Source: a virus
Virus record (IMG/VR): IMGVR_UViG_3300025120_000305
Location: 1 to 31,220 of that record
Length of the DNA stretch: 31,220 bases
Reading direction: 5' to 3' (one strand)
The number at the start of each line of letters is the position of its first letter. The first letter of the stretch is position 1. Below, piece after piece: positions 1-31,220 of this stretch. The notes under the pieces were generated by a model. It was given only the letters and a program-made list of their open reading frames with translations. It searched no databases and had not been told where the DNA came from. The translations under genes were made by a program, and so were the position numbers.

Positions 1-191
1 AAGCTAGGATTGTAAAGTTTACTGCACAATTACCCTCATCAATAGTTTTAAATTATGAATTAAATGATGTGTTTATTGTAAACGGACAAGAGTATTATAT
101 AAATAGCATAAGAACTAATTTACTAACCAACAAAAGCACACTTGAGCTTATTACAAAGCAAAGTGCTTACACACCAAGCGTATTAACATAA
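1..191 (+). CDS. Tail/baseplate-like protein, C-terminal fragment
   Basis: The window opens inside a gene. The frame starting at base 3 is open to TAA at 189-191 and gives the last 62 residues of a protein. It is beta-rich (VFIVNGQEYYINSIRTNL, then a Leu/Thr-rich end). From memory this resembles the C-terminus of the flavobacterial phage tail protein whose N-terminus is the gene cut at the right end of the window (30752 onward), so the two are probably one gene with its middle missing. It overlaps the next start codon by one base (TAATG). The structural role is inferred from position between tail genes and tape measure, not from a defined motif. Confidence 0.6.
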   Translation, partial: ARIVKFTAQLPSSIVLNYELNDVFIVNGQEYYINSIRTNLLTNKSTLELITKQSAYTPSVLT

Positions 192-331
192 TGATAGTAT
201 TAAAATTATTAAACATAGATGAGTTTTATGGATTAAGTAAAACTATAGATATAGCTAAAGGAAAGAATAAATTACCTCAATCATTAAAAGAAGGTTTTGA
301 ACAAATAAAAAGAAAAACAAAATGGCAATAA
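191..331 (+). CDS. Small conserved phage protein upstream of tape measure
   Basis: A 46-residue ORF starts at the ATG sharing its A with the upstream TAA and overlaps the tape-measure start by 10 bases. The protein is basic and hydrophilic with a Lys-rich end; it contains KTIDIAKGKNKLPQSLKEGF. This tight coupling between a tail gene and the tape measure gene is a common arrangement in phages of this kind. No enzymatic motif is visible. A tail-assembly or adaptor role is inferred from position only. Confidence 0.6.
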   Translation: MIVLKLLNIDEFYGLSKTIDIAKGKNKLPQSLKEGFEQIKRKTKWQ

Positions 332-2280
332 AAAAAGTATTTGTTGTAAGCGCAGAAACTAAAAAAGCGCAAAAAGAATTAGAAAATTTAACTGAACAAT
401 TAGAAATTCAGGATAAAGTTATTAATGATTTAAATAATGATTTATCTAGGCAACAAAAAATGCTAGAAAACACTTCTAAAGCAAACTTGTCTGCTAGAAA
501 AAAAATTAATGATGAAATTAAAAAAACTAAAACAGAATTAGCTGGAGAAAAAAGAGCAAGAGTTGATTTAAACAATCAAAGAAAGAAAGCTAATAAAGAT
601 GTTAAGGAAACAATAAAAAATCAAAAAGATTTAACTGGCGTTTTAGGTTTTGTAGATAAAGCAACTGGCGGAGCATTGTCAGGAATGCAAAATTTTGTTA
701 GCAGTATAACAAGCGCAACCAGAGGAATGAAGTTATTAAGAGTAGCTTTTATTGCAACAGGTATTGGCGCATTTGTTGTGGCTGTTACTTCTTTAGCTGC
801 TGCATTTACTCAAAGCGAAGAAGGGCAAGAAAAATTACAAAGAGGTTTAGCTGTATTAGGAGCGATTACTAAACAAATAATGGATTCATTTGCTGATCTA
901 GGAGAAGCTATAATTGATGCTGTATCTAATCCAATGGAATCTGTTAAAAGTCTTGGTAAAGGCTTATTAAAGTTTGTTACAAACCCTTTTAAGACTATTA
1001 AAGATGCAGTAATAGGAGCTAAAGATTCAGTTAAAGATTTTGTTGATGAAACTGTAAAAGAAGTTCAAGCAATTGATCAGGTTACAAAAGCAAGACAAAA
1101 AGCTCATCATATTGAAAGAGATTTATTAACTGAAAGAGCTGAAGCAAACAGAGAAATAAATAATATAAGATTAGAAGCAGAAAAAAGAGATCAATATAAT
1201 GCAACTGAAAGAGTAGCTTTGTTAAAAAAGGCTCAAGCTATTGAAGAAGAAATTACTCAAAAAGAAATTAATGCTAAAAAGCTTTTAATCCAAGCTCAAG
1301 AGCTAGAAATGGCTCAAGGTAAAAATACTATTGAGGATAAGGATAAATTAGCCAAATTGCAAGCTGAATTAATAAATCTTGATACTAAAAAATTAAGAAG
1401 CCAAAGATTATTACAAACGCAAATAACAACTGCTACTAATGAAGAAAAAGCTGAAAAGCAAAGAAAGTTAGATGAAGAAAATGCAGAGATAGAATTAGCA
1501 AATCAAAAAGAGCAAAAGCGGTTAGATGATATACAAGCTATAAGAAATGCTCATGAACAAAAGGTAAAAGAAGAAGAAGCTGTTAAAGAAGAAGAAAAAG
1601 CAATATTAGAAAAAGAAAAAGAATTATTAGCGCTTGAAGAACTTAATGCAACAGAAGAACAAAAGGCAGCAGTAATAGCTTATTGGGATGGCAAGATACA
1701 AGAAGGAAAAGATAAAGACAGAGCCGAACAAAAAAAGAAAGATGATAAAGATGCCAAACAAAAAAAGGATTTAGAAAAAGCAGTTGCAAACGCAAAATTA
1801 AATGTAGCTAAAAACACAATGTCTTTAATTGGAGAAATAGCTGGAGAAGGAAGTAAAGTCGGAAAAGCAATGGCTATTGGTCAAGCTACTATAAGTGGTT
1901 ATCAAGGTGTGCAAAATGCATATTCAACAGCTCAAGAAAGCCCAATAACTGCTGTATTTCCAGCCTACCCAATAATTCAAGCTGGTTTAGCTGGAGCATT
2001 TGCTGCTGTTAATATTTCAAAAATATCTAAAACTAAACCATCAGGATCAAGCGGCACAAGTGGTTTGCAATCTACAGCAGTATCAAGCGCAGCAGCTCCA
2101 AATGTTAGTTCAATAACAGCGCAAACCCCATCGTTTGATATATTAGGAACAAGCGGAGTAAATCAAATAGCTTCTGCATTAGGACAACAAGCTCCAGTAC
2201 AAGCATTTGTTGTAAGTCAAGATGTAACATCTGCTCAAAGCTTACAAAACAATATAATACAAGGGGCATCATTAGGATAA
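322..2280 (+). CDS. Tail tape measure protein
   Basis: This 652-residue protein has the build of a tape measure. An N-terminal coiled coil (about residues 10-100, Lys/Glu/Gln-rich) is followed by a hydrophobic helix near residues 136-163 (LRVAFIATGIGAFVVAV). A long charged helical rod spans roughly 250-500 with many EE/KK repeats. An Ala/Gly-rich hydrophobic stretch (about 515-575) and a Ser/Gln-rich end follow. Tape measures set tail length and pass into the cell during DNA ejection. By the usual rule of about 1.5 angstrom per residue, a tail near 100 nm is predicted. It is short for the class but complete. It lies directly after tail genes and, unusually, directly before the protease/capsid genes. 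Confidence 0.85.
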   Translation: MAIKKVFVVSAETKKAQKELENLTEQLEIQDKVINDLNNDLSRQQKMLENTSKANLSARKKINDEIKKTKTELAGEKRARVDLNNQRKKANKDVKETIKNQKDLTGVLGFVDKATGGALSGMQNFVSSITSATRGMKLLRVAFIATGIGAFVVAVTSLAAAFTQSEEGQEKLQRGLAVLGAITKQIMDSFADLGEAIIDAVSNPMESVKSLGKGLLKFVTNPFKTIKDAVIGAKDSVKDFVDETVKEVQAIDQVTKARQKAHHIERDLLTERAEANREINNIRLEAEKRDQYNATERVALLKKAQAIEEEITQKEINAKKLLIQAQELEMAQGKNTIEDKDKLAKLQAELINLDTKKLRSQRLLQTQITTATNEEKAEKQRKLDEENAEIELANQKEQKRLDDIQAIRNAHEQKVKEEEAVKEEEKAILEKEKELLALEELNATEEQKAAVIAYWDGKIQEGKDKDRAEQKKKDDKDAKQKKDLEKAVANAKLNVAKNTMSLIGEIAGEGSKVGKAMAIGQATISGYQGVQNAYSTAQESPITAVFPAYPIIQAGLAGAFAAVNISKISKTKPSGSSGTSGLQSTAVSSAAAPNVSSITAQTPSFDILGTSGVNQIASALGQQAPVQAFVVSQDVTSAQSLQNNIIQGASLG

Positions 2281-2302
2281 TATAACATAAATCAAAAAAA
2301 AA

Positions 2303-2316
2303 GGTTTTTAAATAAA
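2303..2316 (+). promoter_or_regulatory. Recurrent pre-start motif GGTTTTTAAATAAA, copy 1
   Basis: GGTTTTTAAATAAA lies six bases before the ATG of the protease gene and follows a run of nine A. The same 14 bases occur at 5662-5675, and shorter GGTTTTAATAAT forms occur at 3363 and 20411. Recurrence before start codons suggests a promoter or translation element, but its function is unknown. Confidence 0.4.
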
Positions 2317-2322
2317 ATAGAA

Positions 2323-3198
2323 ATGGAAATAATAGAATTAGTAATTGATGAAGAACAAGAGCTATCTGGTATAGATGCTATTAGCGTAGTAGAAAACCCA
2401 GCAATAGAAGTTGATTTTATAGCATTAAAGAATCAGGATCAAATAAGGCTTGCAGAAGTATCTAAAGAAAAAAAGATATTAATGGGAGCAGCTTTAATTC
2501 CTGACAAACCTATATATAGAAATTCTAATGGTCATGAATTTTATATTTATTTTTCAAAAGATACTGTTGCTAAAGCATCGCAGATGTTTTTAAAAAAAGG
2601 GAATCAAAGTAGAGCAACTCTAGAACATACTGAAGAAAAACTTTCAGGCATGACAGTTGTTGAATCTTGGCTAATAGAAGATGAAGTTCATGATAAATCT
2701 AGAAAGTATGGATTAAACATGCCAGTTGGAACTTGGATGGTATCAATGAAAGTAGATAATGAGGAAATCTGGAATGATTATGTTAAAGAAAACAAAGTAA
2801 AAGGCTTTTCTATTGAGGGGTATTTTGCAGACAAACTTAACAGACCTCAAGATAAACAAAAAGATCAATTAAAAAATCAAAAAGTCAATGATGAATTTAT
2901 GATCATAGATGACAGATTAGCTTATTCAACTGAAGATAAAGCAAAAGAAATTGCTAAAAATATAGGATGCGAAGGATTTCATGAACATGAGATAGATGAT
3001 CAGACTTGGTATATGCCATGCGAACAACATTCATTAGAAGCTGGAAAAAATACCAAAAGCCCATGTTGGGATGGATATGAGCAAAAAGGATGGAAGAAAG
3101 GTAAAGATGGGAAAAAAGTTCCTAAATGCGAAAAGAAAAAGTATTCAGAAGAAGAACTCTTAAAACAAATAATAGATGTCATACAAGAACAGGAATAA
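2323..3198 (+). CDS. XkdF-like putative prohead serine protease / capsid maturation protein
   Basis: The 291-residue protein carries an XkdF-like region at about 55-170: LIPDKPIYR, a His in a TLEHTEEK context (H102), a GTWMVSMKV strand, and Ser163 in KGFSIEGYF. His and Ser are candidate catalytic residues, as in phage prohead proteases. After a linker come two Cys/His-rich modules: GCEGFHEHEIDDQTWYMPCEQH (given as residues 215-236) and a CWDGYEQKGWK...VPKC module at 248-269. From memory, both recur in marine phage head proteins and could bind metal. It sits just before the scaffold and capsid genes, where a protease belongs. The assignment is good for the family but catalysis is inferred. Confidence 0.7.
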   Translation: MEIIELVIDEEQELSGIDAISVVENPAIEVDFIALKNQDQIRLAEVSKEKKILMGAALIPDKPIYRNSNGHEFYIYFSKDTVAKASQMFLKKGNQSRATLEHTEEKLSGMTVVESWLIEDEVHDKSRKYGLNMPVGTWMVSMKVDNEEIWNDYVKENKVKGFSIEGYFADKLNRPQDKQKDQLKNQKVNDEFMIIDDRLAYSTEDKAKEIAKNIGCEGFHEHEIDDQTWYMPCEQHSLEAGKNTKSPCWDGYEQKGWKKGKDGKKVPKCEKKKYSEEELLKQIIDVIQEQE

Positions 3199-3337
3199 TA
3201 TACCAACATCAAGTAGAACAAGCCCAACAGGTGGAAAAAGAGGTTGTTTATGTAAAGACAATACTTATAATTCTAAATGTTGCAATGGAGATCTACAAAA
3301 TCAAGGGATAGGCAATACAACAGGACAAAATAGTTGA
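3176..3337 (+). CDS. Small Cys-rich phage protein (CxC...CC)
   Basis: This 53-residue ORF starts at ATG 3176, inside the end of the protease gene (23-base overlap), and ends at TGA 3335-3337. A Ser/Thr/Pro-rich N-terminus is followed by RGCLCKDNTYNSKCCNGDL and then QGIG. Two cysteine pairs in a GCLC...CC pattern look like a tiny structured knuckle. From memory, GCLCxDGTYSxxCCDG-type small proteins recur at this place in Bacteroidetes phages, so this frame is preferred over the competing frame at 3126-3311. Function is unknown; a virion or metal-binding role is a guess. Confidence 0.65.
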   Translation: MSYKNRNNIPTSSRTSPTGGKRGCLCKDNTYNSKCCNGDLQNQGIGNTTGQNS

Positions 3338-3362
3338 ATTTACAACAGTTTAAATAAAAAAA

Positions 3363-3373
3363 GGTTTTAATAA
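3363..3373 (+). promoter_or_regulatory. Recurrent pre-start motif GGTTTTAATAA, copy 2
   Basis: GGTTTTAATAA follows a seven-A run and lies 16 bases before the scaffold start codon. It is a one-T-shorter form of the element at 2303-2316. It is the clearest candidate control site in the 52-base gap before the scaffold and capsid genes. Confidence 0.35.
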
Positions 3374-3389
3374 TATAAATTAATTTAAT

Positions 3390-3998
3390 ATGAAAGCAGA
3401 GAGTACTCTAAACAAAGTAAAAGTTCTTTTAGGAATGGAAATAAAACTAGAAGAAATGAAACTTGAAAACGGAACACGTTTTGAAGCTGATAAATTTGAA
3501 AAAGGAAGTGAAGTTTTTATCGTATCTGATGATGATCAAAGAATTCCAGTGCCAGTTGGAGAATATTTAACTGATGAAGGAAAATATCTTTATGTAGTAG
3601 AAGAAGGAATTATTGATGAAGTAAAAGAAGAAAAAGAAGAAGAAGAAATGGAAGTTGAAGATAAAGAAATTGATGAAGTAGAAGCAAAAGATGATGGTAA
3701 AGAAGCAGATGTTGAAGATTGGGCTGGTATGGAAAAACGTATCAAAAACCTAGAAGATGCAATTTCTGATTTGAAGTCTAAAATGGGAGAAGATAAAGAA
3801 TACATGGAAGAAGATTCAAAAGAAGATTCTAAAGAAGAATTATCTGCTGAAGTTAAAGAAGTTGAATTATCTGAAGAAGTTAAACCTTTCAAACATAATC
3901 CTGAAGCAAAAAATAAAGTAGAAATGAATCTTTATGCTCAAAACAAACCAATGAGCACTCAAGACAGAGTATTTAAAAAATTATTCAATAACAATTAA
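3390..3998 (+). CDS. Scaffold-like acidic capsid assembly protein
   Basis: The 202-residue protein lies directly upstream of the major capsid gene. Residues about 1-75 look folded (KLENGTRFEADKF, then PVPVGEYLTDEGKYLYVVEEG). The middle (about 75-165) is almost only Glu, Lys, Asp and Val, with a predicted coiled coil around MEKRIKNLEDAISDLKSKM. The end is short and basic (DRVFKKLF). Acidic helical proteins with a basic tail next to the capsid gene are typical scaffolds; the basic tail would bind the capsid inner face. It could also be a minor head protein. The acidic stretch causes a spurious Ser-rich open frame on the other strand. Confidence 0.6.
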   Translation: MKAESTLNKVKVLLGMEIKLEEMKLENGTRFEADKFEKGSEVFIVSDDDQRIPVPVGEYLTDEGKYLYVVEEGIIDEVKEEKEEEEMEVEDKEIDEVEAKDDGKEADVEDWAGMEKRIKNLEDAISDLKSKMGEDKEYMEEDSKEDSKEELSAEVKEVELSEEVKPFKHNPEAKNKVEMNLYAQNKPMSTQDRVFKKLFNNN

Positions 3999-4019
3999 AA
4001 TAAATAAAAACCAAAAATT

Positions 4020-4979
4020 ATGTCAAATAAAATTGATCTAGCAACAACAGTAAATATCACTAGCACATACGCGGGAGAATTTGCTGGCAAGTACATCTCG
4101 GCTGCACTTTTAAGTGCAAGTACAATCGAAGATGGTGGTGTTGAAGTAATGCCAAACGTAAAATTTAAATCAGTAATTCAAAGAATTGAAACTGGAAGTT
4201 TAATCGCAGATGGAACTTGTGATTTTGCTGCTTCTTCAAATGTGAATTTAACTGAAGTAGTTATTCAACCAGAAGAATTCCAAGTAAACTTACAATTATG
4301 TAAGTCTGATTTTATCAACACATGGGAATCTATACAGATGGGCTACTCTGCCTTTAATCCAAATGGATTACCTACATCATTCGCTGATTATTTAGTAGGA
4401 CATGTAGCATCTAAAGTTGCTGCTGCAAACGAAACTAATATCTGGACTGGAAATTTAGGTGGAGCGCAAGCTGGAGAATACAATGGATTGGAAACTCTTG
4501 CTGCTGCTGATGGAACGGTATTAGATGTATCTTTGCCAATTGCTTTAACTGCTGCTAACATCATTGATGAAATGCAAAGAGTTGTGGATTTAATTCCAAA
4601 TTCACTTTTCGGAAAAGAAGATTTAAAATTATACGTATCTAATAAAGCTGCAAAACTTTACATCAGAGCTTTAGGTGGATTTACTGCTACTATTGGAGCT
4701 GCTGGTTCTGATAGCAAAGGAACACAATGGTATAACAACGGAAGTTTATCTTTCGGAGGTATTCCAATCTTTGTAGCTAGAGGAATGTCAGATAATACAA
4801 TGATGGCTGCTCAATCTAGTAACCTTTTCTTTGCGACTGGTCTTTTAAACGACTATAACGAAGTAAGAGTAATTGACATGACTCCACTAGATGGAAGTCA
4901 AAATGTGAGACTTGTCATGAGGTTTACGGCTGCCGCAGCCATAGGAGTAGGAGCTGATGTAGTTTACTACGCAGGATAA
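4020..4979 (+). CDS. Major capsid protein (HK97-fold type)
   Basis: At 319 residues it has the length and position (protease-scaffold-capsid) expected of an HK97-fold shell protein. The composition is Ala/Gly/Ser-rich with no long charged runs. The central part (about 125-215) has a helix-rich 'spine' pattern, including IIDEMQRVVDLIPNSL, and a conserved-looking LKLYVSNKAAKLYIRAL. The end (RLVMRFTAAAAIGVGADVVY) resembles the final strand common in this family. Codons here are less A-biased than in neighbours, with more C-ending codons, which fits a highly expressed gene. A hairpin terminator follows it. No catalytic role. Confidence 0.85.
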   Translation: MSNKIDLATTVNITSTYAGEFAGKYISAALLSASTIEDGGVEVMPNVKFKSVIQRIETGSLIADGTCDFAASSNVNLTEVVIQPEEFQVNLQLCKSDFINTWESIQMGYSAFNPNGLPTSFADYLVGHVASKVAAANETNIWTGNLGGAQAGEYNGLETLAAADGTVLDVSLPIALTAANIIDEMQRVVDLIPNSLFGKEDLKLYVSNKAAKLYIRALGGFTATIGAAGSDSKGTQWYNNGSLSFGGIPIFVARGMSDNTMMAAQSSNLFFATGLLNDYNEVRVIDMTPLDGSQNVRLVMRFTAAAAIGVGADVVYYAG

Positions 4980-4991
4980 TTAAAACTTAAT

Positions 4992-5015
4992 AAGGGGAGC
5001 GTAAAAGCTCCCTTT
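4992..5015 (+). terminator. Hairpin terminator after major capsid gene
   Basis: AAGGGGAGC (4992-5000) pairs with GCTCCCTTT (5007-5015), a nine-pair stem with one G-U pair and a six-base GTAAAA loop. Only a weak T-tract follows, so it may act as a partial terminator or stabilise the 3' end of capsid mRNA. Confidence 0.65.
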
Positions 5016-5044
5016 ATATTATTAACTTATAAATATATAAACTT

Positions 5045-5578
5045 ATGGCATGTGACGTTAATTTAGGGCGTTTAGAACCATGTAAAGATTCAGTAGGTGG
5101 TATTATAGCTATTTACATAAATGGAGCATATTCAAGTGGATTATTAGATTCAGCAACTTTTGATGCAACTAATGAGATTACAGCTTTTGCTTCTGCATTA
5201 ACTTTTTACAAATTCGATCTTAAAGGAGCGAATGGTTTTGAGCAAACTAACGAAAATTCTAGAGAAAACGGAACGAGTTTCTTTACACAAACAGGAACAG
5301 TTGTTCTTAAAAAACAAGATAAAACTACTACTGCACAAATGAAATTGCTTTCTTATGGAAGACCGCAAATCATTTTTCAAGATTACAACGGAAATTATTT
5401 TTTAGCAGGGATTGAAAATGGTTGCGAAGTACAGGTAAATACTGCTACTGGGCAAGCAATGGGCGATCTTAATGGGTATAATTTAACTATTACTGGAACA
5501 GAGAAATCGCCAGCTAATTTTATTGATCCAACTATCATAGGAGATACTACTAATACAGTTGTAGTTGTAGGAACTTAA
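5045..5578 (+). CDS. Probable tail tube / major tail protein
   Basis: The 177-residue protein starts MACDVNLGRLEPCKD and is beta-rich throughout. Notable segments are TFYKFDLKGANGFEQT, a SRENGTSFFTQTGTVVLKKQDK region, LLSYGRPQIIFQDYNGNYF and LNGYNLTITGTE. This alternating strand pattern without catalytic residues, the size, and the isolated gene between two hairpin terminators suggest a highly made structural protein. From memory the family is very common in flavobacterial phages and is usually unnamed. Tail tube is the best guess; a head decoration protein is the main alternative. The start at 5045 is the only sensible ATG. Confidence 0.5.
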   Translation: MACDVNLGRLEPCKDSVGGIIAIYINGAYSSGLLDSATFDATNEITAFASALTFYKFDLKGANGFEQTNENSRENGTSFFTQTGTVVLKKQDKTTTAQMKLLSYGRPQIIFQDYNGNYFLAGIENGCEVQVNTATGQAMGDLNGYNLTITGTEKSPANFIDPTIIGDTTNTVVVVGT

Positions 5579-5602
5579 TTAGTTTTTTTACATTGAAGAA
5601 TT

Positions 5603-5634
5603 AAGGAGAGCAATTTTTGTTCTCCTTTTTTTTT
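5603..5634 (+). terminator. Intrinsic terminator after tail-tube-like gene
   Basis: AAGGAGA (5603-5609) pairs with TCTCCTT (5621-5627), extendable inward by GCAA/TTGT (one G-U pair) to an 11-pair stem with a three-base loop. A run of nine T (5626-5634) follows. This is a textbook factor-independent terminator. Confidence 0.85.
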
Positions 5635-5661
5635 GATTATAAAACAAAAAAGCAATAAATC

Positions 5662-5675
5662 GGTTTTTAAATAAA
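5662..5675 (+). promoter_or_regulatory. Recurrent pre-start motif GGTTTTTAAATAAA, copy 3
   Basis: This is identical over 14 bases to the element at 2303-2316 and lies ten bases before the ATG at 5686. It comes after a strong terminator, so transcription of the following portal-containing operon has to restart nearby. That makes this copy the best candidate for a promoter part. Confidence 0.45.
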
Positions 5676-5685
5676 GAAAAGTATA

Positions 5686-6018
5686 ATGATAATTTTAAAG
5701 ACTGATGCTACTGCTCAAACATTTAAGTTTATTCCTAGAGAATATGCAGCAACTAGCCTTATTTTGACAGATGAAGATCAAAATACTTCGGTTACTTATA
5801 ATCCTACTTTTACTAAAACAAAATATTATTTACAAACATCTGTTACGTTTAGTCCAATTTTAAAAGAAGGAACTTTTTATACATTAGAGGTTTTGAATGG
5901 ATCTAGTATTATATATAGAGATATAATCTTCTGTACTGATCAAGCATTAAGCACATATTCAATTAATGATGGTCAATTTACAGAACACGAAACAACAAAT
6001 GAATACATATTATTATGA
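5686..6018 (+). CDS. Hypothetical beta-rich structural protein
   Basis: The 110-residue protein precedes the portal gene and overlaps it by four bases (ATGA). It has strands such as TFKFIPREY, YYLQTSVTFSPIL and FYTLEVLNGSSIIYRDIIF, then CTDQALSTYSIN. From memory, a short protein with this FYTLEV...IIFCTDQ pattern is frequent beside portal genes of flavobacterial phages. No enzymatic motif is seen. A virion or assembly role is inferred from position. It is the first gene of the operon that begins after the terminator at 5603-5634. Confidence 0.6.
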   Translation: MIILKTDATAQTFKFIPREYAATSLILTDEDQNTSVTYNPTFTKTKYYLQTSVTFSPILKEGTFYTLEVLNGSSIIYRDIIFCTDQALSTYSINDGQFTEHETTNEYILL

Positions 6019-7802
6019 TAGATAAAAATATATTTATAGCTAATTTAAGCGCATATACTTCTCCAGTTATAACAGAAGTTAAACACAAGGATTGGGTGCA
6101 ATATGGCATAGATAATGACTATTTTAATTACTTAATAGATCTCTATATAAACTCTACTTCTAATAATGCTATTATAAATGGCGTTACAAATATGATTTAT
6201 GGTAGAGGAATAGCAGCTTTAGATGCATCTAGGCGACCTGAACAATATGCTCAAATGATTACTTTGTTTAAAAAGAAAGATTTGAGAAGATTTGCTAAAG
6301 ATTTCAAGATATTGGGAATGGCTTGTTTCCAAGTTGTTTATGAAAAAGGAAAAGTAAGTCAGGTGCATCATTTTCCAATGGAAACATTAAGAGCAGAAAA
6401 ATGCAATGATGAAGGAGAAATAGAAGCTTGGTATTATTCAAATGATTGGGCTAATATAAAACCAACAGAAAAGCCTGAAAGAATACCAGCATTTGGTCAT
6501 GGAAATAAAAAAGGCGTAGAACTTTATGTTCTTTCTCCTTATACTCCAGGGCATTACTATTACAACTGCCCTGATTATGCTGGAGCATTACCTTATGCTA
6601 AACTAGAAAACGAAATTGGAGATTATTTAATTAATGACTGTATAAATGGTTTTAGCGGAACGAAAGTAGTAAACTTTAACAACGGAGTTCCAGATCCTGA
6701 AAAGATGATGCAAGTTAAATCTGATGTTCTAAACAAACTAACTGGAGCTAGAGGAGAAAAAGTAATTGTAGCATTTAATCAAAACCAAGAATCAAAAACA
6801 ACTGTTGATGATATTCCTTTAAATGATGCTCCTAGCCATTATGAGTACCTTTCTAACGAGTGTTTTAGAAAATTGATAGTTGGGCATAGGGTAACCTCTC
6901 CAATGCTGTTAGGCGTAAGGGATGGCAATGATGGTTTAGGAAATAATGCAGATGAAATAGAAACTGCAACTTTATTATTTGATAATGTAGTAATAAAATG
7001 TTATCAAGATGAAATAATTGATTGCATGGATGAAATACTAGCGATTAATGATATTTCTTTAGAATTATATTTTAAAACTTTAAAACCTTTATCATTTAAT
7101 GATTTAGATCAATTAGAAGGAGTTGATGAAGATGTAGTTGAAGAAGAAACAGGAGTTGAATTAGCTAAACAACCAGAGCTTACGCAAGAACAAGGAGAGA
7201 TTTTATTAGAACATCTCAAAGGCGAAGTAATGAGCGAAGAATGGGAAGAAGTTGATTCTAGAGAATATTGCGAAGAAAATGTATCTAATGAAGAATGGGC
7301 TTCTGCTTCAATAGTAGAAAAGAAATCAATGTTCACTAAACTTAAAGATGAAATATTTGCTGATCCTAATGGGTTTTCTTATTTAGATTCTAAAAATTAT
7401 AAAATTAGATATAAGTATTTTAAGAAATCTCAAAAACCTAACATAATAGGAAACAAGTCTAGAACTTTCTGCGATAACATGATGAAGCTATCAGATAAAA
7501 ACATAGTATATAGATTAGAAGATATTGATAGAGCTAGTAGAGATGGAGTAAACAAACAATTAGGGCATGATGGCAAGCCTTACGATCTTTTTAAATTTAA
7601 GGGCGGAGTTTACTGTCGCCATGCTTGGAAACAAGTCTTATATCGTTTGAGAACAAATACAGAGCCTAGCAAAGAGTTAAAAGATTATATAAAAACAGGA
7701 ACAATACCTAAAACATATCAGAAGAACCCTTGGGGAACTAGAGAGAGCCAAATAGCTCCGATAGATATGCCAAATGAAGGACATTATCCAGGCGTAAAAT
7801 AA
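6015..7802 (+). CDS. Portal protein with C-terminal Cys/His extension
   Basis: At 595 residues this is the best portal candidate. Residues 1-400 have a portal-like pattern: VQYGIDNDYFNYLIDLYINS near the start, NAIINGVTNMIYGRG, a basic KKKDLRRFAKDFKILG stretch, and a late GHRVTSPMLLGVRDG segment. That segment comes before a helical part resembling the portal stem and crown. Portals form the dodecameric DNA gate. About 40 Glu-rich residues follow. A further domain at roughly 440-595 contains RTFCDNMM, YRLEDIDRASRDGVN and GGVYCRHAWKQVLYRL. That part is not needed in a minimal portal and resembles head-associated domains in related phages. It may replace a separate minor head protein. Confidence 0.7.
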   Translation: MIDKNIFIANLSAYTSPVITEVKHKDWVQYGIDNDYFNYLIDLYINSTSNNAIINGVTNMIYGRGIAALDASRRPEQYAQMITLFKKKDLRRFAKDFKILGMACFQVVYEKGKVSQVHHFPMETLRAEKCNDEGEIEAWYYSNDWANIKPTEKPERIPAFGHGNKKGVELYVLSPYTPGHYYYNCPDYAGALPYAKLENEIGDYLINDCINGFSGTKVVNFNNGVPDPEKMMQVKSDVLNKLTGARGEKVIVAFNQNQESKTTVDDIPLNDAPSHYEYLSNECFRKLIVGHRVTSPMLLGVRDGNDGLGNNADEIETATLLFDNVVIKCYQDEIIDCMDEILAINDISLELYFKTLKPLSFNDLDQLEGVDEDVVEEETGVELAKQPELTQEQGEILLEHLKGEVMSEEWEEVDSREYCEENVSNEEWASASIVEKKSMFTKLKDEIFADPNGFSYLDSKNYKIRYKYFKKSQKPNIIGNKSRTFCDNMMKLSDKNIVYRLEDIDRASRDGVNKQLGHDGKPYDLFKFKGGVYCRHAWKQVLYRLRTNTEPSKELKDYIKTGTIPKTYQKNPWGTRESQIAPIDMPNEGHYPGVK

Positions 7803-7809
7803 GAAAAGA

Positions 7810-8322
7810 ATGGCAACAGCATTATTTGTAACAACTAAAGATCTTAAAAGATACTCTGTTCTTTCAGGAAATATTGACCCTGACAAATTTGTTTACATGA
7901 TAGAAATATCAATGGACACAGAGGTGCAGATCTATTTAGGAACTAAACTTTACGAAAAACTACAAGCGTTAATAATATCAGGAATTAATGATCCAGCAAA
8001 TGCAGCTTATAAAACGCTTTTAGAAACCTATGTTAAGCCAATGACTATTTATTGGGCTTTAGTTTATTACATGCCTTTTGCTGCTTATACAGTAGCTAAT
8101 GGAGGAGTATATAAACACGTAAGCGAATCTAGTGAAAGCGTAAGCAAAGAAGAAGTTGATTATTTGACAAATAAATATAGAGATATAGCTCAATTTTATA
8201 CTAATAATTTTACAAATTTTATGGTATATAATCAAGACACATATCCAGAGTATAATGCAAACACAGAGGATGATTTTTATCCTGATCAAAGTGGAGCTGA
8301 TTTTGGCGGTTGGGCTTTATGA
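7810..8322 (+). CDS. Head-tail connector / head completion-like protein
   Basis: The 170-residue mostly helical protein directly follows the portal gene, the usual place of the connector that plugs onto the portal ring. It begins TTKDLKRYSVLSGNIDPDKF, with helices MDTEVQIYLGTKLYEKLQAL and KPMTIYWALVYYMPFA. The pattern resembles the Bacteroidetes phage connector family (DUF6712-like), recalled from memory. The C-terminus is acidic and aromatic. There is no catalytic motif. Confidence 0.55.
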   Translation: MATALFVTTKDLKRYSVLSGNIDPDKFVYMIEISMDTEVQIYLGTKLYEKLQALIISGINDPANAAYKTLLETYVKPMTIYWALVYYMPFAAYTVANGGVYKHVSESSESVSKEEVDYLTNKYRDIAQFYTNNFTNFMVYNQDTYPEYNANTEDDFYPDQSGADFGGWAL

Positions 8323-8426
8323 TATATAAAATTAAAGAAAAATATATTGTTAAATTAAAGCAATATTTAGAAAAAAAGAAATATGTGGACACAAACGAAC
8401 ACACTAAACATAGAAATAAATTATAA
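8319..8426 (+). CDS. Very small basic protein, hypothetical
   Basis: A 35-residue ORF begins at an ATG sharing four bases with the connector stop (ATGA) and ends TAA 8424-8426. It is Lys-rich and probably helical (IKEKYIVKLKQYLEKKKYV). The overlap start and filling of an otherwise 122-base gap support it. No function is recognised. Confidence 0.4.
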   Translation: MIYKIKEKYIVKLKQYLEKKKYVDTNEHTKHRNKL

Positions 8427-8444
8427 CTATAAAACAAAGAAGTA

Positions 8445-8633
8445 ATGAATACTGGAACTTGGGGATTATACTACAATTATACTTGGTGGGGAAACGCTAT
8501 ACAAACAGCTCCTTCAGTTATTGGTAAACCAGACTTTTTTGGAAGTCAATTTGCTATGAATGAAAGACAAGAAGTAGAAGCAGTAAAATGCATAGCTGAC
8601 TGGATTCACGAAACACAAATATTAGACGTATAA
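8445..8633 (+). CDS. Small aromatic-rich hypothetical protein
   Basis: The 62-residue protein lies between the connector and the fibre genes. It is rich in Trp and Tyr at the start (WGLYYNYTWWGNAIQ) and ends with a helix (NERQEVEAVKCIADWIHE). There is no signal peptide and no long hydrophobic segment. It could be a tail or fibre accessory protein; that is inferred from place only. Confidence 0.5.
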   Translation: MNTGTWGLYYNYTWWGNAIQTAPSVIGKPDFFGSQFAMNERQEVEAVKCIADWIHETQILDV

Positions 8634-8644
8634 AAAATTAAACA

Positions 8645-10303
8645 ATGGCAAAACCAAAATTAGCATTAATACCAGCAGCACAAGGAGACAAGTTTTATTC
8701 TGTACTCCCATCAGATGGAGTAGGAGACTTTGACTTTACTCGTAATAGTTCTGCTACTAGAATAGCACCAACTGGATTTATACAAGAAGTAGGAGCATTT
8801 GGAAGTGATTTAGCAAATGGATATAATTTTACAAATGGATGGAGTACTTTTGGAGGTGGAACATCTATAACTAATAGCACAACTTTTGTTTCAGAATCTG
8901 GGCAAGGAATTTACGCTGGTCTTGGTTTGGTTATTAATAAACTATATAGAGTAAAAATAGCTGGAACACAACCATCTGGAGGTTATTTAACTATTAAGGC
9001 TGGAACAACTGGAACATCTTTAGGGAATATTACAGAACAAAGTTTTGACAAAGTGTTATATTTTACTCCTTCGGTAGTTACTGGAACTGGCAATAGTTTT
9101 TATATTAGATTAGCAACGCATCCAGCAAGTACATCTATAACAATTACAAAATTGCAAATAGAAGAAGTAGTAGGAAACAAATCAAGACTAGACTACGACT
9201 TATTAAATGGTAAAGTAGTTAATTGTCCTCATTACCTTTTAGAACCAGCTTCTACTAATTTTATTACTTATTCAAACAATATAAGCCAATGGACAAATAG
9301 TGGTAACACTGTTTCTCCTAATGTTATTACAAGTCCAGATGGAGGTTTAAATGGTGGTAAAGTTATTGTTAATAATGGCACAACTGCAGCAAATATAAGA
9401 CCAATGGCTAGTGTTGCTGCAACAAATGGATTAGACTATGTTTTTTCTGTTTTTGTTAAAGCTGGGGAGTTTGATAAAATAAATTTAGATTTTTCAAACG
9501 CTGTTTTTGGCTCTGCTGGAGCAACATTTAATTTAACAAGTGGAATTTTAACAGATTTTGATGCTGTAAATGTAAGTCAAGGTATAGAGGATTATGGCAA
9601 CGGATGGTATAGATGTTATCTAGTTGCTGCTGCAATTGCAAGTGGAAGTGGTGCGTTAATATTAAGGCTTGATGCTAATGGAGCTGGCGATGGGGTAAAA
9701 GGTTTATATGTTTACGGAGCTCAATATGAGCAAAAATCATTTTTAACAAGCTACATTCCTACTAATGGAACAACTATCACAAGAGCAGCAGAATCTGCTA
9801 CTGACTCTGGAAATGCAGCTACGTTTAACGATTCAGAAGGTGTGTTTATGGCAGAGATAGCTGCTTTGGCTAATGATGGGACTTTTAGAGCGATAAGTTT
9901 ATCAAGTGGGAGTACAACTAATAGAGTATTAATTTACTTAAATAACACTACCAATGTAATAAGACCAAATGTAGTTAGTAATGGAGTTGTACAGATGAAT
10001 GCATATGTAAATGTTCCAGATATTACTAATTTTAATAAGGTTTTAATTAGATATTCTTTAAATAATATTGCTTTTTGGGTAAACGGATATAAATTATCTG
10101 AAGTTTTATCAACTACTTCAATGCCAATTGGATTAAATGAATTATCCTTTGACAATGTTGGTGGTGGTAGTGAGAAATTCTTTGGTAAAACTAGAGAAGT
10201 ACAATACTTTGATTCAGCATTAACAGACGCACAATTAGAAACACTAACAAGTTGGACATCATTACAAGAAATGATTACATCTCAATTATATACAAATTAC
10301 TAA
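8645..10303 (+). CDS. Tail fibre-like protein, paralogue 1
   Basis: The 552-residue protein is the first of three adjacent paralogues. Shared landmarks are FDFTRNSSATRI near residue 30, a LLEPASTNFITYSNN segment near 198, an EQ..SYPTSYIPT-like block (here FLTSYIPTNGTTITRAAES) near 370, and FNDSEGVFMAEI. A concanavalin/LamG-like jelly-roll end follows, closing with ...REVQYFDSALTDAQLETL. The two beta-sandwich halves resemble carbohydrate-binding modules. It likely builds a fibre binding surface glycans. Compared with its two neighbours it carries an additional N-terminal segment (about residues 50-180). Confidence 0.6.
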   Translation: MAKPKLALIPAAQGDKFYSVLPSDGVGDFDFTRNSSATRIAPTGFIQEVGAFGSDLANGYNFTNGWSTFGGGTSITNSTTFVSESGQGIYAGLGLVINKLYRVKIAGTQPSGGYLTIKAGTTGTSLGNITEQSFDKVLYFTPSVVTGTGNSFYIRLATHPASTSITITKLQIEEVVGNKSRLDYDLLNGKVVNCPHYLLEPASTNFITYSNNISQWTNSGNTVSPNVITSPDGGLNGGKVIVNNGTTAANIRPMASVAATNGLDYVFSVFVKAGEFDKINLDFSNAVFGSAGATFNLTSGILTDFDAVNVSQGIEDYGNGWYRCYLVAAAIASGSGALILRLDANGAGDGVKGLYVYGAQYEQKSFLTSYIPTNGTTITRAAESATDSGNAATFNDSEGVFMAEIAALANDGTFRAISLSSGSTTNRVLIYLNNTTNVIRPNVVSNGVVQMNAYVNVPDITNFNKVLIRYSLNNIAFWVNGYKLSEVLSTTSMPIGLNELSFDNVGGGSEKFFGKTREVQYFDSALTDAQLETLTSWTSLQEMITSQLYTNY

Positions 10304-11571
10304 TGGCACAAACACTAAAATTTGGAAATAAAGTATGGGCAGCTAAAGAAGATTCTGTCTTGGCATACAACGACATCAATAACAACTATAAGCCTTTGCC
10401 TTTCGACTTTGCAAGAGCAAGTATAGGAACAAGAGTAAACAAAGATGGTCTAATAGAAACAATGGGGCAAGATATAGCAAGAATAGACTATACAGATAGT
10501 GCTGATGGTGTTCTTTTGTTAGAGCCTAGTTCTACTAACCTTATTACTTATAGTGAGGATTTTACAGATAATAGTTGGGATTTATTAGATGCTACAATTG
10601 AAAACAATTCTAGTTTAGCCACACCAGAAGGAATTAATGGAGTTCAAGAATTAAGAGAGAACAGCGACAATGATGACCATCTTATAAAATCATCTGGAAC
10701 TTTTTCATTAAGCGATTGTTCTTTTAGTTTATTTGCAAAGTACAAAGGAAATAATAGAAATATAAAACTTTCTCTCGGCACTGGTAAATATGCTAGTTTT
10801 AATTTACAAGAAGGATACGTTTTTGATGTGCAATCTTCTACAATAGCTAAAATAATAAAATATTCAAATGGATGGTATAGATGTGAAATTAGTGGTAATA
10901 TATCTGCTTCTAAACTTAATATAATTTTGTTAAATGATACAACTGAAGTTTATCAAGGAGATGGAGCTAGTGGTGTATATATTTGGGGTTCTCAATTAGA
11001 AGCCTTATCCTACCCTACATCTTACATACCAACATCTGGCTCAACAGTAACAAGAGCAGCAGAGACTTGTAATAACTCTGGTAATAGTGAAGTGTTTAAT
11101 GATAGTGAGGGAGTATTGTTTGCTGATGTAAAAATATCAGACAAAAGCACAACAAATTCATATCCTATTTCTATTTTTGGAAATGGAGATGCAATACAAA
11201 TTTATTATAGGTCAGCAACTCAATCTATATCTTTTTTATCGGTTGTTGGTGGGATACAATATTTGTTTCATTCTGCAATAAATCCTTTAGGGAATCATAA
11301 ACTTTCTTTAGTTTATAAACAAGGTCAATATTCTGCTTTTATAGATGGTTTTCTTATGAATAGGCAAAATAGTGGAAATGTTCCATCTGATGGAACTTTA
11401 ACTGCATTAAGTTTAGCAGATACTGGTTCAAGTAATTTTCGAGGAACAGTAAAAGAAGTTGGCTACTACAATACAATACTAACAGACCTTGAACTAGAAA
11501 CATTAACATCATACAGAAACTGGGTGTCTATGGTAAACGAATTAAATTTAAACATAATATACAATGGCTAA
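10303..11571 (+). CDS. Tail fibre-like protein, paralogue 2
   Basis: Start at 10303 is chosen because it overlaps the previous stop by one base (TAATG) and gives MAQTLKFGNKVWAAKED, parallel to MANTLKFGNGQWATGNG of the next gene. An upstream ATG at 10252 would add 17 unrelated residues. The 422-residue protein shares FDFARASIGTRV, LLLEPSSTNLITYSEDF, a YIPTSGSTVTRAAE block and FNDSEGVLFADV with its neighbours. It has a LamG-like end with YNTILTDLELETL. It is probably a glycan-binding fibre or adhesin subunit. Confidence 0.6.
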   Translation: MAQTLKFGNKVWAAKEDSVLAYNDINNNYKPLPFDFARASIGTRVNKDGLIETMGQDIARIDYTDSADGVLLLEPSSTNLITYSEDFTDNSWDLLDATIENNSSLATPEGINGVQELRENSDNDDHLIKSSGTFSLSDCSFSLFAKYKGNNRNIKLSLGTGKYASFNLQEGYVFDVQSSTIAKIIKYSNGWYRCEISGNISASKLNIILLNDTTEVYQGDGASGVYIWGSQLEALSYPTSYIPTSGSTVTRAAETCNNSGNSEVFNDSEGVLFADVKISDKSTTNSYPISIFGNGDAIQIYYRSATQSISFLSVVGGIQYLFHSAINPLGNHKLSLVYKQGQYSAFIDGFLMNRQNSGNVPSDGTLTALSLADTGSSNFRGTVKEVGYYNTILTDLELETLTSYRNWVSMVNELNLNIIYNG

Positions 11572-12736
11572 TACATTAAAATTTGGTAATGGACAATGGG
11601 CAACTGGTAACGGAACAGCTCTTGCGTATAATGACGAGAACGCTAACTTTAAACCTCTACCATTTGACTTTACAAGAGCATCAAGTGGAACAACAGTTAA
11701 TCAATCTGGTTTAATAGAAACAGTAGGTAGTGGAATACCAAGAATAGACTTTCAAGGAAATACTAAAGGTGCTTTATTGTTAGAGCCTAGTAGGAGTAAT
11801 TCAATAAATTATAGTGAAGATTTTAATCAATCTGTTTGGAATAAAACTGGATTAACAGTCTCTTCAAATCAAATAATTTCTCCAGATGGTAGTTTAAATG
11901 CTGATGAAATAAATATAACTGGCGTAAATGCTCACTATCTTTTTGATGTTATTTCAGTAAACGCTTCAACTAATTATGTTTTAACTTTTTATGCGAAAAA
12001 AGGTACTGCAACAGATGTTTCTTATAGCATATATGATAGTAGTAATGGCGCTGACATTATTGCTTCTACTTCATATTATAGTCAAATATCAAATACAAAT
12101 TGGACTAGGATAACTGTTGAATTTACAACACCTTCTGGATGTACTTCAGTAAGACCTTATCCATTAAGAGATGGTTCAAGTGCTGGAACTGTTTACATTT
12201 GGGGCGCACAACTAGAACAAGGCAGCTACCCTACATCGTATATTCGTACCTCTGGTAGTGCTGTAACGAGGGTGGCTGATGCTTGTGATAATGGAGGTAA
12301 TGACCAAGTAATAAATTCTTCTGAAGGAGTTTTATTTTTAGATTTTGAAATTACAGAAAATTCAACTGAAGTAAAACAAACTGCATTATGCAATGGTACA
12401 ACAAGCGAAGCTGTAAAAATATTACAATTAAGTGGTAGTACAAGTTTTAGATTCGAAACTGTTATGTCATCTGGCACAAACTTTCAAAAGAATTTAACAC
12501 TAAACCCATATCAAAGAAATAAATGTGCTTTACAATACAAAGCAAACGACTATAAAGTTTTTGTAAATGGAGTAAAACAAACAGTAACACAAAGAAGTAC
12601 AGTACCAGTAAATTTAGACAGATTTAACTTTAACAGAGGCGTTTCTTCTGCTGATAATTTTTTTGGTAATATAAGAGACGTAAGAGTTTACAACACAGCA
12701 TTAACAGATGCAGAATTAATAGCATTAACAACATAA
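11564..12736 (+). CDS. Tail fibre-like protein, paralogue 3
   Basis: The 390-residue protein overlaps the previous gene by eight bases. It keeps the full set of family landmarks: FDFTRASSGTTV, LLLEPSRSNSINYSEDF, GAQLEQGSYPTSYIRTSG and INSSEGVLFLDFEI, then a final jelly-roll ending VYNTALTDAELIAL. Divergence is greatest between the landmarks, as expected if the sugar-binding loops evolve quickly. The three genes probably arose by duplication. Heteromeric fibre assembly or alternative receptor use are both possible. Confidence 0.6.
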   Translation: MANTLKFGNGQWATGNGTALAYNDENANFKPLPFDFTRASSGTTVNQSGLIETVGSGIPRIDFQGNTKGALLLEPSRSNSINYSEDFNQSVWNKTGLTVSSNQIISPDGSLNADEINITGVNAHYLFDVISVNASTNYVLTFYAKKGTATDVSYSIYDSSNGADIIASTSYYSQISNTNWTRITVEFTTPSGCTSVRPYPLRDGSSAGTVYIWGAQLEQGSYPTSYIRTSGSAVTRVADACDNGGNDQVINSSEGVLFLDFEITENSTEVKQTALCNGTTSEAVKILQLSGSTSFRFETVMSSGTNFQKNLTLNPYQRNKCALQYKANDYKVFVNGVKQTVTQRSTVPVNLDRFNFNRGVSSADNFFGNIRDVRVYNTALTDAELIALTT

Positions 12737-12776
12737 GTAACAATTACACCTATAATAATAACAAAAGTAAATAAAT

Positions 12777-13178
12777 ATGAAAATTTCAAAATATGAATTT
12801 GATGATGAAGCAAGTGCTTTATCTAAAATAGCAGCTTTACCTCATTCAACTGATGAAGATGGTAATTCACATCCTTCACATAAACACACTATTGTTAAGC
12901 TAGGCTTTATAGTACTAGAACAAGGAGAGTATGATGAAGAAGGAGAAGAAACTAAAGCTCCAGTATTATCAGACAAATATTCTGTTGATGTACTATGGAA
13001 CGAAGCAGAAATAACTACAGTAGATGTAGAAGCTGTTTTAGATGAAGATGGTATGGTAGCAACACCAGCAGTAACTTCAGTAGACCACCCTTACGGATGG
13101 AAGTCTAAAGCAATAGATTTAGAAGATGAAGGAGTACACGGATTTTTCGGTGTTTCATATCAAGGAAATAAAATGTAA
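12777..13178 (+). CDS. Hypothetical acidic protein downstream of fibres
   Basis: The 133-residue acidic protein is beta-rich and lies right after the fibre genes. Recognisable parts are FDDEASALSKIAALP, HPSHKHTIVKLGFIVLEQG, KYSVDVLWNEAE, and HPYGWKSKAIDLEDEGVHGF. From memory, this pattern recurs directly after tail fibre genes in marine Bacteroidetes phages, where its role is unassigned. A fibre accessory or chaperone is the simplest guess. Its stop overlaps the next start (TAATG). Confidence 0.55.
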   Translation: MKISKYEFDDEASALSKIAALPHSTDEDGNSHPSHKHTIVKLGFIVLEQGEYDEEGEETKAPVLSDKYSVDVLWNEAEITTVDVEAVLDEDGMVATPAVTSVDHPYGWKSKAIDLEDEGVHGFFGVSYQGNKM

Positions 13179-13309
13179 TGCCAATACCAAAGCCTAAACC
13201 AGCAGAAAAGCAAAGCGATTTTATGATCAGATGCGTGCCTATGCTTATGCCTTATCATGAGAAAAATCAAGCTATTGCAATTTGCTATGATAAATTTAAA
13301 GACAAATGA
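13178..13309 (+). CDS. Small MPIPKPK-type conserved phage protein
   Basis: A 43-residue ORF starts at the ATG sharing its A with the previous stop and ends TGA 13307-13309, overlapping the next start (ATGA). It begins MPIPKPKPAEKQSDF and continues MIRCVPML ... NQAIAICYDKF. From memory, this 'MPIPKP...DFI.RC...A.CY' pattern is a widespread phage motif, often at the N-terminus of protease or head proteins. Here it stands alone. The exact role is unknown. Confidence 0.6.
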   Translation: MPIPKPKPAEKQSDFMIRCVPMLMPYHEKNQAIAICYDKFKDK

Positions 13310-13584
13310 CACAGATTGGAGAAGATACAAAAGTAACTTTAGACTTAAAGACAATTTCAATGATAGTAGGTTTTGCTGTATCATTATCAAGTATGTACTT
13401 TGTTTTGCAAGCAGACATCGCTAAAGCTATGACTCTTCCAGAGCCAGAGGTAACCTCAACAGAGTTTCAGTATAAAGATCAAATCATACGAGAAGCTATT
13501 ATGACAACGCAAGAAGATGTGCAAGAAATGAAAGAAACCTTGAAACTATTAGAAATGCGATTATATGAAATATCTAAAAACTAA
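13306..13584 (+). CDS. Membrane-anchored coiled-coil protein (holin/spanin-like)
   Basis: The 92-residue protein has one hydrophobic helix near residues 14-34 (LKTISMIVGFAVSLSSMYFVLQ). An acidic linker (LPEPEV) and a coiled coil to the end (QEDVQEMKETLKLLEMRLYEI) follow. It heads the envelope/lysis region, so a holin, pinholin or inner-membrane spanin-like role is plausible. From memory, similar proteins are common before the M15 peptidase in flavobacterial phages. It overlaps the next gene by 20 bases. Confidence 0.5.
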   Translation: MTQIGEDTKVTLDLKTISMIVGFAVSLSSMYFVLQADIAKAMTLPEPEVTSTEFQYKDQIIREAIMTTQEDVQEMKETLKLLEMRLYEISKN

Positions 13585-13918
13585 ATTATGTGTAGCGATT
13601 GCCCTATTTGTATTTTCTGCAACTCATAGTCAATCTTATAAAGATGACATTAGCGTTGTATTATATACAGCCGAGTTTATAAAGAATGATAATTTCTCTT
13701 TAAAGCCTTTTAAAGAACATAATACCTATATTTTTTATTTAAGCAAAGACAAAAAGATACACGCCAACGATAAGATAATGTACTTACCTACTCTTTGTTT
13801 ATTTAACAATGGAGAGCTTATCGAAAAAATAGAATCTGGTATAGCTATGAAGCTTCCAGAAAGCACTACAGAAAGAATTCAAGAACATATAGAAGAATTA
13901 TTACAAGACAAATTTTAA
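13565..13918 (+). CDS. Exported thioredoxin-like protein without CxxC
   Basis: The 117-residue protein has a clear signal peptide: KTK, a hydrophobic core VAIALFVFSATH, then an S-Q-S cleavage region around residue 22. The mature part reads like a thioredoxin fold. A first strand VVLYTAEF, a helix, a strand YIFYLS, then YLPTLCLFNNGE (73-84) matches the cis-proline strand of thioredoxins, and a final helix follows. The place of the redox CxxC (about 35-43) reads TAEFIKNDN, so thiol-disulfide exchange is not expected. It would act in the periplasm, perhaps as a binding or chaperone module in lysis or exclusion. The fold is inferred from motif recognition. Confidence 0.55.
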   Translation: MKYLKTKLCVAIALFVFSATHSQSYKDDISVVLYTAEFIKNDNFSLKPFKEHNTYIFYLSKDKKIHANDKIMYLPTLCLFNNGELIEKIESGIAMKLPESTTERIQEHIEELLQDKF

Positions 13919-13922
13919 GCCT

Positions 13923-14990
13923 ATGAAATATCTATTAATATTATTATTTACATTAAACGCTCAAGCAGACATCTTTAAGGATGTTTTTAAGTATTCAACT
14001 ATTTATGGAGCATATACACAAAGCAATTCTATTCAAGGAAATAAGACGTTTTACGTAAGTCAAGAATCAGAGTTATTTGAAACAACACAAAGAAACCCAG
14101 CAGACGAGATAAAAACATTTGGGTTTAGAAAACTAGCGCACTTTGGTTATGAAGATAAAGACAGATTCTATGATGGAGAAGAACAAAACAATTCTTTAAA
14201 TTCTAACATAGGAAACGTAAAAGGATTAGAATACTTATTTGAATACCAAGAAGGAAGACAACAAGGCAGAGAGTTTAATAATCAACAATTCTTTGTAAGG
14301 TATTTAGCTAAATGGTGGCTTGTAAAAGCAGAATCACAAAGAAACGAACTTGTAGATATAAATTATAAATCTGCTGATGTGCGTTTTAGAATACCTATTA
14401 GTAAAAAACTATCTATATCTATTGGCGCAATGTATAGAACGTATGACAAAGCTTATGGACATAATCCAATACAAAAATATTTAGAGGAGAATGCTTGGTG
14501 GAATCTATCTTACAATTATTTTAACCATACAGACCAATTATATAGTTGGGAAAACTTATCTACTGGAGAAAGTGGTTATGATTATTTTTGGTATGATGCA
14601 CAAGGAGAATTATTAAGCAATTCTGATTTAGATTATAGAAATAATATTTATAGTCAATTAGTAAATACATACAATAAAGAACAATTAGCTTTAATTGGAG
14701 ATTTTGCAGATTTATCTTCTGTAATCGGTTTAGATTTCTATCACTACAGAAAGAACTTTTGGGTACACGCTTACGGAAATATATTACCTCATCACAAACT
14801 ACAAAAAGGAGATGAAAGATATTCATACGGAAACTTTATAGGAGATGACAATTGGTTAGATTATTCTTTTGGTGGTGTGTTTGGTGTTAGGTTAAATAAA
14901 AAGCTAGGATTATTTGCAGAGGTAACTAATCAACGCTATTGGGATAGAGAACTAAAAACAATTAAAGCTGGTATTAATTTTAAAATCTAA
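13923..14990 (+). CDS. Exported outer-membrane beta-barrel-like protein
   Basis: The 355-residue protein starts with a short signal peptide (KYLLILLFTLNAQA, cleavage near residue 16). It continues with alternating aromatic/polar strands and Gly/Asn turns: FFVRYLAKWWLVKAESQRN, VRFRIPISKKLSISIGAMY, NFWVHAYGNILPH, then LGLFAEVTNQRYW and a final strand KTIKAGINFKI. Strands ending the protein are the usual mark of outer membrane barrels. A phage rarely needs such a protein for virions. Roles could be outer-membrane disruption at lysis, receptor masking, or superinfection exclusion. It lies between the thioredoxin-like gene and the M15 peptidase with only a few bases between. A tail-associated beta protein is less likely given the signal peptide. 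Confidence 0.5.
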   Translation: MKYLLILLFTLNAQADIFKDVFKYSTIYGAYTQSNSIQGNKTFYVSQESELFETTQRNPADEIKTFGFRKLAHFGYEDKDRFYDGEEQNNSLNSNIGNVKGLEYLFEYQEGRQQGREFNNQQFFVRYLAKWWLVKAESQRNELVDINYKSADVRFRIPISKKLSISIGAMYRTYDKAYGHNPIQKYLEENAWWNLSYNYFNHTDQLYSWENLSTGESGYDYFWYDAQGELLSNSDLDYRNNIYSQLVNTYNKEQLALIGDFADLSSVIGLDFYHYRKNFWVHAYGNILPHHKLQKGDERYSYGNFIGDDNWLDYSFGGVFGVRLNKKLGLFAEVTNQRYWDRELKTIKAGINFKI

Positions 14991-14993
14991 TAA

Positions 14994-15377
14994 ATGACAA
15001 AGAATTTTAGCAAAGAGGAATTTGATTGTAATGATGGTAGCGAGATGCCTATAAATGTTTATCATAATATGGTAAAGGTTGCTAATCAACTACAAATTTT
15101 AAGAGATGAACTAAAAAAGCCAATACATATTAATTCTGCATATAGATCAGAAGAATATAACCAAAGCATTGGAGGTGTAAAAAGCTCGCAGCATATAATG
15201 GGCAGAGCAAGTGATATTGCTATAAAAGGAATGATGCCTTTAGAAATCTATAATACAATAGAAAGACTAATTGAAAACGGAGACATGTTACAGGGCGGAT
15301 TAGGTTTATATGATTCTTTTGTTCACTATGATATAAGAGGAACAAGAGCCAGATGGGATTACCAGAAAAAATTATAA
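14994..15377 (+). CDS. Peptidase M15 (D-Ala-D-Ala type) endolysin
   Basis: The 127-residue protein has the M15A zinc-peptidase signature: HINSAYRSEEYN (45-56), SSQHIMGRASDI (64-75) containing the SxHxxGxAxD motif with H67 and D74, and FVHYDIRG with H111 as third zinc ligand. Such enzymes cut peptidoglycan cross-bridges or D-Ala-D-Ala ends and serve as endolysins in many phages. It has no signal peptide, so access to the cell wall needs a holin. A holin-like protein is encoded two genes downstream. The length is normal for single-domain members. Confidence 0.88.
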   Translation: MTKNFSKEEFDCNDGSEMPINVYHNMVKVANQLQILRDELKKPIHINSAYRSEEYNQSIGGVKSSQHIMGRASDIAIKGMMPLEIYNTIERLIENGDMLQGGLGLYDSFVHYDIRGTRARWDYQKKL

Positions 15378-15378
15378 T

Positions 15379-15531
15379 ATGATATTTGGATTTAGTTTTA
15401 TTATTGAAAGAGGTTTAATGTTAGGCTGGGAATATTATCCAGCATTAGATCATGAAGACAATGAAGAACTAAACATTTATTTAATATTTATTTGTTTACA
15501 TTTAAAATGGAATTATGAAGAAGAAATTTAA
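15379..15531 (+). CDS. Small conserved hypothetical protein in lysis cassette
   Basis: A 50-residue ORF begins right after the peptidase stop and overlaps the holin-like gene by 17 bases. It begins MIFGFSFIIERGLMLGWEYY, has an acidic middle (DHEDNEELN) and an aliphatic end YLIFICLHLKW. From memory, this short pattern recurs next to endolysin/holin genes in flavobacterial phages. A membrane-surface lysis accessory is possible, but no function is established. Confidence 0.55.
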   Translation: MIFGFSFIIERGLMLGWEYYPALDHEDNEELNIYLIFICLHLKWNYEEEI

Positions 15532-15961
15532 AGACACAAAAGTAGGATCTTTCTTAAAAAGCAAAGGATCATTTTTATTAAACACTTTAGGAGATTCAGT
15601 TCCTAACAAAGGATTTATGGGTATTGTAAAGAACTTATTAATAAAAGATGATGAAATGCCATTAGAAGATAAAGAAACAGCTTTAAAACTGCTAGAAATG
15701 GATTCTATTGAAATGCAAGAGGTTTCTAAAAGATGGAGCAGCGATATGAAATCAGATTCTTGGCTTTCTAAAAACACTAGACCATTAACTTTAATTTATT
15801 TAACAGTAATAACTTCTTTATATATATTGTTAGATGCTTTAGATATAGCTTTTGATATTGATGAAGCTTGGGTTGAATTATTAAAAACTTTATTAGTTAC
15901 AATTTACGTTGCTTATTTCGGAAGCAGAGGTTTTGAAAAGATAGGTTCTATTAAGAAATAG
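15515..15961 (+). CDS. Holin-like membrane protein
   Basis: The 148-residue protein has a basic, soluble N-terminus, then EVSKRWSSDMKSDSWLSKNTRPLTL (residues 69-93), a segment typical of the three-TM holin superfamily. The hydrophobic helices LTLIYLTVITSLYILLDALDIAF (91-113) and VELLKTLLVTIYVAYFGSRGF (121-141) follow, and the end is short and basic. Holins open the inner membrane to release endolysin. It is the last gene of the late block and is followed by the AT-rich gap. Confidence 0.7.
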   Translation: MKKKFKDTKVGSFLKSKGSFLLNTLGDSVPNKGFMGIVKNLLIKDDEMPLEDKETALKLLEMDSIEMQEVSKRWSSDMKSDSWLSKNTRPLTLIYLTVITSLYILLDALDIAFDIDEAWVELLKTLLVTIYVAYFGSRGFEKIGSIKK

Positions 15962-16094
15962 GGGGGAATGTCTTTATTATAAATGTCTTAATTAATTATA
16001 TAATTTTTTATATATATTTATAAAATATTTAAATTTATTATTTTTTTTTGGTCTAAAAAAACTTTTTTTTAATTTTTTTGTATATATTAGCATT
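15962..16094 (+). other. AT-rich intergenic region, possible early promoter or origin
   Basis: This 133-base gap between the late lysis genes and the early block has only about one G or C in eight bases. It begins with a G-run, has a direct repeat AATGTCTT at 15967 and 15982 (15-base period), then AT tracts (TATATATATTTATAAAATA) and T-runs. It ends in TTTTTTTGTATATATTAG before an ATG. I see no hairpin terminator. A promoter for the early block, or an easily melted origin, are both possible. Confidence 0.4.
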
Positions 16095-16244
16095 ATGAAC
16101 ATTGATGTTAAAATAAAAAGATTAGAGGATCAATCTGAATATTATCAATTAAAATTAAATACTTATAAAGAATCTATTGAAGGAAAATTTTCTAAAGAAG
16201 ATTTAAGATATTTAATTCAGCAAATAGATAATGAGATAATATAA
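16095..16244 (+). CDS. Small hypothetical protein before NinG
   Basis: A 49-residue hydrophilic helical protein (VKIKRLEDQSEYYQLKLN, then FSKEDLRYLIQQID) has its TAA overlapping the next ATG by one base. It is the first gene of the early block. No motif identifies its function; it looks like a short coiled coil. Confidence 0.5.
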   Translation: MNIDVKIKRLEDQSEYYQLKLNTYKESIEGKFSKEDLRYLIQQIDNEII

Positions 16245-16636
16245 TGGCTAAAAGACCATCAAGAAAAACAATAATTAAAAAACTTGATAAAGTATTCAGC
16301 CAATTTATTAGAAGAAGATTTGCAATAAATGAGATAGCAAAGTGTGTAACATGTGGTAAACAGGCGCATTGGAAAGAATTGCAAGCTGGTCATTTCATGA
16401 GTAGAAAACATTATTCAACTAGATGGGATGAAACTAATGTTCAAGTGCAATGCAGTGGATGTAACGTATTTAGATACGGAGAGCAATTTAAGTTTGGAAT
16501 GTATTTAGAACAAGCATACGGAAATGGAGTAGCGGAGCAGATGCATAATAAAAGTAGAGAAATAACAAAGTTTAGCGATATACAATTATTAGAAAAAATA
16601 GAATATTATAGTGAATTATTAACTAACTTACAATGA
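16244..16636 (+). CDS. ninG: NinG/Rap-like recombination nuclease
   Basis: The 130-residue protein has the NinG pattern. KCVTCGKQ (C34, C37) is followed by LQAGHFMSRKHYSTRWDETNV (48-66) with H50, then VQCSGCNVFRYGE (C70, C73), and a helical end after QAYGNG. Two Cys pairs bind a zinc and the GHF...R...N core is the HNH-like nuclease heart. Lambda NinG (Rap) acts on recombination intermediates such as Holliday junctions and D-loops. It is followed by a strong terminator, so it ends its transcription unit. Confidence 0.85.
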   Translation: MAKRPSRKTIIKKLDKVFSQFIRRRFAINEIAKCVTCGKQAHWKELQAGHFMSRKHYSTRWDETNVQVQCSGCNVFRYGEQFKFGMYLEQAYGNGVAEQMHNKSREITKFSDIQLLEKIEYYSELLTNLQ

Positions 16637-16658
16637 TTTTTGTTTTGTTTTCTTGGGG

Positions 16659-16696
16659 AAGGCGAGGGTAAAGAAATTTATTCTCGCTTTTTTTTT
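16659..16696 (+). terminator. Intrinsic terminator after ninG
   Basis: AAGGCGAG (16659-16666) pairs with CTCGCTTT (16683-16690), eight pairs with one G-U pair. An inner TAAA/TTTA helix lies inside the loop. Nine T (16688-16696) follow. It is followed within 20 bases by a promoter-like element. Confidence 0.85.
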
Positions 16697-16713
16697 GTCT
16701 AAATTTTTTTATA

Positions 16714-16735
16714 TTAACAATTTTGTTTATATTTA
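16714..16735 (+). promoter_or_regulatory. Early promoter/operator element, copy A
   Basis: TTAACAATTTTGTTTATATTTA is present here in 22 bases (16714-16735). It consists of a dyad AACAA-TT-TTGTT directly joined to TATATTTA, a -7-like box. A T-rich -33 region lies 20 bases upstream. The same unit occurs at 22064-22085 and 26917-26938. The position just after a terminator supports a promoter. It overlaps alternative TTG/ATG starts of the next gene, so the gene must start at 16753. Confidence 0.65.
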
Positions 16736-16752
16736 TGTCAAAGAAAACAATT

Positions 16753-16911
16753 ATGATATATATTTTAAAGAATAATCAAAACGAAACTTTATTCGACACT
16801 CGATCTGCTGCAATAGCAGAATTCTATGCAAAAACTAATTATTTAAAAATCTATTACAGAACTGCTAGCAATAGAGAAGTAATATTAAATGACTACAGCA
16901 ATGGCGAATAA
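16753..16911 (+). CDS. Small hypothetical early protein
   Basis: The 52-residue protein starts MIYILKNNQNETLFDTRS, then AAIAEFYAKTNYLKIYY. Start 16753 is preferred because upstream in-frame TTG and ATG codons lie inside or at the -7 box of the promoter. From that box the distance is 17 bases, similar to the 23 and 28 bases at the other two copies. It looks like a small alpha/beta protein. No function is recognised. Confidence 0.5.
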   Translation: MIYILKNNQNETLFDTRSAAIAEFYAKTNYLKIYYRTASNREVILNDYSNGE

Positions 16912-17080
16912 TTACACAAACGACTATTTGTTTCAAAGCAATGAAGCGTTAAAAAAAGAAAATGATTCTCTTTTAAAAACTTTAATAGAAGTTATTGAAT
17001 ATATGGATAGAGATCATGTAAACTATAAAGAATTATTAAAATCTGAATTAAGCAAAAGGTATGATATTAGATTCAATTAA
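16904..17080 (+). CDS. Small hypothetical early protein, coiled coil
   Basis: From ATG 16904 (8-base overlap with the previous stop) this encodes 58 residues beginning MANNYTNDYLFQSNEALKK; ATG 16889 would add five residues. It is Leu/Lys/Glu-rich and helical (KKENDSLLKTLIEVIEYMD). No known domain is recognised. It belongs to the run of overlapping tiny genes leading to the ParB-like gene. Confidence 0.45.
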   Translation, partial: ANNYTNDYLFQSNEALKKENDSLLKTLIEVIEYMDRDHVNYKELLKSELSKRYDIRFN

Positions 17081-17282
17081 TTATGAAAATAATTTTCAGA
17101 TCCTAGCGCAGTATTTAATTAAGTTAGGAAAAAAGCATCCAAATAATAAAGTTGTTGATGATTGTTCTAGAGCTTTAAAAGAAATGTATTTTTATACAAA
17201 TACTTTGCAAATCCAAAACAGAGAATTAATTTTAGAAAATAGTAATATAAAACAAGAAACCAGAAAACAATTAATAAAATGA
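17061..17282 (+). CDS. Small hypothetical early protein
   Basis: The 73-residue helical protein overlaps the previous gene by 20 bases and the next by four (ATGA). Segments FQILAQYLIKLGKKHPNN and DDCSRALKEMYFYTNTLQI suggest two helices. A polar coiled tail follows. No function can be assigned. Confidence 0.5.
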   Translation: MILDSINYENNFQILAQYLIKLGKKHPNNKVVDDCSRALKEMYFYTNTLQIQNRELILENSNIKQETRKQLIK

Positions 17283-17995
17283 GAGAAATGCACTTAAAAT
17301 CAACAAGAACCTATTCAATTTTTAATAAAGTAATAGGCAACAGAAATTTAGATCCTAAAAATCTAAAAAGGATAAAAGAATCAATTAATGAAATAGGTTT
17401 ACAAATGCCTATTCTAGTAAATCAAAATAAATCTATAATAGATGGGCAACATAGATTGCAAGCTGCTAAAGAATTAGAAATACCTATTACATATATAGTT
17501 TCTAAAGATTCATGCGAACAAAATATAGATCAGTTGCAAATTAGCAAGAAATGGACAGCATTAGATTTTTGTAATAGAAATGCTTTAAAAGGAAATAAAG
17601 ATTGCCAAAAAGCATTAGATATTGCTGAAGAATGGTTTATTGAAACTAATGGTAAATTTAGTAAAATTAATATTTTAACTTTATTAGAAAAAGGTTACAA
17701 TCTAGGAGGAGTAATCAAATGTTTAAGAAATAATATTTATGAAATAAACATCAATAATGCAATAAGAATTTATAATGCATTAAAAATATTATCTTTAAAC
17801 AATAATCCAAAATTTAAATCTTATTCTGCAACTAATAGCAGAGTTTTAAAAAGAATGAATAGATCAACATATGGATTAGATTTAAATGTGATAGAAAAAA
17901 TTACTAAAAAAAATTATTTAATTAGTTATAGTAGCGCAAATGATCAATACAATTATTTAATGGATTTATATAACAAATACAATAAAAAGAAATGA
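17279..17995 (+). CDS. ParB/Srx-domain protein, putative DNA-binding
   Basis: The 238-residue protein has an N-terminal ParB/sulfiredoxin-like domain. LDPKNLKRIKESINEIG and LQMPILVNQNKSIIDGQHRL (41-60) include the GQHR nucleotide-binding motif, followed by QAAKELEIPITYIV. The rest (about 85-238) is helical and basic and may hold a helix-turn-helix. ParB-like domains bind CTP and slide on DNA, or act as nucleases in phage relatives. Context in an early operon fits replication or gene control. An ATG at 17288 is a possible later start. Confidence 0.7.
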   Translation: MREMHLKSTRTYSIFNKVIGNRNLDPKNLKRIKESINEIGLQMPILVNQNKSIIDGQHRLQAAKELEIPITYIVSKDSCEQNIDQLQISKKWTALDFCNRNALKGNKDCQKALDIAEEWFIETNGKFSKINILTLLEKGYNLGGVIKCLRNNIYEININNAIRIYNALKILSLNNNPKFKSYSATNSRVLKRMNRSTYGLDLNVIEKITKKNYLISYSSANDQYNYLMDLYNKYNKKK

Positions 17996-18084
17996 ATAAA
18001 TATTTAAATTATCTAAATGATAATTATTTTAAAGAAATAAATTATATTTATATAAAACAAAGTAAAACCAAAAAAGTAAAATGA
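17992..18084 (+). CDS. Doubtful very small ORF
   Basis: A 30-residue ORF has ATGA overlaps at both ends, which is this genome's usual gene spacing. The composition (Asn, Lys, Tyr, Ile) is what random AT-rich DNA would also give. A TATATTTATATAAAA box at 18043 inside it suggests the stretch may be a promoter region instead. Confidence 0.25.
   Translation: MNKYLNYLNDNYFKEINYIYIKQSKTKKVK
18043..18050 (+). promoter_or_regulatory. Possible -7 box TATATTTA, isolated
   Basis: TATATTTA followed by TATAAAACAAA matches the tail of the element at 22064-22085 (TATATTTATATAAATTATAAAACAAAA), but the AACAA/TTGTT dyad is absent. It could be a weak internal promoter for the recombination genes that follow. 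Confidence 0.3.
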
Positions 18085-18218
18085 CAAAAATAGAAATAAC
18101 CTTTTATTTAATAGGAATGATTAATGGAATGCTTACAACATTGATTATTCATGATTTAGCTATAAGAAACGCAAACAAACAAGAAAAATTAACAACAAAA
18201 AAGAAAACAAATGAATAG
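18081..18218 (+). CDS. Small membrane protein, hypothetical
   Basis: A 45-residue ORF has one hydrophobic helix (ITFYLIGMINGMLTTLIIH, about residues 6-24) and a Lys/Asn-rich cytoplasmic tail. It overlaps the next gene by eight bases. The positive tail indicates N-out/C-in topology. It is too short for a known family. A host-takeover or membrane-anchoring role is a guess. Confidence 0.45.
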   Translation: MTKIEITFYLIGMINGMLTTLIIHDLAIRNANKQEKLTTKKKTNE

Positions 18219-18669
18219 AGAAAAATTAAAAGGATTGTATAAAGAATATGAATTAACTCCAGAAGATATATTTACAAAAGATATTGGATATGGAGATAAC
18301 AAAAAAACCTTTACTATAATTACAAGATCAGGAATTGAAAAGATTCAAGCAAAAGAAAACATAACTATAAATTATGAAGTTATAAAATGCGAAATAAATT
18401 TTTCAGTAATTAAAGCAAACGCTTTTGTTCAAACTAAACCAAATACTGTAATAGAAAGTTTTGGATCTGCATTAAAAGGAGCTACATTTAAAGAGGGCAA
18501 TTGCCAGAGCTGGTATGTAGTAGAAATGGCAGAGAAAAGAGCTTTATCAAGAGCTGTATTAAAACTAACTGGCTTTTACCAATTAGGAATATTTGGAGAA
18601 GATGAATCAGAAGATTTTAAAAAAACAAATAAAATAGATAAAGAAAAATTAATTAATTTAAATAAATAA
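18211..18669 (+). CDS. Putative single-strand annealing / recombination protein
   Basis: The 152-residue protein has LYKEYELTPEDIFTKD at the start, a beta middle (TFTIITRSGIEKIQ, INYEVIKCEINFSVIKANAF), and then WYVVEMAEKRALSRAVLKLTGFY (about 110-132) followed by GEDESEDF. The segment 'E.AEKRALSRAVLKLTG' resembles the conserved end of Rad52/Sak/Erf-like annealing proteins. It is directly followed by an SSB-like gene, as annealases often are. It would pair homologous single strands in replication. The family call rests on motif memory. Confidence 0.45.
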   Translation: MNREKLKGLYKEYELTPEDIFTKDIGYGDNKKTFTIITRSGIEKIQAKENITINYEVIKCEINFSVIKANAFVQTKPNTVIESFGSALKGATFKEGNCQSWYVVEMAEKRALSRAVLKLTGFYQLGIFGEDESEDFKKTNKIDKEKLINLNK

Positions 18670-18674
18670 AAAAA

Positions 18675-18977
18675 ATGGGACACTTATTAAACACTAGAAT
18701 TGGATTAAAGAAAATACCTAAAGAAGCGCAGTATGAAGGTAAAAAGGATGTATATGTTGATTTAACAATAAGCATCCAGGATGAATTGAACAACTATGAT
18801 CAGAATGTTTCTGTATGGATTGCTCAAACTCCTGAACAAATAAAAAACAAAGAACCAAAGCAATATCTAGGAAATGGCAGAGTAATTTACACTAACAACG
18901 AGCCATTATTTGTAAAGCCAAAAGAAGCGCCAGTTCAAGAAACTAAAAATGAGGTGGATGTAGATCTGCCTTTTTAA
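18675..18977 (+). CDS. SSB-like single-stranded DNA binding protein
   Basis: The 100-residue protein has an OB-fold-like series of strands (KDVYVDLTISIQDEL, NVSVWIAQTPEQI, YLGNGRVIYT). A short linker then leads to an acidic tail ending VDVDLPF. Such a D-x-D-L/I-P-F tip is the hallmark of SSB, which uses it to recruit replication and repair proteins. It is shorter than bacterial SSB (about 170) and the N-terminal strands are not a close match. A hairpin terminator follows directly. It would coat ssDNA in the recombination module. Confidence 0.6.
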   Translation: MGHLLNTRIGLKKIPKEAQYEGKKDVYVDLTISIQDELNNYDQNVSVWIAQTPEQIKNKEPKQYLGNGRVIYTNNEPLFVKPKEAPVQETKNEVDVDLPF

Positions 18978-18995
18978 AAATAATTTATTAAATTA

Positions 18996-19018
18996 GGGGC
19001 TATATGCCCCTTTTTTTT
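18996..19018 (+). terminator. Intrinsic terminator directly abutting the ATPase start codon
   Basis: GGGGC (18996-19000) and GCCCC (19006-19010) form a five-pair G/C stem with a TATAT loop, followed by eight T (19011-19018). The next base begins ATG at 19019. Read-through or control at this site would set expression of the ATPase operon. Confidence 0.8.
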
Positions 19019-19852
19019 ATGACTGAAGAAAACAAACTATATTACGATTTACTTACAGAACAATGCAGAATAAATACAGATGAAATAATAGAGAATCCAC
19101 CAGTAGCGATTTCAATGGGAGAAACAACTATAAACACAATAAAAGGAAAAACCACTATTCCTACTAGTTTAGGAACTTATGGCAACTTTTCTTTTGTTGT
19201 TGCTCCTCCAAAAAGTTTTAAAACCTACTTTATATCTTTATTAGCTTCAGTATATCTTTCAGGCAAAAACAGATTTGCTGGCAATTTAAGAGGACATAGA
19301 GAAAACAAATGTTTAATTCATTTTGATACAGAACAGGGCAAGTTCCATGCGCAACGAGTATTTCGCAGAGTTGTAGATATGAATGATGGAGATGATGTTG
19401 GTTGCTATCATACTTACGGATTAAGAACCATTGGTTACAAATTTAGATTAGAGTTTATTGAATATTATTTAACTCATAAAGTTAAAAATGCTGGGCTAGT
19501 TATTATAGATGGTATTGCTGACTTATGTGGAGATGTGAATAATATAGACCAATCTAATTTTGTGGTACAAAAATTGATGGAATGGAGCGAGAAGTTTAAT
19601 TGTCATATTATTACAATCATTCATTCCAATTACGGATCAGAAAAACCAACAGGGCATCTTGGATCATGTTGCGAAAAGAAAGCAGAAACACAAATACATT
19701 TAGAAAACGATAAAATAAATAATTGGGTAAATGTTAAATGTAAAAGGTCAAGGGGTTTCCCTTTTGATGATTTCGCTTTCAAAGTTAATAAAGTTGGATT
19801 GCCAGAAGTCGTTGGAGGATATTTTGATCCTATTACGAAAATTAAATACTAA
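19019..19852 (+). CDS. RecA-like/RepA-type ATPase, putative helicase or recombinase
   Basis: Start 19019 is chosen because an in-frame ATG at 19004 lies in the terminator loop/stem and would add MPLFF. The 277-residue protein has a RecA-fold pattern. P-loop position FVVAPPKSFKTYF (62-69) lacks the usual glycines. LIHFDTEQGKFHAQRVFRR (99-117) follows, and Walker B is LVIIDGIADL (160-169). ITIIHSNYGSEK (198-209) is the sensor loop, then TGHLGS. It resembles AAA_25/RepA-like hexameric ATPases of Bacteroidetes phages. It would act on ssDNA made by the annealing/SSB pair. Confidence 0.7.
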   Translation: MTEENKLYYDLLTEQCRINTDEIIENPPVAISMGETTINTIKGKTTIPTSLGTYGNFSFVVAPPKSFKTYFISLLASVYLSGKNRFAGNLRGHRENKCLIHFDTEQGKFHAQRVFRRVVDMNDGDDVGCYHTYGLRTIGYKFRLEFIEYYLTHKVKNAGLVIIDGIADLCGDVNNIDQSNFVVQKLMEWSEKFNCHIITIIHSNYGSEKPTGHLGSCCEKKAETQIHLENDKINNWVNVKCKRSRGFPFDDFAFKVNKVGLPEVVGGYFDPITKIKY

Positions 19853-20389
19853 ATGCATTGGTTAAATAAAATTGCTAAACATCATAAAGAATGGATAAAA
19901 ATTGCAGTAAACTTTGGGGCTAGAGATTATGCTGAAGATATAGTTCAGGAAGCATATATTAGAGTTCATAAATATTCTAATCCTGAAAAGATTATTAAAG
20001 ATGATAAAGTCAATAAGGGTTACATGTTTTTTATTATTAGAAACATTTGTAATAATTTTAACAATGAATTAAAAAAAACCAGGAAACTGCCTTTAAATGA
20101 CCATGTGTATAATATATCAAATGAATCTCTAGAATCAGAAAAAGATGTTGCTTTGCAAAACATTATTAATAAAATGGACAAAGAATTAGAAAACTGGCAT
20201 TTCTATGAAAAAGGAATATTTAAAATATATAGAGATTCTGGATTAAGCATTAGAGGAATCGCAAAAGAAACTAAAATCAGTTCAGTTAATATATTTCATA
20301 CTCTAAAAAAAAGTAAAAATAAAATGAGAGAAATGTTTGGAGAAGATTTTGAGGATTATATTAATGGCGACTTTGATTTAATAGATTGA
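19853..20389 (+). CDS. Phage-encoded ECF-like RNA polymerase sigma factor
   Basis: The 178-residue protein follows the ATPase stop directly. Residues 22-41 (GARDYAEDIVQEAYIRVHKY) match sigma region 2.1-2.2, which contacts core RNA polymerase. YMFFIIRNICNNFNNEL matches region 2.3-2.4. The end has a region-4-like helix-turn-helix, GLSIRGIAKETKIS then SSVNIFHTLKKSKNKMRE (about 130-158). The size and two-domain layout fit ECF sigma factors. It could direct host polymerase to phage middle or late promoters, possibly the repeated elements listed here. Confidence 0.75.
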   Translation: MHWLNKIAKHHKEWIKIAVNFGARDYAEDIVQEAYIRVHKYSNPEKIIKDDKVNKGYMFFIIRNICNNFNNELKKTRKLPLNDHVYNISNESLESEKDVALQNIINKMDKELENWHFYEKGIFKIYRDSGLSIRGIAKETKISSVNIFHTLKKSKNKMREMFGEDFEDYINGDFDLID

Positions 20390-20401
20390 AAAACAAAAAG
20401 T

Positions 20402-20421
20402 TATATTTAAGGTTTTAATAA
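20402..20421 (+). promoter_or_regulatory. TATATTTA plus GGTTTTAATAAT element, copy 4
   Basis: TATATTTA (20402-20409) is the same -7-like box as in the three early promoters. GGTTTTAATAA (20411-20421) is the pre-start motif seen before structural genes. The ATG is at 20423. Both repeated elements thus meet at one site. Confidence 0.4.
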
Positions 20422-20422
20422 T

Positions 20423-20788
20423 ATGGAAGATATAAAAGGATTAGGAGATCAAATAGAAAAAATCACAACAGCAACAGGAATTAAAAAACTTGTTAAATGG
20501 GCATTTGGAGAAGATTGCGGATGCGATCAAAGAAAGGAAATGCTAAACAAGTTATTTCCTAGAAAAAGAAAGCCTGAATGTTTGAATGAAGAAGAATATA
20601 GTTATCTTAAATTAATTAAATTAGATAAATTTAGCGGAGCTACTAATGTAAATGCAGAAACGCAAAGAAATATATTAAAAATATATAATAGAGTTTTTAA
20701 TGATAAAAAACAATTTAGCTCTTGTAGTAGTTGCGTAAGAACTACAATCAATCAAATGCAAACTTTAATGAAATCTTATGGAGATTAG
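20423..20788 (+). CDS. Hypothetical helical protein with Cys clusters
   Basis: The 121-residue protein starts with a helix (IKGLGDQIEKITTATGIKKL), then WAFGEDCGCDQRKEMLNKLFPRKRK with a CGC pair, and a later CSSCVRTTINQM with CxxC. From memory, related proteins are common in flavobacterial phages at this position. The C/CxxC residues could bind a metal. No enzyme motif. It overlaps the phosphoesterase gene by 11 bases. Confidence 0.6.
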   Translation: MEDIKGLGDQIEKITTATGIKKLVKWAFGEDCGCDQRKEMLNKLFPRKRKPECLNEEEYSYLKLIKLDKFSGATNVNAETQRNILKIYNRVFNDKKQFSSCSSCVRTTINQMQTLMKSYGD

Positions 20789-21488
20789 ACCAAGACTTAA
20801 AGGAAACAAAAAAACAGCTTTTGAGAATCTTACAAAGAAAGAAAGAAGGATTCTAGTAATAGGAGATCTGCATGCTCCTTTTGTTTTAGAAGGTTATTTG
20901 GAATTTTGTCAAGAAGTTTATGCGCAACATAATTGCAATCAAGTTATATTCATTGGAGATATCATTGACTCGCATGGATGGAGTTACCATGAACAAGATC
21001 CTGATGGAATGTCTGCTGGTCATGAGCTTTCTTTAGCTATAAAAAAAGTTTCTTATTGGTATAAAGCATTTCCAAAAGCAGATGTATGTATTGGCAATCA
21101 TGATCGCCTAGCTTCTAGGAAAGCATTTTCTGGTGGAGTTCCAAGCAGATGGATAAAGGGTTACAATGATGTGTTAAAAACTCCTAATTGGAATTGGGTT
21201 GAAAGCATATCTTACGATGGCGTTTTGTATGAACATGGAGAAGGCGGTCAAGCAAAAGCTAAAGCGAAAAACAATATGATGTCTAGCGTTTGCGGTCATA
21301 CGCATACAGAAGCATATACAATGTGGTTCGTTGGAAAAAAATTTAGAGTATTTGGAATGCAAGTTGGTTGTGGAGTTGATAGTTCTACTTACGCTGCTGC
21401 ATATGCTAAAAATTTTAAAAAACAAGCTATAGGATGCGGAGTAGTTATTGGAGGGCATACAGCTATAAACAAATTAATGAAATTATGA
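20778..21488 (+). CDS. Calcineurin-like metallophosphoesterase
   Basis: The 236-residue protein has all metallophosphoesterase signatures in order: VIGDLHAP (D30, H32), FIGDIIDSHGW (D61, D64), CIGNHDR (N107, H108), YEHGEGG (H153), and CGHTHTEAY (H174, H176). The enzyme uses two metals to hydrolyse phosphoesters; substrates may be nucleic acids, nucleotides or phosphoproteins. Phage lambda and many marine phages carry one. It is in a replication/nucleotide context, next to a putative nuclease, so DNA-end processing is likely but unproven. Confidence 0.85.
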   Translation: MEIRPRLKGNKKTAFENLTKKERRILVIGDLHAPFVLEGYLEFCQEVYAQHNCNQVIFIGDIIDSHGWSYHEQDPDGMSAGHELSLAIKKVSYWYKAFPKADVCIGNHDRLASRKAFSGGVPSRWIKGYNDVLKTPNWNWVESISYDGVLYEHGEGGQAKAKAKNNMMSSVCGHTHTEAYTMWFVGKKFRVFGMQVGCGVDSSTYAAAYAKNFKKQAIGCGVVIGGHTAINKLMKL

Positions 21489-21907
21489 TCAGCACATTCC
21501 AAGAAGATTTAAAAGTTGGTAAATTATATGAAAATATAGTTTTAAATAAAATTAAAAAGAAATATCCTAAAGCACATATTATTGATGGATATTGTAAAGA
21601 TTGGGATATATTTGTGCCTGAACTTAATTTTGGAGTAGAGGTTAAGTCTGATAAAAAAAGTTTACATACAGGTAATATAGTTATAGAGGTAGAAATGAAT
21701 GGCAAGCCTTCTGCATTATCAACTAGCAAATCTAAATGGTGGGTTATATATGATGGAGAAAATTTTAATTGGTTTACTATTAAGAATATAAAAAGATGCA
21801 TAATAGAAAATAATTTAAGATGCGTTGAATTTATAGGAAAAGGAGATACAAAATCAAAAAAAGCATATTTGATAAAGAAACAAATGTTATATAAATATAA
21901 AGAATGA
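21485..21907 (+). CDS. Putative PD-(D/E)XK-type nuclease
   Basis: Start 21485 gives an ATGA overlap with the phosphoesterase stop; an upstream start at 21434 would overlap it by 55 bases. The 140-residue protein has a helix EDLKVGKLYENIVLNKI, then KDWDIFVPELNFGVEVKSDKKS, a D...EVK core as in PD-(D/E)XK nucleases. GNIVIEVEMNGKPSAL, STSKSKWWVIYDG and a C-terminal strand/helix region follow. This resembles Holliday resolvase or type II restriction folds. It would process DNA branches or ends. Identity is inferred from the motif spacing. Confidence 0.6.
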   Translation: MISTFQEDLKVGKLYENIVLNKIKKKYPKAHIIDGYCKDWDIFVPELNFGVEVKSDKKSLHTGNIVIEVEMNGKPSALSTSKSKWWVIYDGENFNWFTIKNIKRCIIENNLRCVEFIGKGDTKSKKAYLIKKQMLYKYKE

Positions 21908-22053
21908 AATCTAAAAAATATACAACCAAAGAAAGATTTAAGATTCTTGAATCAACAGCAGCCACTTTGTATGTAGCAATAGAAAAACTATCTAAAAGAA
22001 TAGATGGAATTGATGAATTTTTAACACAAGCAACTAAAGGTTATAAAGAATAA
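21904..22053 (+). CDS. Small hypothetical helical protein
   Basis: A 49-residue ORF overlaps the nuclease stop by four bases (ATGA). It is helical: TTKERFKILESTAATLYVAIEK, then LSKRIDGIDEFLTQA. It closes the operon and a T-rich promoter region follows. No function is recognised. Confidence 0.5.
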   Translation: MKSKKYTTKERFKILESTAATLYVAIEKLSKRIDGIDEFLTQATKGYKE

Positions 22054-22063
22054 TTTTTTTTTA

Positions 22064-22085
22064 TTAACAAAAATGTTTATATTTA
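22064..22085 (+). promoter_or_regulatory. Early promoter/operator element, copy B
   Basis: Same layout as copy A: TTAACAA, two bases, ATGTT (one mismatch to the dyad TTGTT), then TATATTTA (22078-22085). A T-run takes the -33 position, and the ATG comes 23 bases after the box. It heads the operon 22109-26900 that contains exonuclease, DnaA-like, ParB, ABC/GNAT and terminase genes. Confidence 0.65.
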
Positions 22086-22108
22086 TATAAATTATAAAAC
22101 AAAACATT

Positions 22109-22312
22109 ATGACAAATTATGCAATTCAAAAAAGTTTAATTAAAGATTTATCTTATTTAGGCAAAATGATTAATACTTTAGAAAACGAATTAAACATTAA
22201 GGAAACAAGAAAGGGAAAAGATTTATTAATCGACATGTTAAATCATAAAACAGAATTAAAACAGAGGTTAAAATATGTTGGTGATTTAAATTATGAATTA
22301 GTAAGAAGATGA
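22109..22312 (+). CDS. Small hypothetical early protein
   Basis: The 67-residue basic helical protein (IQKSLIKDLSYLGKMINTLEN; KGKDLLIDMLNHKTELKQRL) is the first gene after promoter copy B and overlaps the next start (ATGA). The pattern suggests two antiparallel helices. No function can be given. Confidence 0.55.
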   Translation: MTNYAIQKSLIKDLSYLGKMINTLENELNIKETRKGKDLLIDMLNHKTELKQRLKYVGDLNYELVRR

Positions 22313-22548
22313 GAGAAGCAACAGTAATTTACGATAATATAGAACTAACATTAGTAGGGCAATTTTATGAAGGTGACGATCGCACATATATGTATCCAGG
22401 CAGTTGTAGTGATTTTAATTTGTGTAAAGTGTTACATGGAGGAGAAGACATAATTGACTTGCTTGCAGATTACGTAATAGATATTTTAGAATTAGAAGCA
22501 ATAAAAGAAATAGAGGAAGGAGAAAGATATCATGATAGTACTATTTGA
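22309..22548 (+). CDS. Hypothetical acidic early protein
   Basis: The 79-residue protein has a beta start (REATVIYDNIELTLVGQFY), a TYMYPGSCSDFNLCKV middle and an acidic helical end (DIIDLLADYVIDILELEAI). It overlaps the exonuclease gene by 17 bases. From memory, similar small acidic proteins are frequent in marine phages. Function unknown. Confidence 0.55.
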   Translation: MREATVIYDNIELTLVGQFYEGDDRTYMYPGSCSDFNLCKVLHGGEDIIDLLADYVIDILELEAIKEIEEGERYHDSTI

Positions 22549-23227
22549 TGCAGACAGTTTAGTTTATTCTTCATGTTGTGGAGTAGATGATATATTAGAT
22601 GAAGCTATTGGAAAGTTTGATCAGGTTTTTATGTCTATAATAAACAGGCTAGAAGAAACTTACGAGATAGAAAAGGTAATTACTTTTAACAATAGCAGAG
22701 GTAATTTTAGAAAATTATTAGATCCTAATTATAAAGCAAACAGAAAAAAACAAGAACATCCCAAATTATTAAATAAAATGCATGAAGAAATATCTTCTAT
22801 TTATTCTTCTAAAAGTTGTTATGGAATGGAAACAGATGATCTAGTTGCAACGTATTGGAAAAAGCTTACTGATCAATTAGGGCAAAACAATGTAATTATA
22901 GTTTCATTAGACAAAGATTACAAGCAATTGCCTTGCATATTATATAATTATCACTATCAACATCAAACAATATCAAACATAAGCTATAAAGAATCATTAT
23001 ATAATTTTTATAGCCAAATGATTATTGGAGATAGCGCAGACAATGTAAACTACTGCAAAGGTTATGGAAAGGCATATGTAAAAAGATTGTTTCAGGATTG
23101 CGAAACTAATTATCAATTTACAAAAAAGACATACGAGTTATACAAAGAGATATACAAATCAAAAGGAAAACAAAAATATATTCAATGTTATAATCTATTA
23201 AGATTAAGGGTTGGATGGAAGGATTAA
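22532..23227 (+). CDS. 5'-3' exonuclease / flap endonuclease-like
   Basis: The 231-residue protein has the metal-binding acids of the PolA-N/FEN family in order: VLFDADSLVY (D6, D8), RKLLDPNYKANRKK (60-73), GMETDDLVAT (D102, D103), VSLDKDYKQLP (D127, D129), and IIGDSADNV (D167, D170). The last leads into YCKGYGKAYVKRLF, a helix-three-turn-helix DNA-binding element. Phage enzymes of this kind (T7 gp6, T5 exonuclease, T4 RNase H) remove RNA primers and resect ends. No phage DNA polymerase is present in the window, so it would work with the host enzyme. Confidence 0.85.
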   Translation: MIVLFDADSLVYSSCCGVDDILDEAIGKFDQVFMSIINRLEETYEIEKVITFNNSRGNFRKLLDPNYKANRKKQEHPKLLNKMHEEISSIYSSKSCYGMETDDLVATYWKKLTDQLGQNNVIIVSLDKDYKQLPCILYNYHYQHQTISNISYKESLYNFYSQMIIGDSADNVNYCKGYGKAYVKRLFQDCETNYQFTKKTYELYKEIYKSKGKQKYIQCYNLLRLRVGWKD

Positions 23228-23418
23228 AGAATGATATAATTTACCAATTTTATTATATAGCTTTATATGATTATGAAAAAGGCAATGATGTAGATGAATT
23301 AAAAATGATTATGTATGATTATGAGGATAAAGAATTATATTTAGAATGCGAAGGGATAAGATTAGCAATAGAATATATAGAATTTTTAGAATTAATACAA
23401 AATATAATAGATGAATAG
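23215..23418 (+). CDS. Small acidic hypothetical protein
   Basis: The 67-residue, strongly acidic helical protein (FYYIALYDYEKGNDVDELKM, then CEGIRLAIEYIEFLELIQ) overlaps its neighbours by 13 and 8 bases. Acidic small early proteins can be DNA mimics or inhibitors of host proteins, but there is no motif here to support that. Confidence 0.5.
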   Translation: MEGLKNDIIYQFYYIALYDYEKGNDVDELKMIMYDYEDKELYLECEGIRLAIEYIEFLELIQNIIDE

Positions 23419-23797
23419 TAATGAAATAAGAAATTTAGTTCAGAGGAATTTTGAGTTAAATTTGAATCAAAAGAAAAGAACAAAAAAATTAGTTCATGCA
23501 AGGGCAGTATATTTTAAACTTTGTAGAGATTGCACTGATTTAACTCTTATGGAAATATCAAAAACATTGGGTTTTCATCATGCGACAGTAATACACAGCA
23601 TTAACAAAATATTTCCTTCTTTTGATATGTATAATAATGATTACATAACAATTTATAATCAAATTAAAATGCAAGATAGCAAAGCTCCATTAAGCAAAAG
23701 ATTTGAAGCTGCTAAAAATGAAAACACTAATTTGAAAAGAGAAATAGAAAAATTAAAAAGAAAAATAAATAAACATGAAACAGAGACTATCTATTAA
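23411..23797 (+). CDS. DnaA domain IV-like DNA-binding protein without AAA+ domain
   Basis: The 128-residue protein has at 21-67 the pattern of DnaA domain IV: KKRTKKLVHARAVYFKLCRD, then LTLMEISKTLGFHHATVIHS (45-64) and INKI. It matches the DnaA signature (S/T-L-x-E-I-G...HxTVxHA). In DnaA this helix-turn-helix binds the DnaA box. The AAA+ ATPase and DnaB-contact domains are absent. In their place the end is a coiled coil (ENTNLKREIEKLKRKINK). It could bind phage or host origins, or act as a repressor. It sits between exonuclease and ParB genes. Confidence 0.75.
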   Translation: MNSNEIRNLVQRNFELNLNQKKRTKKLVHARAVYFKLCRDCTDLTLMEISKTLGFHHATVIHSINKIFPSFDMYNNDYITIYNQIKMQDSKAPLSKRFEAAKNENTNLKREIEKLKRKINKHETETIY

Positions 23798-24287
23798 TAA
23801 AATAAAGCCTAATGCAGTTAATCCTAGATACATTAAGGATCATAAGTTTAAAAAGCTAGTTAAAAGCATTAAAAGTTTTCCTGAAATGCTAGAGAAAAGA
23901 CCAATCATAGTAGATGAAAACATGATAGTTCTTGGAGGGAATATGAGATTAAAAGCATCAATAGAAGCTGGATTAAAGGAAGTCTGGATAGATATTGCAG
24001 AGGGATGGTCAGAAGATCAAAAGAAAGAATTTATAATAAAAGATAATGTAGGCTTTGGAGAATGGGATTGGGATATATTAGGAAATGAATGGAATGTAAA
24101 GCAATTAGAACATTGGGGTTTAGATGGTTTTCCTTTTGAAGAAGAACAAGTCGAAATTAAAGATATATCTGATAGTATAGAAAGCTCATTCAGAGTAGAA
24201 GTAGAATTAGAAAATGAAGAAGAACAAGAAAAATTATATAACGAATTAATAAACAAAGGATATATATGCCGACTTTTGACATTATAA
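23775..24287 (+). CDS. ParB-domain protein paired with ABC/GNAT gene
   Basis: The 170-residue protein begins with a ParB-like fold. LSINKIKPNAVNPRYI and KFKKLVKSIKSFPEMLEKRP are followed by PIIVDENMIVLGGNMRL (43-59), with GGNMRL in place of the usual G-x-x-R motif. A domain with WSEDQKKEFIIKDNVGFGEWDWDIL follows, a pattern found in phage ParB-methyltransferase proteins. The end (FRVEVELENEEEQEKLYNEL) forms a small alpha/beta unit. No methyltransferase is attached. It overlaps both neighbours by 22-23 bases, so it is translationally coupled to the ABC/GNAT gene and likely acts with it. Confidence 0.7.
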   Translation: MKQRLSINKIKPNAVNPRYIKDHKFKKLVKSIKSFPEMLEKRPIIVDENMIVLGGNMRLKASIEAGLKEVWIDIAEGWSEDQKKEFIIKDNVGFGEWDWDILGNEWNVKQLEHWGLDGFPFEEEQVEIKDISDSIESSFRVEVELENEEEQEKLYNELINKGYICRLLTL

Positions 24288-25348
24288 AACAAACAACAGC
24301 TCCTAAAACATTTAGAGTAGCATCTGTTATAGGTAAATTTGATTTACAAAGTGAAAAAATAATAGAACATTTTAAAGGAGAAATTAATTTAGAAATTGAT
24401 TGGAAAATAGGATTAATTGTAGGTAAATCAGGAACAGGTAAAACAACCATAGCAAAACAATTGTTTCCTAAATCATATGTAACTAATTACAAATATGATA
24501 AATTAACAGTTTTAGATGACATGCCTAAAGATTGCTCTGTTGATCAAATAACAAAAGCATTTAATAGTGTAGGTTTTTCAAGTCCACCAAGTTGGTTAAA
24601 ACCATATTCTGTTTTATCTAATGGTCAAAAAATGAGAGTTGATTTAGCTAGAGCTATTTTAGAAGAAAACAAAATGTTTGTATTCGATGAATTTACTAGC
24701 GTTGTGGATAGAAATGTTGCTAAAATAGGAAGTTTTGCAATTCAAAAAGCAATTAGAAAAACAAATAAACAATTTATAGCTGTTGGATGTCATAATGATG
24801 TAGAAGATTGGTTAATGCCTGATTGGGTTTTTAATACTGATACCATGACCTTTCATTCATTTGAAGGGCAAAAAAAAAATAGACCAGAAATTAAATTTAA
24901 CATATATGAATCTAAAAACAAATCAATTTGGAAGATGTTTGCTAAACACCATTATTTAAGTCATTCACATAATAATGCTGCCCATGTTTATTTAGCAACC
25001 ATAAACAATGAAATAGCTGGCTTTTTAAGTGTTTTACATTTACCACATCCAAAAGTAAAAAACATAAAAAAAGTACATAGATTAGTTATTTTACCTGATT
25101 ATCAAGGAGCTGGATTTGGTATAAAATTTTTAGAAGAAATAGGAAAACATTATAAAAAACAAAAATATAGATATACAATAGTTACATCAGCTCCTAGTTT
25201 AATATATGCTTTAAAAAAATCATTTAAATGGTCATGTAAAAATTATGGTCGATTAAAAGGTGGTGGAACAGGAATATTACATGGTACAAATAAAAGATTA
25301 ACAGCAAATTCAAAAAATAGAATAACAGCATCATTCGAATTAAAATAA
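24266..25348 (+). CDS. ABC ATPase fused to Mom-like GNAT acetyltransferase
   Basis: The 360-residue protein has two domains. Residues 1-200 form a soluble ABC ATPase: Walker A VGKSGTGKT (52-60), signature VLSNGQKMRVDLARA (116-130), Walker B MFVFDEFTSVVD (137-148), and switch His CHND (H176). There is no membrane segment, so it is not a transporter. Residues about 215-360 are GNAT-like: MFAKHHYLS, a beta hairpin IAGFLSVLHLPHP, VHRLVILPDYQGAGFGIKFL (270-289) with the acetyl-CoA loop QGAGFG, and TSAPSL. This resembles Mu Mom relatives, which modify adenine in DNA. The pair with ParB and terminase suggests DNA modification. Confidence 0.75.
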   Translation: MPTFDIIKQTTAPKTFRVASVIGKFDLQSEKIIEHFKGEINLEIDWKIGLIVGKSGTGKTTIAKQLFPKSYVTNYKYDKLTVLDDMPKDCSVDQITKAFNSVGFSSPPSWLKPYSVLSNGQKMRVDLARAILEENKMFVFDEFTSVVDRNVAKIGSFAIQKAIRKTNKQFIAVGCHNDVEDWLMPDWVFNTDTMTFHSFEGQKKNRPEIKFNIYESKNKSIWKMFAKHHYLSHSHNNAAHVYLATINNEIAGFLSVLHLPHPKVKNIKKVHRLVILPDYQGAGFGIKFLEEIGKHYKKQKYRYTIVTSAPSLIYALKKSFKWSCKNYGRLKGGGTGILHGTNKRLTANSKNRITASFELK

Positions 25349-25354
25349 AAAAAA

Positions 25355-25714
25355 ATGAACAAATCCGACACTATAAAAGAAAAGTTAATAGAAGCATTAG
25401 AAAAAAGTTTAGGTGTTGTTACAACTGCTTGTAAGAATGCTAATATACATAGATCAACTTATTATGATTGGTATAATAAAGATGAGGAATTTAAAAACAA
25501 AGTTGATTTAATTCAAAATGTTGCTTTAGATTTTGCAGAAAGCCAATTGCATAAACAAATACAAGAAGGATCAACAAGCGCAACAATATTTTATCTAAAG
25601 ACAAAAGGCAAAGCAAGAGGATATCAAGAAAATCAAGCGATTGATTTAAATACTTCAGGAGAAATTAATGTAAACTTTAAGAATTTAATTAGTGCAATTA
25701 AAGATAAGGGATAA
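25355..25714 (+). CDS. terS: Terminase small subunit
   Basis: The 119-residue protein has an N-terminal helix-turn-helix: KEKLIEALEKSLGVVTTACK, then NANIHRSTYYDWYNKDEEFK (29-48). A helical oligomer region (VALDFAESQLHKQI) and TSATIFYLKTKGKARGYQ follow, typical of phage small terminases. It binds the packaging site and loads the large subunit, whose gene overlaps by 23 bases. Six bases separate it from the ABC/GNAT gene. Confidence 0.8.
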   Translation: MNKSDTIKEKLIEALEKSLGVVTTACKNANIHRSTYYDWYNKDEEFKNKVDLIQNVALDFAESQLHKQIQEGSTSATIFYLKTKGKARGYQENQAIDLNTSGEINVNFKNLISAIKDKG

Positions 25715-26900
25715 ATTTTTGGTATGGGATAAAGTAGATTCACGATACTTTATTATAACTGGTGGTAGAGGATCTGGGAAATCTTTTGCCATCAATACCA
25801 TGCTATTATTATTAACTCAAGAACAAGGGCATACTATTTTATTTACTAGATATACTTTGCGATCAGCAAACATTTCTATCATTCCAGAATTTAAAGAAAA
25901 GATAGATCTTCTTAATTTAAATCATATGTTTCATATAACTAAAGATGAAATAATAAATAAGAATTCAGGATCAAAGATATTATTTAGAGGAATCAAAACA
26001 TCTTCAGGAGATCAAACAGCTAATTTAAAATCATTGCAAGGAATAACAACTTGGGTAATGGATGAAGCTGAAGAATTAGTTGATGAAAGCATCTTTGATA
26101 AGATAGATTTATCAGTAAGAAAGAAAGGCATAGACAATAGAATAATGCTAGTATTAAACCCAGCAACTAAAGAACATTGGATTTACAAGCGTTTTTTTGA
26201 AAGTAAGGGTATTGATTCAAAAAGTAATTTAAGCGCAGGAAATGTTACTTATATCCATTCTACGTACCTAGATAACATTGATAACTTGTCTGATAGTTAT
26301 TTAGCAAGAATAGAAGATATAAAAAACAATAGACCAGCAAAATATGAGCATCAAATATTAGGAGGATGGTTAGAAAAAGCAGAGGGAGTTATATTTAGTA
26401 ATTGGTCAATAGGAGAATTTAAGGAAGTTTCAACTGTTGTGCTAGGTCAAGATTATGGATTTTCAGCAGATCCATCGGTATTATTAAAAACTAGCATAGA
26501 TAAAAAAAATAGAAAGATTTATGTAAAGTTATGTTTTTATAAAACGCATTTAACAACAAGCAACATTGCTCAACTTAATAAACAATTTGCTGGTCAGAAT
26601 TTAATCGTAGCTGACAGCGCAGAGCCAAGGCTTATAAATGAACTGTCTAGGCATTGCAATATAGTTCCAACAATCAAAGGACAAGGATCAATCATATTTG
26701 GAATTAGCTTATTGCAAGATTATGATTTAATAATAGATCCTGAAAGCACAGAGATAGTTAAAGAACTAAACAACTATTCATGGTTAGAAAAGAAATCGCA
26801 AACCCCAATAGATAAATTTAATCATACTATTGATGCTTTAAGGTATGCAGTAGCCTATCAATTAGAGAACCCAAATAAGGGAGAATATTTTATTTATTAA
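25692..26900 (+). CDS. terL: Terminase large subunit
   Basis: The 402-residue packaging ATPase/nuclease starts most likely at GTG 25692; no in-frame ATG fits before the P-loop. Walker A is FIITGGRGSGKS (20-31), Walker B TTWVMDEAEE (119-128), and LVLNPAT is motif III. The RNase H-like nuclease acids are D254 (GQDYGFSADPS), D308 (VADSAEPR) and D381 (KFNHTIDALRYA). This fits the PBSX/SPP1-like (Terminase_3) group. Such terminases usually package headful from a concatemer, which agrees with circular permutation. It ends the long operon. Confidence 0.92.
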   Translation: MQLKIRDKFLVWDKVDSRYFIITGGRGSGKSFAINTMLLLLTQEQGHTILFTRYTLRSANISIIPEFKEKIDLLNLNHMFHITKDEIINKNSGSKILFRGIKTSSGDQTANLKSLQGITTWVMDEAEELVDESIFDKIDLSVRKKGIDNRIMLVLNPATKEHWIYKRFFESKGIDSKSNLSAGNVTYIHSTYLDNIDNLSDSYLARIEDIKNNRPAKYEHQILGGWLEKAEGVIFSNWSIGEFKEVSTVVLGQDYGFSADPSVLLKTSIDKKNRKIYVKLCFYKTHLTTSNIAQLNKQFAGQNLIVADSAEPRLINELSRHCNIVPTIKGQGSIIFGISLLQDYDLIIDPESTEIVKELNNYSWLEKKSQTPIDKFNHTIDALRYAVAYQLENPNKGEYFIY

Positions 26901-26906
26901 TGTTTA

Positions 26907-26938
26907 TTTGTTTTTATTAACAAAATTGTTTATATTTA
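26907..26938 (+). promoter_or_regulatory. Early promoter/operator element, copy C
   Basis: The full Bacteroidetes-type layout: TTTG (26907-26910), a 20-base spacer and TATATTTA (26931-26938). A perfect dyad AACAA-AA-TTGTT (26919-26930) sits just upstream of the -7 box, as in copies A and B. The ATG of the next gene is 28 bases downstream. Confidence 0.7.
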
Positions 26939-26966
26939 ATTATTAATAACAATAAAAGCAAAACAA

Positions 26967-27134
26967 ATGACAACTGAATTTACTCAAAAAAGAAAAAATT
27001 TTTTAAGTTCTAATTTTACAAATTGGTCAATACAAGATTTATGGAAACAATATCAATTTTGCCAAGAAAAACCTAGTTCATTTAATAATGAAATTTTAAA
27101 ATTAGTAATTAAAGAAATTAAAAACAGAAGATAA
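26967..27134 (+). CDS. Small basic hypothetical protein
   Basis: A 55-residue ORF is the first gene after promoter copy C and overlaps the next by one base (TAATG). It is basic and aromatic (FTNWSIQDLWKQYQFCQE) with a helical Lys-rich end. No family is recognised. Being first in a promoter-terminator bounded cassette suggests early expression. Confidence 0.55.
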   Translation: MTTEFTQKRKNFLSSNFTNWSIQDLWKQYQFCQEKPSSFNNEILKLVIKEIKNRR

Positions 27135-27457
27135 TGAAAAGATATAATAAATATTATTTTATAAGCGATTTAAAAGATTCAATTGCAGATTTTTTGGATG
27201 AATCTACTTTTGAAGATAACCAAGATATATATGAAGAAATGCATCAATTTATTAATGAACAAATAGAACATGAAATAATTTATTATCACGATTGTTGGAT
27301 AATATGCATGACAGAAGGCAATTCAGACTTTCATATTGAACAAACAGGAGAAAAAGCAAAAGATATTACTGAATTAGCTTATTGGACTTTATGGGATATA
27401 GTTGAAGAAAGTATCGATTATCATTTAGAAACAAAAAAAATAAAAGAAACATTATGA
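27134..27457 (+). CDS. Acidic hypothetical protein
   Basis: The 107-residue protein is acidic and aromatic. It has FISDLKDSIADFLDE, YEEMHQFINEQIEHEIIYYH, DCWIICMTEGNSDFHIEQTG, and ELAYWTLWDIVEESIDYHL. It looks like a small alpha/beta fold. From memory, such proteins occur widely as early genes of marine phages, but the role is not known. A host-inhibiting role is a guess. Confidence 0.55.
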   Translation: MKRYNKYYFISDLKDSIADFLDESTFEDNQDIYEEMHQFINEQIEHEIIYYHDCWIICMTEGNSDFHIEQTGEKAKDITELAYWTLWDIVEESIDYHLETKKIKETL

Positions 27458-27540
27458 AAAATAAAAAGTATGAAGCATCAATGATAGTATCTGCAATTAG
27501 CATTATTGGAATGATTGTGGTACTTTTATTATGTGGATAG
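27454..27540 (+). CDS. Tiny single-pass membrane protein
   Basis: A 28-residue ORF overlaps the previous stop by four bases (ATGA). KNKKYEAS is followed by one hydrophobic helix (MIVSAISIIGMIVVLLLC) that reaches the end. Positive residues before the helix predict N-in topology. It could be a membrane peptide such as a holin regulator or exclusion protein. Confidence 0.45.
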   Translation: MKNKKYEASMIVSAISIIGMIVVLLLCG

Positions 27541-27547
27541 AAAATTA

Positions 27548-27745
27548 ATGAAAAAAATAAGTTGGTGTTTAAAAAATTATATATTTATTTATCCAAACCC
27601 AATTAATAATTCAAGAAAAGCAAGAGTTAATATTTACATTAATTCATCAGGCAAAATAAAAAAAGGAAAAGAAATATATACTCAAAATAAAGTTCATGAA
27701 AAGATATATGAGCTGTATGAACATATTTACAATAAGTTAAATTAG
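27548..27745 (+). CDS. Small basic hypothetical protein
   Basis: From ATG 27548 the protein is 65 residues. It is basic, with KKISWCLKNYIFIYPNPIN, RKARVNIYINSSGKIKKG and a helical end VHEKIYELYEHIYNKL. An in-frame TTG at 27515 would overlap the previous gene and is less likely. The strand-rich, positively charged core may bind nucleic acid. It is the last gene before a strong terminator. Confidence 0.5.
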   Translation: MKKISWCLKNYIFIYPNPINNSRKARVNIYINSSGKIKKGKEIYTQNKVHEKIYELYEHIYNKLN

Positions 27746-27763
27746 TTTTTAATTTTTAGTTCG

Positions 27764-27798
27764 AAAAAAGAGGTTAGTTATACATTAACCTCTTTTTT
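27764..27798 (+). terminator. Strong intrinsic terminator between early cassette and tail module
   Basis: AAAAAAGAGGTTA (27764-27776) pairs perfectly with TAACCTCTTTTTT (27786-27798), 13 pairs with a nine-base loop. The T-side itself ends in a T-run. Because of the A-run it may act on both strands. It cleanly separates early from late genes. Confidence 0.9.
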
Positions 27799-27821
27799 TG
27801 GTTATATAATAAAGACTATTC

Positions 27822-28469
27822 ATGATTTCAGTTCCAATTTCATTAAAATATATTAAACTAGGAAATTATCAAAAGTTTCTGCAAATAGAAAACCCTTCTA
27901 CAGAAGATCTAATTAAATGCTTATTAGAAGTATCTTCTCCTGATCTAGCTAGAATGAAAGCAACAGATGTTGATCATATGGCTGCTAAATTAAATGAGCT
28001 GTTTGAAGTCGAACATCAATTTGTTAATCAATTTGAATTATATGGAAAGCGTTTTGGATTTATTCCAAAGCTTGATGATATTACTTATGGAGAGAATAAA
28101 GATATAACAAACTACATAAATGATTGGGGAAACATGCATAAAGCAATGGCTGTTTTATTTAGACCAATAGAAAAAAAATTATCCAATCAATATATTATAG
28201 AGGATTACGAAGGAAGTCATGTTTATAGCGATGTCATGAAAGACATGCCATTAAGCGTAGCATTAGGATCAATGGTTTTTTTTTACAATTTAACGAACGA
28301 ATTACTGAACTATATCCCGAATTATTTACAGAAACAGATCAACAAGGAACAGATGACAGGAGCGGATTCTCTAGAAAATGGGGAAGTTATTCTGAACTCT
28401 ATACTCTTGCTCAAGGAGACATTACAAGATTTGATACCATCACAAAATATAAACTACACCAATGCTTAA
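27822..28469 (+). CDS. Putative tail assembly chaperone, frame-0 product
   Basis: The 215-residue protein begins with ISLKYIKLGNYQKFLQIE and has helices in the middle. WGNMHKAMAVLFRPI and YIIEDYEGSHVYSDVM are typical of a widespread Bacteroidetes phage family (recalled from memory). PLSVALGSMVFFYNL contains codons GTT TTT TTT TAC that form a slippery T-run. After that the frame continues for 62 codons to TAA 28467-28469. It lies at the head of the tail module; tail chaperones (lambda G/GT) bind the tape measure. Four tail genes lie between it and the tape measure gene, which is less usual. Confidence 0.6.
   Translation: MISVPISLKYIKLGNYQKFLQIENPSTEDLIKCLLEVSSPDLARMKATDVDHMAAKLNELFEVEHQFVNQFELYGKRFGFIPKLDDITYGENKDITNYINDWGNMHKAMAVLFRPIEKKLSNQYIIEDYEGSHVYSDVMKDMPLSVALGSMVFFYNLTNELLNYIPNYLQKQINKEQMTGADSLENGEVILNSILLLKETLQDLIPSQNINYTNA
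28277..28283 (+). promoter_or_regulatory. Programmed -1 frameshift slippery site TTTTTTT
   Basis: Nine T (28276-28284) contain the heptamer T TTT TTT in the correct phase for a -1 slip. Upstream reading is GTT TTT TTT; after the slip the ribosome reads TTA CAA TTT. The -1 frame is open from 28229 to 28537 but has no ATG before 28469, so it needs slippage to be translated. Confidence 0.6.
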
Positions 28470-28537
28470 TGTATTTGGCATTTGAAAAAGAAAAAACAGA
28501 ATTAGAATCAAGAATGATAAAACGTAAATTTAAATAA
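28283..28537 (+). CDS. -1 frameshift extension of the tail chaperone
   Basis: In the -1 frame, 84 codons from 28283 to TAA 28535-28537 encode LQFNERITELYPELF, GFSRKWGSYSELYTLAQGDI, TRFDTITKYKLHQCLMYLAF and EKEKTELESRMIKRKFK. This looks protein-like and is more typical of this genome's codons (AGA, GGA, GAA) than the frame-0 reading (CTG, CCG, CAG, CTC). From memory, W-rich 'L A . G D I' proteins follow the frame-0 family in related phages. The fused product would be about 238 residues, like lambda GT. A sequencing error in the T-run would also explain it, but then the frame-0 end would be spurious. Confidence 0.6.
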   Translation, partial: LQFNERITELYPELFTETDQQGTDDRSGFSRKWGSYSELYTLAQGDITRFDTITKYKLHQCLMYLAFEKEKTELESRMIKRKFK

Positions 28538-28538
28538 T

Positions 28539-29003
28539 ATGCAAGGCTTTTATAACCTATCAAACAAAATTAGAGAAACATTACAATTAGATGAATTTGT
28601 TAATACAGTTACTTATGGAGATCTAATGGAAGTTGATTTAAATAAACAAACAATATTTCCTTTATCTCACTTTATGATATCTGGGGCTACAATGCAAAGC
28701 AATGTTTGGAATTTTAGCGTTTCTTTATTATGCATGGATTTAGTAAACGAAAGTAAGAATTATGCTGATGGCATTCCTGGAGAATTTAGAGGTAACAATA
28801 ATGAGCAAGATGTTTTTAATACTCAATTAGCTGTAGCAAATAGATTACTAGAATTATTATTAAGAGGAGATCTATATGTAGATAAATATCAATTAGATGG
28901 AGATCCAACATTAGAGCCTTTCGTTGATAGGTTTGAAAATAAACTGGCTGGATGGACTGTTACGTTTAATGTGCTAATTCCTAACGACATGACTATATGC
29001 TAA
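28539..29003 (+). CDS. Tail completion/minor tail-like protein
   Basis: The 154-residue protein begins two bases after the frameshift product ends. It shows NKIRETLQLDEFVNTVTYGD, LSHFMISGATMQSNVWNFSV, NTQLAVANRLLELLLRGDLY and a final strand pattern GWTVTFNVLIPND. The layout of a helix followed by beta strands fits tail terminator or neck-type proteins. It overlaps the next gene by seven bases. Function is inferred from position and shape. Confidence 0.5.
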   Translation: MQGFYNLSNKIRETLQLDEFVNTVTYGDLMEVDLNKQTIFPLSHFMISGATMQSNVWNFSVSLLCMDLVNESKNYADGIPGEFRGNNNEQDVFNTQLAVANRLLELLLRGDLYVDKYQLDGDPTLEPFVDRFENKLAGWTVTFNVLIPNDMTIC

Positions 29004-29596
29004 AAGAATTAAAAACTGAAATGCAAAAGATTGGTCATCAGGTTGTTAATGGAGCTGTTAGGCAATTGCAAAGCGGTAAACATATATCAAGTGGTAGTTT
29101 AGCGCAAAACATAACTTATAGAGTTGAAGAAAATAGAGATGGTTATGATTTAGAATTTTGGATGGAAGAATACGGAATGTTTTTAGATGCTGGAGTATAT
29201 GGATCAAATCCAATGAAAGCAAGAGCAAAGAATCCAAAACAAAAAGGAAAGAAAACAAATTCAGTATTTACAGGAAAAGATGGATTAGCAGAAAAGTTTT
29301 CCTATAAGAATAAAAGACCACCTATGGAAAGTTTAAAAGGATGGGCAAAGAAAAAGAATATTAGGTTTAGAGATAATAAAGGAAGATTTGCCAAAGGCGG
29401 TTATACAACTATCGCTTATTGGTTGCAAGATAGAATCTTTTATCAAGGTATTGCTCCAACATTATTTTTTACTAAACCATTTTTAAAAGCATTTAATGAA
29501 CTAGATAAAGAAATAGTAAAACAATTTGATTTATATATCAATACAGTATTAGAAGAAGATTCAAAATGGGGAAGCTATTCAGCAATAAGAAATTAA
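28997..29596 (+). CDS. HK97 gp10-like head-tail joining protein
   Basis: The 199-residue protein has LKTEMQKIGHQVVNGAVRQL, then SLAQNITYRVEENRDGYDLEFW, MEEYGMFLDAGVYGSNP (52-68), and a basic KARAKNPKQKGKKTN stretch. WLQDRIFYQGIAPTLFFTKPF follows, then a helical end. A 'Y-x-xFLDxG...P...F' order is common in the gp10/tail-component family of neck proteins. It would join tail and head. From memory, related sequences are widespread in Bacteroidetes phages. Confidence 0.55.
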   Translation: MLKELKTEMQKIGHQVVNGAVRQLQSGKHISSGSLAQNITYRVEENRDGYDLEFWMEEYGMFLDAGVYGSNPMKARAKNPKQKGKKTNSVFTGKDGLAEKFSYKNKRPPMESLKGWAKKKNIRFRDNKGRFAKGGYTTIAYWLQDRIFYQGIAPTLFFTKPFLKAFNELDKEIVKQFDLYINTVLEEDSKWGSYSAIRN

Positions 29597-29608
29597 ACAA
29601 AATAACTA

Positions 29609-30751
29609 ATGAGCAAAATTAACGTAAGAAGTCCATACTTCATATTTTTTAAAGATATTAATTTAACAAGCGCAAAGCTTGAAATAAGAATATACCAAGG
29701 ATTAGCAGAAACAACTTGGCAAGGAAGTCCTCAATATACTTTAACTTCAACAGCTATAGGCGAGCGCATATCTTTTGAAATAGCAGAGTTAATAAAAGAC
29801 TATATCCCAGCAGCATTTAATGGAATATATCCAAGTTTAACAGGAAGTTCTGGAGATAATACTACAATGTATGTAGATTATAGAATTACAAAAACATTAA
29901 CTACTGGAGTTCAAACGCCAGTTGATACATTAGGAGTAAGAGCGTTTTATGGTTATGGCTACTTTGAAGAAGGTTCTAATCCTCAACTATTGCAAGGCTA
30001 CTTACAATCAAACACTAAAATACTAAAACTACACGATGCTCCTATAAGAATACCAGTAGATAACGAAAACACAAACTCTGTTGTATTTCTATATCAAGGG
30101 CAACAAGTATATTCTTGGCTTCCTTCTACTGGTCTTACAATACAAGATCAGATTGTTTATGTTAGTAATGGCGTTAATGGAGCAGATAGCTTTGAAGAAA
30201 GAGTAGAACTAGATGGAGGTACATTTGAAAATAATGCTTGTATTGATCAATTTGAAGATGACTTTGAGATATTTCCAGTTGATGAGGTTTATGTTAGTGC
30301 AGTTGAAGGATTGACTGTAATTCAAGTAGATAATATAGATGAATGTAAATACACGCCTTACAAACTAACCTTTATAAATAAGTTTGGAGCATATCAAGAT
30401 ATATGGATGTTTAAGAATTCTAAACTTGCAATGACTACTCAAAAAGATAAATACAAATCTAACATACTAAATAACGGAACATACTCAACATACAATGCGC
30501 AAGTTAGATTACTTACTAAAAACGCAAACCAAAGGCTTACGTTAAATAGTGGCTATTATCCAGAAAGCAATAATGAAATATTTAAACAACTATTTTTAAG
30601 TGATAAAGTATGGATAGAATACAAAGAAAAAACATTAGCTGTAAATATTGAGAATAACAATATAGACTACAAAACAAGCCTTACTGATAGTTTAATAAAC
30701 TACACAATAGATGTAAGCTTTGCATTTGATACTATAAACAATATAAGATAA
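29609..30751 (+). CDS. Minor tail/baseplate-like structural protein
   Basis: The 380-residue beta-rich protein starts SKINVRSPYFIFFKDINL and has Ig-like strands (AKLEIRIYQGLAETTW). CKYTPYKLTFINKFGAYQDI is followed by a basic KLAMTTQKDKYKSNI, and it ends LINYTIDVSFAFDTINNIR. From memory, the last segment is highly typical of a flavobacterial phage tail protein that precedes the next gene. It touches the next ATG without a gap. Precise role (distal tail or baseplate hub) is uncertain. Confidence 0.55.
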   Translation: MSKINVRSPYFIFFKDINLTSAKLEIRIYQGLAETTWQGSPQYTLTSTAIGERISFEIAELIKDYIPAAFNGIYPSLTGSSGDNTTMYVDYRITKTLTTGVQTPVDTLGVRAFYGYGYFEEGSNPQLLQGYLQSNTKILKLHDAPIRIPVDNENTNSVVFLYQGQQVYSWLPSTGLTIQDQIVYVSNGVNGADSFEERVELDGGTFENNACIDQFEDDFEIFPVDEVYVSAVEGLTVIQVDNIDECKYTPYKLTFINKFGAYQDIWMFKNSKLAMTTQKDKYKSNILNNGTYSTYNAQVRLLTKNANQRLTLNSGYYPESNNEIFKQLFLSDKVWIEYKEKTLAVNIENNNIDYKTSLTDSLINYTIDVSFAFDTINNIR

Positions 30752-31220
30752 ATGAATTTAGAATTATATATAGATAATACAAGAGTTGATTTATTTAAAG
30801 ATGAAGCAATAACTCTTACAGATACACAGCAAAACATTCGTGATATTGCTTTGGTCTTTACTCCTTTTAGTCAGCAGTTTAATTTACCAGCATCCTCTAC
30901 TAATAATAAGATATTTAAACACTATTACAACAACGACATAGTAAATGGTTATGATGCTAGGTTTAGAGTTGATTCTATTATAAAGCTTGATGGAGCAGAT
31001 TTTAAAGTAGGTAAGATTAGATTAGATTCTGTATCAATGAAAGACAACAAAGCACACGCTTATAAGGTAGTGTTCTTTGGTAATACTTCTAGTCTTAAAG
31101 ATATATTTGGTGATGAAACTTTAAGCTCTCTAAATCCTTTAAATGCTTATGATATGGTCTTAAATAATGATGACCTTTTAGATGCCTTTAAAACTGGTTT
31201 ACAAAGTACTAATCTACCAT
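30752..31220 (+). CDS. Tail/baseplate-like protein, N-terminal part (cut by window end)
   Basis: The gene starts immediately after the previous stop and is open to the end of the window (156 complete codons). It begins NLELYIDNTRVDLFKDEAIT, then FTPFSQQFNLPASSTNNKIF, DARFRVDSIIKLDGADFKVG and VVFFGNTSSLKDIFGDE. This is typical of a long tail protein in Bacteroidetes phages (memory). The fragment at 1-191 is probably its C-terminus. Joining the window ends directly would create a TAA codon, so a middle part is missing. Confidence 0.6.
   Translation, partial: MNLELYIDNTRVDLFKDEAITLTDTQQNIRDIALVFTPFSQQFNLPASSTNNKIFKHYYNNDIVNGYDARFRVDSIIKLDGADFKVGKIRLDSVSMKDNKAHAYKVVFFGNTSSLKDIFGDETLSSLNPLNAYDMVLNNDDLLDAFKTGLQSTNLP

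Follow-up and report, generated by a model that had tools for sequence, protein, structure and literature searches.

A 35-residue tail module is the most constant partner of a widespread phage ABC ATPase-GNAT fusion with a candidate role in DNA-base acylation

The 31,220-base IMG/VR virus record analysed here (the window) encodes a fusion of a soluble ABC ATPase and a GNAT acyltransferase, termed ABC-GNAT below. Judged from gene neighbourhoods across its family, the most constant partner of this enzyme is a 35-residue module at the C-terminus of the preceding protein (the tail module), not the ParB domain as such. In a Mu-like clade, ABC-GNAT appears to have replaced mom behind mom's own regulator com. 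A role in DNA modification is the reading best supported by these data.

The fusion protein of 360 amino acids is encoded on the plus strand at 24266-25348. It is a member of phrog_11143 by full-length match (E 3.1e-96, residues 14-325) and carries the ABC domain N-terminal to the GNAT domain, with Pfam matches of the protein to ABC_tran (E 4.6e-10) and Acetyltransf_7 (E 6e-7). The ABC domain (24266-24877, plus strand), supported by Pfam, conservation and a PDB fold search, contains Walker A (GKSGTGKT, 24422-24445), the signature (LSNGQ, 24614-24628), Walker B (FVFDE, about 24674-24691), the D-loop (D148) and the switch histidine (H176, 24791-24793), all of which form invariant or near-invariant columns among 77 diverse homologues. 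The GNAT domain (24878-25258, plus strand) is matched by PF13508 when the GNAT half is used alone (E 9.7e-8) and is conserved across the same 77 rows; it holds a conserved HHYL motif (24947-24958) and the acyl-CoA loop RLVILPDYQGAGFG (25079-25120). It has the QGAGFG loop, and its invariant columns include YL as well as R272, P277 and G281. Since the motifs of both halves are kept in such diverse homologues, both look catalytically alive on sequence grounds. Both halves were modelled well by AlphaFold (pLDDT 85, pTM 0.80). A PDB fold search with the whole model returned ABC domains only among the 50 listed hits and is thus uninformative on the GNAT half. An earlier note on this DNA had described complete ABC motifs together with a QGAGFG acetyl-CoA loop, which is borne out by this conservation; its open reading frames for the ParB protein (23775-24287, 170 amino acids) and for ABC-GNAT, the 22-base overlap between them and the terminase gene six bases downstream are likewise correct.

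On the plus strand, ABC-GNAT lies in a run of genes joined by overlaps or short gaps, which comprises a gene encoding only domain IV of DnaA, the ParB gene, ABC-GNAT and both terminases. The terminase small subunit-like protein (25355-25714; phrog_309 E 4.5e-8, phrog_4102 E 3.2e-7), which lies outside the module, starts 6 bases past the stop of ABC-GNAT; the large subunit follows at 25692-26900 (PF04466 E 2.9e-36). The first gene of the run (23411-23797) holds little beyond DnaA domain IV (PF08299, E 2.7e-13) and a coiled coil, and it overlaps the ParB start by 23 bases, an arrangement that recurs in close relatives. Elsewhere in the window, at 8645-12736, three adjoining paralogous virion tail proteins each match phrog_5939.

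Distant scans of viral contigs each yielded at least 516-586 confirmed relatives of ABC-GNAT. Cultured phages carrying one include those of Pseudoalteromonas, Oenococcus, Lactococcus, Streptococcus, Gordonia, Arthrobacter, Porphyromonas, Pseudomonas, Leptospira, Pasteurella, Aeromonas and Vibrio, among others. In Streptococcus, Oenococcus and Lactococcus phages the ABC and GNAT parts are split into two genes, and three plasmid records also hold a copy. Over this wide host range the module often occupies the late region, directly before the terminase or after the virion tail genes. The family is widespread yet uncharacterised, and belongs to the commoner uncharacterised phage enzymes.

The gene preceding ABC-GNAT in the window (23775-24287, plus strand) encodes a ParB-fold protein (residues 1 to about 120) with the tail module at its C-terminus. 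ParB_N (PF02195) is matched at E 2e-4, which is under Pfam's gathering score, and phrog_620 at E 2e-22. The AlphaFold model (pLDDT 87) matches CTP-bound ParB structures (7bnr, E 1e-5), and at the level of this model the ParB fold, that is, the NTP-binding fold of the N-domain, is confirmed. The P motif (GxxRxxA) reads GNMRLKA in the window, and its arginine is absent in several homologues (HGVVMAA, TKTAANAA, NGTLEAA). The window holds a second ParB-like gene (17279-17995; phrog_12305, E 2e-18), which has no tail module.

Comparison of upstream genes identified the tail module (residues 137-170; 24183-24287, plus strand; tail HMM E 2.6e-17) as a unit separate from the ParB domain. It is a 35-residue beta-alpha-beta unit, for which AlphaFold predicts a confident helix between strand-like segments (pLDDT 94-96 for residues 141-160) and a low-confidence linker to the ParB domain. 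The module stands directly upstream of ABC-GNAT in 314 of the 420 loci having upstream sequence; 238 of these tails are on ParB, 56 are short proteins, 15 belong to other open reading frames and 5 are cut by a contig end. Among informative non-redundant relatives, with one tail-less clade set aside, the fraction is 115 of 127. Porphyromonas, Pseudomonas Komp_PAO1_1 and two gut phages have no ParB beside ABC-GNAT and encode the tail as a free protein of 40-49 residues that overlaps the ABC-GNAT start; the tail reading frames from Porphyromonas carry the annotation 'acr candidate'. A tblastn search of 50,697 phage records with the tail consensus (E up to 10) matched 24 records, each of them an ABC-GNAT phage. 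ParB homologues are far commoner (202 phage records), and only three matches to the ParB query cover at least 80% of it, all in ABC-GNAT phages. The confinement of the tail to ABC-GNAT phages, as against the far commoner ParB, points to the tail rather than the ParB domain as the specific partner. In Gordonia phage AnClar (locus L099, 604-1089), a gene for an HNH endonuclease separates ParB-tail from ABC-GNAT; the product of this endonuclease gene ends in the tail-like residues KVVTV.

Neither ParB nor tail is strictly required, since both are missing from the tail-less clade, where neither occurs anywhere in four complete genomes; in two further phages without an upstream tail, none was found elsewhere either. 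The earlier note had proposed a survey of whether the ParB and ABC/GNAT genes co-occur, and had suggested a division of labour in which ParB chooses the DNA. Co-occurrence holds in most relatives and breaks down in most Mu-like members and in the tail-less clade. The proposed choice of DNA by ParB does not survive this comparison, as in most Mu-like members only a free-standing tail is left beside the enzyme and the tail-less clade has neither.

The ParB-tail and ABC-GNAT genes overlap by 22 bases (24266-24287, plus strand). This length is identical in 80 of 80 close viral loci, whereas the gap downstream of ABC-GNAT is variable among them, and it is also found in Oenococcus, Streptococcus and Lactococcus phages. 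At other loci the overlap is mostly 19, 16, 10 or 4 bases long, and the positive overlaps of less than 40 bases in the non-redundant set share one relative frame (102/102). An AAAGGA Shine-Dalgarno sequence and the ATG of ABC-GNAT (24255-24268, plus strand) lie inside the tail coding sequence; across 127 loci with a 22-nt overlap, the G at -8/-7 is kept in 98-99% and the TG of the start codon in 100%. A programmed -1 frameshift joining ParB-tail to ABC-GNAT was considered and rejected: although the frames would fit, inspection of the window overlap showed no canonical slippery heptamer, and ABC-GNAT starts behind a Shine-Dalgarno sequence of its own.

Judged from the alignments, the apparent conservation of the tail is partly a by-product of the overlapping ABC-GNAT start. 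The second cysteine of the tail was discarded as a functional residue: its 97-100% conservation is confined to loci in which the start codon overlaps it, and it disappears with overlaps of 4 or 10 nt, so that its conservation is a coding shadow of the ATG. The tail glycine overlaps the Shine-Dalgarno sequence in the 22-nt group. Glycine, glutamate, glutamine and the first cysteine are retained in most members even with overlaps of 4 or 10 nt, and are therefore genuine protein signals.

The gene order in the Mu-like clade is com, tail, ABC-GNAT and formyltransferase. In 34 distinct loci, all of one clade, tail and ABC-GNAT are immediately preceded by a gene for a Com zinc-ribbon, and the three examples scanned by Pfam match Com (PF10122, E 9e-21 to 5e-8). 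In phage Mu, com lies after the tail-fibre region, immediately before mom, which it overlaps; by the same search, Com is present at 31 of 32 mom loci and the tail module at none. Mom was not found in ten ABC-GNAT phages or contigs searched whole, so that ABC-GNAT appears to take mom's place. Besides Mu itself, a Mu-type transposase was found in 5 of 11 tested records, in one of them only below the family cut-off; two models gave no match in the remaining tested records. Com is a dedicated translational activator of Mu mom and acts on the mom mRNA. Its position upstream of ABC-GNAT would accordingly put the enzyme under mom-type control, which is the strongest independent hint that the product of ABC-GNAT is a DNA modification. 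Com beside ABC-GNAT is absent in the window phage and limited to a clade that excludes the window lineage. At the Com loci, the region near the tail start gave no signal for a conserved RNA hairpin as Com target (mean z -0.6).

The relation to Mom suggested by this context finds no support in sequence comparison. The earlier note had taken the segment HRLVxLPxYQG as Mom-like; it turned out to be the ordinary GNAT acyl-CoA loop, which is absent from Mom. At the segment corresponding by eye, Mu Mom and 12 homologues have ELNR[LM]WLHDxMP, and they have no QxxGxG loop. Comparison of the GNAT half with Mom by hhalign, using a Mom alignment whose low diversity leaves room for a remote link, gave a probability of 0.5%. 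Pfam Mom (PF25680) is matched weakly by 6 of 61 members (best E 3e-4) and Acetyltransf_7 by 60 of the 61, the GNAT half resembling generic GNAT models; the listed Pfam families of the window protein include no Mom match. Membership in Mom was therefore rejected on profile comparison (hhalign, Pfam). ABC-GNAT may be Mom-like in its working, judged by context, yet it is no Mom by profile.

Just downstream of ABC-GNAT, 63 of the 76 informative loci of the Com-containing clade have a formyltransferase-like gene. In part of another clade, this side is occupied by the aspartate decarboxylase gene panD (PF02261, E of about 1e-30 or better), behind which stands a CoA-transferase-III-like gene of half length (loci L086, L195, L206 and L252). 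The presence of these genes suggests clade-specific acyl groups that neighbouring genes produce or modify. The formyltransferase-like proteins keep HPSLLPxxRG (including those of L087, L089 and L125) and have G, A, I or V, not Asn, at the second position ahead of the catalytic His. In PurN and FMT, Asn is expected at this position, and the chemistry of the formyltransferase-like proteins may differ from theirs. The missing Asn and the roughly half length of the CoA-transferase-like proteins weaken the idea of these neighbours as sources of the acyl donor. No formyltransferase or PanD type gene adjoins ABC-GNAT in the window, so that host acyl-CoA would be the likeliest donor there.

Taken together, we lean towards the view that ABC-GNAT acylates a DNA base. 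In this view, ABC-GNAT would be a late phage enzyme that acylates a DNA base at an exocyclic amino group, and phage DNA modified in this way would resist host nucleases. The ABC domains would dimerise on DNA in an ATP-dependent manner and make the target base accessible, to which the GNAT half would then move an acyl group from an acyl-CoA. For the tail module, we infer a role as dedicated protein partner or adaptor of the enzyme, and the overlap would couple its translation to that of ABC-GNAT. In the window phage, the ParB-fold domain to which the tail is attached probably aids loading or regulation without being essential. The acyl group probably depends on the clade, being made or altered by the adjoining downstream gene where present; in the window phage it would come from host acyl-CoA, probably acetyl-CoA. 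We put forward only tentatively the fuller proposal that the tail, an adaptor detachable from ParB, serves a DNA acylase driven by ATP as its dedicated activator, that the acyl group is formyl-derived, beta-alanyl-derived or taken from the host, depending on the clade, and that Mu-like phages swapped mom for this enzyme and kept Com. The DNA-modification system of the earlier note thus remains the best-supported reading, through a published prediction and Com in the Mu-like relatives, and loses its sequence link to Mom and the choice of DNA by ParB. Several observations count against acylation of a DNA base: the GNAT half is like generic GNATs, not Mom; the acyl-donor idea is weak; the Com clade excludes the window phage; tail and ParB are both missing from the tail-less clade; and no conserved RNA hairpin was seen at the Com loci.

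The first of these observations would also suit a host-takeover or anti-defence factor that acetylates an RNA or one of the host's proteins, such as RNA polymerase or a ribosomal protein. A generic GNAT model fits nearly all members (Acetyltransf_7, 60/61), acetylation of RNA polymerase is reported for the phage GNAT Rac (PMC7824862), and an RNA cytidine acetyltransferase is a weak PDB match (E 0.017). We nevertheless regard this as unlikely, given that the Mu-like clade has Com upstream and places the enzyme in mom's position after the tail-fibre genes, that Mom is absent from the carriers checked and that a ParB domain is frequently associated.

A small tail gene that overlaps the gene of an enzyme is also reminiscent of many two-gene modules, so that the pair might be a phage-borne toxin-antitoxin or defence (superinfection-exclusion) module. 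The 'acr candidate' label from Porphyromonas and a match of the ABC domain to PADLOC mad3 (E 3e-11, 77 residues) would fit, but this match is limited to the ABC signature region, and the frequent late-region place, before the terminase or after virion tail genes, recurs over wide host ranges, which makes such a module improbable. We likewise give little credence to ABC-GNAT and ParB being passengers in a chance late-gene cluster without joint function. Overlaps of unrelated genes are common in phage late operons; here, however, the junction is kept between marine phages and those of Streptococcus, Oenococcus and Lactococcus at about 50% identity, the positive overlaps all share their relative frame, and the tail stays when ParB is lost.

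The basic idea of DNA acylation by such proteins is already in print: an uncharacterised acyl modification of DNA bases by a GNAT working with an ABC ATPase was predicted in 2013 by Iyer, Zhang, Burroughs and Aravind, as cited in PMC7824862, where the prediction was restated in 2021. The example given there, QAX98348.1, was retrieved as a homologue of the window ABC-GNAT. PMC7824862 assigns it to Tenacibaculum phage pT24, and the sequence record to Aeromonas phage AsFcp_2; a separate ABC-GNAT copy is present in pT24, annotated as two open reading frames. The open literature searched, whose scope did not include the 2013 paper, yielded neither the tail module nor the Com link or the formyltransferase/PanD association, and no experimental work on the ABC-GNAT system was found in it. 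As far as searched, the tail as constant partner, the order of Com, tail and ABC-GNAT and the clade-specific downstream genes are new. The Com link argues independently for DNA modification, the tail would be the protein to co-express with the enzyme, and the genes downstream offer concrete candidates for the chemistry. As culturable laboratory phages, among them Lactococcus P335, Pseudomonas Komp_PAO1_1 and Gordonia Ligma, carry ABC-GNAT, the proposal is directly testable by nucleoside mass spectrometry.

Among known systems, the one predicted by Iyer et al., as represented by QAX98348.1 in PMC7824862, concerns the same kind of protein; this example belongs to the clade without ParB and tail, whereas the window phage has ParB-tail. 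Mom of phage Mu (PF25680), a GNAT-superfamily member according to the literature, has this superfamily in common with ABC-GNAT, and Com (PF10122) and the genomic place are common to Mu and the Mu-like clade; unlike ABC-GNAT, Mom has no QxxGxG loop, no ABC domain and no tail. ParB-fold phage proteins of phrog_498 and phrog_620, which are often fused to DNA methyltransferases, share the N-terminal ParB-fold domain with the window protein. The latter has no methyltransferase, however, and in the phage records the tail occurs only on ParBs beside ABC-GNAT. The RNA cytidine acetyltransferases TmcA and NAT10 also fuse an ATPase to a GNAT domain and act on a nucleic-acid base. Their likeness to ABC-GNAT is one of analogy only; their ATPase is a RecA-like helicase and not an ABC domain, and the sequence match between them is weak.
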